64,000 nt of DNA. Source: Botryotinia globosa. Taxonomy: Eukaryota; Ascomycota; Leotiomycetes; Helotiales; Sclerotiniaceae. Location of the stretch: contig RCSZ01000002.1 in the NCBI GenBank assembly GCA_014898425.1, forward strand, positions 2,914,001 to 2,978,000, in the 5' to 3' direction. Positions 1 to 64,000 of the stretch are shown here, in pieces. The position numbers and the translations under genes are program-made. The stretch's first letter is position 1; every line of letters begins with the position of its first letter. The notes beneath the pieces were generated by a model. The model saw nothing but the letters and a program-made list of their open reading frames with translations, searched no databases and was not told the DNA's origin.

Positions 1-123
1 CTTCCTCTTCTACTCTTCCCTCCAGCTTCTCAAGACATTCAAAAGCATCTATAACTTCACTTGAAATTCCAACTTTTCAAATCCATCATCAAATCATCTC
101 CTTCTTCCCAAAATACAATCAAC

Positions 124-1508
124 ATGCCTACCTTCACAGTTTTCAAGGGCAGAGCAGATGGTACCCCCATCAAGAGCACCACCACTAAGCCAGAAGAGCT
201 CAAAGGTGACAGCGTTTTGGTAAAGATTACCGCCTCCGGTGTTTGCGGAACAGATCTTCACTACGTTAGTCTATACTCCATTGCCACCCTTTGTCATTTG
301 TTCTATAGCTAACCCCCCATCTAGAAAGGTGCCGACATGGTCCTTGGCCACGAAGGTGTTGGTATCGTTGAATCTGTCGGCCCTGATGCCAAATATCTCA
401 AGAAAGGAGATCGTGTAGGATGGGGTTACGAGCACGATTCTTGTGGCCACTGCAATGAGTGTCTTACCGGAAACGAGGTTTTCTGTCCAGAACGTGCTCT
501 TTACGGATATGCCAATCTTGATCAAGGATCATTTGCTTCCCACGCTATCTGGCGTGAGGCTTTCCTTTTCCCCACACCAGCCTCCATTCCTGATGAGTTT
601 GCCGCTCCTTTACAATGTGGAGGTGCTACCACATTCTCTGCCCTCCAGGGCATCAAGAGCACTGATGTTGTTGCTGTGATGGGGGTTGGTGGATTGGGAC
701 ATTTGGCTATTCAATTTGCTGCCAAGATGGGTTGCAGAGTTGTTGTGTTGAGTAGCTCGGACAAGAAGAAGGCTGAAGCCACCAAGCTCGGCGCACACGA
801 GTTTATCGCTACCAAGGATGTGAAGGAACTCAAGGTTTCTAAACCCATCAACCGTCTCCTCGTTACCACTGCCGCTCAACCAAACTGGGAATTGATCCTC
901 CCAATCATGGCACCTCGCTCCACCATCTACCCTTTGACAGTTTCTTTCCAGAACCTCGAGATCCCATACATGCCATTCCTTGTCGCTGGTATCAACATTC
1001 AAGGAAACCTTGTTGCAAACAGAAGTGCCCACAAGCAAATGTTGGACTTCGCTGCATTCCATGAAATTAAACCTATCGTTCAAACTTTCCCTATGACGGA
1101 GTCAGGTATCGCGGAGGCAATGGACAAATTGGACAAAGGACAAGTTTACTATAGGGCCGTTCTCTTGGCGCAGTAAGTGGAGCGCTTTGACTTTTCTTAC
1201 TGTTGATAGAGGGTTGGGTGAATGATTTGAATGAGAAATTGAAATGTACAAAAGCAAGAAAGATAGAAATACAAGATGATCCTACATTATATGGTCTTCT
1301 AGCTTAGAGACTTGTGAATTTGTGACTAACAATACTCTTCTCTCTTCATAGAATCATCGAGAAAGTCCTTCCTGGTGCCTCTCGTTCATCAACATCTTCA
1401 TCCACTACCCTCCGCAGTCGATTCACTTACAAGACTTGGTTACATTCCATTCTTTCCTCTTGCTCCCCCAAAAGCAAGAAGCCCAAGAAGAATGTTGAGA
1501 AGAAATGA
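124..1508 (+). CDS. Zinc-dependent alcohol dehydrogenase (MDR family, cinnamyl-alcohol-dehydrogenase-like)
   Basis: NAD(P)-dependent oxidation/reduction of an alcohol/aldehyde, cytosolic. Exons are 124-264, 325-1172 and 1352-1508 (381 aa), joined by a 60 bp GTTAGT intron and a 179 bp GTAAGT intron. Seen in the protein: the GHEGVG zinc signature (His56, Glu57) with catalytic Cys41 in VCGTD, four structural-zinc cysteines (87, 90, 93, 101), and a GVGGLG dinucleotide-binding loop. The start at 124 fits the family N-terminus; an ATG-like codon at 61 lies in the leader. If the second intron is retained, translation stops at 1174-1176 and gives a 330 aa protein ending VLLAQ, the usual family length. 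Splicing replaces the stop with a 51-residue Ser/Lys-rich tail. A CTAAC branch sequence lies 22 nt before the acceptor. Family is certain; substrate is unknown. Confidence 0.9.
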
Positions 1509-3372
1509 ATTCGCTTGACAACTTTTCATTTCAATTTTCCCAGGTGCAGGTACATGTTGGGACGTGGAAGAAGTACCGTTTGTGATAGATACACGTTAAT
1601 ACCCCAGGTTGAATGTTTTGCTTTGTAGTAGATAAATCATAAGATATAGGACATAATAGAAACATTTTCTTGCATTTCGAGTGATATCCCTTTCTTGTCA
1701 CTATTCTCATTCTGAAACAGAAATGTCTATGATCTCTTACAACTGGCTGTGAGAATTCATCAGCACATCTAACAATTACGCTTGGGGCAAACATATCTTG
1801 CACTCTGAAGATGAGATTACTCTGTCACCGATTGAATTGAGACCCTACCCGAGATAACCCCATCTCCGTTGCGATCAGTTGCTGCCCACGAACCGTGTTC
1901 ATTGATCTACAGTCTAGCCCCCGAGCTCGTCGATGGAATTGAAGAGGAGACCGACAAACAAGAGCTTTTTCTTGAAGATTCAAGACTGTGCATCGGGCAC
2001 TGGACATGGATTATGACTGTAGTAAAATTTCGGATTCAGCATTCGAGTTCTCATCCAGTTAGGAACGCATGAAGTAGATAATGGTGATGCTATAACACCC
2101 GCATCCAGAATAATGTCAACCTTCTTATATTCATGTACGAGAGCTTTGACCGAAGATGTGAATATCTCCACGATCGCTGAGATATGTGCGGTTGGTATAC
2201 GATGAGAGAGTTATTTGGTCATGATTCCAAGAAAAGCATAGTCTGTTAGATGAATATAACTTTCTGTGAGATCAAGTGCTTGAAATTTCATGCATTAGTT
2301 TTATCGCCAATTATCTTACAATCTTCTTGGGCTATCCCCTTAATTCATCCTGGAAGATCGACCCTTTTTGTGATTTTAATTCCTTCCAAGAAATCCCAAT
2401 AATTACTCGATTAATTCATTTCCAAAAGCAAATCTCCCCTATAGCCAATCTTGACTTCTCACACAATTCATGAGCATTCTCAACTTGCATTTCGCATAAT
2501 GGCATGAAATTCCTTCCAATTCCTTCCTACAGATCATTTACTTGAAGCTATTTGAAGTTTTCGGAAACTTTAGGAAGATTCTTGAAGCGGAATAGATTAT
2601 TATCTATGTGGCCCAAATTCTCTCCGAAGCTTGCAATCAGATCCCGAAATTAATCCTTCTGACTTGGTGAAAGCCATGGAACAACTATCAAGTTCTTTTG
2701 TATATCTCAGACATCATATCAACTTTTCACCACGCTCCAAGAAGTCTTTATTTTTGCAAACCTCATCGACCCAAAGCCTGTAATCATCTGCCAACATAAG
2801 TTGCCTCTGAAACAACAAGAGAGCGTTTCCAAAATTAGACGTAAATGACATTTTACAATCATCGAGCTGAAGATTTTGAGCTGATAGAGCATCACTTCAA
2901 CAACGTAGCAGACAAAGCATGTAGTCAGCCCATGCAAATCTGTACACTGATACGACAAGAGTCAAGCTATTCATATTTTCATACTGACATTATAAGACTC
3001 AGTCGAAAGACTTGCCTGTGTTCCTCGGCAACCGCAGATACAATTAACAAGAAATTTGTTCTACGATAAAGTCAAATTATACAAGCACCCCTTTCACAAT
3101 TCCTTCATTTCAGGTACTCTCATTCTATTATCCCGTCTTTTCGCATTTGTTGGGATGCTGGATCCCTCAGTGCATCACCACAATGGTAAAGAAGAAGACT
3201 AGAGAATAATAACAGTTACTTGAAGAGACTCCACTAGACTAATATATAAGTCTAGGACATAACATCACACTTAAAAACCTGGAGACAGACTCTCAAAAAC
3301 TGTACATACAGAGTATTATCTACTAAGACGTGTTTCCAGAGCGCAGAATCCATCAGGTATTTGTACAGGCCT
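1509..3372. other. Intergenic region, no gene recognised
   Basis: Only short open frames with no recognisable protein character occur here. No repeat, RNA gene or spliced model could be supported. Confidence 0.5.
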
Positions 3373-4239
3373 TTAATAACAACTTCTTCTATATCTTGAT
3401 GGAATGGCTGCACCAGCTTGAAATTTGTAGTCGGGGCCATCTTCGCATGCAAGCTCCCATCGATATCTATCGCTCACTCTGTCGAAAACTGCGTAAAACT
3501 GCGATCTGTCTCGAAACCGTCTACCATGACCGTTCCATAGCTTTTTTTTGTTGTCCCAGACCCAGGCTCCTCCTTTTCTAAACTCCCATCGGTCTTGTAG
3601 ATTTAGATACCGATAAGCAAATTCCGTTTCTAGTTCCGTGCTGATGAGAACGACCAACATTCCTACCGGAAGGAATTGCTTGAAAACTCTACTTAGAAAT
3701 GGAGGTCCATAGGTCCACATTGATATCTCCATTATAGCGAAATTCTTAACGAACGTTCTTGGCAAGGGCTTCCGATTGGCCGCTTCTACCTTGTTAAGTA
3801 TTTCAATTGCTTCATTCATAAACCTAACCACATCACCATGTGGAATGTATAGTATATCACGTCCCGGATTGAAAGGACATGAAAATATAGGATATCCTTC
3901 AAATCTCTGAACAACAAAACCCTTTTTCTGAGCCCATCTCACAGCAATTTCGCGAGCCTCGTGATTAACCGATACTAGGCGCGTCTCTATCTGTACATGG
4001 CCTAACATATTGTGGCGGAACTCTAAACGCATGTTCTTCGTGTCATCCCGCGGGTCATATTGACCACATGGGTCGTATTTCGTAAGATGAAGAAGGTGCC
4101 AACATCCCCTTTTGTATCGGAATAAAGCTGGTTTGATAGTATCTGGCAATGTATCAAGCCATATCTTACTCCGTATCTCTGGGGCAAATCTCATGAATAT
4201 AGGGAAGTCAGGAAGAGGAATTCTTGATGCGTTCGCCAT
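3373..4239 (-). CDS. 2EXR-domain-containing protein
   Basis: Single-exon protein of 288 aa. Near the N-terminus it has the 2EXR/F-box-like signature F-x-R-F-A-P-E-I-R-S-K-I-W (about residues 11-28), followed by the family's typical stretch of basic and aromatic residues and SVNHEAREIAVRW (about residues 90-102). The 2EXR family is greatly expanded in filamentous ascomycetes and has no established biochemical function. The start is the first ATG of the open frame and places the motif at the usual distance from the N-terminus. No signal peptide or membrane segment is visible. It lies tail to tail with the adh gene across a 1.9 kb empty region. Confidence 0.75.
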   Translation of the reverse strand: MANASRIPLPDFPIFMRFAPEIRSKIWLDTLPDTIKPALFRYKRGCWHLLHLTKYDPCGQYDPRDDTKNMRLEFRHNMLGHVQIETRLVSVNHEAREIAVRWAQKKGFVVQRFEGYPIFSCPFNPGRDILYIPHGDVVRFMNEAIEILNKVEAANRKPLPRTFVKNFAIMEISMWTYGPPFLSRVFKQFLPVGMLVVLISTELETEFAYRYLNLQDRWEFRKGGAWVWDNKKKLWNGHGRRFRDRSQFYAVFDRVSDRYRWELACEDGPDYKFQAGAAIPSRYRRSCY

Positions 4240-4307
4240 TGTCTTCTGAGTGTTGAGTTAGTGTGTGTGCTGAATCCATGATTTAGCGTAAAACAAAGCG
4301 TATAGAT

Positions 4308-4834
4308 TCATGGATCAGGAATTGAAAAGATTTTTCTGACATGCCGGGAACGAGGGAAACGTACGATGTGATTGCCCGGTCCTTCACCTGACATCAATGT
4401 TATTTGAAGTACCAATCCTAAAAAGAATGAGGCTAGGTGTCGTGGGTGCAGACTGGGGAGTTTGATATTCAATAACAATTGGTAGCCGTCATTTGTCTCA
4501 ACTGCCGGTTTGAATGTGATGAAATGCTCTAGAAGATATTCTAAAGACGAAGTTGTGAAATGTAAGAGTAAATAAATATGGGAATCGTTAGCAAGCCTGT
4601 ACGAGTGAACATTGAGGGCTAGCACTTACCGCAGCCTTCTCGCTCTGCAACATACGCAATGTTAGTGCCTGCCCATTGAGTTGGCGAGGAAGTTGCGATG
4701 CCCTTTTGATGAAGATAAGGATTTAGCTGAGAATCATTACACTTCATAGATAGGAGTATCAAAAGGACCTTTTTATCGTACAAGGAGAATCTCTCCCAAA
4801 CAGTTAACGGACGAGCCGGAGGAACTACATGCAT
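4308..4834 (-). CDS. Hypothetical protein, two exons
   Basis: Not recognised. Two overlapping open frames join cleanly through an 89 bp intron (4629-4541). The donor is GTAAGT, a GCTAAC branch sequence is present, and the acceptor is TTTAG. Phase 1 is kept across the junction, giving exons 4834-4630 and 4540-4308 and a 145 aa protein. The N-terminal part is hydrophobic around KVLLILLSM; the second exon contains FFLGLVLQITLM, also hydrophobic. No known domain is visible. The consistent splice signals are the only reason to believe in the gene; it could also be a relic. It lies 68 bp upstream of the 2EXR gene on the same strand. Confidence 0.35.
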
Positions 4835-5469
4835 TTGTCACACCAAAACTACTCGTATGAAAAGAGACGGACTTCTGAAGTGAAAAGCCGGAGGGAACAT
4901 TTCAAATGACCAGTCCAGTGGTGAGTATACATCTTCGAGACCCATGGAAGAATTCTCGCAGGGAAAGTGCATCAATGAATCGGCACCGTGGAACTTCTTA
5001 CTTCTTCGAATAAAGAGCAAAAATAGCAAGCTGTTACTGTATTCAGATCTGTTGAAATTATCGAGCAGCTAATTTGTTGGGGTGCTTTTTTGAGTGGTGT
5101 ACTAACGCCATTGAAAAAGGAGTTCATACGAGCTACTTGAGAAAGCCTTTGCCGGGATCATGACAATTAATTGTGTAGGAGAATGAAGGGGATATCACAC
5201 GTTCCATTCGTTACGTGTCATTTTTTAGAGGTTTTAGCTCTGTCCACATGCGATTAGATATTCGAGGCTCCGAATCCCATAAGATGTTTTCAGAATGGAA
5301 TTATTTCGGCAACTATATGGAGAGCAAAGCACAATAGAAGCCCATAGCGAAACAGATAGCAACATGTTCAGTAGAAGAAAGCATCAAAGTAATCATAATT
5401 ATTTCATGTCAACTGCACCTTGCAGTGATGCTCATTAACCACCAGAGTATTAACCGTCGCTCCTTACCT
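4835..5469. other. Intergenic region, nothing recognised
   Basis: Carries the 3' flank of the galacturonate reductase gene and the presumed promoter of the small gene at 4834. No feature could be supported. Confidence 0.4.
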
Positions 5470-6808
5470 TTAAACAAGAGACCAAACACCATTCTCAACC
5501 TTAATTTCCACCTCTCTGTTCTCATCTAAAGCTCTTCTTCCAGCTTCCAAGATAGCGGTTGTACCGACAGTATTGCCCAAGGTGGGTAATCCTCTATCAT
5601 CCAAGACCTTGACCGCAGAAACACCATCTCTATTGACTAATCTGCATCCATCGACAAACTTCTCGAAACTGACATAACCATATCCTGTCTGTCCAGCGAA
5701 GTTGCCCTCCTCATCTGGTGCGTAACGCATGTAGAATGGGTTATACCACATTAATTGACCGACTTTGTCATCTGCGACATCGTATCCTCTCTTGGCTTGA
5801 TCAATGCGGATTTCTCCTCCACTGGCCATGTAGTGGAAATATTGATTTGAGTGAACACCAGCCTTTTGTGGTGCAGTCCAGGAAGCAGTGTACACACCGG
5901 TAGCCCTCTTGTTTGGGTCATCCTTCTTGACCCAGTGCACAAGTAAAGAAATAGTATCCTCTGTAATTGGATCACAACCTAATCCAACAGCTGTTCCCTT
6001 ACTAGCACTGGCTGAGACCTTGACTGGCAAAAATCCCTGCTGTGAAACCATTGACTCGCAGATATCGATGTGATGCGAATTCAGGTAATAACTAATATCT
6101 GAATCCACACCAGCCCAAGCCTTGAAAGTCTCCAATTGTGATTTAGGTTGACTCATGTAACTGTAAAAGTAATTAAAATCGCCCAATCCCAAGCTCTTGT
6201 GTCTAGCATCGGAGTATGCGGGATCAAATCGTTTGTGGTGCTCGATGTAGACGAACACACCATTCTTTTTGGCAGCTTCGAGAAGCTCGAGGTGCTGAGA
6301 GAGAATTTTGACGGCGGGCTTGGTGATTAAAACGTGGATTTTACGTTCGATAGCGTAGAGGGCAATGGGGTAATGGGTTGTGTCGGGCGTAAAGATTGTG
6401 ATGGCATCACCTGGGGAAAGCGCATCGATAGCAGTCTTGTAAGCTGCCGGATCTGTTTTGTCATTCGCTGGGTAGGAATCGAAGGATGTGTCGAGATTGT
6501 TGTAAACTTGGGAAATGTTCTTGGTAAGATGTTCGCCTGGTCAATTCTGTCAGTGGGTGATCCGGGGAGGACGTATCGATACGCATTGGAAAGACAGTGG
6601 GAGACAAACGGATAGCTGGGAATTTTCCACCAGATGTGCCAACCATAGACAATTTATCAACCTTTCCACGTCTTCGCAGATCAAATAATGAAAGTCCTAC
6701 AACTCCAACTTTCTTGTCTGATCCTGAAGCTCCACCTCCTACGAAACCGGTGGTATATTCACCAGTTCCCACCATGAGGACATTGAGGGGTTTCAAATCT
6801 GAAGCCAT
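5470..6808 (-). CDS. gar2: D-galacturonate reductase, Gfo/Idh/MocA family (GAR2/GaaA type)
   Basis: First step of fungal D-galacturonate catabolism, reducing D-galacturonate to L-galactonate with NAD(P)H in the cytosol. Exons 6808-6610 and 6536-5470 are separated by a 73 bp intron (GTTTGT...CCAG, CTGAC branch) and encode 421 aa. Seen: an N-terminal Rossmann segment [28 protein letters not shown], and [10 protein letters not shown], the counterpart of the EKP motif of the oxidoreductase family, followed by [10 protein letters not shown]. Known: in Botrytis (BcGAR2) and Aspergillus (gaaA) this reductase is co-regulated with the aldolase, and in Aspergillus the two genes are divergent. Here the aldolase gene lies head to head 2.2 kb away, which supports the assignment. 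The start at 6808 places the Rossmann loop at the usual position; codons upstream in the same frame lack family similarity. Confidence 0.88.
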
Positions 6809-7180
6809 GATGATAGTGTTTGGATTCCCGTTTGTGTGAAGTTGAAGTGTATATGGAATTTCTGAAAAGATGAAGAACAATGGAAGTAGAGATTTACCCA
6901 AAGTCAATTGAGATGCAAGTGAATGGAGACCTCGAGCTTAAGATAGTGGGGGATGATGTCGACTTCATAATGAAAGTGGTGGTTCAATTTGTTTAACCAT
7001 GAAGGGAAGGAAAGGAAAGAATCACTGTGGAACAAATTGTTGGATCACGAGTTTTGGCGGAGAATTTGAGGGGTTAATATCGGAGTTACTCGCTGCTTAA
7101 TTATCCGGGGCTAAAAAGCGAGAAATATTGCGGGATGAAGGGGTTGGCTCGGATATCTAGAAAGATTCTTGATGCGACTC

Positions 7181-7542
7181 TATAGAAGAACTTGATTATA
7201 ACTAATCAAATCCGATATAAAAAAGATTCCAATATAAAAAATGTAGTTTAGACTTTCTAATCAAAATTTATATTCGATTTTAACCCCAAATCCTAATAAT
7301 TTAAAATATATATATATATATATATGTATATAAAGCAAATTAAATTTATAAAAAAATAAAAATAAACTTATTCAACGAAATTCATTATCAAAATTTATAT
7401 CAGATTTACAAAAAAAGTATTCGGTATTTCAACATATTCAAAAATCCGATATTCTTATATAAATTTCCAAAAAAAGTAAAAAAAAGTTTGATATATTCCA
7501 GATTCTGATATATTCCAATCTAATATAGTCAAGTTTTCTATA
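7181..7542. repeat. AT-rich imperfect inverted-repeat remnant (possible MITE)
   Basis: The left end reads TATAGAAGAACTTGATTATA. The right end, read on the minus strand, gives TATAGAAAACTTGACTATA. The 360 bp between them is almost pure A/T with homopolymer runs and a TA-dinucleotide tract, unlike the flanks. This fits a degraded small inverted-repeat transposon inserted in the divergent promoter, but the terminal similarity is short and could be chance in AT-rich DNA. Confidence 0.35.
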
Positions 7543-7821
7543 CATGGAAGGAAAGTCGACACTTTCTTCTCTTCCACTCGTATAGTCTTGGATTTCTTCG
7601 TAATTAGGTAAGCATTTCTGCATTATTTTGTTACATTTCAGGAACAACTACCACGATCTCTCAGAAACGAAACACCATCATATAACCATTCTCCAATCAT
7701 TCGAGACTTTAACCCCGCGATCTTGATTTCATAGGTACAGCATCTTGTGCTCCCATTCCTATCTGTAAACATCTTCTGCATCTTTTCTCTTATTAGTCTT
7801 GAAATTAGACGGATCATATTG

Positions 7822-7909
7822 CATGATTGAGCCTCAACGTCTAGCTAGATTGTATATCATCTCAACATGATTGAGCCTCAACGTCTAGCTAGATTGTATA
7901 TCATCTCAA
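7822..7909. repeat. Perfect 44 bp tandem duplication (2 copies)
   Basis: Two adjacent copies, 7822-7865 and 7866-7909, each beginning CATGATTGAGCCTC and ending CATCTCAA, are identical as read. They lie inside the gar2-lga1 promoter, about 190 bp from the responsive-element match. Confidence 0.9.
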
Positions 7910-8097
7910 GACAATCCACAATAGAGTAACTTTTTGATCATGAGGTTTTTCCCCCATTCTATACCCAGAAACAGAAACAGAAACAGAAACATCTTCTCCC
8001 GCTCCCCAAGCTTGCCCCGCATCCCTTTCTACTAGCCTGAACTAATTCCAATTTGGCCACATTTCTACCCCACGCCCTTGGCATCATCAGGGACTTT

Positions 8098-8106
8098 ATT
8101 GGTGGA
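8098..8106 (-). promoter_or_regulatory. Galacturonic-acid-responsive element (GaaR-type site)
   Basis: On the minus strand the sequence is TCCACCAAT, matching the CCNCCAAT core reported for the element bound by the Zn2Cys6 regulator GaaR/BcGaaR (consensus recalled from the literature). It sits about 940 bp upstream of the lga1 start and about 1290 bp upstream of the gar2 start. The position and the pathway of the flanking genes make the match meaningful; a single octamer match could still be chance. Confidence 0.6.
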
Positions 8107-8862
8107 AAAATAGTTTCCAGCATCAACGACACTCATCAGAATGTTGAACTGACAATTTTAGTCCACATGTTTCGAACAACACTCAATCACTGCCATCAAT
8201 TGGAACACCTCTGAATGGCTCAGACGGCATTGATCATATCATATTGATTGTCATCTCAGCATGCATAAATCTATTACAGTAAACCGTTAGTCATGGGATG
8301 TGTGCCGTGCATCATCGTCTAGACAGCCAGGAAACGATCAACAAGAACAATACGTCTTACATACAAAGATATACATATACATGGCAACTGGAAAAACGAC
8401 CAGATGCCAACTCAAGAACATTGCTATGTACACCCTAAAGCAGAAATCTTTCATAGTCATGAATCCCTTCTACTTCAACCCGCTTTTCCTCAAACCTCTT
8501 GCCAATCAACGTTATCAATGCATGGTTGACACGCGTATTGGAAGAATCTTAGACGGGGAAGTTAGAAAGTCCCCCACTACTCCCACAAACTTAGATCATA
8601 AATTGAGAAACTACCAGGGAAGTCCGGCACACTATTCCAGGCTCGAGCTCCATGGACCTCCTAGATTCGGCATGCTGATGGAAAACCACTCAATCTTACT
8701 TTAATACTATTCACAAAAAGATAGGTCACCGGTCCTCGGACTAATTTAGTATAGATTTGTGTCAAGTCATTCAGAGGATTGCTCATAGTTTTTTGCTGCT
8801 AGCATATACATAAGATACTCTTTCCTACTTCAGTCTTTCGTTCTCTTCTTCTTCTTCTTTTT

Positions 8863-8954
8863 CTTTTTCTCTTCATACTACCTTACATATACCCTCTTGA
8901 AGATACATCTTTTTCTCTTCATACTACCTTGCATATACCCTCTTGAAGATACAT
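8863..8954. repeat. 46 bp tandem duplication in the probable lga1 leader
   Basis: Two copies (8863-8908 and 8909-8954) differ at one base (TTACATAT versus TTGCATAT). They are followed by a partial third copy beginning CTTTTCTCTTACATAT. The pyrimidine-rich unit lies 90-180 bp upstream of the lga1 start codon, probably in or near the 5' UTR. Confidence 0.85.
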
Positions 8955-9043
8955 CTTTTCTCTTACATATCTGAATTCTCAATACCTCGCGTCCCGCTCC
9001 GAACCCCACTTTCTCTTTATCTACACATAAAAAAATTATAACA

Positions 9044-10021
9044 ATGGCGGCAACCAATGGCTCCAATGGTCACTCTACACGTAGACCTCTCAGAGATGGA
9101 GTTTACGCTCCAACTATGACATTTTTTGTCCCTGAGACTGAAGAGCTCGACATTCCCACCATCAAGAAACATGCCGTCCGTCTCGCCGAAGCCGGTCTCG
9201 TGGGTCTTGTAACCATGGGATCTAATGGTGAGGCTGTCCATCTCTCCCGCGCCGAAAAGCAATCCGTCACACGTGCTACCCGTGAAGCTCTCGATGCCGC
9301 GGGCTTTGATCAAGTTCCCATCATTGTCGGAGCTACAGAAGGATCCGTTCGCGGCACCCTCGAGCTCATCAAAGAATCAGAAGCAGCAGGTGGAGAATAC
9401 GTTCTGTTATTACCACCCTCTTATTTCCGTGGTCTGATGGATGAAGATTCCGTCTACAACTATTTCATTCAAGTAGCTGATGCATCACCTTTACCTATCA
9501 TCCTTTACAACTATCCAGGTGCCGTTGCCGGTATTGATATGGATTCCGATCTTTTGATCCGTCTCGCCAAACACCGCAACATCATTGGTACCAAATTCAC
9601 CTGTGGTAGCACTGGAAAACTTACCAGAGTCGCCTTGGCTACCAATGCCAAGAACGTCTTCTCGGAAGGTTCTGGATACATGGCTTTCGGTGGTATTTGT
9701 GATTTCACTGCTCAAACCTTGGTTTCCGGCGGTTCCGGGATCATTGCCGGTGGTGCAAATGTTATGCCAAAGGTTTGCGTTAAGATTTGGGAATTGTACA
9801 GAGAGGGAAAGAGGGATGAGGCTTTTGAATTGCAAAAGGTTTTGAGCAAGGGTGATTGGGTCCTTACTAAGGCTGCTATTGCTGGCACCAAGAGTGCCAT
9901 TCAAAGCTACTATGGATATGGTGGATACCCAAGATCACCTTTGAAGAAATTGGATGAGGTTAAGACTAGTGCTATTAAGGATGGAATTGATGAGGTTATG
10001 AAGGTCGAGTTCAGCTTGTAG
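9044..10021 (+). CDS. lga1: 2-keto-3-deoxy-L-galactonate aldolase (DapA/NAL family)
   Basis: Cleaves 2-keto-3-deoxy-L-galactonate to pyruvate and L-glyceraldehyde, the third step of fungal galacturonate catabolism. Single exon, 325 aa, start in context ACAATGGCG. Seen: the class I aldolase layout of the dihydrodipicolinate-synthase superfamily, with GSNGEAVHLS (about residues 59-68), the catalytic-tyrosine segment YNYPG (residues 155-159), the Schiff-base lysine Lys184 in GTKFTC, and FGGICDFTAQTLVSGGSG. Length is normal for the family. Superfamily members are hard to separate by sequence alone; the assignment to the galacturonate pathway rests on the divergent GAR2-type reductase and the responsive-element match in the shared promoter. 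Confidence 0.9.
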   Translation: MAATNGSNGHSTRRPLRDGVYAPTMTFFVPETEELDIPTIKKHAVRLAEAGLVGLVTMGSNGEAVHLSRAEKQSVTRATREALDAAGFDQVPIIVGATEGSVRGTLELIKESEAAGGEYVLLLPPSYFRGLMDEDSVYNYFIQVADASPLPIILYNYPGAVAGIDMDSDLLIRLAKHRNIIGTKFTCGSTGKLTRVALATNAKNVFSEGSGYMAFGGICDFTAQTLVSGGSGIIAGGANVMPKVCVKIWELYREGKRDEAFELQKVLSKGDWVLTKAAIAGTKSAIQSYYGYGGYPRSPLKKLDEVKTSAIKDGIDEVMKVEFSL

Positions 10022-12251
10022 ATGAATTTGACAGAGGTTGTGGTCGTTACATCTGGTAGATGAGAGTTTCGGATGAAATCACGGCTTTATGTTTGGATGG
10101 TCGGCTGAGAACTAAAACTCGCCAGTACATAATGTGTATGCACAATGCATACTTGGTCATCGCCACATATGATGGGACGAACTTTAGATGAAAATTCAGG
10201 AGTTTTTGATCTTTCATTTGACAGTCTTTTCGCTTTTGATTGTGGTTTGGGATATCTTGTATTGTAGTCGTTTGTAAATGTTATGCCATCTATCGTTACT
10301 TTTTGTTGTGCAGGATGTCTTCTTTTCGTCAGGTACTCGGCATTGTCTCTTCAATTATTGATTCTATTTCAAGATCAAGTGAACATTCTATACCAGGCTC
10401 TAGAATACGCTTTTCGCACAATCTTTCATCTCCCATACCAAATGAATTCCATGTTATCTCAATCTGTGCATTGCTACAAACCTTCTTCCTTGGAGGTACT
10501 TATAACAATATACTTCCTTCGAATTTCCTCAATATTGCTTCAACTTCTATTGCGTCATCTTTACCAATCCACATGCAAAGCGAAGTCTCAACGGCTTCTT
10601 TGTCTCCACTTTCTCAAAAAAAAAATGGAATTTAGGCTCTTGAATTCACTTACGACCCCTCTTTGCGTGTTCAATCTTCTTGTGGTTGAGATTGTTGAGT
10701 TTATCTCGAGTACGCTTGTTGAGAATCTCCCGTATCTGTTTTAATAGGTCAATATTCTAGGTAGCTGAACTGCGCATACCTAAGTCAATGGATGTTATTG
10801 TGTAGTTTTTCCACGTGAATCAAAAGCTCTTCTGTGGCCTGAGAGAGTGGTTGTGAAATAGAATATTTCGAGTCTTGCTATGATATTGAATTTGGCTTTG
10901 GTAGTATGCTAAATTAGTCTAGCCATTGCCGAAAGTCTATGGGGCCATGCATTATGTGACGCATTATATGGTATCCACTTCAGAAGCGTTCTGAAATATT
11001 ACTATAGGAGAGATGAGCACCTAGTTTTTGTGATTTCAACTGACCTGTAGTCTCTGAAGCTGTGCGCTGAGAATCAGAAGTAGAGTTGAGTGAATACACT
11101 ATGGAAGGTGAAGCTCATGAGAATAATCGAGACCAAGCCAAAACACTGGGATATATAAGACTTGGAGAGACTGTCGAGGAGAAGATGAAGAATCCGTTGG
11201 ATAGTAATTGTGGAAGGACCGAGAGCAAGTAATCACCATAGCTTCTAAGAAGTGTGATAATCCCATGTGTGTAGCGATCGTGGAGTTATGGTTGTAGAAA
11301 ATATGACGTTCACTGTGCCTAGACGGGAGAGGACTCGTCGTAACAACAATAAAACACAGTATGGCAATGAGAATCTCTGCGTGGCGAATCTCTCTCTGTG
11401 TGTTGAATTGTCATTGAATGGTAATACTCAGGTATTGACAGTAGAAGAAAGCTGAAAATTTCACCGAGACCCATATCCCTTTGGCTTGATTCAAGTCAAA
11501 ATTTATTCCTGATTTTCGGAGTGTGTTCTCGCCAGAAACTTCCGCTCACTATATTTGTCGAGGTTGCTACCTATACAATCTCTAATTTTGATAGATTGTA
11601 TTCGACTATCCTTTTATAGATGAAATACTGTGAGAGAACTCGGTGGCTAGTAGGTCAAAAAACCGCCTGTGAGGATGAGATAACCCTTGGGAGAAGAGAG
11701 ACCTATGGAAGTCATCCTATTCAACTCTGCATCTCAGTTGTAGATACTCATCCATCAAAGAAATCCCAATAAAGATGTGATGCGCTCGTGCCAGTAAGTC
11801 AATTTGGGGTTGGGTTGGTTTAGATCTTCGAACGAGTTGTTCACACATGTTACATCTTAGTAGTGAGACGCACGAGAGAAAAAGGTGTATTAGAACGTAT
11901 TGCTGGAAGATTGTGGCACTTCTATAGCGCTGTATGCCTAAATCACTTCTATTTGCGTAGCTCTAGATTTAGCTTATTGCGGTCAATTTGCATAGCCAAT
12001 ATCACGTTAATTCCGCTGGTCTGCTTCCTCTGCTATGAACACATGTCGTGTTGATGAGAAAGTGCAATGATTGAATTGGATTACTTTGGAAAGTAGCTAA
12101 TAAATTTTCAAAGTATCCCACCTGAGACCCCATATCCGTTCCAATCCAACCGCCAGATGAGAATTTTGCTGCGGATCATACAACCACATAAGCTGACGAC
12201 AATGGCTGTTGAGTGTGGGTGAAAATCTGAGGGACGTTGTTGGTTGCGCGC
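10022..12251. other. Intergenic region, no gene recognised
   Basis: Overlapping frames at 10240-10744 and short frames near 11267 and 11863 are Ser/Leu-rich translations without start context, splice partners or recognisable motifs. No repeat was seen. Confidence 0.45.
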
Positions 12252-13223
12252 TTATGAATGAAATTCTCGAATGATAGTGGGCTTATCCAATGCTGATTGA
12301 AGGAGACCCTCCTCAATTTTGCAACAAGCCGCACGATACGACAATTCGTAGTCAATCTCAGATCCTCCATCAGAGGTCTGTCTTTTAATATAATATCCTC
12401 GCTGAATTTTGTGCCTGGAATCTTCCATCTTAGCCTGATCGTACACAGCCTCTGCAATAAGATTCAGAGCCTCATGCTTATTTCCTGTAAGGTCATACTC
12501 ATACTCCGTGACCTTGAAGCTCCATCCATACCCCCGCGACTTTTCTATCTATCCCGGATAATCTCTATGCTTCAGTTCAAGGACTTGAATATGAATGACG
12601 ATGTCTTTCAAGAATTGCAGGCCCTGTAATTGCTTGTGCAGCCAGTCTGTAGCAATCAATTCATTTTGAAGGCAACCGGGATCACTGAATGCCCAATAAA
12701 ACTCATGTAATCTATGTAATGCTATTTTAAGTGATGCGAGTTCGGTACACTGGTCGTGAATTTGTTTCAAAATTCTTACAGAACCTTCAACAGGCATGGG
12801 GACCTCTCCTGGGCGGAAGCAAGCAAGAGGGCGAGGGTTGAATTCGGGAAAGTCGATAATGAGGTGACGAAGAAACTTTGTATTAGGAACACCGATTTGT
12901 CTCAAGAAATAAGCAAAAGCTGCATCGGTAGTGGGTAATAGTAGTGTAGGGGGGATGCCAACCAAATTGAACACCGGATTGGAGTAAAGGTATGGTGCGG
13001 CTTCACCCTGTATTTTTTTGTTCGCCCGAAGCAGTGCGGGGTGGAGACCATAGTTCTTATCAAGATGTAAGGCCAGCGATGAAGACGGTCCAGTTTGGAA
13101 TGAGATTGGTTCGGTGACGGTAAAGTATTTATCATAGATCATGCGTCGGATTTCAAGTGACAAGTCGAGGAAGCCGACAGAAGAATTCGGGGATTTTTTG
13201 GATGAGGTTGAGATGGGCTCCAT
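12252..13223 (-). CDS. F-box/2EXR-like fungal protein interrupted by an in-frame TAG
   Basis: The open frame from 13223 runs 224 codons to a TAG at 12551-12549. The same frame then continues without a stop for another 98 codons to a TAA at 12254-12252. The first part has the fungal pattern LDLSLEIRRMIYDKYF (about residues 19-34), then NKKIQGEAAPYLYSNPVFN, typical of large 2EXR/F-box-like families. The continuation (SRGYGWSFKVTEYEYD, then LNLIAEAVYDQAK) also looks like protein. No convincing intron removes the TAG: candidate donors are weak and would give introns under 60 bp without a branch sequence. A C-to-T change of CAG to TAG would explain it. Either a 224 aa truncated protein is made, or the gene is dying, or the stop is read through. 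Function unknown. Confidence 0.6.
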
Positions 13224-16200
13224 TTTTTCCGAATGATTGGTGTTTGATGTTTTACTCCGGATCTCTTCTCAATTAGATCCAGATATCCAGCGAAACTCTC
13301 ATATTCAGTACTTGAAGGCATTTGTTCGCGATGCTCGACATGGGCAACAAAAAAGGCTAAACGAGTTGTGTGCCTACTCTTCGTGAAAGCTAATACAAGG
13401 CTATGAAATAGACAGACATGACGACACGTCAAGTGGAATATGCGATGGCAAGAACCCTGACGGGGGTGTACTCGATCTCTGTGAAATCATAATTCGCGAA
13501 TCGATCGCTAATATGTAGTAGCATCTTCGATACTGGCGTCAACGGAGCGTTCTTTGTGCTTCTGTGGATTTCCAGACATTTCATGTGACAGTTAGTGGTG
13601 AATAATGATCAGCGTATGAGTAGAGTATGTAAGTAGAAAAGAAATGAAAGGAGAAACTTTAATGCGTTTCTAGGCACTTGTAGAAAAGGCGCCAGCTTGG
13701 AATCTCGCTGACTGCATGCACGTTGAAAAGAGTGCGAAAAGTGCAATACCGGACGGAGATGGACCAGGAATATTCTTGAACTTTGGGCGATTGCGGTCGG
13801 CATTTATGGGATATTCATGCCCGGTACCAGGGTAAGTTCAGACAGCGAGCGGGCTTTAGATGGATCAGATGCTACTGTATCTAAAGGACCGGAGTTTTTT
13901 AAGATTAGAGAACATTAGTTCAAAAGTCTTCAGTATAGTTTCAAATGACAGTAGTCAGCGAAGACGACGACAATAAACAGAAGTCTATCTCGACAGTTAG
14001 AAACCGCCTCTTTTATGTACTCAATCGTAAGCATTCTAATATCCATGCACAAATTGGGTAATCCGAATTGATTCTTTCTTAATGTCGTCAAGTTTTCGTC
14101 TCTGGAGGAGTTTATTTTGGTTACATAGAAACATCGACTATTATGTAGTCAGCAACTCAGGATACATCTTAAAATTTCCTCCCGCATTGTTCCTAAGCGA
14201 GGAACACTAGCTTTGCGTTATACCAGCGCTTAATTCCAGAAGAGCTTCACGAAGCCCCAAATCTTATCATCTCCCATTATAAAAACACATCTGAGAACTC
14301 AGAGTGAGGAAAACAACATATGATTTAAAGCAAAGAACTACGTTTACAATGGCCGACGAGACGAGAACAAAGCAAGCAAATTTCTTATACCTAAGAAAAA
14401 TATCTGTCATATCCACTCGCATCAGGATGGTGGATCTCAATATTTGTCGGAAAGTTAAAAATGCAGCGAAACAATATTTGAGGGCAATGACAACAATAGC
14501 AGAGCTGACAAAATCTATGGAAAACGGACGACGGGAACACAGACCAATTCTGGGTAAATGGGTTGACTTGCTGTTGAGTACTTTGTCAGTAATTTAGAAT
14601 GTACAGGGAAGTTAAAAAGTATGAATGCGTCACCCCTTCATTATAATGAAGAATTCTCCAAAACTATTATGTCTTTAGTAATAGAAAGGTTTCTCTGTAT
14701 ATCAAGAAATAAATTGTTCACTAGTATAAGTGAGAGATGTACGCGGCTTGTTTATAAGTCAGTGAATAAATTATGGATCGATTTTGGAGTTTACTTTGGT
14801 AATCTAAAGTAAAATGTTTGAATGAATTGCAAGAAGGTGATATGTTAAAACTTCTGTCAATAGCCCAGCTCTCGAATATAAAAAGCACTGAATAACTTGT
14901 GGAATAACTTCCTGCTCAGCTTCATTATCAAAGAGGAATTTCTCAGTAAATATGGTAGGTGATAGAAAAGAAAGATCTTGTTTAACGTGTAATTAATGTG
15001 AATACGAATAATTAAACCTGGTAGTATTGTAGCTGATAATGATGATTCCTTGCTTTTTTTCCTTTTTCCCCTGTCCAAGTTGTTGGTCTAAATGCGTAAA
15101 CGATAGCAGTGTCTAATTCAAACTTACAACAATAAACCCCCAATCAGCGACAGTAACAAAGTCGCACCTTCCCCTCAAGACTTCACATCAACATGTGAAT
15201 AATCTTGTCTTGGTGAAGGACTCCAGGCGAATTCTAGAATAAATCATTCATCAGCGACAATCCCCTTGCTGAGTCTCCTAGATTTTAGAGATATCAATAT
15301 ATATTGTATGTATACTGTTCGTGATTCAATGAAGGGAGTGTTTATATACCCCAATATTGAAAGAATTCTCATCTTGACTGTGGACATGAAGATGAAATGA
15401 GAGGTAAATTGAGTGAGGGGTGTAAAACTCCACTCAAGTCTAGCTATAGAAAATATTCATACCGCACAAGATTGACTTTATACTCCGAAGTATTATCGCG
15501 GTATTAACTATAAAATAGTATGGATAGCATACACTTTCTCACCCCGAGGAAATTCTATGCAGAAAGTCGATTTTACCAACTATTATGAACGAAGCTATCT
15601 CCCAAGATCCAGACCCAATCATAGTCTTGTGCGTTGATATGGCTGTGAATGCACGACGCATCAAATTGATGCAATTCGATTGCCCATCTCGTGCAGAAAA
15701 TTCCAGCATGATCATGAGTTATACCAGTGAGAATTGTTGAATAACAATGACACTCAAAACTTAACGGCGAAGAGAACACTGGGTGATCGACGACAAAATT
15801 TCTCATCTCTCCACGAAAAATTGCCCTTCTCTGTGATATCGAATTTCTGCTCCCTAACTGCTTACAAGCATGTACTAAGATCTATGAACTAGAAAAGTAA
15901 TGCATAGAAGTAATGCATAGAAGTCATGCTGAATTGACAGCACCTTCGCGCCCTATCTTCTTTACTTGAAATGTTTGTGGATGTGGAAATTAGACGGAAT
16001 GTTCGGTAGGATGATTATATAGCTGTATTCTGGGAATTATGTAAGGATTTGTATGATTGTTGACTTAGTTGGTGGGAGTAAAAAAGTGAATATAGAAAAT
16101 TAAGCTTACTGTGCATGATCAAAACTGTCAGCACAGAACACAAGTAGTCAGTTGGACAACTCTGGGACTACTAAGGACTGATCACTTAGCAACTATTAAA

Positions 16201-16960
16201 AAATTGATATTAATAAAAATTAATTCAAGAATTACTAATTTAACCTATAATAAATTTATAATCAATAATATTATAAAAAGGAATATTGATATTATTATAA
16301 TATCAAAACTTCAAAAAAATATTTTATAAATAATTAGATATACTTTAAATAAATCAAAATATAAAATTAATTTTGAATAAAATCTAATATATTTTCTTAT
16401 ATGATCTCTTACTAAGACTATCAAACCCTTCCCAATATAATTACTCCCTACTATTGAGCCCTCACAAAGACACTGAAGATAACCCAACCTCATTCACTCA
16501 ATCAATCAATCCACATACGCCTCTTCACCCGCCCCGTTTTTTACCTATGCCCCCTTAGGATTGGTGTCAAGTATTTGCTCTAAGCGAGATATCTCAAGGT
16601 ACCTAGTGATATATAAATACAACTGAACCTTTTTCTATTCTCTTATTAAATAAAGAACAAAACAAAAAAGAACAGCTTCAAGCGTGAGCGAAGGGAGAAG
16701 GTTGCAAGAATAACCACCTCACAGTATGTAAAGTCCTATGAATCATGAAGTGTGAGGGGCTAATAGTAAGTCTTACAAATAAGTTATATTGCAATGAATG
16801 AGTTGGTGGTATTTCGATAACGAAAACAAGTAGATCACTACTGCACTTCAATAAATGCGGTATAAATAAGTAGCAACAGTAAAAAAAATAACGCAAAGGC
16901 AGATTGGAAAGTAATTGCTCACTACAAATCGATTTGTCTCTACAGATTTTCCAACTCATT
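13224..16960. other. Sparse intergenic region with AT-rich patches
   Basis: No recognisable gene. A frame at 14349-14597 starts in a good context (ACAATGGCC) and could encode an 82 aa basic protein (beginning MADETRTKQANFLYLRK), but it has no known domain. An AT-rich stretch at 16190-16390 resembles decayed repeat sequence without detectable ends. Confidence 0.4.
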
Positions 16961-16962
16961 TA

Positions 16963-17438
16963 CAGTACTAGGGCACAGATAGTTGTCGGACGCTAAAATC
17001 ACACCAAAAATGATCATTTTGTTCTATTTATATAAATAAAAAAGAAATATTTAAAACCATTAAAATTAATTAAAATTTAGATTGTGAAAAAAATTATATA
17101 ATAAAAACTTAGAATTAATAATTTTTATAATTCTAAAATCTTAGAATATTATTATTTATAAGATTGAAATCGAATTCAAAAAAAAGTTCTTAATTTTCGC
17201 TTATTTTACTAGTAAATTTCAATACCTTTAATTTATATCAACTTTCTATATAGATTTTATAATCAAAATAAATCCTAAAAATAAATCATATTTTTATTAT
17301 TAAATTTTAATTAAAAATAAATAGAAAAATATAAAATATATTTAATTAAATCTATACTATTATCAAAAAATATATAGATAATCTATATAAGTTTTGGTGT
17401 GATTTTAGCATCCGACAACTATCTGTGCCCGGTTACTG
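16963..17438. mobile_element. Non-autonomous Tc1/mariner-like inverted-repeat element (MITE)
   Basis: The left arm 16961-17009 and the reverse complement of 17392-17440 match over 49 bp with about four differences. Both begin TACAGTA and share GGGCACAGATAGTTGTCGGA. Reading the outer TA as the target-site duplication leaves termini starting CAGTA, which fits Tc1/mariner elements (TA target, CAGT ends). The 380 bp interior is nearly all A/T and has no coding capacity, consistent with a MITE or an element eroded by repeat-induced point mutation. The arms have stayed GC-normal and nearly identical. Confidence 0.8.
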
Positions 17439-17440
17439 TA

Positions 17441-19276
17441 GATGCATGCCGTTGAAGATGTGAAATTTTGACGACAACACTGCGTCTTCTTCGCAATATT
17501 CGCTAAGCATGTATTTAGGACTTGATAATTCCAATTTTCAGGTAAACAATGTTTTATATCTCTCATTCTAGAAAAATACGCGAATTAGGGGTGTAGTGCA
17601 GAACTATTAGGGAAGAAGTGAGGAGTATGGATCTATGAATCACAACATCGATTTACCTAACGAAATTATCTATTTTTCCTGAATAATCGAGTCGGCTAAT
17701 CAATCATAGTCGGAATTAAATTCCTATCGACATATGGTTCTTGGGGTATTAAACATCCTGTCCATCGACTTCGAAACGATAGACAATTTTGAGAAAAGAT
17801 GTGGACCGGCCACAAGGTCTGGGACGTGGAATGTTAGACATTGTTTTGATTCTTTAATACCATGGGATTTCTGATCATATGGAGAGGTAATAGAGAGGTA
17901 TAAGTGATACTGAAGAGATAGTGTGATATGGTGAATTCATGATACTTGATCAATTCGAAGCAACAGTAACGCTCGCCAACAACGCTTGACAATAATCAAA
18001 TTCCTCAACGATAACAAAATTTATGAATCTTGAACGCAACAAAACACTAACCCACCCCAAACCAAGAAGAAAAGAGAAGAAGGAACAACTTCACATCTCA
18101 CACTTCTGAGATTTCTCTAGTCCCTAAAACCGAGGTAGCCAACGTAGATAACATCTTGTCTCTACCATGCAGTTGGTAACAGCCATTTGTATACTTCCTC
18201 AAGATCGATTCACGAGCTCAGAAATCACACTTCTTTCCTAAAAAACCTTGCATTACAATAAGGATGAGTATGAAGAGAAGGAGAAGAAGAAAAGAGAAAA
18301 GACGAGAAAAGAGAAAAGAGAAGAATCGAGAAAAGAAGACAAAAAGAGAAAAGAAAGCAGAAAAAAAAACCCAACAATATTCATATCAACCAAGCACTCG
18401 CTTCTTATTCAACAGTCAAAAACATTATGTATTCAGATATACTCACCCGGCTAATTGTCCAATCGAATCACAGGCAGCGAGCTAACTTTTAGATAGATAG
18501 ATCTATAGATATATAGATAGATATATATATCTACAACCACCATCTCATTCACTCGACTTCTTCTTTTCTCTTTTTATTATCCTTGCTCTTATTAGAATCT
18601 TTATAATCTTTATAATCCTTATAAATAATCCATCCTCCCTTTTCCATCCACCCTTTCCATCCCCTATCCCCCCCTCCCCTTCCCAAAAGAAAAGACCACT
18701 ACCTACCTACTAATAAACTACCTACCTACATACTAATAAACTCTCTACCTATCTATTAATAAACTACCTACCTATCAAAAGACCTCCAATTCTCATCATC
18801 AAACATAACTGGAATTTTCCAGAAAAAATATACAATACCCAGCATGAGGAGACTCCACCTCGTGATCTTCCCGTTTTTCGATGACTTGCTGTGTCTTGGA
18901 AAGTATGGGAGAGTAGAGGAGATTGTTATATGAAAGAATAGAGAGTGGAGGGAGAAGGGAGAGAGGGGTTCGCTTTGGATCCCACCTCTTTACCTCGGAT
19001 TATCTAAACATGGAAGTGATGCTGGATAAATGATCTTGCAAAGCAGACACATCCACACAATCTCTAGCACAAGCAAAAAAGAACAATCCCTTATTCAATT
19101 CAAAAAAGCTTCTTATTCTATGGTATAGTCCCCGCATACAAATTGACAACCACGAATTAATCAGATTTCCACCTCATATGATAAACACCAAGTAATCAAA
19201 ACCCATTTGAAAATGTCCAAAAGACTTCTCATCTTCTTTGCAACCAATCATACATCCATACAGTCTTCAAATTCCT
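17441..19276. other. Intergenic region with low-complexity tracts
   Basis: Nothing gene-like. A purine-only stretch (18255-18370) yields Lys/Arg/Glu-only translations and is best read as low complexity. GATA-type repeats (18491-18530) and a CTACCTACCTACTAATAAA-type repeat (about 18697-18780) follow. Confidence 0.5.
18491..18780. repeat. GATA microsatellite and CTAC minisatellite tracts
   Basis: AGATAGATAG-type repeats occupy 18491-18530. From about 18697 a unit of the form CTACCTACCTACTAATAAA recurs three to four times with small changes up to about 18775. Confidence 0.7.
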
Positions 19277-20106
19277 CTAAAGCTCAGACTTGGCGTCATT
19301 CAAAGCCTCTGTAACTGCCTTCTCCAAAGCCTCTGGCTTGGTTGTGGAAGCCCATCTCTGCTTAACCTTTCCATCTCTACCAACCAACCACTTTTCGAAA
19401 TTCCACTTGACACGTTGAAGACCGAGGAGACCTGCTTTTTCTGATTTGAGCCATTGGAAGAGAGGAGCGGCATTATCGCCATTGACGTCGATTTTCTTCA
19501 TCTGTGGGAATTGTGAGTATGAACTTCAATTGATCAAACGTCGAGAATGGACGTGATGTCATAATCCAAAGGAATGGAGAGAACGTACAATTGGGAAAGA
19601 GACACCATAGTTAATTTGACAGAAACTTTGAATTTCCTCATCCGAACCTGGATCTTGAGCTCCGAATTGATTACAAGGGAAACCCAAGATGACAAAATCA
19701 TCACCGTGCTTCTCCTTCATATCTTTGTATAATTTCTCGAGTCCTTCATATTGAGGAGTGAAACCACATTTGGAAGCTGTGTTGACGATTAAAAGGACTT
19801 TGCCTTTGTAGTCTGAGAGGGGTGTTGGTTCGCCCTTTTCTGTAAGGAGATGGGTGGTTAGTATGATGATTGTGAGAATTACCCATGTGCGAACATGAGG
19901 GGTAGGATGTATGCAAGAATGGGATGAGAAGCGATGGGATGCGATGGGATTGTGAGGGATGTGATGGGATTGTGAGGGATGCGGTGGGATTGTGAGGGAT
20001 GCGGTGGGATGTGGTGAGATGATATGCAATGCAATGCAACATGATGCGGAAAGGAATACATACTATTCAAAGGTTCAAACTCGTAGATGGTAGCTGCGGA
20101 CGACAT
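19277..20106 (-). CDS. Glutathione-peroxidase-like thiol peroxidase (Gpx3/Hyr1 type)
   Basis: Reduces hydrogen and lipid peroxides, in fungi usually with thioredoxin; the yeast relative also relays oxidant signals. Exons 20106-20064, 19839-19589 and 19501-19277 (172 aa; donors GTATGT and GTACGT, acceptors TTACAG and CCACAG). Seen: NTASKCGFT with peroxidatic Cys39, LGFPCNQFG with Gln72 and Cys70, resolving-type Cys88 in SFCQINYG, and VKWNFEKW. Length matches the family. The frame stays open upstream of ATG 20106 to another ATG at 20340, which would add 78 residues rich in Arg, Ser and aromatics with no acidic residue in the first 60. This resembles a mitochondrial presequence, so two start sites may give two locations. 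Intron 1 (224 bp) holds a 20 bp minisatellite. Confidence 0.92.
19946..20005. repeat. 20 bp minisatellite inside gpx intron 1
   Basis: Three copies of a unit like GGGATTGTGAGGGATGCGGT (plus-strand reading) at 19946-20005, flanked by related shorter pieces. It is intronic, so copy number can vary without changing the protein. Confidence 0.85.
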
Positions 20107-20340
20107 GGTGATATTTCTGATATGTTGTTGAACGTAATTTTGGGAATGTTTTTTGAAAGTTAGATCTGTTTTGCGTGATGTCCAAATATTGGAGGATGAG
20201 GAGGTACTTCGTCGAGAGAGTGCGACGAAGTTATATGAGAGAGAAGAGAAAGAAGAAGGATGGAAATGTGAGGGGAAGAGGCTTTTATTAAGGAATCGTA
20301 TTGATCGAATCGCTTTGAATTGAAAGTGTATGGGTATCAT

Positions 20341-21048
20341 CAAGAGATGGGATGACGTTTGAAGAAAGGGAATATTTGTAAGAAAGTGAAGGGTCTCGAG
20401 GGCTAGATGGGACAAGTTTCGTATGGGATTATGAGGGGTCTGAGGGGGTCTGAGGAATTTAAGGAATTTCGGATTTCATTTCATGCCGTGGGGAAATTAG
20501 CGAATGGAGAGATTTGATTGGTCCGAATTAGTAAAATTGAAAGTTTACCTGGGGAGTATAAAGTGGAGAGAGCGAGATTTATACTTATTATACCGAGGTT
20601 AGATTAGTAGATATAGCGGGGAATGCCGAAGTGGAAAACATTAGTCGCTAGTGAGTTTCACGTGGAATATATGATTAGGTAATTACCCAGTTGATGACTG
20701 ATTGTTATTATTAGTCGTCCACTGGCACTGTTAGTCCACCCGTGATCGACTGGCTAACTACTAATGGACTGACTATTGCTTTTACTTAGTCAGCTGATGG
20801 AGTAGTTAGCTGACTAAGTAAAAGTAAATTTATACCGTTTTAGGCTAAAATAAGGGATTTAGATAAGCTCAAGCCTTTCTCACGCCTTTCTCCAGCTACC
20901 CAGATTCCACCCACCACACCCACCACACCCACAACACCCACAACAGCACGGCTCACGGTCACCAATACCTGTCCATCGTGAAACTCTATTTGTATACGAT
21001 GTAAACGTTATTATGCTTGAGAAACAATCCGAGCACTTGATTAAAACA
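20341..21048. promoter_or_regulatory. Divergent intergenic region between gpx and the FAD oxidoreductase
   Basis: About 0.7 kb (0.94 kb from the downstream gpx start) separates two divergent genes and contains no coding frame of interest. TTAGTCAGCTGATGG-type sequences near 20700-20820 recur in both orientations and form short imperfect palindromes. No specific regulator site was identified. Confidence 0.4.
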
Positions 21049-22462
21049 ATGGCAACGGCAACGACAACACCAACACCAACACCAACACCAACACCAACTT
21101 CTCCCACGGAAAAGAAGAGAAATATTGTAATTATTGGTATCTTATTCTCTGTTTCTTCAATTACCATATCATCATTCTAATTCTCAACAGGTGGTGGAAT
21201 TATTGGCTGTACCTCTGCCTATTACCTCACTCGCCACCCCTCATATAACCCCTCGACAACAAAAATTACCATCATCGAAGCTCAATCCATCGCATCAGCA
21301 GCTTCGGGGAAAGCTGGTGGATTACTGGCATTATGGGCACGTCCAGCATCAATTGTACCACTTTCATACAAACTTCATGCCGAACTTGCAAAAGAACATG
21401 ATGGGGCCAAACGATGGGGATATCGTCAATTACATTGTGGTTCCATAGGGGCCAAAGCACGACTTATCTCGGAAGCTGATCCTAAAGAGCCCACGGAAAA
21501 TGAAGGAGAGGCGTGGAAAAAGTTACCCAAAACTGATATGAAGAAACAAAAGAAATACCAGGGAGATGATATTCCAACGACGTTAGATTGGTTCGAAAAT
21601 GGTAATATAAAATGGTATTCGGAAATGGGAACTCCAGAGACAACCGCACAAGTACATCCATATCAATTCACAACTTCAATGGCAGATTTGGCGGTGGAAA
21701 AGGGAGTCGAAATTATTTATGGTTCGGTTACCGCCATTGATTATACGGGGAATCATGTAAAGGGTGTTACTTATGAAGATAAGGAGACGAAACATATTCA
21801 TATGTTACCTGCGAATGATGTCATATTATCTGCCGGACCTTGGACCAGTCACGTATGGCCAGAAGCACCAATCACTTCACAAAGAGCACATAGTGTTGTG
21901 ATTGAAGCAGAAGTATCTCCTTGGGCAGTCTTTACAGAAATTGATCTACCAAAGGGATTTGGAAGGAAAAGTGAAGATGGAGCGAAGAAGAGAAAACATG
22001 ATAAGATGGTCAATCCAGAGATGTATGCTAGACCTGATGGAACAGTATATGCTTGTGGTATGTATTTCTTCGCTTCTTCATTGTAATTGTACTGACAATG
22101 AGTGTACAGGCGAAGGAGATGAGAAAATTCCTCTCCCTAAATCGTCAAATTTGGTCGTATGCGATGAATCGAGTTGCGATGATATTATAGATTATGTAGG
22201 GTCTATATCCGATCCTTTGCGAAATGGAAAAGTCCTAGCCAGACAAGCATGTTATCTCCCATTAGCTAGTAGTGGTGGTGGTCCGTTGATTGGACATACG
22301 GGTATTCGAGGACTTTTCTTGGCAGCAGGACATAGATGTTGGGGTATTCAAAATAGTTGTGCAACTGGAAAATTGATGAGTGAATTTGTTTTTGAAGGGG
22401 AAGCGAAGAGTGCAGATATTCACAGTTTGGACCCAAGAAAGTTTCTGGGTAATGAAGATTGA
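21049..22462 (+). CDS. FAD-dependent oxidoreductase, DAO family (TDA3-like)
   Basis: Flavin-dependent amine or amino-acid oxidase-type protein of 435 aa. Exons 21049-21136, 21191-22057 and 22110-22462 have standard GTATCT/CAACAG and GTATGT/TACAG junctions. Seen: the FAD-binding NIVIIGGGIIGCTSAYYL, whose glycine motif is split by intron 1 after the first base of a Gly codon, SGKAGGLLA, ILSAGPWTSHVW, and the C-terminal flavin-contact segment HRCWGIQNSCATGKLMSE. Closest recalled family is yeast Tda3 and its filamentous-fungal relatives, whose substrate is not established. The N-terminus has a (Thr-Pro)n run of about 10 residues before the Rossmann fold. ATG 21049 (ACAATGGCA) is preferred to the in-frame ATG at 21013. 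Family assignment is firm, substrate open. Confidence 0.88.
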
Positions 22463-22840
22463 GTGGACTAGAAGAGAGGGATGGTAAAGGCTACTTAGAA
22501 GTATTTAATGAAATATACGATCATCTTTTTTTGTTGGTAATTACATGGAGAGGAATTTATAAATAAGTCAAGGAGAATGTTATGATGGAGGTATCAACTT
22601 TATTCATATTCCCTACAGATTTGTCTGTGCATTATCTCTATTTCGTCTCGTCTTCTACAAATTCTCCGCATGCGAATTATTTTTTTACCTTAGTTGTTAT
22701 TGATTTTTCTACCTCTCTCACTTCAATTTGGGGATGGGAATGGTGATGGAAGGGTATATTTGGGTATGTGGGTATAGGAGAATGAAGGTGTGGATAGTGA
22801 TGGTGATGGTGATATATTGGATTGGGGATATAGAATATGG

Positions 22841-22938
22841 CATGTGGGATATAGGATGTGGGATATAGGATATGGGATATAGGATGTGGAATTTGGGATG
22901 TGGAATTTGGGATGTGGAATTTGAGATGTGGGATATAA
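22841..22938. repeat. 14 bp minisatellite (7 units)
   Basis: Seven head-to-tail 14 bp units of two related types, GATGTGGGATATAG and GATGTGGAATTTGG, from 22841 to 22938. The plus strand is almost pyrimidine-free apart from T. Confidence 0.85.
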
Positions 22939-22968
22939 AGTGAGTAAAAATAAGGAATTGGGATTGGA

Positions 22969-23022
22969 GGGTGAAGAGGGTGAAGAGGGTGGAGAGGGTG
23001 AAGAGGGTGAAGAGGGTGAAGA
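22969..23022. repeat. 9 bp minisatellite (6 units)
   Basis: Six units of GGGTGAAGA with one variant (GGGTGGAGA). Part of a roughly 600 bp stretch (22720-23350) in which cytosine is nearly absent from the plus strand. Confidence 0.85.
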
Positions 23023-26000
23023 GGGTAGAATTGGAAACTGGAACCTAGAACTTTTTGTTGTGCTGTGGGAATATTGGAGGGAGATGGGAAGATAGGAAAA
23101 TAAATGGAAATTTTGGGGATAGGGATGGAGTGAGGAGGGAATGAGGATGGAATGAGGAGGATGGAATGAGAATAAAATGAGGATAGAGGGGTGGGTAGAA
23201 TGAGGAGGGAGGATAGAGGTGGAGAGGGGTGGATGGAGGGGGTTTAAAGAGGGTAGGAGTAGGATAAAGAAAGAGGATAGTGAAGAATAGGATGTTGGAG
23301 AGAAGAAAAAAGAGATCATGAATAGAATGGAGAGAAGAAGTAAAAAAACGGGACATTAAAGAATAAAATATTCCAGAGAGAAGAAATAAAAGTAAACATT
23401 TGTGTGGCTTGGGTTGGGAAATGAAAATGACAATTTGAATGTGAATGCGAACGCAAGTTGAATGTGGATTGAATCTGAACGTGTGAGTAATGAGTATCGA
23501 GATAGTCGCGTGACTGATTGATAATTCATTTAATATATTGTATATCGGGAAAGGAAATGGTGCATAGGGGAGTGCATAGGCGAGAATGAATCCGGGAGTC
23601 AAAGTATCGAGATCCATATGCATGAATGTATAAATAGCATCACAAATCTGTGAATTAGAACGCTCGACAATATTGGCAAGGAAAAGATGAGTGTAATGTT
23701 TAATGCTGATGTTTCTGCGGGGGCTTGGGGGTTTGGAGGGTTAGATGATTAAGTTTTTGTTTGAGAGAGGGGGCGGGGGAGTGTGGTGGAGTGTGGTGGA
23801 GTGTTGTGTTGCTTGGTGGGGAGAAGGAGGATCAAGTTTACTCTTGTCGTTTATTAAGAGGTGTTTTCTTTCGTTTTCCTTTTCTGTTTTTCGTTATCTA
23901 TTCTGTCATGTCTCTGTGATGGATTTGTCCTCGGTTGTCGTCCCTCTCTCGTGTTATCGTTTATGCACTCTTCTTATTGTCTTTTGTAGATTTATGTCCC
24001 TTTATTATAATATACCTTTACCATTGCATCTCAGCATCTCAGCAATAATAAAATTACTCTCCGACCTGATTATTAGACGTATCATATCATATCATATCAT
24101 GTCATGTAAAATATAGCTGGCTATAAAATTCCTCCAGCTGTCTATTTTCTAGGTTAGTAATATCTTGAGAGGGAATCTCGAGTTTCATTTTGATATCTTA
24201 TGTAATGATGGGTTTGTGGGAATCGGATTCGAAAGGGAAGGGAGATACTTGGATGATTGGGGTGTGTGTGTGCGTAAGCTGAGTTGAGTTGTATCGGTGG
24301 GTTTCTGGCTGCAGTTGGTGATTGATGGGCGATTAGAGGATCGGGAGTCGCGTGATAAGAAGGGAGAAGGGAGAAGGGAGAAGAGTGATAGAAGAGTGGG
24401 GGTGAATGCGTAAGTCGATGTATTCTTTGGGGGATACGAGGAGAGCTGGAGGGGAGTATATAGATATCGTTTGGAGAGGGGGGATAGATCCATGATATTG
24501 TGCAAAATGAGAAATGAATTGCTTGTATGGGACATGACGGTGCTAGGCTGCGGGCTTTCTCACTTTTTGGGTGGGATTCCGGGTATGATTCCATGGCTTG
24601 GGGAGATTCTGGGACTGGGAATAGTTTTTTGTTTTCGATAATCACTGAATAACTCGATTGTTCCATGCTCTCTTGCTGCGTGTGGTAGTATCAGATTTCT
24701 TATCACCGTTAAAAGTCTTCACTCTCGAAAATTACATTAAAAAAACCTGACTGATCCGCATCTCCGTAAAACTGGGGATCTAGTTCATTCTGGAGGTATG
24801 TATTAAGACTTGAGACAGCAGGTAAAATATCATTTGACGATACCACCTAGATCCTGGTCGATGCTCTTTTGAGGCTGTTTATCTTAGAGTTTTGATAGTT
24901 GGGGAATATATATAGAAGTACAGAGGGTGAAATGAGGAGGGTTGGAGTGAGATGTATTGGTTAGTGGAAGTAAATTTGAAGGGAGAGAGTTGAGTAGAGT
25001 TTTGGGTGATGTGATGGAGTTAGATTAGTGGAGATGAGATAATGATTGGGAGCTTTGAAGAACATAAGAGGGAAAATCGCAAATGGGAAATGTCAATCTG
25101 GTAAAAGCGCTAGCTATGTCTCCATATGTGATCCTCTCCTTTTACCCATCTGGGAGGAGATGTTCAGAGCGTCTTGTATATTGGCGGGTTGTATTCATTC
25201 TTTTTACATTTCCAACTTAGCTGTTACATTCAAAAAGATTTTAGTTACTTGATAACTGCCAATAGACAGGCATACAACGAAGTTAAGTTTTGGTTCTGAT
25301 ACATCGAATCAGGAGAGTAAGTCAGGAATCTAGAGGGATAGAGTAAGATTTCATACAAATAATTAGAAACGGGCTTTGCTCCGATCATATTATTTAGCGG
25401 TGATTCAATTCAAACATGATGCTGTGGAGAATTAAATTGGTTTAGTATGGATGATCAACTTCAACGAACGAGCTTGGAATTTGAAAAGAGAAGCGGGGAC
25501 TAAGCACATAAATAAATCTAGGAGTTTACGAAGCATATATTTTGGATTTTTTCTCAGGTGTTCAAAGCTTTAATTGAGGAATATTACGCCTATTCCTATC
25601 GTGGACATGCGGTTTGGGAATTCCTGTCGCCCGTCGTCAAGTTGTGGGGTCGTACGTACATTGCGGAGTTTTCCTTCAGAATCTTTGAGGACTTGTGAGA
25701 AATTGTCGGCTTTGCGATTTTTATCAAATGTATTTATCTTACTACTTGTTACAATTTTAGCACGTATCACATGCATATACACTAAATTAACTTAGCATAG
25801 ATTAGGTAAGCAAAGACCATTATCTTGGCCCTTGCCATCTAATCCTAAATAATCATTTTTTAATTTCATATATGTTAACAAATAATAACAAATCCGATTA
25901 CTAGACTCGAATTTGATCACTAATTTCTATATCAGATCTTGTTCTTACAATATTGTATTTTCTACAATCAAATTCTTTTTTAAAACTCTTTTCAAGTTGC

Positions 26001-29000
26001 AAATAACTTTTTGTTTGTGTTACTTGAATATTAAAGTGGTTCTGGTTTTATATTAGATGGGGTAGTATAAATCAAGAGCTCAATCAGATACATTTCTCCA
26101 AGAGATTATTGTGAGAGCGACATTAATCGATTCTTTTCTCATTCTGCTGGCACCCTACTGGTTGTAAAACTAGGTTGTGCATTTTGCGTTCTCAACTACT
26201 GTCATTCATCAAGAATTATCATCAAGAAACGACAATTGTTGTCCTTTATTCAAACATCTCGCTTAGTTTAACGAGATTTTTTTGCGAGGGATAGAGGAAC
26301 CCCGTCTTCTGGAAGTGATTTGTAGGACTTCTCCCATCACTACATAATCGATAGAAAATAATTCCCTTTAGGAGACTGACGGATGGTGATCCCTACTACA
26401 TATTCATTGAGTAGTGTTTGGTTTGTTCGTGGTTTTTGTATAGAAGATAGAAATAAATGTTTTTTTTCTGCTTTTCGATCCCTGCAACCTGGTTGGGTAG
26501 TGAATATATCCGCATCTTTCAAAAGTTTGGTCTTAATTGGCTGAGCGAAATATTCCGACCCACAAATCTAGTCATCTAATGTTGATCTACTCACCTGATA
26601 CGCAGCTCTTGGGAAACGCCCTCAAGATAGGATATATAGTATTCTCTGAGATCGGAGTAATTTCACTCAGATCGAGTAAAATAATGAGCACGGAATATTA
26701 GGCTACATTTTTGATGTTGTAAGTGTTGGTGGATTGAAGATGCGTTTGTATTGGATGAGACGTGCGTGAAGTTGTTAACCATCAATTCTTGACCACAGAT
26801 TTTTTCTCCATTCGTAAATCATTACTTATATACGAGCAAAGTCTTTTGTTGCATCCAGATATGTTTAATCATCATCATCAGCTATGAGCACTGTCGCAAA
26901 TTCCTAATAATCACTATTGTCTTTTTCACGTCACTATCTTCATTCCGACAATCATTGTTCGAGCGTAAACCCTTCTTACTTTAGATTGAAAAGTCGGTAC
27001 TTAATATCAATGCGTGCTGATTGAAACTCTTCAAGTATCCCTCAATGTTATAATATGCTTCCTCATACTTTTATCGTGATAGTTGGGTAATTAAGATTAT
27101 TCGGTCTATATATACAATGGAGTTGGAAGACGGAGGGGAGGGTAGGCTGAAGTGAAGAGTGGGGCAGGATATTGCGGGGCATTTTAGAATCCCCTTGGGT
27201 GAGGTTCGACAACGAAATGAAGAGCAGTAAGAGTGACCATGAAGCGGCTACCAGGTATGTTCCGGACATTCAGTTAGAATCATTACAGATTCGCACTACC
27301 AGAGAGAGTCTCAGTTGAACACAATAAATCTGGGAAAAAACGTGATTGGATTTAGATTCATTCGCTTAAATGACAGGCCCGCTTTGTAGACAATTGGGAC
27401 GTACTTAAGAACTCAGATGAACAACGTTCTTCTTTCTACCGGTAAGCGCATTTGATTCAGTCCTTGAAGTCCAATATGAATTTGAAATTTTTTCTGTAAT
27501 CAGATTTACTTTTCTTGATTTTTCGATGGCTTTTCTGGGGTTGATTCTCGAGCTTAATTTTCGGTTGTGTTATATCCTTTTCGATAAAACCTTGCTTTCC
27601 ATTTTCACTGTCGCTAAATTAGTTTATTGTTGACTTATTGATAGATTCTGTTACTCAATTCTTCTATCTCACGCTTTGTGACTCAATTATGGGTATTTCT
27701 GCATCTAGCGCTGACTTACATCACCCTCTTGTCGCAGAAAACATCCAGCCCTGTACAAATTCGAGTTTTACCCACTCTTGAGCCCTTCGGATCTAAGAAG
27801 AAAACTTTTTCCTAGCCTGTAAGTTCTTGGGACTGATACTGTTTATATAGTAATGTGGTGAGAACAAGATATGCATGTGAATCAAAACAATCCGACTAGG
27901 TGGCTTACCCTGCAGTTAGTGGAGCGGGGTAGTACTGACGACTTGATTCAGTTGAAATATTGTAGATCTGTAAAATAGTTTGGGTCCTGAAGACTTCGAT
28001 ATTCTCTAGTCTCTCTTATCGTAGAGAAACTACTTTTTAATCCACGAATACATTCGAAAATGACTCGCAATTATTTTCCGTCAGTTTCATTAGGTAGTGT
28101 CGATTTCTGTGCCAGCTATCTCTAGTCAAGTTTCTGTGCGTATTCTCACCACTTAGCAGTATCTTCACTGTAAATTTATGGATGAAACCACTCTCATCAT
28201 ATTGCACCATTCAACATCTATGCTAGTAACTTTCAGAATGAACCACATGTTATTTAAGCTCCACTTAAGCGCTTTTACAAATTGGTACATGATAAACCTC
28301 GAATCCGGATCGCTGAGTCCAAGCTCTCTCTTCATATATACATCTTAGGAGGATTGTCTTTGAGCCGCTGATATAGATGCCAAGTAAGGTTTCAATGATA
28401 ACAAAGACGATAGCTATGGATATATAAGCTTGGTAAGGCAGAATGATAAGCTTCAAATGATGGATATAGTCCGCGCCTGCAGTTCGCACGAATTTTATCG
28501 AGGGAGTAGTTAGGTGGTAAATGGAAATTATTTCCTGTAATAAAAAGAAAGATTAAATTGCTGACTGCTTATATGTGCCCCAATTGTCTATTCACAGGTG
28601 CAGCTTCATGTCCCTTTTATTGGAATGGGCATACTTCCGTAAGGTTACATTGAGGATAAACTTGTTGGGAGATTTTCTGCGGCACAGCCTATACAGTCCC
28701 TACGCCCCTCTCCTGCTTTGCAAGGGGGAATCTATCTGCAAGAGAAAAAATATTTCACTTCTTTTTGCTCTGATTTGGAGAATATTCCTACAATGCCGTT
28801 ATGTCCTTGCTCATTGACCACATATCAAAAGACAGACGTGGGCCACACTACTCCTAACTTTGGATTTAGCCACTATTTAATTTAAGCCTCATGATTGATT
28901 CGAATCCATTAAATAATTCTTTCAACCTCTAGATTGAATCCACATTGTGGAAATTTTTAATTTCCTTTCAAACTTTGATTTTTCTTCAAAATGTCTGATC

Positions 29001-29185
29001 AGAGCACTGAAAATCTAATGTCAAATTGTTGGTATCAACTTGGTTGATATAAGTGTAAGTACTTAGTCCTATATGGTTGTATTCGTTCTTGATCATTATT
29101 ATCTATGGGAAGCTAGGTACTAAATATATAGGGAAGCGCTAGCGCGACGCTAGTTAATACAGTGCCCTCTTTGATCACATGATCG

Positions 29186-31419
29186 ATGTCCCGACACAAA
29201 TCATCCGAGCCTCCCCAGCCTATATTTCGGCGAAATCGACCTCACCCCACTGAGCTTAAGACGGCAATCTCGGCCTTAAATCACGAATTTGGGTCCATAC
29301 CACAACTTCCTTCCTCGTTCAGTGATGCATCTTCTCTTCTCGATTCCAGCAGTCGTACATCAGAAATAGCTATCAAATCAATCTCATCGCGATCCCAAGC
29401 GAAAGTCCATGATATTCGCCATCGTTTCATAGAGTATTATGTTGACTGGAAGTGGGAATTCTTTGCAAGCCTTATCGTTATTGCTTGTCCATTTATTGTT
29501 ATCACGACACTCTACCCAAACACAGGAAAACCTTCACCAGAGTGGCCATTTCAAACATCAATCAACACACTGCTATCTACATATGGTCTTGTGTTTAAGA
29601 CGTGTCTGACTTTCATTGTCACTTCGTGCATCGGAAAACTTCAATGGGCTTGGTTTTCTTCACATCGTCCACTTTACGATGTCGTCTGTTACGATAGAGC
29701 AACTCGTGGTCCATGGGGCTCTATCCAGTTACTGTGCTCTGAGCATATTCGGCACCCACTGACTGGACTTGGTGCCATAATATTGATAGCTGCCGTCGCT
29801 GTTGACCCCTTGCTCCAGCAACTGGCTTTCCCATATGATTGCGAGGTAGAACTACTGAATCTTGAGGTGAAATTGCCCAGAACTAATCAGTTTGACGACG
29901 TGTACAACAAACTGAGGGACCCTACTTCCGGATTACCCATTATTAAATCTGCAATTTACGCCCCAGAAAATTGGAAAACTTGGCAATGTTTAACAGGGAA
30001 CTGCACATTCTCAGATATATATGCAAAATTGGCATACTGCAGCAGCTGTGAAGATATATCGGATAAACTCATCTTCGAGACTACCTGTTATGATGAAGAG
30101 TCTAACACTAATATTACCTCTACAACAGGATATTGTGCCGGAGCTTTAGGCTCTTTTGCAACAACTATTTTTTTCGCAGGAGACTATCCTCCTGACCAAA
30201 AAGATCGATGGACAGGTCTTTGGATTAATATGACAATTAGCGATGTATATTCCCCTGAAGTTTATCAGTCCAATAACCCATTGGCACTATCGGTAATTTT
30301 GGGTCCCTCAAATCACACCGATGAGAGAGTTTATATCATAGTTCCAAGGACCGTAGATCCAATTAAAAGAATAGATCCAGAGTCAGGGAGGCCTTGGATA
30401 AATCGTAATATGACAGTGGTATCAAATCCTTGGCGGCTACAAGGACACGGTTCAGCGGTGTGTTCGCTGCAGCCATGTATCCGCACTTACAAGGCGAACA
30501 TCACCGGAACTCGACTTACAGAACACTTGATTTCCAGCAGTTCAACTGACTCCTGGGGCTTTACTTCAAGACGCAATCATGACACCGGTGAACAAGAGAG
30601 TTGGATAGGAATGTTTGATACACACTGTATATCGGAAGTTGAAAGGGACGGCTTGTCAGAACAAGGCTATAGAATTGAGAACTCTTCACAATGGCTTGCT
30701 TTCAACAGGTCCTTCATACCGTCTCAAGTTGAATATGACCTAGTCTCATCTCTTCTCTCACACTGCTGCTTGTATCTGATGGCAAATATGGTTTTGCGCA
30801 GTGGAACTCCATTCTTTTCTAATGTGTGGGGCGCTAACTTCCAGGGCGAGGTATCAAGTATGGGTGGGTCAACTGGTGGAGGAAGTAATAGGACAACCGT
30901 GTTTGATCGACTGCTTGGTCCTCGAATGATGTTAGACTTGTATGATGATGGCTATATGGATTTGAAGATATACAGGAAACATTTTCAAATATTTCAAACA
31001 TAGCTACAGCTTGCATACGAATTCATGGGAACAGTACCTTTTCAGATCCCGTCGTTGGGAAAGTTCTACACTATACAACATGCTTACGCGTTCAATGGCC
31101 GCGGATAGTATTTCCAGCAACCTTGGCAGTGCTTTCACTGGTTTGTTCCGTGGCAGTTATCGTTGTCATGGATGGACAGCAAGTACCAGTGTGGAAATCA
31201 TCACCGCTGGCATTGATCATGAGAGGATCAAACAGAGAGTTTTGGTGCAAACCTACCGCCGACGCTATGGAGGAGAGGTCTAAGAAGATCACTGTCATTC
31301 TTGTAAAAGGGTCTGACCCACAAATCCAGGTTGTGCGAGAAGATTTCGGGCTTGTGGATATAGCCAATGGAGGAAGAAATGATTCTAGTCAAACTATAAA
31401 TGGCGACGCGCAGGAATGA
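29186..31419 (+). pseudogene. DUF3176 family membrane protein, split by one frameshift
   Basis: Fungal multi-spanning membrane protein of unknown function. Frame 1 (29186-31003, 605 codons) contains a disordered Ser/Pro-rich N-terminus and hydrophobic segments around FFASLIVIACPFIVITTL and LTGLGAIILIAAVAVDPLL, followed by QQLAFPYDC. It then has a long extracellular-type domain with many N-x-S/T sites and paired cysteines. At about 30950-30958 the family sequence passes into another frame, where GFEDIQETFSNISNIATAC continues without a stop to 31419. That part includes the last membrane segment (VFPATLAVLSLVCSVAVIVV) and VWKSSPLALI. Read together the protein would be about 743 aa, normal for the family. 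A one-base gain or two-base loss explains the break; a sequencing error is equally possible. No intron signals fit. Alternative product: a 605 aa protein lacking the final membrane helix. Confidence 0.75.
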
Positions 31420-31584
31420 TCTGTCTATAGTAACCACGATTCTATTCAAGATAAATAACTCAACTGCGTTTCATCCATTTTGAATCACCTTGAAGTGGAT
31501 AGACGAAAATGAAAGGCCTACTGAACAACAACATTTGGCGAGAAGTGCGAAAGACCTCAAAAAATCGCATTCCACGCCAAAATA

Positions 31585-31735
31585 TGGAGATAGAAAGAAT
31601 CGAACTCCCCTCTTACACACTCACGGTAGAATCTTCCAACTGCCGGATCACCCAGGCACGACTCATTTTAATAAATCTTTTCAATCTTCGGAATCACACT
31701 GAGAGGTGTGTATTCTACCACTGAACTATATCTCC
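31585..31735 (-). tRNA. tRNA-like sequence with a 78-nt intron, tentative Glu(CUC)
   Basis: On the minus strand, GGAGATA (31735-31729) pairs perfectly with TATCTCC (31592-31586). The D-arm is GTTC-AGTGGTA-GAAT, and the T-arm has loop TTCGATT, a weak stem with two GU pairs, and an intact B-box-like sequence. The anticodon arm CACAC with loop C-T-CTC-A gives U33 and anticodon CTC (Glu). A second copy of the 3' half-stem A-GTGTG lies 78 nt downstream, as expected for an intron after position 37. The mature length would be 73 nt. The sequence does not resemble typical nuclear fungal tRNA-Glu, so it may be a pseudogene or a captured organellar tRNA. Confidence 0.4.
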
Positions 31736-34046
31736 TATTGTTTTTGTTTGGTAGAAGTTCGTATCGTTTATCTTAATAGGATGGGGGGTATAGATCACTT
31801 TGAACTGGAAGCGGGTGTGAATGTCGTGGTTGTGGAAGGAGCGCTCGACCCTGCGATAGTAGACGGAAGGTGATGGATAATCTCAAAATTATCATAAAGT
31901 CTATGAACATGGGTGTGACTCCTGAAAACACTCTCATATCACATAGTTTTAAGTGAATACTGCTACCCTTCGCAGTAATAAATACTGATACCCATCAACG
32001 GATCTGCCACTGGCTATATAAAGATCTCCAGACGATCAACATTCTATATCGTTTTTTTTTTCGTAGCAATTTGTATTTCCAAGCAGGGTCACAATTCTGA
32101 GAGGGTCTTAGACTGGATGCAAAGCGTGGAGATCTGATATTCTGTTCCAATTGTTGTTGAGAACCGTGGTTTGCCAAGAACACTGAAAGATCATCGTTCT
32201 GTTGTGATTGTTGTTCAATATTCATATTCTATGGCATTTTCACCGCCGAGGTATAATTACTGTCATCGATCTCATACATTGTTACGCTTGCTATATCGGT
32301 CACTTCTCTATAGTTATTCCTCAGAGCCAAGTAACGAAAACTTGGCAAAAACGACGTCCCGTCTGAAATCGAAGCTGGATGATTTTGTAACACGGGAAAT
32401 CTGAAAAATCCTTCTTCTCGCTGAGTTGTTGTTTTTCCACTGTTTTGCTATGAAGGAAAGGAAAGAAGATCTCTGTTATAACCTTGGATGTCACCGGAAA
32501 TAGCATCAAGATTGAAAATAGGGTGAATGGAGGACGACGGGTCCACTGAAAATTAGTGAACATAGAAGAAACAGGATTGCGACAAATCAAGGGGAAGTAC
32601 TGCATTTAACTTTCCATCGATGGCTGAGAGCGAATGCCTGCCAATAATTCCAATAATTCATCTTGATTCCTATATATAACTATCCAACATTTCCACTGTA
32701 ATAGAGACCTCAGAGAGACTAGCTATAGTCTGAGAAAAGAAGCTAATTTTTTGCCTTGGGTGAAGAAAAGAGATAATGAATTTGCTTGACGGGTCCAGTC
32801 TCTGGGTAAAGGCATCACTTGTGCTGGGTTTTGTTGAGCTATTCTTGGTACCGTGATAGTGTGATAACTGGTTGTTGTCGTCGCTTGCGAGTCTTTGTTG
32901 CGGTTTGAATCCTATCTCAAAAGATCGACAATGATCGATAACACATCCTTCTCCGAACTGGGACATTGACTATTTTCGATGTTTGAGAATTTTTATTGGA
33001 TGGAACTGCTTTACGGTAGAACAAATTCCAAATCTACCTCTGACTCCTAGTGGATCTGCGTTCGCTGGATCAATGTTGCTTGCTCCACAGAGAGAGTCTC
33101 TATGATAGATATATAGAAGTTCCTCCAGTGCCTCGGATGCAGAGTAGTGGGGAGGATTTATATGCGTAGCAGTTGGTATATTTGATCAGGGGTCCGGTTA
33201 CGAGAAGATTCACTCGAATTCGTATCAAATCTATTAATCAGAGCAGACTGGAGTCTCACTCGAGAGAGATATAATCAACCTTTGGTTTGTGATATTTCAA
33301 TCTACAAGGTATTGCCATATAGGACGAAATTACATATGAATGATAGGGCTAGTCTCTCGGGACGAAGAATATTTGTTAACTTTAGGTTGGAGATCAGATT
33401 AGAGCGCAAGACTGCTAGTTGAACTATGGTGGTAACAAAATAGGCCTATCCTCACTGCCCTAGTGTTCTCCTGTGTCGCTGCATCCTTCTCTTTTGTTGG
33501 GGTTGTCAAACTACTCATGCTCTCAACAACTATGATGTTCGGAATAGACGCCGAACGACAACATGATACAGTCCATGACAATATTTTGTGACCCATAAGT
33601 GCTGATCATACCAGTGTGGATATATTGGTTACACACCTCTTGACTGTTCCATTGAATAGGTGAGAGAGGGAAGTTGCCCATTAATTACCACGGGAAGAAA
33701 GGTAGCGTTTTTAAAGATGGAAGAAAAACAGAGGCAGAACTAGAACTGGGTCTTAGATAATTGAATTTTGAGAGCTGTAAACTGTAGGAGAACTTCAGAA
33801 ATGAGGAAATGTTTTTACGGGGTACACGTGCCAATCCACGTAGATTTGGTCCTGATTATGATAGATTTTGTCCGGTAGACATTCAGCGTGAGGAATAGTC
33901 TGGTGAAGGGAGCAGTCTTGGCTTTGCAGGGACAATTAGCATATAATTACACTTCAGCTGTTGCTCTATCGACAATGTCAAAAAACGGAGAAAGTAGAGC
34001 GCAGCAAGACGTGCAACAATGATGATGACAAACAAAAACCTTTCAT
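31736..34046. other. Intergenic region, no gene resolved
   Basis: Several minus-strand frames (32321-32605, 32670-32966, 33399-33596) show no recognisable domain. I could not join them into a model with consistent splice phase. A decayed or unusual gene cannot be excluded between 32.3 and 33.0 kb. Confidence 0.35.
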
Positions 34047-34679
34047 TCAATAATTGGACCCCGTCATAACCGCCGTAAATGCTGCCTTAACTTCACTACC
34101 CATCGGCCTTCCAGTTTCTTGAGCCAATATAGATCGTTCCATCGCTCCAGTATACCCACTACCAACACTCAGACTCATCATTGTCCCAATTTCTACCTCT
34201 GCTTGTCCCATAATTTGATGGTGTGGCACATCCTCAATCACAGGCCAACAACTCCACGTCCGTTTTCCCCATCCAAACCATCGATCTCCAGTAGTACATC
34301 CTCCAATATCTCGGCTCTCAGGTGTGATATAACATTCTCCCCATCGCTCTCCGTTTCTTTCAATGTATGCATCTTCCGAAAAGTAGTTGTGGAACCGTAA
34401 ATTGGTTAAATTGCCTCGTGTGAATTGAGGATGCGCGATAGAAAAGTTGGCGGCGTCTGATACGTCAATTGCTGTTCGACACCATTCTGGTGTTGTTGAT
34501 TTTGGGGATTCTGCTACTTCTTTGGAAATGGATGGAGAGGATGGTGTCCATGCCAAGAAATACATGGAAGGCGGGTAGAATACATGGCCGATATATATTG
34601 GTTCAACATCAAGTATTGTTTTCGCAGACGCTGAAAGAAAAAGAGGATACAAAGCTGCAAGCGCAAAAGGAACTTTCAT
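34047..34679 (-). CDS. Small secreted protein, effector candidate
   Basis: Single exon, 210 aa. The N-terminus MKVPFALAALYPLFLSASA is a clear signal peptide with a likely cleavage before Lys20. The mature part has four cysteines (in EWCRTA, GECYIT, GGCTTG and WSCWPV), enough for two disulfides, and three N-x-S/T glycosylation sites in one stretch (about residues 79-93). No known enzyme domain is visible. The gene lies 0.3 kb from the AT-rich transposon block at 35.0-37.2 kb, a location common for fungal effectors. Secretion is well supported; an effector role is inference. It could equally be a cell-wall or housekeeping secreted protein. Confidence 0.7.
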   Translation of the reverse strand: MKVPFALAALYPLFLSASAKTILDVEPIYIGHVFYPPSMYFLAWTPSSPSISKEVAESPKSTTPEWCRTAIDVSDAANFSIAHPQFTRGNLTNLRFHNYFSEDAYIERNGERWGECYITPESRDIGGCTTGDRWFGWGKRTWSCWPVIEDVPHHQIMGQAEVEIGTMMSLSVGSGYTGAMERSILAQETGRPMGSEVKAAFTAVMTGSNY

Positions 34680-35010
34680 CTTGACGTTGACTTCTTCAAA
34701 ATATTACAAACGATAGGAGAACGGATCAGAAGCTCAAAGGAATCAATCACTTGGATGAAACGTCGAGAAATTAAAGTGGTGAAAAGTGGACAACGGAGAT
34801 TGAAGAAAGTGACCGTGGCCCCAAGCTTTGGTCTATATTTTTCCTCCAACGGATTAATATATCAAAAGCCAATATTAGCTTGTTGATGTTCCGGATGTTG
34901 AGGCGAAATCCCGATAAAAGTTCGGATAAGTTACCGGTAAATAAGGAATAAGAGGAGCCAGAAGGTCAGCTGAGTGTGTGGGGCCCCGCACTCTCACTGT
35001 GTGGCGATTA

Positions 35011-35400
35011 GGGTTGGGCATATATAATATAATATTTGAACGTATTGATCAACAAATTATGATATATAATATTAGTCAAACAAATTATATATCGATTTTT
35101 CCTATACAATAAATTTAAAAGAAAAATCAAACCGAAATCCTTAAAAATAAGATTTTTTCCCTGAAATCACATGATTTTATATCACATAATATAAATCATA
35201 TGATATAAAAATCCATAATAGCTTTTTTGACAACCCATCGGAGAATGCCTTCGAATTTTCCCCACTTTCATTCATTCTAAAGGTTTGATTAACCGTCAAA
35301 TCACATACATAATCTTAGCGTAATATTTTATACCAATCAAAAAACATTATATTATAAAAAATATGTAATCCTCAGCCGGATTATATAATTTGCTCAACCC
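35011..35400. mobile_element. 390 bp inverted-repeat element (MITE) with TA duplication
   Basis: The left end starts GGGTTGGGCATATATAAT; the right end read in reverse starts GGGTTGAGCAAATTATATAAT minus its last base. TA flanks both sides (35009-35010 and 35401-35402). The interior is AT-rich and non-coding. The element abuts the next element within 5 bp, so it probably inserted at that element's border. Confidence 0.65.
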
Positions 35401-35405
35401 TAGTG

Positions 35406-37152
35406 TACCGAGGCCTATAACGCGCATTTGATCAAAACCCTAAAAATAGATTTCTGCCTGAAGCAAAAAAAATTTCTATAATTTGTATGGTGTGTTTATA
35501 GAAATCTTGGAAAGAAAAATTGTATTATTGGAGGTTTACCTCCTTAATATTCTTGTCGTCTGCGAGGGCTAAAGGTGTGTATAGATACGAAAAAAGAGAA
35601 TCTCGTTTAGTGAGATCTGATTCAAGCGATTTGATTGGTTCAATTTAAGCGATCTGATTGGCTCGATTTTCTTGGTATTGTGGTTATAGTATAATTCCTT
35701 ACTTTTTCAACAAAATCATTTAAATTAGTTTATTCAAGCTAATATAAATTGAATGAAAAAAAAAGAAAAGTGGTAATTATATATAAAAAGCTAAGAGTTT
35801 TCAAATGATATATTTTTTATATTGCTAGTTTAAAAACTTAGGGTTTTTCAAAAGGTTGAAATTTAATTAATATAAATATAGTTAGAGCTTATATAATCAA
35901 TTAAAAGAAGGTTATATTGAATGTAGTAAGACTAAAATTAATAAAAATTATTTTAATATTATAGTTTTTGTGATTCAGTGGTATAGTTGATGATTCGAAG
36001 TAAAGTGATCTATTAAAATAAAAAATAAAAAATAAAAAATAAAAAATTAAAAATAAAAGAGGTAAACCGATTTCGCCTGCAAGCTTTCAATAAAATTTCT
36101 TTTTTAGATTTTTATAATAATAAATATAATTATATAATACTTTCTCAAAAAGCAAGGGGTCCGGGGGCTCGCAGGCCCCTGGTATAGAACAATATAAATT
36201 ATAATTTTATTATAAAAAATATTATATCATTAGAAAGCTTTTATTATTATTAATATTATTATAATCTTAAAATCTATTTTAGGATTCTTGAAAAGAAGTG
36301 TATTAATATTCAAGTTTTAATATAAAATCTTTTTTAAATAATTTTCTTTTTATATACAGATTATTATATCATAAGCGAAAGAATTCTAATAAGGATTCTT
36401 ATCTCACTTATTTCGAATTCGAATTTAAATATTAAATTATATAATTAATCAATCCTCAATTTATATAAGAAATTATTCAATTCAATATACAACCTTAAAG
36501 AAATTAATAAAATAAAATAAAAATACATTTTATTATTAATTAGAATTCAGAGAATCAATTCATATAATCTTTTTTGAATTATTTCGAAAATGAAATTTTA
36601 TATTTAATTCTACTTTAATAAACTCCAATTTTCGAAATATTTTTTTGCTAATACCTTAAAGATTAGGTTTGATTACTAATCAATCCTCAACTTATACAAA
36701 AAATTATTAAATTCAATACACATTCTTAAAAGAACTAATAAAATAAAAAGAAAAAAGATAATCTTATTTATTAAAATTTAAGAAATCGATTCATATAATT
36801 TTTTTTGAATTATTTCAAAAATTAGAATTTATATTTATTATTGAAATATTTCAATAAATTCGAATAATAAATCGCTTTCAATATTTAATCTTTTATTATT
36901 CTAATATTTTAATAATAAATATTAATTTTAATTTTTGAGATAATTCAAAAAGAATTATATCAATCGATTTCTTGAATTTTAATTAATAAAAACATTACTT
37001 TTTATTTCATTTTATCAATTTCTTTAAGGTTATATATTAGATTGAAAGTTTTATTTTAATATATATACACCTCTAAATTCTAAATACATTTTTAGTTCAG
37101 GCAAAAATCTATTTTTGGGGTTTTGGCCAAATGCGCGTTATAGGCCTCGGTA
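35406..37152. mobile_element. 1.75 kb inverted-repeat transposon remnant, heavily AT-mutated
   Basis: Termini starting TACCGAGGCCTATAACGCGC match in inverted orientation over about 60 bp with roughly six differences. Immediate flanks are AGTG on both sides. The interior is about 80-90% A/T with no open frame, as expected after repeat-induced point mutation. A roughly 190 bp segment is present as diverged direct copies (about 36420-36610 and 36680-36860) and a partial inverted copy (about 36935-37045). One GC-rich hairpin-like island (36153-36183: GGGGTCC..., ...GGCCCCT) interrupts the AT-rich interior. Confidence 0.75.
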
Positions 37153-37566
37153 AGTGGCGATCTGGAACTGCGACTTTGCAATTTCAATTTTATATCACAA
37201 ATTCAGCTACACATTGCTCAAAGTCGCTGTCATTATCAGAGATAGTCAGACGTACCTAGGTAGCTATAGATGTTTGTGAAGTTACGATGGTAGAAATTCA
37301 CAGGGGTGGCACTAAAATTAGCGATGACAAATCATAGTGCAGAATAGACGCTGACTCACGCCGACGATGGCGATGAGGTCGACGGCGAAACATTCCCTTT
37401 ATTAGGTATACTGTGAGCTTTCACTTAAATAAAAGTGTCATTCGTTATAATTCCTAAATCAATTCAAGAAAATTCACCATTTTCACCATTTCTTTGGTGC
37501 AGGACAATACTACAACCTGAGTTCAAAGTCTACCCCGCATCTTTGGCCCCCAAACTTAATTCCACC

Positions 37567-38193
37567 ATGAATCTCACACTTCGTCCCGCAACCACTGCCG
37601 ACGCAGAAGCCCTAACAAATATCTACTTCTCAGCATTTAGCACCGATGAAATCTCCCTCCTCTGCTTCCCTCGCTCTCCTGTATCATGGACCTGGTGGTA
37701 CAACTCCATCGTGTCCGAAATCCAAGATCCCTCATCCCATTTCCTCTGCGTTCAAGATTCTTCCTCTCCGAGTTCAGAGATCATCTCTTACGCAAAATGG
37801 AATGACACATCTGCTCCCGTGGCTACAATCAACGATCTACCAGAATGGCCTCAGGGTTGTGATATAGAGGCTGCGAATCACTTTTTCGGGACGTTGATAG
37901 AGAGACGTAGAGAGATTATGGGTGAGAGAAAACATTGGTATTTGGAGCTTATAGCTACGAAGCCAGAATTTCAGGGCAAAGGAGCAGCGGGGAAGCTCAT
38001 GAGATGGGGATTAGAGAGGGCGGACGAGTACGGAGTTGAGACGTATTTGGAGGCTAGTCCCGTGGGCAAGGAGGTTTATGAGCATTTTGGGTTCGAGGAG
38101 AAGGCGAGATTGGTGGTTCCCGTGGATGGAAAGAGTGAATTCGTGGAGTGTATGATGGTTAGACATAGGAAGAGAAATGCGAGTGGCATATAG
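37567..38193 (+). CDS. GNAT family N-acetyltransferase
   Basis: Acetyl-CoA-dependent N-acetyltransferase of 208 aa, single exon. Seen: N-terminal LTLRPATTADAEALTNIYFSA (one residue over the repeat unit trimmed: LRPATTADAEALTNIYF), the mid-strand HWYLELIATKPEFQGKG with the acetyl-CoA pyrophosphate-binding Q-G-K-G-A-A-G-K loop, and the C-terminal YLEASPVGKEVYEHFGFEE typical of fungal GNATs. The start in a strong context (CCACCATGA) is preferred to the upstream open codons. The substrate cannot be predicted; fungal relatives are usually called GNAT-domain proteins only. It begins 0.4 kb downstream of the AT-rich repeat block but has normal base composition. Confidence 0.85.
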   Translation: MNLTLRPATTADAEALTNIYFSAFSTDEISLLCFPRSPVSWTWWYNSIVSEIQDPSSHFLCVQDSSSPSSEIISYAKWNDTSAPVATINDLPEWPQGCDIEAANHFFGTLIERRREIMGERKHWYLELIATKPEFQGKGAAGKLMRWGLERADEYGVETYLEASPVGKEVYEHFGFEEKARLVVPVDGKSEFVECMMVRHRKRNASGI

Positions 38194-38571
38194 AAGTATG
38201 TGGTTATAAATCATCAAAAAGCGTACGCGGATAATAAGATACCCGAGGAGTGTCCAAAAGTTATAACGACCTAGCTTGGCATTTACTTTTTAAGATTATA
38301 AGCTTGTGTCGATGTAATTTGACTAGAGAAAGGTTGTGAAGAGAAAAGCTCGACAAGAACGTTGTCGTCTTAATTGCTTGAGTTTTTTTTTCAAGGTTCA
38401 CGAAGACATAACCACACAAACCTGTAGCACATAGTGAGATGGCGATTGGTTGATGTGGTGAGTAACGACAGTGCGCAATTTTTATCACAGCTAGAAAATC
38501 TATGTACAGTCCCACCTTACTCTCTTTCCTTCTCCTTCTCATTTAATTTCTCTCAGAACTTCATTTCCACT

Positions 38572-40051
38572 TTATGGGACCGCTTTTGCGTTCAATGCAG
38601 CGGCGTGGTTGGTCACCAATGTAGTATATTCGCTTGTTCCATAATAAATCGTATATCCATCATCTGAAGTCTTGCCTGTTGAGAGAGTGTCGCCGTATTG
38701 CCAGTACATACTTCCAGCAGTTGCAGTGTCGAGAACGGTTCCTTGCCAAGGCAATTCATTGAGATGCGTAGCTGAACCATATTCTTCCAGTACTAATGGT
38801 TTACCAGCAGCAGCAGTCACATTAGCATGACTCGAGATCCAGGAGGATCCCCATGAATCAACCTCTCCCCATGAACTTGGGTAGAGATGAATGGTAGCGA
38901 AATCGATGGTGGGAATAGCAAGGAGATCTGTGAACCATGTACCAGGGCCGGCAGTGAATGGGTAGGAAGTATCGTTTGCAACGGTGAGACCAAATCCTTC
39001 GTCTCCAACTGTTACCATATGGTTGGGGTCGAGAGATTTGATATATTGAGAGATGCTGGTAGCCCAATTTGTGATGACTGAAGTAGCACATCCAGTACAT
39101 CTAGGCTCGTTGGCAAGTTCCCAGGCAAAAACTGCGGTATTTGTCTTGTAGCGGGCTACTACTGCAGCAATATATGCTTTATATTGGGCTTGAGCTGCTG
39201 GGTTTGTGTACCAATCTGTCAAGGAGATACCGTAGTATGTAGCATATGCTTGCATTCCGCCGTAATCGTTCCAGTTGTTAACGAAATTGATGATGAGACT
39301 GATTCCATGAGCCTGAGCCGATTGCACAACATAATCGAGTCGTTGAAGGCCATTGGCACCGGTGTTAATCACTGGTGACTGTCCTGCTATGAAAGATTGA
39401 TACCAAACGCTTCCAGAACCTTGTGCTGTTGTGACGTCATTGAAACCCCAGACGCGAAGTACTTTAAGACCAGACTTTGACGGATTAGTCGTTGCTACAT
39501 AAAAGGCATTATTACACTTACAGAAGCAAGATGAGACATAACTAAGTCAACATCTGCATTGTTGGTCAAGAAACCGCACCAATAACAATTTGTTCCTGCG
39601 AAGTATGTTTTCTTCCCATTGATTTGGAAAACAGTTCCCGCAGTTTTAGCATAACCAGTTATGGATGTAGCGGTGCTCGCTGGTGCACCTGTAGTGCTTG
39701 TGCTTGAGGTGGTGCCTAGCTTGTTAGTTGGTGTAGTTGATGTAGTGGCGGGTTTGGTGCTTGTAGTGAGAGTTGTGGATGCTGCGTACCACATTAGTAG
39801 ATGCCAACGATTGTCCCAGGGAGATCTCTAACCTGATCCCGGAATGCATTGAGAGTAGAATTCACTTGAATATACGCATGTATATCCCGCTACACAGCTT
39901 GTTGGTCCTGTCCAACCCTGTCCACCGCCTATCAATGATCAGCATACATAAATCTTTATCATCTTAAATACTTACACTTTGCATATCCGGCAGCTTGGCC
40001 TCTGACGAGAGCAACCGCACAAGAGGTGGTGAGTGCAACTGATACTTTCAT
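38572..40051 (-). CDS. Secreted endo-1,4-beta-mannanase, CBM1-GH5 (subfamily 7 type)
   Basis: Hydrolyses beta-mannan in plant cell walls, extracellular. Exons 40051-39976, 39928-39833, 39781-39522 and 39474-38572 (444 aa), separated by 47-51 bp introns. Seen in order: signal peptide (about residues 1-18), a CBM1 cellulose-binding module with Cys26, 37, 43 and 53 and the core [12 protein letters not shown], a Ser/Thr linker (about residues 58-90), then the GH5 domain with [31 protein letters not shown], the acid/base Glu267 in [16 protein letters not shown], and the nucleophile in [10 protein letters not shown] (about residue 375). The last intron uses a CAAAG acceptor after an ACTAAT branch sequence, chosen because it restores the family frame. 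The N-terminal CBM1 and GH5_7-like motifs make the call firm. Confidence 0.92.
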
Positions 40052-42782
40052 TCTGAAGACTTTTGATCAAACCTTTGATCGAGATACAATGAAATGGTAG
40101 ATACAAGCCAAGAGGAAGAAATGGAGCAGAGCGACGATTTATGTAAATAACAAGACGGGGCGAAAGACTGACTTCGACTCACCCTAGACAGCGGTAGCAA
40201 TGTGAAGGGGACAATTATATCCCGTCGGCCCGGAAATGAAGATTACGGTGCATACTCAACGCAAGAAAATGTTGTGACTGAAGGAAAATCATCGCATCTT
40301 CCTAATCAAGCAATGCTCGTGAAGAAAATCACTGGTACATGAACCATAGTTACTATTTTCGAATGCACGGAAGAACCTCTCTTTGAACACAAGAAGACTA
40401 CTGCATAAATTGATATTAAATTAATATAAGGTTCATTCTGTCGTGTCAAGCCGCTGATTTGATTGATGGAGTTGAGTGAGTGGATCTCCACGACGTAGTG
40501 ATTAGACGATTCATCTAGCTCCACAGGCTTTGCGGTACGATATCCGCAAGGCACATGCACGATTCCCACAAAATCTGGGGTAATGAACACCAATCGGCGT
40601 TCAAGGAAATTCTTCATGCCCGTACTGAATCGTTCAAATTCAATTGTCACCAGATCGTAGCATTGAACCGGAAGAATCAGCCGAAATAGTACAACGGACT
40701 TGTACCTTCCGTAATCTGTAATTAGCTAGTGTTCGGCTACTATTCCAAAACAAAACGCGTATTTCATGCAGCGATACACATCACCTGATGATATCTTCAA
40801 GTCTCAGAAACCTTGAAGTGCATTATCTATGGATCACAATGGATATACAGGATAATCTCTCTCCTGGCTCTTAGGAATGCAGTAAAATGCTGATCAAGAT
40901 ATTCATTTAGATGAAAATAGACATCATGCTAGCATGGTCTTTTGGCTGAATTTTTTGAACGTGAGATACCCAGATAAACTTCTCCTAGTCGCGACTATTC
41001 AACCTATCTTTTCGCAATTCGACATGTGATATCCATCGAGCATATAATAGCCCCTATTCTTACTATCTCCGGACCGAGGAACCAAAGAATTAGGGGTTGT
41101 AGATGGAAATAGCCCAGTACTGAGTCATACAAGACAAGCGAAAACATGATTTTGCAGACAGCACTCGCTGTCTATATTTGTGTATCCACGGTAGCATCAA
41201 CGGAAGATTCTGGAATTGACTTGGGAACGAAAACAATACACATCAAAAAAACCCCGAAAAACAGAGATATAGTAGCGAATGCCGTATGAGAAACTGTGCA
41301 ATGCCATCTCAAAAACATTTTGAATGTTTAAACGTCGAGTAACTCGATAGCCACTGTATCGTTTAGATTTATAAGTAGTTCTGCGTAGGCATCTGGAAAT
41401 ACGAAATGAATGAGAGCGAAGGTCAATGTATCAGACCAATCGTACACAGAACACCAGCAACTCGGGCTTAGTGTAAGCACTCGGCATTCCCCTCGCCCAG
41501 GTATGGGCCGCACGCCCCGCTTCAGGTGTCAATCTCCTCTAGAACAATTCCCCCCTTTATATGATATAGATTTAGGAAATTAGATAGCCCAGAGTCCAAA
41601 TTGATATATAGGCGAAGTCTGATAGAAGTAAGGTAATTGATCAATACCTGGGAGCCGTGCCACACGTTGCAGCTGTGTTTCGATCGGGGTTTGAGAAGAA
41701 GTATGATACGCTTATTCAAAAAGAAAAGCAGATTTGTTGAGCGTGTGAGCATCTACTACCATATATGAGTGTAAGCTGACTTGGGATCGCGAGGACTTGG
41801 GGCAAATTTGCTCCATAAAGTCGAGAAGAGTGGAAGCGTCGCCGTCTACGCGTTCCCTAAGAAAAGCAAATACAGTATCGGAAAGTGATACATATAGCAT
41901 TCTTCCTATCTAAATTTTCTTTGTGATATTCCATTCGGGGTTCTTAACTGCATTGTGATTGTTTTGTTTCCATAATTAACGTAGTTGTTGATATTTTGAA
42001 AGTTGGAAGACTTCAGAAAGACATAATTGATCTTGTGGCCAAGTGCAAGGTCGGGCACCCTAAATGTTGTTCCGTTGGTCCGTGCCTCGACCCTCAAAAG
42101 AACTAGAAGACCTCTGTAGACAAAACAACCAACAACTACTGCTGGAGAGTTCCATCTGGGAGTATCAGCAAGTGGTACTTGTCAACTTTGAATACCTTCA
42201 ACTATTGAAGCATTCAAACTTACCACCTGTTCTTTGATGAACATCAGGAGTATCCATGACCATGTATCCTATTGGTACTCACTGCAGAGCACAACAATCA
42301 ATCTCCTCAATGCAACTATGTTTAGCTTTGTAGCTGTCTCATACATGCCTTGTATCATTGTACTATCGCACAACGAATACATCATGACTCGAAGACCTTT
42401 CGGAGCTATTGTGTTCGCACCATGGTAGAAACAAGGAGAAGAACATGCATCTGAGGGGCGCAGAGGCTAGGTGTTGCACATGGCTCTTCAAGAATCATTC
42501 AAGTGGTGAAAATGAAGGAGAACTTCAATGATGGACAGAAAAAGCTTTCAGATCCAATCTTAAACTAAAATTTGGTCCCAAATTGCAATACCTGCCACTT
42601 GCAATGTGCCCCCAGACTTTCAAATATTTATCACTATCAGCCCCGCCTGTAGCCCCCTTTTCCAGTCCATAACACAATTGTAGTGCAAATCCTCAACCTG
42701 AGCCTTCAAGCAGTGTAGTCTTCGCTAGGCCTCAGTCATGCTAGCCTTCAATCAATTGTCCCTGGGCCTCTAGTTCTCTATC
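40052..42782. other. Region with possible degenerate minus-strand coding fragments
   Basis: A minus-strand frame at about 40720-40306 reads like protein (FLERRLVFITPDFVGIVHVP) but has no clear start or splice partner. Further minus frames at 42097-41906, 41900-41712 and 41513-41328 show protein-like pieces (FRVPDLALGHKINYVFL; LLDFMEQICPKSSRSQVSLH) separated by stops. They may be exons of an unresolved gene or remains of one. No known domain was recognised. Confidence 0.35.
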
Positions 42783-43260
42783 TCAATAATCTCCTTCCCG
42801 GTCATCCTCGTCGGTGTCTAAGGAGACTTTTGCTATTACTGTTTCTGTTCTTCGTCAGCCAAGTTCTTATCCTTTGATCTCCTTTCCTCATACCAGTAGC
42901 TTCTTTCTTTCCTGCAACTTTTTTGTTCAACATGAGCACATTGCCTTCCGCCTTGATCGCGTTCTTCAATGAATGTTTCACGCCCCTCTTCCGTCCCCTT
43001 GCGGGCTGTTCATCGTTGTTCGCAGCTTCCCCCATATTCTCATTATCCGGGCTCAACTGGCCGCTTTGCTCAGCCATCGAGGATATCCATCTCCTGAATC
43101 TATGGTGGGCTGCATTCTTGTTGGCAACACCCATATCTGCAATCAAGCGATCAAGGTCAAGCTTATTCCAGATTCCCTTGAACTCATCTGCGATATCAAA
43201 TTGCTTGGATATAGCATTCCAAACAAGAGTGTTATTGTCAATTCTCGGGTTGGGAGGCAT
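42783..43260 (-). CDS. Array member 1: small Myb/HTH-like domain protein
   Basis: First gene of a twelve-gene paralogous array and the only one on the minus strand, head to head with member 2. Exons 43260-42894 and 42838-42783 (55 bp intron, GTATGA donor, CTGAC branch, CAG acceptor; 140 aa). The domain (about residues 9-60) has NTLVWNAISKQF as helix 1, LDLDRLIADMGV as helix 2 and KNAAHHRFRRW as the recognition-type helix, closest to the domains of member 3. The tail is Lys/Arg-rich and, after splicing, ends in the acidic TDEDDREGDY. Without splicing the frame ends in a basic sequence unlike other members, which supports the intron. DNA binding is inferred from the domain only. Confidence 0.75.
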
Positions 43261-43998
43261 GTTTGCGTTTGAAGTCAGGATGTCGAATACGAGCTTGATG
43301 TTTCTTGTCGATATGGAATTGCCTTGCGGATAGTTCTCCAGATGCTTGACAAGTGGCGATTGGGAGAGTAGTCGTTTGATGGCAAATTGTCTCTATTTGT
43401 AGTGAGCATTATAATTACCCACAAACAGAAACATCTCTTACCAGAGAAAGCTTCTTAAGCTTTCTATGATCATTCGGGTAAACACCATGAAGATTCGCGC
43501 CTCAAAAGACTTTTGCCTTGTTGAGAAGGAGATGTTGCCTAAATAGTGAAACGCAACATCCGCCCATGAACCAGCGCTCTAGATAAAAGTATCTACCACC
43601 AGCTGTAAGCTTCGGTGGTTCAGAACTATACCGGATAAACTTCCCATCAGACATGCGTGGAATCAATTCTCTTAATATTCCTTGAACCTAAAGTATTCAG
43701 GGCTTCAATTCTCAACGAGAAGGCTGATATCTAGTATTATCTCAACTCCCAGTGCTGTTGTAATCTCAAGAAGGCCTGTGCGCTAGTTCACCACTGATAA
43801 AATAGCCGAAGTTCTAATACATGCCCAGGTGCACAAGCACCAAAAAACCTCCAAAGAAAAACAAATATCGAAATATCTTCCGGCTCTTCGAATCATCGAG
43901 AATCTCATATTGTCATCAATTGCAGTCTACCAGTTCGTCACCTCCCCCTTCAAATCAATCGAACACGCACACCCTCCAAAAATCCGCCGTCAACAATC

Positions 43999-44514
43999 AT
44001 GCCGGAAAAACCTCACCCACCCAAGTTCACTCAAGCTGAGCTGGACTTGTTATGGGCCATTATCGAACACGTTCCAAAAGAGCAAATCAACGCTTGTGTT
44101 GCTGGTAGTGTAGATGCGGTGGCTGCAGCTTTGGGAATCAGAAAGACAGCTACTGAAAAGCGCTGGTCCCGTCTTGGAATCAGAGTGCGCAAGGGAAAAA
44201 AGGCCGCGGATGAGGGAGTCGTTGTCGCAGGCATTGCAGAGGAGACCGAAGCAGAAGCCAGTGGTGAGGATCAGGAGATTATCACAACAGATGACGGTGG
44301 AAAGCGTGTTGGTGGCAAGGATGTGGTTGGAAAGGGTGTTAAGGCGCTTCGTGTTACACCCAAGCGTAATCACAAGACTCCTGTCAAGAACAAGGTCTCT
44401 CAAGATAAGGTTATCAAGAAGAAGGCTACTATCACAAAGGACAAGCGTGGCAAGAAGGTTATCAAGGATGAGGTCACTGCCAAATCCAATATCAAGGTAG
44501 AAGAATCCGAGTAG
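43999..44514 (+). CDS. Array member 2: Myb/HTH-like protein, acidic tail cut by a stop
   Basis: 171 aa, single exon. The domain (about residues 10-65) contains LDLLWAIIEHV, VDAVAAALGIRKTATEKRW and SRLGIRVRKG. The remainder is an extremely basic, Lys-rich low-complexity region (KKKATITKDKRGKKVIKDE). Directly after the TAG at 44512 the same frame continues for nine codons (DFDDDEAAF) to a TGA at 44542. This resembles the acidic endings of the other members, so the TAG is probably a recent nonsense change (or a read-through site). Start ATG 43999 has context ATCATGCC, like several paralogs. Probably nuclear because of its basic composition; function unknown. Confidence 0.75.
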   Translation: MPEKPHPPKFTQAELDLLWAIIEHVPKEQINACVAGSVDAVAAALGIRKTATEKRWSRLGIRVRKGKKAADEGVVVAGIAEETEAEASGEDQEIITTDDGGKRVGGKDVVGKGVKALRVTPKRNHKTPVKNKVSQDKVIKKKATITKDKRGKKVIKDEVTAKSNIKVEESE

Positions 44515-45093
44515 GATTTTGACGATGATGAGGCAGCCTTCTGACTAGAACTGGAAAATTCATACAGGCTGGGGCGTTTGGATTGAAGGACGAAGCTAGG
44601 ATGCCAGCGATAGCGATATTGGGGAAAAGTTCTAGATAGGCATCACCTCCAATCTCCCAATTTTCTCTCATAATCAATACAAACAGTGGCATTTGGCACA
44701 AAGAGAACGCCTCCGTAATTCATTATTCCGAATGTGATATAATTCTGTCACCATCCATGCACGTATCCTTGTATGCGGGGACCATTTAACCTACATCCGT
44801 TATCAATATTCCTTTTGTCTCATTGATTAAACAATCTTGCGAGAACAATCGAGAAAAAAGTAAAAGTTTGCATCAGTGCATTCAGACAAATGATCAGGTA
44901 AATCTAAAGAAAGTTCAAGTTGAACTCGAGCTGGTTCTAGCTGCAGGCAACCATAATGTATCAACTCGCACCTGCCGTTCGTAAATTACTTACATCCTCG
45001 TCTACATCCAAACTTCAACAGTATCATCTCTCCGCCAAAGTGACACCCTTAACCTTGACATCTGCATTCAACCAACTCGAACCTGCAGTAATC

Positions 45094-45987
45094 ATGTCGA
45101 CCGACGCAGAGACCCAAAACAACAACCTCGTTCTTACAGCCCTCTTTAAACAGATCGATATTGGTGCACATGGGGCCATCAATTTCAAACGTCTAGCAGA
45201 AGATATGGGTGTTAATGGTCAAAATGCTGCTCGGCATCGCTTCCACCGATTCAAAAGATGTTTTACTAGAACTGATGGGGTACGTCCCACTCTTGCCGAT
45301 GTCAACAACAATAATCTAGTTATGAGCGCCCTCTTCAAGCAACTCGAAATTGGCAGGATCGACTTCACACGCTTGGCGGTGGACATGGGCGTTAATGGTC
45401 CAAATGCTGCCAGACATAGGTGGATTCGTCTTTTGAACAGTTTTGGGGTTAGCAGGCCAAACAGAGCGGCTGGGGATCAGCGTCCAGGTGATGGCGGAGA
45501 TAACGAGAAGAATCACAGAAGAAACTCTGGGAATGAAGGAGAGAAAGGGGACAGAAAGGAGAGCGATGAAGCAACAAATGGCCCTGTAAAGGTCGAAGCG
45601 AACACCAAAGCTACTCGAACCAATCTTCCCGGCTCGCCCCTGAAGTTTGAGATTAAAAGGGATGGAACTGGTCTGGAGTCACCTAAGAAACCTGGCAAGA
45701 GAAAGATGGAGGACACGGATGGAGATTTGAATGAAGAGAAAGAGGGGGCTAGATTGATGCAGATGCCGGCGAGAAAATTTCTGAAGAGTGCGACAAAGAG
45801 TATCAAAAGTAGACAGAGGAGTAAGCGGGGCAATAATGATATCGGGGAAGGTTATGATGGATATGGTCAAGATGAGGGGTTCGAGTCTGGCTTTGAGGAC
45901 ATCGACTACACAAGAGTTCCTGACAAGAAGAAGAAGAGGGGCAGAACAGTAGACGAATACAGTGGCGAGGAAGATTGGGAAGCTTAA
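45094..45987 (+). CDS. Array member 3: tandem double Myb/HTH-like domain protein
   Basis: Longest member, 297 aa from ATG 45094; an in-frame ATG at 44956 would add 46 residues that do not match the paralogs. It carries two copies of the domain: NNNLVLTALFKQIDIG...NAARHRFHRF (about residues 9-60) and NNNLVMSALFKQLEIG...NAARHRWIRL (about residues 71-122). The copies are clearly more alike to each other than to other members, so the duplication is internal and fairly recent. The tail is long, disordered and charged, with KKKKRGR near the end as a possible nuclear localisation signal. The C-terminus is SGEEDWEA, matching the Glu-Ala ending seen across the array. Single exon. Confidence 0.8.
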   Translation: MSTDAETQNNNLVLTALFKQIDIGAHGAINFKRLAEDMGVNGQNAARHRFHRFKRCFTRTDGVRPTLADVNNNNLVMSALFKQLEIGRIDFTRLAVDMGVNGPNAARHRWIRLLNSFGVSRPNRAAGDQRPGDGGDNEKNHRRNSGNEGEKGDRKESDEATNGPVKVEANTKATRTNLPGSPLKFEIKRDGTGLESPKKPGKRKMEDTDGDLNEEKEGARLMQMPARKFLKSATKSIKSRQRSKRGNNDIGEGYDGYGQDEGFESGFEDIDYTRVPDKKKKRGRTVDEYSGEEDWEA

Positions 45988-46520
45988 ATACACATTGAAT
46001 TTCCATCACACCGACTTTGCTGCGATACTATTCCAGGTTTTGCGTTGTAGGTATCTTGCATTATTTGAGACACGGATATGTGGTTTGGCACCGGGGTGAA
46101 TTTTGTTTTGGAGGATTCGATTAGAGCTTGTCTATTTGCTGTGGATTTTGAAGCTTGGTCTTAGAATACAGATATAATTCATACCAGAAGGTGATTTCAT
46201 GAACTTTTAGTGCATAACTGTGAGGTCGAGTAGGACGCCTAATTCCCCGGAATATTCCTACCTCGTCTATTGAATTAGAAAAAGAAACTCTTCGATTTAG
46301 TCTAGCTTCATTCACGAAATAGCAAAATACCACTATAAAGATCTCGATGCCCACCAGATATTTTTTTCATTTTCTCAGGTCAAGAGTTTCGGTAGCTTAG
46401 CCCATCTTGATTCTCGTCTTTCAAAAGCATTATCAATCTACTTAGCCCTTTCTTGAACGAATTGAGCCTCTTACATCTCAAAAAGGAATTTCAATACACA
46501 ATCGAATTTTTTTTCTCAAG

Positions 46521-47187
46521 ATGGCTTCCATGGAAGAGAAGCTCCTCATGGGAGTGTTGACTCAAATCGAAGTTGGTCGCATTGATTACGATGGTATACA
46601 GTCTTCCCCTGAACCATTCCCAAACGATCATTCATTGCAAATTAATACCATCAAACGCTAACCTCACGCTTTCTTCAGAACTTGCAAAATACATCGGCGT
46701 CGCTACATCCAAAGCTGCTCGCTGCAGATGGGATCGCTACAAACACAAACTTACAAAGGGGGCACCGCCAATCACTCCGAGAAAGGCAGCTGGAGTCGGC
46801 AAGAAAATCGGATTAGTCTCACCGAAGAAGGCAGGAGGTAGTCCAAAAAAGAACAACCGGGGAAGCCCCAAGAAGTCACGCGGTCGAATCAAGGAAGAGA
46901 GTGACGAAGAGGGAGAGGAATTAGACATAGACGAGGACGAGGAAATGGATTACGACAAAAACGCTCCGGATCTCCATGTCAAAATGGAGGAACCAATCAC
47001 ACCATCACGTAGGTTGCCGTCCCGACGAGCAAGGGTTACGAAGTTTGTGGAAGAGACTAGTGATGCGGAGGATGAGCAGGAAGAGGAAGATGGAGAGATG
47101 CAGGTTGGCGCGGAAGTTGAGGGAATGAAAGATTTGGCTGTCAAGGATGAAGATGATGGAGGATATCAGAACGAGGTTGAGGCGTAG
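46521..47187 (+). CDS. Array member 4: Myb/HTH-like protein with intron inside the domain
   Basis: Exons 46521-46593 and 46679-47187 (193 aa). The 85 bp intron (GTATAC donor, GCTAAC branch, TTCAG acceptor) interrupts the domain between helix 1 and helix 2 and restores RIDYDELAKYIGVATSKAAR, followed by CRWDRYKHKL. Without the first exon the domain would lack helix 1 (EEKLLMGVLTQIEVG). The tail has three SPKK-type basic repeats (residues about 70-100), which resemble minor-groove-binding SPKK/AT-hook-like motifs, then a Glu/Asp-rich end finishing NEVEA. Start context AAGATGGCT is good. Function unknown. Confidence 0.8.
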
Positions 47188-47460
47188 GCTATGTGAGAAT
47201 GTGATAGATTTTCTCAGGTCAACTAGGTAACAGCCGGGAACGCGGGAAACGAGTGGAATACATGCAGGCTTCGAAAAGCAACCCTTTACACTTCTTCTAA
47301 TGTCCAACCTTTCATATTTAGTCCGTTTCTAGAATTCACAATACATCCCAATCAGTATATTAATATCTGTTCCTCTGTGCAACAAGTGTCAAACCTCAAT
47401 TAAACCAATTCTTTTCCACGGAACACAAAATCACTTCAATACTTCCCAATACCACCCACG

Positions 47461-47892
47461 ATGAACGACAACGACAAGCAAATTATGATTGGAGTCCTCC
47501 AACAGATCGATAGAGTCGATTTCAAAGTCCTCGCTCAATCTCTCCATCCCGAGCTAGAGCCTGCAGAAATCACCAGAGCCATGGCTGAGAGTCTTCGAAT
47601 ACGCTGGAAGGGTCTGAAGCAACGACATGGAATCGAACCTCCTCCTATCACTCCTAACGTTTCGCCCAAGAAAGACGCAAACAAAGCTGTTAGTAGAGCT
47701 GGCAATGGAAGTGGAAGAGGGAGAAAGCGAAAGGTCACCATCGAAGACAACGACGAGTCCGAACCCCCGAGCCCGATGAAAAAGAAAGACAAAGGACAAG
47801 GAAAGGCAGTTGTGAAGTTGGAGATCAGCGATAAAGGGGACAAAGCGTTTGAGGATGCTATCTTTGCTTATGGTCCCGACGATGAGGCTTGA
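47461..47892 (+). CDS. Array member 5: small Myb/HTH-like domain protein
   Basis: 143 aa, single exon. Helix 1 is KQIMIGVLQQIDRVDFKVLA. The loop before the third helix is longer than in the paralogs (about ten extra residues, SLHPELEPAEITRAM), followed by ESLRIRWKGLKQRHG. The tail contains PPPITPNVSPKK, a GRGRKRK basic cluster (possible nuclear signal) and MKKKDKGQGK, and ends YGPDDEA. The spacing and the PPITP segment resemble member 4 (APPITPRK), so 4 and 5 may be sister copies. Confidence 0.78.
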   Translation: MNDNDKQIMIGVLQQIDRVDFKVLAQSLHPELEPAEITRAMAESLRIRWKGLKQRHGIEPPPITPNVSPKKDANKAVSRAGNGSGRGRKRKVTIEDNDESEPPSPMKKKDKGQGKAVVKLEISDKGDKAFEDAIFAYGPDDEA

Positions 47893-48217
47893 GATAATGG
47901 CTTGCTGGGATTGAGATTGTGCAGGGCTGAAGCCTAAGCTGGAAGGAGACGTGCATATATTAGTGGTTGGTGGCTGACAGGGAATTGTCTGTGCTCTGCA
48001 TAAGGGGCGGATATGCGAGGCAAAAGAAATCATATTGCTAGATTGTTCTGGGGTATGGAATTAATGATTCTTTTTTTACAACTTCTTGGAGAATATGACA
48101 GAAAGTATTTAATCGTGTGAAATGCCTTTGCAAGAGTATAATTCCCAAGTAATTTCATCCCAATCTCGAGAACCACAAACCAACCATACAAATTCCACCC
48201 CGCGAAGTACCATCATC

Positions 48218-48697
48218 ATGCCACCCCAACCAATAGAACACAAATTCAAAATTCTTATGGCTGCAATGTCACAGTTCTCAAGTAACGAGAAAGAACTTTT
48301 CCCAGTTCCCAACTACACCATTCTCGCAGAACAACTCGGATTGCCTAGTTATGCTTCTGCACAAGGAGTATGGAAACGACTCACTGACGAATTGAAGGAG
48401 GGGGCGAAGGGAGATCTAAAGATTCGGGATCCGGAAGCAGACAAAAAGAAGAAGAAGAAGAGTGCTGTCCAGCAATGCGAAGAAGATTCTCCGGTTAAGA
48501 AACGAGCAGCTGAGGAATCAGACACGATCGCGAACGATTCTGAGTCCTCCCCTACCAAACGATCGAAAGTTAGTGCCGGCAAGCGCGCCATCATAAAGTA
48601 AACCACCAATGCAGGAAGCGAATCGAAGGGAAGATTTTTCAGGTCGGAGTGCGGTTGGATGAAAGATCAAGGCTGGTACCCGGACAACGAGGCTTGA
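48218..48697 (+). CDS. Array member 6: small Myb/HTH-like domain protein, two exons
   Basis: Exons 48218-48597 and 48643-48697 (144 aa). The 45 bp intron (GTAAAC...TTTCAG) removes an in-frame TAA just after IIK. Splicing gives SECGWMKDQGWYPDNEA as the C-terminus, very like the end of member 9 (GWPYNEKGWPDEA), which is strong support for the splice. Domain: FKILMAAMSQFSSNEKELF, YTILAEQLGLPSYASAQGVW, KRLTDEL; the helix-3 Trp is shifted by one relative to the RW of others. Start 48218 (ATCATGCCA) is chosen over an in-frame ATG at 48122 because the paralogs begin near the domain. Confidence 0.78.
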
Positions 48698-49050
48698 GTC
48701 TGCGCATGGTAATAAGCAATGGAAGGCTACAGAAAACAAGGGTGTCGGAGAATTGTATCGATTGTCGGACTTTCTTGGAAAAGTAAGTGCATGACTAGGC
48801 GAGTCTAGTCAGTATCAAATGCAAACATCTAGACCCACAGGGATCTACACGGTCAACTGAAGAACTATTTGTGAAACTTTCTGATATGTGGGATGCAGTA
48901 TATTAATTGTGTAGCATCTAAGATGTTAATTTATTATTCTCAACCTCATTTCCAACTCCACGTCCGTCAATACCATACTTCTCTTTCGATCCCACAAGAA
49001 TAACATCCGACAACAAACCTTCAAATCAAATTAGAACAAATCAACTCAAC

Positions 49051-49507
49051 ATGTCTGCAAGTCCAAGTGTCGAAGACCTCAAAATGCTCATCGCAGTACT
49101 AGTACAATGCGCCCCTGACAACAAACCCCTTCCAAGACCAGATCATTTGAGATTGGCAGAAGCCGTCGGCCTTCGCGATCGAATAGCCTCCAAAAAGAGA
49201 TGGTCTAATCTGATGAAGAAGTTCAGAGATGGGGATTTTGGAGATATGGAGGGTCTAATCGCTTCGAGGGAGCCTAATGAAGCGGCAGCAAAGAAACGAC
49301 CAGTAGTCGAGGTACCAGTTGGGGGGTATATAGACGAGTCCGCACCTTCTCCTACCAAGAAAGTCAAGTAGGTTCTTAACATCCGTTCTAATCTTTCAAG
49401 TGAAGCACGCTAATCTCGTCGTACACAGAGGTGCCCAAAAAGTAGGAAAAGGAAAGGGCAAGCAAAAGAAAGCTGTCAAAGAGGAGACCGGTGAGGATAA
49501 GGTCTGA
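49051..49507 (+). CDS. Array member 7: small Myb/HTH-like domain protein, two exons
   Basis: Exons 49051-49367 and 49429-49507 (131 aa), with a 61 bp intron (GTAGGT donor, GCTAAT branch, ACACAG acceptor) that replaces an early TAG by a Lys-rich tail (GKGKGKQKKAVKEE). Domain: VEDLKMLIAVLVQC, HLRLAEAVGLRDRIASKKRW, SNLMKKFRDGDFGDM. The FRDGDFGD segment after helix 3 matches KDGTFGDLK in member 8 and KGDLKIRD in member 6, marking 6, 7 and 8 as a subgroup. The ending is TGEDKV rather than Glu-Ala. Confidence 0.76.
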
Positions 49508-50047
49508 GATCATGCGGAAAGGGAGGCAGGCGGGGCTCTTACGGGACGATGGAGATACAGTCAATTGGTAGGCTGCGAAGAATTCCTTGATGTATTGATG
49601 CGCTTCGGGTATTAAGCATGGAGTTAGTCAATGAATCATGCTTGAACAGCCATTGAAGATGGTTAGATGGTGTCTTGCTTGAGTGAGGAGTTCTGTATTA
49701 GTGACAATCATGAGAAACTAAAGACAACCAGAGTCACCCATCAATAGTGAACATCCGAGCACGCACAGATGCGGAAAGTCATTGGATAGTATCTATATGG
49801 TACTAGCTCCTAATAGTCTAGTGCTATCCCAACGGATCGCTTCGCAAGTTTCTTACCCTGTAGATTTCCTGTCACCTTTCGGTTCGATATTTCCGCACAA
49901 TCCCACAAAAATCCATCCACATTTGTAGAATTGCCATCAAGGATCTCCTTCAAGGAACAATTTTGCACATCCACACAACCTTCTTTCGAACCCAAGAAAA
50001 TTTAACGATACACAACCGCTCCCTGATAACCGATCAAATCTACAAGG

Positions 50048-50576
50048 ATGCCACCAAAGCCCGACAACTCGTTGACTGACCGAGAAAAATGCTTTGCAGC
50101 CGTGTTTAGCCAGATTCTCTCGGGTGCTACATATCCCAAGTTGGACTATGAAAAGCTCGCTGAAGACCTCGGTCTTCCCAGCGCAGCGGCGGCACGCACT
50201 CGTGTAAGTTTACTCTACCATTCAATTTTACACTTTTACTATGGTCAATCACTGATGTCTTCTTTACTAGTGGGCTCGTATGATTGCGATGATGAAAGAT
50301 GGTACATTTGGAGACTTGAAGATCTCTAGTTCTGGTAGAAGAAGTAACAAGCGCAACATGGAAGAGGCTGGTATCGAAAATGGAGATGAGGGATCTGATG
50401 ACGTAGCTGCTCCTGCTCCTGCTCCTGCTCCTACTAAGAAACACAAGCCCCTTGTTCCTCGCAAGAAGGCTGGTGGCGCTGGTGTAAAGCCGGAGAAGAA
50501 GATCAAAGAGGAGAAGTTCATGAACGGAGGAGGAGGTTCTGGATTTGATGGCCCTGAGGACTCTCGTTTGGTTTAA
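50048..50576 (+). CDS. Array member 8: small Myb/HTH-like domain protein, two exons
   Basis: Exons 50048-50203 and 50271-50576 (153 aa). The 67 bp intron (GTAAGT, TTACTAG) cuts the domain just before the helix-3 tryptophan, giving SAAAARTR then WARMIAMMKDG. This intron position is unlike that of member 4. Helix 1-2: REKCFAAVFSQILSG and LDYEKLAEDLGLP. The tail has an Ala-Pro dipeptide run (about residues 98-105) encoded by a GCTCCT repeat, basic clusters (KKHKPLVPRKKAGG) and a Gly-rich end finishing DSRLV, one of the members without Glu-Ala. Confidence 0.78.
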
Positions 50577-50869
50577 ACATAATGCAGGGTCTCAAAGAAT
50601 GAAGTCTACTTGAGTTTCAGAGTTATCGTTGAGACAGTTGGGAACTGCCTAGATTCTTCGGGAAGTCAACATAATCAGCCGATGAATTGATCAATGAAAC
50701 ACCTGAAATTGACTATCTAATGACTCTTGCTTTAATATTTGAATGACTGTGAAAATGAATCCATGCAAGATAATCCTAAGCCGCTATCAACCCACACCAT
50801 ACGAAAATCTATCAAATCGATCCATTTAACGTACATTCCCGCATCCGCAGCACAGCAACAAGTAGCGCT

Positions 50870-51340
50870 ATGGCACGCAGTGACGATACTAAGCTTCGTA
50901 TCGCAGTCTTCAAACAATGGCGATCCGCTCGTATAGATACAAGTAAACTAGGGGAAGATCTCGGTATTAATTGCGGAGCTGCAGGTATGCGTCTGTTTCG
51001 ACTCAAAGTGAGGCTCCGGACTGGAGAAGGGACAACAGACGCTGATGATGCACTTCTTACTGCGATCATCAATCAGGAAAAACGTTTACCTAGACTCGAC
51101 TACAAACTACTTGGTGGAGATCTCGAAATCAACCCCGGAGCTGCAGCCATGCGTTGGTGGAGGTACAAGTTGCGCCTGGAGGCGGATGCTAAAATAGTGG
51201 AACAGCAAGAGGGAGAGAGAAATAATCCAAGAAGCGACCCAGCCGAAAGCCCAATTGCTTCGGAGACAGGAACTAATAGCACACAGTCAGGGGTTTTCGG
51301 ATGGCCATACAATGAAAAGGGCTGGCCGGACGAGGCTTAG
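50870..51340 (+). CDS. Array member 9: compact double-domain Myb/HTH-like protein
   Basis: 156 aa, single exon, two domain copies. Copy 1: TKLRIAVFKQWRSARIDTSK with LGEDLGINCGAAGMRLFRLK. Copy 2: ALLTAIINQEKRLPRLDYKL with LGGDLEINPGAAAMRWWRYK. Copy 1 has LF in place of the conserved RW, so it may have lost the usual recognition residue. The tail is short and ends GWPDEA. Directly after the TAG stop the nucleotides GAGGCTT are repeated (GAGGCTTAGGAGGCTTGAG), so the conserved Glu-Ala-stop codons are themselves duplicated. The strongest relative by domain is member 10 (GIKPGTAAVRW). Confidence 0.8.
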   Translation: MARSDDTKLRIAVFKQWRSARIDTSKLGEDLGINCGAAGMRLFRLKVRLRTGEGTTDADDALLTAIINQEKRLPRLDYKLLGGDLEINPGAAAMRWWRYKLRLEADAKIVEQQEGERNNPRSDPAESPIASETGTNSTQSGVFGWPYNEKGWPDEA

Positions 51341-51629
51341 GAGGCTTGAGATCTTTGCAGGGGTTCAGAGCCACATGAAACTAGGTCTCGGAATGCGGGA
51401 GTAGGGTTCTATCACATAGGCAGTCGCATGTATGCATAAAGAATCAACTGGAGGTCAGATTTACAATCGACGATTATTTATTGACTGTGAAATCGCTTGC
51501 ACTCTTTTGATACAAATTTATCAACTTTACACATATTTACATCTCCAAACAAACTTCACCATTATCACAACACAAGGCCGACAAATAATCACCATCATCA
51601 CTTCAAAAATCTACGAAAGCTGCACAAAA

Positions 51630-52226
51630 ATGCCTCCAAAAGCCAACACCTCTGCAAAGAGTGACGACGAAAAACTTCTGATTGCCGTTCTCAGCCTTTG
51701 GGATCCTCTCCCGCCTGTCGACAATAACAGACTTGGTGCGCTTCTGGGAATCAAGCCCGGAACTGCTGCTGTGCGTTGGCATCGATTCAAAGCAAAACTG
51801 CTCAAGGGAACCGAGAAAAAAGCCGGAGATGATGTGAAAGTTGAACAGAAAACGGCGGCACTTGGCGATTCAGCTGGAGACAAAACATCTGCCGATGATA
51901 CGGATATTAGACAGGCAGCTGCGGTATTAGATGACAAAAAGAGGGGCAAAAATGGAGGACGGAAGCGTGCAGCGGCGGCGGAGGGACCAAAAGAGCCACC
52001 TACTCAACGCAAGAAAATCGATAAGTCGATCGGTATCTCTTTGAATGCGTCTTCTTCTAAACCGGGATCTAGCAAAGGCAGGAAGACAAACAAAGACAAG
52101 AAGCCATTGGAAGAGCTGGGCGCGGTTAAGCAGGAAAATGGCCAGTTCGAGTTTGGTATGCGCTGGCTGGAGACTGGGGATGATGGGAACATGCTGGGTG
52201 AGTTGTTGTCAGGAGAAGAGGCTTGA
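51630..52226 (+). CDS. Array member 10: Myb/HTH-like domain protein
   Basis: 198 aa from ATG 51630 (AAAATGCCTCC, like members 2, 6 and 8); the open frame extends upstream to 51432 but that part is unlike any paralog. Domain (about residues 10-60): DDEKLLIAVLSLWDPLPPVD, NRLGALLGIKPGTAAVRWHR, FKAKLL. The tail is long and charged with possible nuclear signals (GKNGGRKRA, KGRKTNKDKK), an Ala-rich stretch, and ends LGELLSGEEA. Single exon. Confidence 0.8.
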   Translation: MPPKANTSAKSDDEKLLIAVLSLWDPLPPVDNNRLGALLGIKPGTAAVRWHRFKAKLLKGTEKKAGDDVKVEQKTAALGDSAGDKTSADDTDIRQAAAVLDDKKRGKNGGRKRAAAAEGPKEPPTQRKKIDKSIGISLNASSSKPGSSKGRKTNKDKKPLEELGAVKQENGQFEFGMRWLETGDDGNMLGELLSGEEA

Positions 52227-52534
52227 GATTCTGCAGCCACGCGTATTTCTTTGGTTTCGGATGCAAATGCACAGGGAGAAACATAATAAGCAATGAAACG
52301 ATTCCCTTATCTCAGCACCCTTGTAACAAAATCTAGTCATTGCCTTGTATATCTATATAAATGCATGTCTACCTTTACATGATATCTCCCAAGCAACCAC
52401 CGCAGTTGCGAAAATCCAGCGCAAAGTCACATTCAGTCAGTAACGCTTTATTGGTAACTTTCTCTTTTCATTACAAGACTAATTTGTTTGATCAGCAGTC
52501 CCGTATCCAAAAAAAGAATTCAAGACCCATCACA

Positions 52535-52936
52535 ATGTCCACCGAATCCGCCGAAGACCAACGACTTATCGCAGCCGTATTCAAACAAATCAAGCTTGCC
52601 GAGATAATTTTGGATTACGAGCAACTAGCAAAGGACCTTGAAATCAAAGCTATGCATCCAGGAAAAGCTGCAGGCAAGCGTTGGACACGATACAAGCAGA
52701 AGCATGGTCTTTTTGCGGAAAAATCGGCCAAGAACGAGGTCAGTGATGAAATGGAGAACTGCATGAATGTTACACCGAAGGCGGGAAACGGCAAAAAGAC
52801 AGGGAATGCGGCAGAAAGTACAAACGGAGGGAAGAAGGCTGCATCAAAGAAAAGAAAGATCGTCAAGGATGAGGATGAGGATGATGATGAGGAGGAGGAG
52901 GAGGAGGAGGAGGAGAAGGAGGATAACTACTACTAG
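52535..52936 (+). CDS. Array member 11: Myb/HTH-like protein with polyglutamate tail
   Basis: 133 aa from ATG 52535 (ACAATGTCC). Domain: DQRLIAAVFKQIKLAEIILD, YEQLAKDLEIKAMHPGKAAG, KRWTRYKQKHG. The last 22 residues are Asp/Glu only apart from one Lys (encoded by GAT/GAG trinucleotide repeats), then DNYY. The pure acidic run probably varies in length between isolates. Basic KKAASKKRKIVKD just before it could be a nuclear signal. A TATATAA sequence lies about 180 bp upstream of the start. Confidence 0.8.
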   Translation: MSTESAEDQRLIAAVFKQIKLAEIILDYEQLAKDLEIKAMHPGKAAGKRWTRYKQKHGLFAEKSAKNEVSDEMENCMNVTPKAGNGKKTGNAAESTNGGKKAASKKRKIVKDEDEDDDEEEEEEEEEKEDNYY

Positions 52937-53238
52937 GACTTTCCGTGCTGAGAAAAATGATAGCTCAGATTGTTAAGCAATATTGAGAAGGTTGATGGGG
53001 AGACCAGTGTCCAAGCGGGTGTTTATTGTTTCCAACTGATGACGATATCTACCTTGAGAATTTGAAGTAGGAGAATGATTCAGCCCAAGAATTTACTTCT
53101 TTGAGACTCTATGAATTTTGCGGGTTGATAAATACTTAATTACCAGTGATCCTTTCTCATTTGTTGTCCCTCAGTCCCTTCACACCATACATACATTGAT
53201 ACAGATTTTCACAACACCATTGTACCTTCAAATCAGTC

Positions 53239-53858
53239 ATGTCTAGCGACGCGGAAAAGAAGTTATTAGTTTCCATTCTTAGGCAGGCCAATATTGGCCA
53301 CATCGATTGGGACAGAGTTGCAAAGGATCTCAGCGTTCCCACCAAGTCAGCTGCACAAATGCGATGGCAGCGATTCAAAAAGACGTTGCCTGACTTCAAT
53401 CAAGGACAAAACGGCAATGCGAACTCTTCGCCACCAACAACACCGAGAAAAAGACAATCTCCGACGAAAAGCAAAGCTCTCAAAGGCAGCCCCTTGAAGA
53501 AGCAAAAGCGTTTAAAACTTGACAGTGATGATGACGACGAAGAACTAGAACTCGATAATTACGATGAGAAAGAGAACAAGATTGCCCCCGAGACACCAGC
53601 ACGAAGTCTCCCAGGTAGAAAAGCAAAAGCCAAGTCTCCGATCAAGGATGTGAGTACACTTCCTCTGGCTATTTCTCACTATATCTACTGACATCTCTCT
53701 TTTAGGCAGGTACGAGTGATGAGGAAGATGACATCAAGAATGAGGAATCAGGTGAAAATGGGGAAACTCAAGAAACCGAGTTGACTCGGGAAACTGTTGC
53801 GAGTGGGGGAACTGCTGTTGATTCGGGATCGGATTTCGATGGAGATGTGGAAGCATGA
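53239..53858 (+). CDS. Array member 12: Myb/HTH-like protein, two exons
   Basis: Exons 53239-53649 and 53706-53858 (187 aa). The 56 bp intron (GTGAGT, TACTGAC branch, TTTTAG) joins SPIKD to AGTSDEEDDIKNEESGENG and gives a C-terminus ending DGDVEA, which fits the array's Glu-Ala rule. Domain: AEKKLLVSILRQANIGHIDW, DRVAKDLSVPTKSAAQMRW, QRFKKTL. The tail has TPRKRQSPTKSK and SPLKKQKRLK (SPxK-type motifs, as in member 4) followed by an acidic segment. Last gene of the array; the next gene is unrelated. Confidence 0.8.
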
Positions 53859-54403
53859 TCAGCTGTGGTCCAAGAACACAGTTTGGGAAAATGATAGCGC
53901 GCTTTGTTCTGTTTGCAAGTTTGATTTGGCGTGCATGATGCGGTGAGCTAAATGTGTTTGTTCGTGTCCCTAGCCTGTTACCATGGGAATCGAACTATCT
54001 ATGATTATGCGGATAAATCAGTGGCTACCCGTGAAATGTGAGTTGTCATTTCGAGGATTGATTTTTCCTCTGGCAATATCTGTAAACCCATAACAGCTGA
54101 ACAGCCTAGCTCTTCATACTGTCTTGATGGATTTTATGCTCATTGAGGTAAGTGACACGATGTTGGTAATTTTGATTCAGACAATCGCCGTCTTCTGAAT
54201 AAATGAGTGGAAAGAATTCCCACCTACCATCAAGAAAAGGAGAAATTACGGTTGGTGATGTTGATATCTACAGGCGACCGTAGGAAATCAGAAACCCTGG
54301 TCATATCCGGATAAATCCTTAGATCATGTGATTATTTGGCTCAAAATGATTTTTCTACCCTCGAGATCTTTTTGCCCCGGTGCTTTCAGCCTACTCCTCC
54401 TCT

Positions 54404-55408
54404 ATGAGAGTACAGATAATGTGGGCTTATCACCCCATGATGTGCCTGTGAGAGTCAACACTCTTGGTTGGCTGACGGATCCTGAAACAAAAACAACTGT
54501 TGGACATTCAATGAAGCCAATTTCCCATTCTTCCCAAAGAAATCCGTCTACGTATTTGGCTACTGGCACTTCAACCACGACCCCGCTTCATCTCAATTCA
54601 TATCCATCTCACGACTCTTGATCAGACTGAAATTCAGCACATTCAGTCTCAAATGTACACTACTCGCACTTCTATGGGCAATATCATAATTAGTTGCCCC
54701 TGTGAACTTGCAATCAATGAGTCTGCCGCGAATCAGATGATCAGCACAATCTTCTCGACCTCCAAAGAATCAAGATGGGTGGCGCTAGACTACTTCTATC
54801 TTCGTCTACCACTCGCAAACAACCGTCACATTCGAGTTAACCCTGACCACGATGTTCTCTTTTTCCACCCTGGTCATGATATCCGCGATATCAACATGCT
54901 TGCTGCTATCCTCCATGATATCAAAGCATATGATCCAAGAGACCTAGGCCTCAAGCACTTAGCTATCCTTAGAGATACTTTTTTTCCAGACAAACAGCCC
55001 TTTACGAGAGGGGTTGGAAACTGTGGGTCGAGTAGGCCTATAGACATTTCGAGCGCTGGAGGTGCAGGAAAGATTGCCTTAAGCCATCCCATAGCCCAAG
55101 CATCTCTCACCGACATCCTCAGCACAAAACTTCGGACGTTGTGGTGTGGTCAAAAAATGTACACTCGAACGCGGGTCTACGGTCCAGGAATACTCGATCG
55201 GCCAGTCGGAATGCCCCAGTGGATGGAGACTTTACCGATACTGCCTCTCTTGGATAGGTTGGGCATATCATATCTCAACTTCGTGTGGATCGAGAATGAC
55301 CCCAGACCTATAGAGCAGGATATTAGTAACATGCCATTTTTTAAAGATCCGCGCCGATACCACCACAGTTGGAAGTTTGTTGGGTTACATTTGCTTAGCC
55401 ACCGATAG
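54404..55408 (+). CDS. 2EXR-domain-containing protein
   Basis: The frame 54517-55408 carries QFPILPKEIRLRIWLLALQP, the canonical 2EXR signature, then a SRWVALDYFYLRLP segment and VNPDHDVLFFHPG, both typical of this family. No ATG precedes the motif in that frame. The best solution is a short first exon 54404-54447 joined through a 69 bp intron (GTGAGA donor, GCTGAC branch, AAG acceptor) with phase kept, giving 311 aa; this exon is tentative. The family is of unknown function and expanded in Leotiomycetes. It flanks the paralogous array on its right side. Confidence 0.65.
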
Positions 55409-55776
55409 TGATGATCTCGATGGCTGTGCATTGGAGCCTAAGAGAGAAATATACCCATCGACGCCTGTCCGAATATCAACGTAACAACGAAGTTGGTGTC
55501 AGCATCAGTTGGTGATTCATTGAAAAGAGACCCAAATGTTTGTTTCTTGTTTCAAGAGATTAAGCGAGGCACTTTTTTCGGTAGACAGTCTGAAGGAAAA
55601 ATAAAACGGCGGCTGATTCAAATGGCTGCACAACCATTCTTACCTCACAAGTATCTACATCGTCGAGAAATTCATGAATATTCCTTGAATCAATGCTTTG
55701 CTGCTCTTTCATATCATACTCATCATCAACTCCAGACTCTGACCCATTCTATACTGTTCGTTCAAACAGAGCAGCC

Positions 55777-57109
55777 ATGGCATATTCAGAGTCTGGTATG
55801 CTGAGTTATCAAGTTTTTATCATTGTACAAGAGCTAACATCTTCAGATTCCACGGGAGATCACCAATCAGAAATTTCATCTGCTTCCACTGTGAGCACTT
55901 TTGAGTATGGCAGTGATACAAGCTGCAGTACAGTTCAATCAAAACGTACCGCTAGGCGAAGTGTGTGTATACAGACCCAACGTGGGAACATAATAATTCA
56001 TAGTAAATGGCTTTTCATCTCTGCGTTTCTGTTTGTTGTCGGTGTCTTGCCCGTCCTGTAAGTCTTACAACACCTGTCCAAATACCTGGTACTTCAAATT
56101 CAAGAACTGAGTGTGATGATTGTAGAATTTGGTTATTCTTGGCTCTCACGCTGGCGAGACGCACAACTCCCAGATTTCTTCTAAACGGAGCTAGCAATAT
56201 ATCAATGATTGGACTGCACCCAAAGATTCGTTGAATTTGCTGTCGCCGTGGAACCCAAATTCTACCCAGGGAATCATCCCAATTCCCTGTCATTCACACA
56301 ACGACTATATGCGTGCTGTTCCTCTCTTTGAAGCTCTTGCGGCTGGTTGTACCAGCATCTAAGCTGACATCTATCTTTCTACCCAAGCCGAAAGCCGAGA
56401 TCCGCTAGTAGGGCATAACACAAATTCACTCGCCCAAGAAAGGACCCTACAAGATCTATACATCGGGCCACTTCTCGAGATTCTTGGGAACATAAACGAG
56501 CGGATTACCGTCTCGAATGACACGGCGAAGGGCTGGAATGGTGTTTTTCAATCCAGTCCAAGTACTACCTGGCCTTTACTTCTAGACTTCAAGTCCGACG
56601 GTATCGAGCTCTGGCCTCATGTGATTCAGCAACTCGAGATTCTTCGCATCAAAGGTTGGCTCACATACTGAGACAGTCCATCTGGGATACACTGGGCACC
56701 AATCATCATCGTAGCGAGCGGCAATGCCCCTTTCGATGTCCTCAAAGCTAATACCACCTACCGCGATATCTTTTATGATGTGCCCTTAACCGATATTTCA
56801 AATCCTATATCCAATATCACGAACTCCTAATATGCTAGTACCTCAATCACCAAAGCTCTGGGAGCTCAGTGACTCTGGAGATTTAGTTCAGCACAGTTGC
56901 ACAGAATTCATTCTCAGATTACTGCTGCAAATGAGAAAGGCTTGAAGGCGAGATATTGGAATACACCCGCCTGGCCTATAACTTTTCAGGATTACATCAC
57001 AGGTGTTCTGGTAGAGCATGGAATAGGAATTTTGAACGTGGATTCCTTTGGATCTGTATTGTATTTTCCTCTGTTGACTAGATTTGCGCAAAATCCCCTT
57101 GTATGGTGA
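55777..57109 (+). pseudogene. Decayed AIM6-like PLC-type phosphodiesterase
   Basis: The N-terminal part is intact: exon 55777-55795 and exon 55847-56057 encode a Ser-rich cytoplasmic stretch and a membrane anchor (WLFISAFLFVVGVLPVL), as in this fungal family. From about 56240 one frame gives IPIPCHSHNDYMRAVPLFEA, the His-containing motif of PLC-like phosphodiesterases. It continues with LVGHNTNSLAQERTLQDLYI, WPLLLDFKSDGIELWP and KGLKARYWNTPAWPI, but is cut by four in-frame stops at 56360, 56669, 56828 and 56870. The intervening stretch 56092-56235 also needs frame changes. No frameshift occurs across about 850 bp of the catalytic part, so decay is by nonsense changes and probably young. Confidence 0.8.
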
Positions 57110-57817
57110 AGAAGGTAGGCTTTCCTATGATACATAGCTTATTAATTCATGCTCATCCAATGATTTTATCACCAACAGAGAGATGACTATTTAATTTTAT
57201 CTTGCTACCAGACATAAGGTAGGGTGATTACTTCTAACTTTCTTAGGGGAACCTATATAACAGATAGATTTCCATACAAATCGGCATATGATGATCGCTC
57301 CCCTTGACTACCACCTTCATTTGGACAGAAACTCTTGTTTTTCTCCAGCCTTGTAACTCCATAATATCGAACTCCTATCCCTCTATCATAGAATCCCTGA
57401 GAGTCTTGCCTGATGTATTTTTAGACCACATACTCTCTGCTCCTAAGATTTAGAAATTTGTCTAAATGAATCACGGGATGTGTCCTCCATCGGGCTAAAT
57501 TCTTTCCGACAGTCGAGTCAGAAATTTTTTATATTATGGCAATGTCATTAAAAGAGTGATGGTCAGACGTAGGAATATGGAAGTTACACGATGTCTGAGC
57601 ATGGTGTTGGTAGCAAGTTTGTTGGCGAGAGGGTGTTCCTTCAAGTTTCTGTGCTCCGGATCCACTAATTTCAAAATGAGACACTATCGCGGCGAAGACT
57701 TTGATCAGCGGATCCAAGATAAATCTCCCAATAGATCGTCACAAATGATACCTAAAGCTGATATCTCGACCAAATCATTGCTTAATACCTTTGGACAATC
57801 ATCTTATACGCAACAAA

Positions 57818-58030
57818 ATGCATTACTCCACTCTCTCTACGATGCTTTCCTTCATCGCCTTCAGCCATGCTACTGCTATCCCGAGCATTAACTGTAGTTC
57901 TGCCGATATTGTAGCCCGCAACGCAGATCACGTCAGTTTGTACACTACTAGTGCCTGCGCGCAAGTCTCTCCAATTGAAGTCAAAAAAGACAACTTCTCT
58001 GCTCCAGTCTCTCCTAAAATGTCTACCTAG
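57818..58030 (+). CDS. Possible small secreted cysteine-containing protein
   Basis: 70 codons from ATG 57818. MHYSTLSTMLSFIAFSHATA resembles a signal peptide, followed by a short mature part with two cysteines. After the TAG at 58028 a different frame reads NEDKYCKWLGTATCNCIAVD and stops at 58124; it has three further cysteines, so the original protein may have continued through a frameshift or an unresolved intron. No family recognised. Evidence is limited to composition, so this is a tentative call. Confidence 0.35.
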   Translation: MHYSTLSTMLSFIAFSHATAIPSINCSSADIVARNADHVSLYTTSACAQVSPIEVKKDNFSAPVSPKMST

Positions 58031-58124
58031 AAACGAGGACAAATACTGCAAATGGCTCGGCACCGCAACATGCAATTGCATTGCAGTCGATCTAAGAGCT
58101 CTTAGTCTTTTTGGGGAAGCATGA

Positions 58125-60199
58125 TTGAAGTTGACGGTACTGTTTGATGGATTTTGACGACATTCATTTATTCGCGACATTTTATTTGTAACTAAATTTC
58201 ACATCTTTATTAAAAATCATGGGCTTTTCACCAAATGCTTCTCTGAGACATTGTGTCGCTGCCATTGAACAGCCGAAGTGAAGGATTAGGGGCCGATTAG
58301 CAAACTCGTTGGCCAATAGCAATCCCGGAATGTGCGCTCACCGACAGGTACTTGTAGAATCTTGGGTATGAAGATCTCCGTGCATATTTTGTGATGAAAT
58401 TTTGACCTTCTATTGGCGAAGTACTGCAAAGAGAGAGGAGAATGTCACTGAAAGAACCAGCAAATGTTGAGCCACGACCTTGCATTGAGCATTGACAGGC
58501 AGGAGGAAACGGCTTAAGCCCTCCGTGGAGAGATTTAGAAAAAGGTACTGTCTCCTTCACCAGAAATAGTGTAAATCGCTTGCACAAGGAATCGGAGCGA
58601 GATCATAGATGAGAGTATCCGCAATACATAGCATTAGCTGAGTTAAGCTAGAGATAGGTCTCCTGTCGCATATTCTTCAAGTAATGATAAGTAGATAAGA
58701 AAGATTATTGTAGAAAGATATATGCTCAAATAGAAAGTGAACCAACGATATTCCAATTTAAAGTAACTATTACATTTGGTCTACATAAATATCTCTCTCG
58801 CTAGAGGATCTACACATGGCCTTCTCTGACTAGGTACCTAGGTACTCAAAGCCGAACATTTCAAGGAATAACCCAGTAATTCCTTTTCATAGCACAGAAG
58901 AGACTCAGATCAGGACTGTTTCATATTGTGAAAGCGTAAGATAAATGATGACTACAATTATCTATCGGCGAAATGGTCAACGACTCAGACTTTTTTTCAG
59001 GGGAGAGTCGAATTCCAACATCTCAATAAGCCGTCGAAATATTTTGTAATGTTGAACTTGATTTCATTTGTGGACTTTTTGCCGGGACTACTAGATGAAG
59101 CAAGGAACGACATCTATAATTACGGATCTTTACATGGCCGAATGAAATGTTGAGTTGAAGTTATGGTGATATATTACCACAAATTACGTGCATCACCACT
59201 TCCCTACTTTTCACTCTTTTGTCTGCAGAAAACCTACATGGCATCTAAATTTAGCTTCTTTTTTGCAAGCTAAATACAACATTGGAAGATGTGTGGTCTC
59301 GTTTATGGATTTTAGCGAGTATGCTAGAATGATGGTGTGGAATTTCCATGACGTTGGACGAGATAGCCTCCAGTACGGGAGTCCCGATTGTATGCGCGTC
59401 AATCTTGGTAAAATTGTATATTTCCAGTCTACTTGATAGGTGTTCCCCTTTTGAAGCAGAGTTCTTTGCCTGAGAAAAGTGAGAAATCCTGTCTACAGAT
59501 ACAATTACAAATTTCATCTTATCCATTGTTCAAACAATCATGCAGAATACGTTTGCTCGAAAATCTGGCAATTTGACGACAGCCATGCTAGAATTCGCGA
59601 ATCCGATCTTGTTATATACTTCTCAATAGTTATTTACAGCAAGGATCGTTCCAATCTAATTCATGGAGCATCATTAACCTTCTTTTAATCAATCCTCCGG
59701 TTGATTCACTCCGGTTCTCCCCCTGAAATCGCGAAGGAATAGCACCAACGACGTCACACATTCAGTGAATCCTAAGAACTACATCATCACACATGGCCAC
59801 TTCATATAAACTCAAGAAAGTTTGGAAAAGTCATTCAGGCATTAAATTTCCCACTTTAGATAATGGGTATATAATACGTGTGGAACATGTCAAAACCCGA
59901 TCCCAACCTCCCATTCTCCCATTCTCCATGCACTCAAAAACTCCTTCGAAACATCAGAATCCGGTCCTAACCTCCCATGTCCCACTCCGAAGAATCCAAA
60001 GATCCTACTCCCAGCAACAAAATATCGAAAAGCCAATTAGTTCCTACGAAGAACTTGTTAGCAGCAGTTTCTAACCAAGTGGCGTCCTCATGGAAGACTT
60101 TTCAGAGAATGAAAAGTTAAAACGTTCGAAGATAACGAAAGGTCGGATCATACAGTAAGCTGCGACTACATCAAGCTGCAATGGGGACGGACGACATTA
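58125..60199. other. Intergenic region, no gene recognised
   Basis: Short frames (for example 59188-59436, 59793-60074) have no recognisable features; the latter contains a small CCCATTCTCC-type repeat. No supportable gene, repeat or RNA was found. Confidence 0.45.
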
Positions 60200-60764
60200 T
60201 TAACCGTTTCTGCAACAAATACTCGTGTAAGAGATGTTTATCCACCAGTATCCCTTGTACTAACGTCAGAACAGGAGGGGTTGAGGAAATAATAAAGGTG
60301 GTGTGAACTTACAATAGTGCCAATTCAAGATCACCGTGGATCTTCGCTTTCAGCGTAATCTCCACCTCGAGATTCAAATCCAACCGTAATCTAAGTGTAT
60401 CTTCTTTGTCGTCTCCCTTCTTTTCACCACCACCACCCAAAACACCGCCAGCAGCGTTACCAAGTGTGTTTCCAACTTGGCCGGCAGCCCCTCCGACGGT
60501 GTCACCAACTTGATTCAAAGGAACCATGTCACCGACACCACCGAGTGGTCCACCACCGCCTCCACCACCTTGCTGCTTTTGCTTTTGCTTTGCCGGTCGA
60601 CGTGGGGGTGGTGCTTCTTCTTCTGATTCTTCGTCGGACGTATAATCATCGGAATCGGTTTCCGATTCGGATTCAGGCTCTGGTTGTCTCTTTTTGGGGG
60701 GAGCCTTCTTTCCTTTTGTGGCAGTCTTGGTGGCAGCAGCCTTTGGCTTGGCTTGACTAGCCAT
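60200..60764 (-). CDS. Disordered charged protein with conserved LRLDLNLEVEI C-terminus (paralog A)
   Basis: Exons 60764-60313 and 60209-60200 (153 aa). The long exon ends two bases into a codon before GTAAGT; a TTTGTTGCAG acceptor 103 bp on leads to a tiny exon (Asn-Gly-stop). Retaining the intron gives an immediate stop. Seen: Lys/Ala/Pro-rich basic start, acidic ESESETDSDDYTSDEESEEE, a Gln/Lys linker, a Gly-rich region (about residues 70-115), then TLRLRLDLNLEVEITLKAKI and HGDLELALL. The last segment is almost identical in the gene at 63161. I recognise it as a pattern found in hypothetical proteins of filamentous fungi, with no known function. Its alternating hydrophobic residues suggest amphipathic beta strands. 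Confidence 0.7.
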
Positions 60765-61440
60765 TGTCGAAGTAGAGCTCTGCGAGAGAGACCTCCGTAT
60801 GAAAGGGTGTTGGGAAAAAAACGGAGGTTGGATTATCCTAAAAGGATATGAAGAAAATGGAAAGATGTTTGTTTGAATAAGGAGAAAGAGGATAGATATG
60901 ATTGACTCGAACCTGTGTTCTTTAAAAGAAAGACTGAGTGGATTTCTCGAGAATCGAACCTGCTTCCGCTGATTCCACGTCATCATCCCACTTGATGCAG
61001 ACCCCCTTGCCGGCCAAAGCCGTTTTCTTGTTTTTCGAGGTAATAGCTTGTAGCTAATTTCTCCAGGTCCTTCTTTGGCAAGTTTTCACCAACCATGCAG
61101 TGTCAAAGTTGGCAAATTGCGAAACATTTGTTCCGTGGCTGGGAAGGATATATTGTTCCTAGTGGGTCAGATACAAGCATTTACAGGCATTACCTCGCGC
61201 GATTTTTCCCCATGTTCGATTGAAAAAGGCAGGATTTCGTCATATTGCATGTAAATTGATTATTTTTGAATTGTTGGTACAGGATTAATATTTCAAGAGT
61301 TCGAATTTGTCGAGTCTCGTGCGTGTTTGTAACATGAGTATCTTGGTCTAGGCTGGACAGTGCAGTGTAAATGGGAAGACTTCGGATGGGTATCATGAGA
61401 TTTTCATATTGTGTTATGTTATTTTCCAATGGTGAAATTG

Positions 61441-62141
61441 TTAACCACCCTCCTTTTTCCTGTCGGCTGGTACTAGCTGACTATTCCATCCACACATCAT
61501 CCGCCGAAGCAAACAAACTTCCTGGATTTCCTTCCCAGTGGGAAGACCAGAGAAATCCCCATTTCTATCAAAATATATTTGCCATAATCCAGGCTCAACT
61601 TCCACTGCAACAAATCCTTCATCTTCTTCCAGCGTTAAATTTACTTCGTCCTCTGACCATTCCCATGGGTGTGCTAAGTTGCCCACCGTATCTCCTCGCC
61701 CACCATATCGCACCTCTAAAGTATTTGAGTCGACATATATCCAATTTAGCATCGGAGGATTATCTTGAATCGTCGATACCAAGCCATGTTCTTCGGTGCC
61801 TGGATACATGAAATAGTAACCACAAAATCGATGCCCTTCTTTCGGCGCATCTGGGTGGTTCAAATACATCTGCAGATCGTTCAAAATCAGTATTTTTCTT
61901 CAATGTTCAAAATGGTATTGATGTAAGCACATAGAAACTCGTGGGAACATACCCTGTTGTCGCGCAGAACAACTTGTGCTTCTTTTTCATGAGCAGCTTT
62001 GCCATCCAGAGCAAAATTCGCTGTCATAAAAAACTTTGCCTTGTGCTTCTGAGCCAAATCCTCCTTCTTCTGAACATCTAATGCTTCAGCGGTACCGATC
62101 ACCGTCGGTATAGCATTTACCAACATCAAAAATAATGCCAT
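61441..62141 (-). CDS. Conserved fungal protein of unknown function
   Basis: Exons 62141-61953 and 61869-61441 (205 aa) joined by an 83 bp intron (GTATGT, CTGCAG). The N-terminal NAIPTVIGTAEALDVQKKED and the later GHRFCGYYFMYPGTEEHGLV, NPPMLNWIYVDSNTLEVRYG and WEWSEDEVNLTLEEDEGFVA are patterns I recall from a conserved family of hypothetical proteins in ascomycetes. No catalytic motif is visible. The hydrophobic first 20 residues could be a membrane-associating helix, but there is no cleavage-like site. It lies between the two LRLDLNL paralogs. Confidence 0.8.
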
Positions 62142-63160
62142 CTCGTGATTCTCATCTGACTTGTTGTCCTCAAGGTTGAACGTTATCGTAAAATTGTATT
62201 ATCGTAGTATTGTATGTATGGTATGTCTTGTGGAAGTGGAAGTGGATACTGGAACAGTGTATAATTAATTGAATTCGGTGTTAGAAAGGTGCTGTGGGGA
62301 CGGAAGATGTCGATTTAGTTGTTCACCAGCCACAACTTATCTCTTCAAATCCCATGTCTAATGCTGAATTAGCCCCCCACCGTTTCAGTTGAAAATGATA
62401 TCATGCGGATGAAGTCATGAAACCCGAAAGTATTACTTGTGCTAGCCTCGTAGAGGTAGCTTTTTTGACATTTTGAAGAACAAGGTATTAGTGGCTAGTG
62501 GCTTACTTCTTGTATGGATAGGCTGTACAGGTACTGGTAATGTATAAGTTTTCATACCCAAAAGGCCCTGAAAACTTTAGGAGACAACAGGAAACATTGT
62601 ATTATTTACCATGGTTCTTGTTCGAGTACCATTTAGCCTTGATTTATGAGAAATGTGCGCCTCTAGACTCGGAGGTTCGAATTGGTGGACGGATGGACTC
62701 GACCTTTTTGGTAGAAGTAGCAGCCCTGTAGCTTTCCATGACCCACATGCACACGTTGGTTTGTCAAAGCCCACATTTATCACCAAAATCCTTGCCATAA
62801 ATCATCTAATCCAGGATTCTTGGCCTCCATTATGTCCAAAAACATAATAACCCGCTGTAGCTTACACCTCCTACAAGGATAAAAATGAAGGCAGCGGTTA
62901 TGTCATAGTTGAGTTGTTTGAAAGCTTGCTCCATAGAATTGGCATGAATTTCCAAGTTTACATTTTTTGGCTTTCATATAAGACAAATCTACAACGGTGC
63001 TAAGTGAGATTCCTCCCCATATCTGATTTTGAAAGAATTTCTTGAGTTTGTATTTTTGACTCTTAGCTATATACCCTTCTCCTCGCGTACACGGGGTTTC
63101 CTCATCTTCTAAATCCTTCATTACATCACCTAAATACATCCCATAAATCCACAAGCCAAT
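62142..63160. other. Divergent promoter region, nothing recognised
   Basis: One kilobase between the minus-strand unknown gene and paralog B. Only short frames without motifs are present. Confidence 0.4.
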
Positions 63161-63861
63161 ATGCCGCCAAAGGAGAGTACACCCATTGGTGGTAAAAAGG
63201 GAGCGCCAACTCCTGATGCCACCCCTGACAGAGACAACGAAGAAAACGAGCAAGTAGAGCAAGAAGAGGAGGCTCAAGATGAGGAACAAAATGAGGATGG
63301 AGAAGAGGAACAGGATGAGGAAGAACAAGAAGGCACGGAGCAGAAGGCACAGGCATCAGTAGAAGACGACAATGAAGGAGCAGAAACTGGTGCCGAGGCC
63401 ACTGCTGACGAGAATGAAGGCGGCGAAGAAGCTCAAGACGAAGAGCCTGAAAAGGAAGTAGAAGAGAGCGAGGATACTGCCGTTCACAACGAACCTGAAC
63501 CTGAACCTGAGCCAGAAAAGAAGAAGAAGAAGCATCGCCGTCGTAAGGTCAAGGAGCCTGAACCAGAAGAAGAGGAGGAGGAGGAGGAAGCTCCTGCACG
63601 CAAACCCCGTCGTAAGAGGAGAGATCGTCCTCAATTCCTTGAACAAGATGGTGGAAACGATTATAAGCAACAAATGCAAATGATGCAACAACAACACGAA
63701 CAGCAAATGCAAATGATGCAAATGCAACAGCAACAGCAACAAGGTGGTGGCGCAGCGAAAGATCAAGGGAAGCAACCTTTGAAGTTGAGATTAGACGTCA
63801 ATCTCGAAATTGAGATTGAGTTGAAAGCCAAGATTCATGGTGATTTGACATTGGCATTGTT
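63161..63861 (+). CDS. Disordered acidic protein with conserved LRLDVNLEIEI C-terminus (paralog B, runs off window)
   Basis: The first exon encodes 233 residues plus two bases. Seen: a Glu/Asp-rich acidic half (about residues 20-115), an EPEPEPEPEKKKKKHRRRK transition, a basic KPRRKRRDRPQF cluster, a Gln/Met-rich stretch (KQQMQMMQQQHEQQMQMM), and the shared terminal segment PLKLRLDVNLEIEIELKAKI with HGDLTLALL. The exon ends in the same phase and at the same codon as in paralog A, before a GTACGT donor. A strong acceptor (polyT then CAACAG) ends exactly at base 64000, so the last coding exon probably lies just outside the window. Function unknown. Confidence 0.72.
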
Positions 63862-64000
63862 GTACGTTCTATCACATTCCCACTTGCCCTTTTCCATACA
63901 CATTTCATATGTAGTCTTCAAACCTCTTCAGTGTAAATGTCGAGAACAAGTACCTCTCAATACAATTTACGAGCTCGGTCGAGCTGATTATTTTCAACAG

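Follow-up and report, generated by a model that had tools for sequence, protein, structure and literature searches.

Array of twelve Myb-like genes

We lean towards reading twelve adjacent genes of Botryotinia globosa as old paralogues whose products are predicted nuclear, SUMO- and CDK-regulated DNA-binding proteins with a likely repressive or architectural role. The genes lie at 42802-53858 of the window (the whole stretch of DNA analysed, 64,000 nucleotides), 11 on the forward strand and the first, g01, on the reverse strand, and they hold 14 copies of one three-helix domain, with two each in g03 and g09. Our models leave each of the 12 reading frames open, and the proteins are 131-297 residues long. 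The models of g04, g06, g07, g08 and g12 contain one predicted intron each, that of g06 being uncertain; the database form of g06 (P0049) stops at 48601, without the predicted intron. The first-pass annotation had described 12 consecutive genes uninterrupted by any other, and this was borne out, since inspection by eye found no gene-like frames between them. A search for a common promoter motif in the 12 upstream regions, using k-mers of 6-8, gave nothing above shuffles. The genes are as follows.

g01, 42802..43260, reverse strand: open reading frame; one Myb-like domain whose third helix reads KNAAHHRFRRW; the tail is basic and has a single IKAE
g02, 43999..44514, forward strand: single domain; two [VI]KxE in the tail
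g03, 45094..45987, forward strand: tandem domain pair, long charged tail, VKVE, C-terminal DWEA
g04, 46521..47187, forward strand: single domain; intron predicted at 46594-46678; tail containing three [VI]KxE besides SPKK/TPRK motifs
g05, 47461..47892, forward strand: most diverged domain, with an insert between helices 2 and 3; VKLE; C-terminal DDEA
g06, 48218..48697, forward strand: single domain; the alternative model with intron 48598-48642 ends in DNEA
g07, 49051..49507, forward strand: single domain; intron predicted at 49368-49428; the tail has VKEE
g08, 50048..50576, forward strand: single domain; intron predicted at 50204-50270; [VI]KxE occurs twice
g09, 50870..51340, forward strand: two domains separated by a few residues; the tail is short and acidic, ends in GWPDEA and has no [VI]KxE
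g10, 51630..52226, forward strand: one domain followed by a long tail that has two [VI]KxE; the C terminus is GEEA
g11, 52535..52936, forward strand: single domain; tail Lys-rich, then Glu/Asp-rich; VKDE
g12, 53239..53858, forward strand: canonical domain; intron predicted at 53650-53705; the tail holds five S/TPx[KR] and IKNE, and the protein ends in DVEA

One homologous domain

The domain had been proposed to follow the helix patterns LL-x-AVLxQ, LAxDLGI and AAxxRWxRxK and to resemble Myb_DNA-bind_8. The patterns fit, and the family assignment held in part. In Pfam-A, with g04 and g08 queried as spliced models and g07 and g12 as first exon only, 10 of the 12 proteins match PF22980 (Myb_DNA-bind_8). 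Six of them reach its curated cut-off of 27 bits (g02 27.3, g03 60, g04 37.6, g08 33.5, g09 49.4 and g12 62.1 bits), with two matching stretches in g03 and two in g09, while four fall below it (g01 16.7, g07 16.2, g10 18.9 and g11 24.6 bits); g05 and g06 have no PF22980 match, and g05 matches no Pfam family.

The first-pass annotation had allowed that the domains might fail to align in a profile search. Instead, when each domain group was compared with a pool of the domains from all other genes, all 14 groups were linked with 79-99% probability, the g08 group consisting of a single sequence and the g11 group of two. Column-shuffled controls (ten per group) reached at best 30.6% in one group and less than 7% in the other 13. 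The links stood at 95.4% for g01, 97.3% for g06, 97.6% for g07, 98.9% for g10 and 97.2% for g11, the weakest being that of g05 (79.4%, E 1.5e-5). Moreover, BLASTP at E<1e-3 joined the 12 proteins into one connected set, with 23 of 66 pairs linked. Since the profile links exceed the shuffled controls and the BLASTP set is connected, we conclude that the shared domain reflects real homology. The closest pair in the array is g04 and g12, though they are eight genes apart. Recent stepwise tandem duplication was considered and rejected, as similarity does not drop with distance along the array (Spearman -0.09, permutation p 0.22).

Helix 3 is basic in each of the 14 domains, with a net charge of +1 to +7, and Trp is the group consensus at its position 43 in 11 of 14 and at any other position in at most two. 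The predicted domain model is HTH-like. For g12, AlphaFold2 gave three helices (4-15, 24-31 and 36-49) and no strand, in a block of pLDDT 82-93 spanning residues 1-50, followed by a charged tail of low confidence, as expected for disorder. The g09 model (pTM 0.62) has helices at 2-17, 24-31, 35-51, 57-67, 78-85 and 89-117, and a fold search with this two-domain model returned no useful match.

Genome-wide, 11 of the 17 PF22980 pieces found at E up to 10 lie inside the array; the family also occurs at C15 (one gene) and C4 (two genes), with a doubtful piece at C9. When g06 and g03 served as queries for further copies in the genome, array members alone were recovered.

Motifs in the charged tails

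The proteins had also been said to carry a disordered, Lys/Glu-rich tail. Charged tails are indeed present in 11 of the 12, the exception being g09, whose tail is short and contains 7% Lys+Arg; those of g04, g09, g11 and g12 are net acidic. The SUMO acceptor consensus is psi-K-x-E in disordered sequence. In its strict form, [VI]KxE, it is strongly enriched in the tails: it occurs 15 times across 10 of the 12 proteins, against three occurrences of the reversed motif, and neither g09 nor the database form of g06 contains it. Among relatives, [VI]KxE is found in three of seven for g01, nine of nine for g02 and two of 15 for g06. It is stronger still (52 of 55 proteins) in a dispersed relative, C4b, which is widespread in Pezizomycotina and has one place in this genome. 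In the same genome, one open frame can be read as SUMO. SUMO-interaction motifs show no excess in the array tails (2 versus 2.1 shuffled).

CDK-type S/TPx[KR] motifs are strongly enriched in the tails (19 versus 1.4) and present in seven of the 12 proteins. A Glu-Ala end is likewise enriched at the C termini of array proteins, and this acidic terminus common to members may be a docking peptide.

Conservation and gene order

Databases contain close relatives of all 12 genes from other Botrytis species; by name, four members also occur in Sclerotinia, Stromatinia and Ciborinia, and four in Monilinia. Among the matches listed, close relatives are named in one fungal family only. We found 7 relatives for g01, 9 for g02, 21 for g03, 3 for g05, 15 for g06 (counting the window's own), 21 for g10 and 22 for g12. 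The g04 protein is 100% identical to EAF00_002001 (P0024). In B. globosa g02 ends about ten residues short of most relatives, eight of nine of which have a longer, acidic C terminus, E[AE]AF, and g09 also stops earlier than in most relatives. Annotation presents some array relatives as gene fusions or in shortened form; g08, for example, has its relative only within a fusion protein of B. fragariae (P0023).

Synteny of the locus across Sclerotiniaceae had been suggested as a check, and locus-tag order follows the array in all 17 annotation sets with at least three located members; 65 of 74 gene-number steps between members are exact, and member number is near-constant across annotations. Botrytis-Sclerotinia synteny is generally high, with 7,752 paired genes in 571 regions reported for strain T4 in PMC3158057, whose main text does not contain the word Myb, and collinearity of the array alone is therefore not special.

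Mean identity of orthologue domains is 0.82-0.90 in the seven groups measured, and in each of these the tails are less conserved than the domains. Judged by eye, exposed helix-3 positions are not hypervariable within orthologues, nor are they more conserved than other surface positions. A specificity signal in helix 3 was considered and set aside: six positions picked by eye (36, 37, 40, 41, 44 and 48) differ between paralogues and are conserved in orthologues, but other exposed positions show this to at least the same degree. With relatives in other genera, tag order kept and orthologue domains conserved, the description of the array as old and maintained stands, and a long-stable set of chromatin or gene regulators is more probable than an arms-race locus.

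Proposed function and alternatives

Given a basic third helix in a maintained, Myb_DNA-bind_8-like family, DNA-binding regulators are the natural reading. The third helix of the three-helix domain would contact DNA, and SUMO at [VI]KxE and CDK-type phosphorylation at S/TPx[KR] would likely act as two switches on the disordered charged tail. SUMO on DNA-bound regulators usually recruits repressors. The proteins would be nuclear and act mainly in repression or architecture, and the twelve members would have diversified by an old tandem expansion. Since exposed helix positions and tails differ between paralogues while orthologues stay conserved, the twelve paralogues are likely to recognise separate sites or to work at separate stages.

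The same tails could belong to linker-histone-like architectural proteins with little sequence preference, in which an S/TPKK-rich tail compacts chromatin and the paralogues are abundance- or stage-specific. The S/TPx[KR] enrichment and the low-confidence tail prediction fit this account, but five proteins are without the motif, four tails are net acidic, no winged-helix H1/H5 linker histone domain was matched by Pfam in the 12 proteins and the g12 model is strandless, and we regard it as unlikely. Less probable again are SANT-like adaptors, whose domain would read protein or histone tails rather than DNA and whose own tails would scaffold SUMO-bound complexes. Weak Foldseek likeness to chains of the SAGA and BAF/PBAF complexes points this way, as do SUMO-type tails; however, histone-tail SANT domains carry an acidic face, unlike the basic helix 3 of all 14 domains here.

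The role in allorecognition or genome defence that the first-pass annotation had entertained, with birth-and-death turnover and diversifying recognition, would suit a tandem array of strongly diverged paralogues whose listed relatives are named in one family. The age and stability of the array argue against it: order is kept in the 17 annotation sets and most gene-number steps are exact, orthologue domains are conserved in the seven groups measured and helix 3 is not hypervariable by eye, leaving such a conflict locus very improbable. We give equally little credence to a decaying relic of mostly unexpressed copies. The short g02 and g09 and the fused or shortened annotations among relatives would agree with decay, but all 12 frames are open in our models, all 12 have relatives in other species and domains outconserve tails in the seven groups measured.

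Returning to SUMO- and CDK-regulated DNA binders, a doubtful but conceivable extension is a combinatorial chromatin toolkit confined to Sclerotiniaceae. An ancient Pezizomycotina Myb-like regulator that both binds and accepts SUMO would have been amplified to twelve fixed, non-redundant modules, each with its own sites and all switched together by SUMO and cell-cycle kinase, for example in sclerotium or fruiting-body development.

Significance and comparison with known systems

The names 'Myb_DNA-bind_8' and 'PF22980' appear in no paper of the literature searched, which also yielded no description of a SUMO/CDK tail signature for PF22980; among the matches listed, no publication on this array was evident by title or abstract start. 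'Undescribed system', as the locus had been called, is nevertheless overstated, because the domain is a named Pfam family; what appears new, relative to the papers searched, is the array and the tail signature. A widespread fungal domain family thereby gains a testable hypothesis, that of SUMO-regulated DNA binders. Since C4b is widespread in Pezizomycotina and has a single place here, its knock-out would inform many fungi, and the array offers twelve stable paralogues for studying division of work in a regulator family. To our knowledge, tandem transcription-factor-like arrays with order kept across genera are unusual in fungi.

Linker histone H1 resembles the array proteins in its small globular domain and charged tail with S/TPKK motifs, but the array tails are partly acidic and carry SUMO motifs, and the g12 domain is modelled as three helices. 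Fungal Reb1 is a larger multi-Myb protein, whereas the array proteins are smaller and have one or two domains. The R2R3 Myb proteins (c-Myb, plant WER) likewise hold two adjacent three-helix domains, as in g03 and g09, and weak similarities were seen to WER by profile (E 0.37) and to c-Myb repeat 2 by Foldseek (E 1.6). R2R3 repeats have three regularly spaced core Trp each; the array repeats are without regular Trp spacing, and ten of the 12 proteins have a single domain. By profile, the same domain is that of PF22980, with half of the array proteins at or above its cut-off, and while elsewhere in this genome the family consists of dispersed genes, here it forms an array of 12 genes and 14 domains.

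Gene models and surroundings of the array

The array comprises twelve genes, g01 to g12 in window order, which were modelled as open frames with one predicted intron each in g04, g06, g07, g08 and g12, giving proteins of 131-297 residues. In a database comparison g04 matched EAF00_002001 at 100%, so the window agrees with Botryotinia globosa, which a taxonomy look-up places in Sclerotiniaceae.

42802-53858: twelve-gene array, open frames, adjacent genes, g01 inverted
54653-55408 (+): first frame past the array, weak 2EXR family match below the Pfam cut-off
60309-61085 (-): Lys/Glu-rich frame
63134-63868 (+): Lys/Glu-rich frame

The last two frames share a C-terminal stretch like LRLDxNLExEIxLKAKIHGDLxLALL, gave no match in a Pfam search, and appear, from their sequences, to be a pair of inverted duplicates from an unnamed fungal family.

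The array is old and collinear among relatives

Relatives were allotted to their best-matching array gene by BLASTP; one search gave 695 matches, of which the best 120 were used. Among the matches listed, the named close relatives belong to Botrytis/Botryotinia, Sclerotinia (which we take to be Sclerotiniaceae), Stromatinia, Ciborinia and Monilinia, the family placement resting mostly on taxonomy look-ups. All twelve genes have relatives in some Botrytis species, those of g08 and g11 mostly within fused annotations; neighbours are merged in some annotations as g10+g11, g08+g09, g06+g07 and probably g11+g12. Among the matches listed, Sclerotinia, Stromatinia and Ciborinia have named relatives of g03, g04, g10 and g12, and Monilinia has them for g03, g04 and g12 and probably for g11; the remaining members outside Botrytis were judged by locus-tag spacing. 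With 120 of the 695 matches listed and unnamed sources unplaceable, confinement of the array to Sclerotiniaceae is likely, not proven.

The first-pass annotation had called the array old and maintained, and the locus-tag numbers of the matches listed bear this out: gene order is collinear with the window in all 23 annotation sets in which at least two members could be located (two sets each for B. porri and B. cinerea), or, fairly counted, in 17 of 17, since six sets have just two members and could not fail. The located members define 74 steps; 65 equal the gene count exactly and 72 fall within one. Departures occur in Sclerotinia borealis (a step of 5 where 8 genes are counted) and in the two Monilinia sets. 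The steps g12-g10, g10-g04 and g04-g03 are all exact in Stromatinia, Sclerotinia nivalis and Ciborinia, leaving space for exactly the missing members. In each of the seven groups that were measured, domain positions (0.82-0.90) are better conserved than tails (0.58-0.79); several groups contain the database entry of the window itself (P0024, P0028, P0049, P0115). Because Botrytis-Sclerotinia synteny is generally high, according to PMC3158057, the kept order speaks for an old and stable array and not for selection acting specially on gene order.

Tails carry SUMO-type and CDK-type motifs

SUMO attachment (strictly [VI]KxE), CDK-type phosphorylation (S/TPx[KR]) and SUMO interaction each have a consensus motif. 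Taking the database form of g06, 10 of 12 tails contain [VI]KxE, with 15 copies in all against 3 of the reversed motif; of 19 KxE, 15 follow V or I. It is kept in 136 of 169 aligned-relative cells (g06 excluded, gaps omitted), the relatives being mutually non-independent, so that such tail-motif counts are not probabilities. It is near-constant in the g02, g03, g04, g05, g07 and g10 groups and patchy for g12 (17/26 relatives), g01 (3/7), g06 (2/15) and g09 (1/10); the g06 site that depends on the predicted intron is shared by 0 of 11 relatives. Conservation of the [VI]KxE lysines is only slightly above that of the remaining tail lysines (p 0.057). S/TPx[KR] occurs 19 times in seven array proteins versus 1.4 in shuffled sequences, at sites more conserved than other S/T.

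Seven of the twelve proteins end in Glu-Ala (six without the g06 intron model), as do relatives of g05 (3/3), g09 (9/10), g04 (13/21), g03 (11/21), g10 (11/21), g12 (11/26) and g06 (1/15); none was found among those of g01 (0/7), g02 (0/9), g07 (0/5) and g11 (0/1), and 8/9 g02 relatives end in E[AE]AF. In B. globosa, g02 stops about 10 residues before most relatives (8/9 longer; 44491-44550) and g09 about 3 (6/10 longer; 51311-51352), which costs both part of the common acidic C terminus.

Interpretation of the array

We infer that the three-helix domain binds DNA and that the tails undergo SUMO and CDK-type modification; cellular localisation and expression are likewise putative. Since regulated chromatin or transcription factors are built in this way, with a DNA-binding domain and such a tail, we adopted this reading, towards which we lean slightly, the proteins being putative DNA binders. 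Linker-histone-like or SANT-like proteins are possible alternatives. An allorecognition or genome-defence locus, the other option raised at first pass, is made very unlikely by the stability of the array among the annotations compared. The domain is already catalogued in Pfam (PF22980, Myb_DNA-bind_8); neither this name nor this accession occurs in the literature searched, and looser searches gave nothing on this array among the papers listed.

A dispersed relative shares the SUMO-type motif

With an E-value limit of 10, PF22980 gives 17 pieces across the genome; 11 lie within the array, and the rest come from a single gene at C15, a pair of genes on C4 and a doubtful case on C9. C4b (EAF00_003533, P0137), which belongs to the C4 pair, is the best BLASTP match for 55 of 194 collected proteins, itself counted, whose names presumably place them in Leotiomycetes, lichen fungi and other Pezizomycotina. 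Adjoining it on contig 4 is a gene (L020 4201-5398, minus strand) whose N-terminal helix, KETEMLVAVMSEMG, is diverged and whose tail carries TPSPTKKTSPKKK; it may be a further, very diverged family member.

The Glu-Ala end of the array tails occurs in 0 of the 55 C4b-type proteins. Enrichment in [VI]KxE is common to both, with 110 in 52 of 55 C4b-type proteins, and 72 in 38 of 41 without the 14 listed as Sclerotiniaceae. Alongside dense [VI]KxE, 40 of the 55 (e.g. P0137, P0147-P0151) terminate in [VIL][VIL][VIL][DE], and this hydrophobic-acidic end resembles a SUMO-interaction motif.
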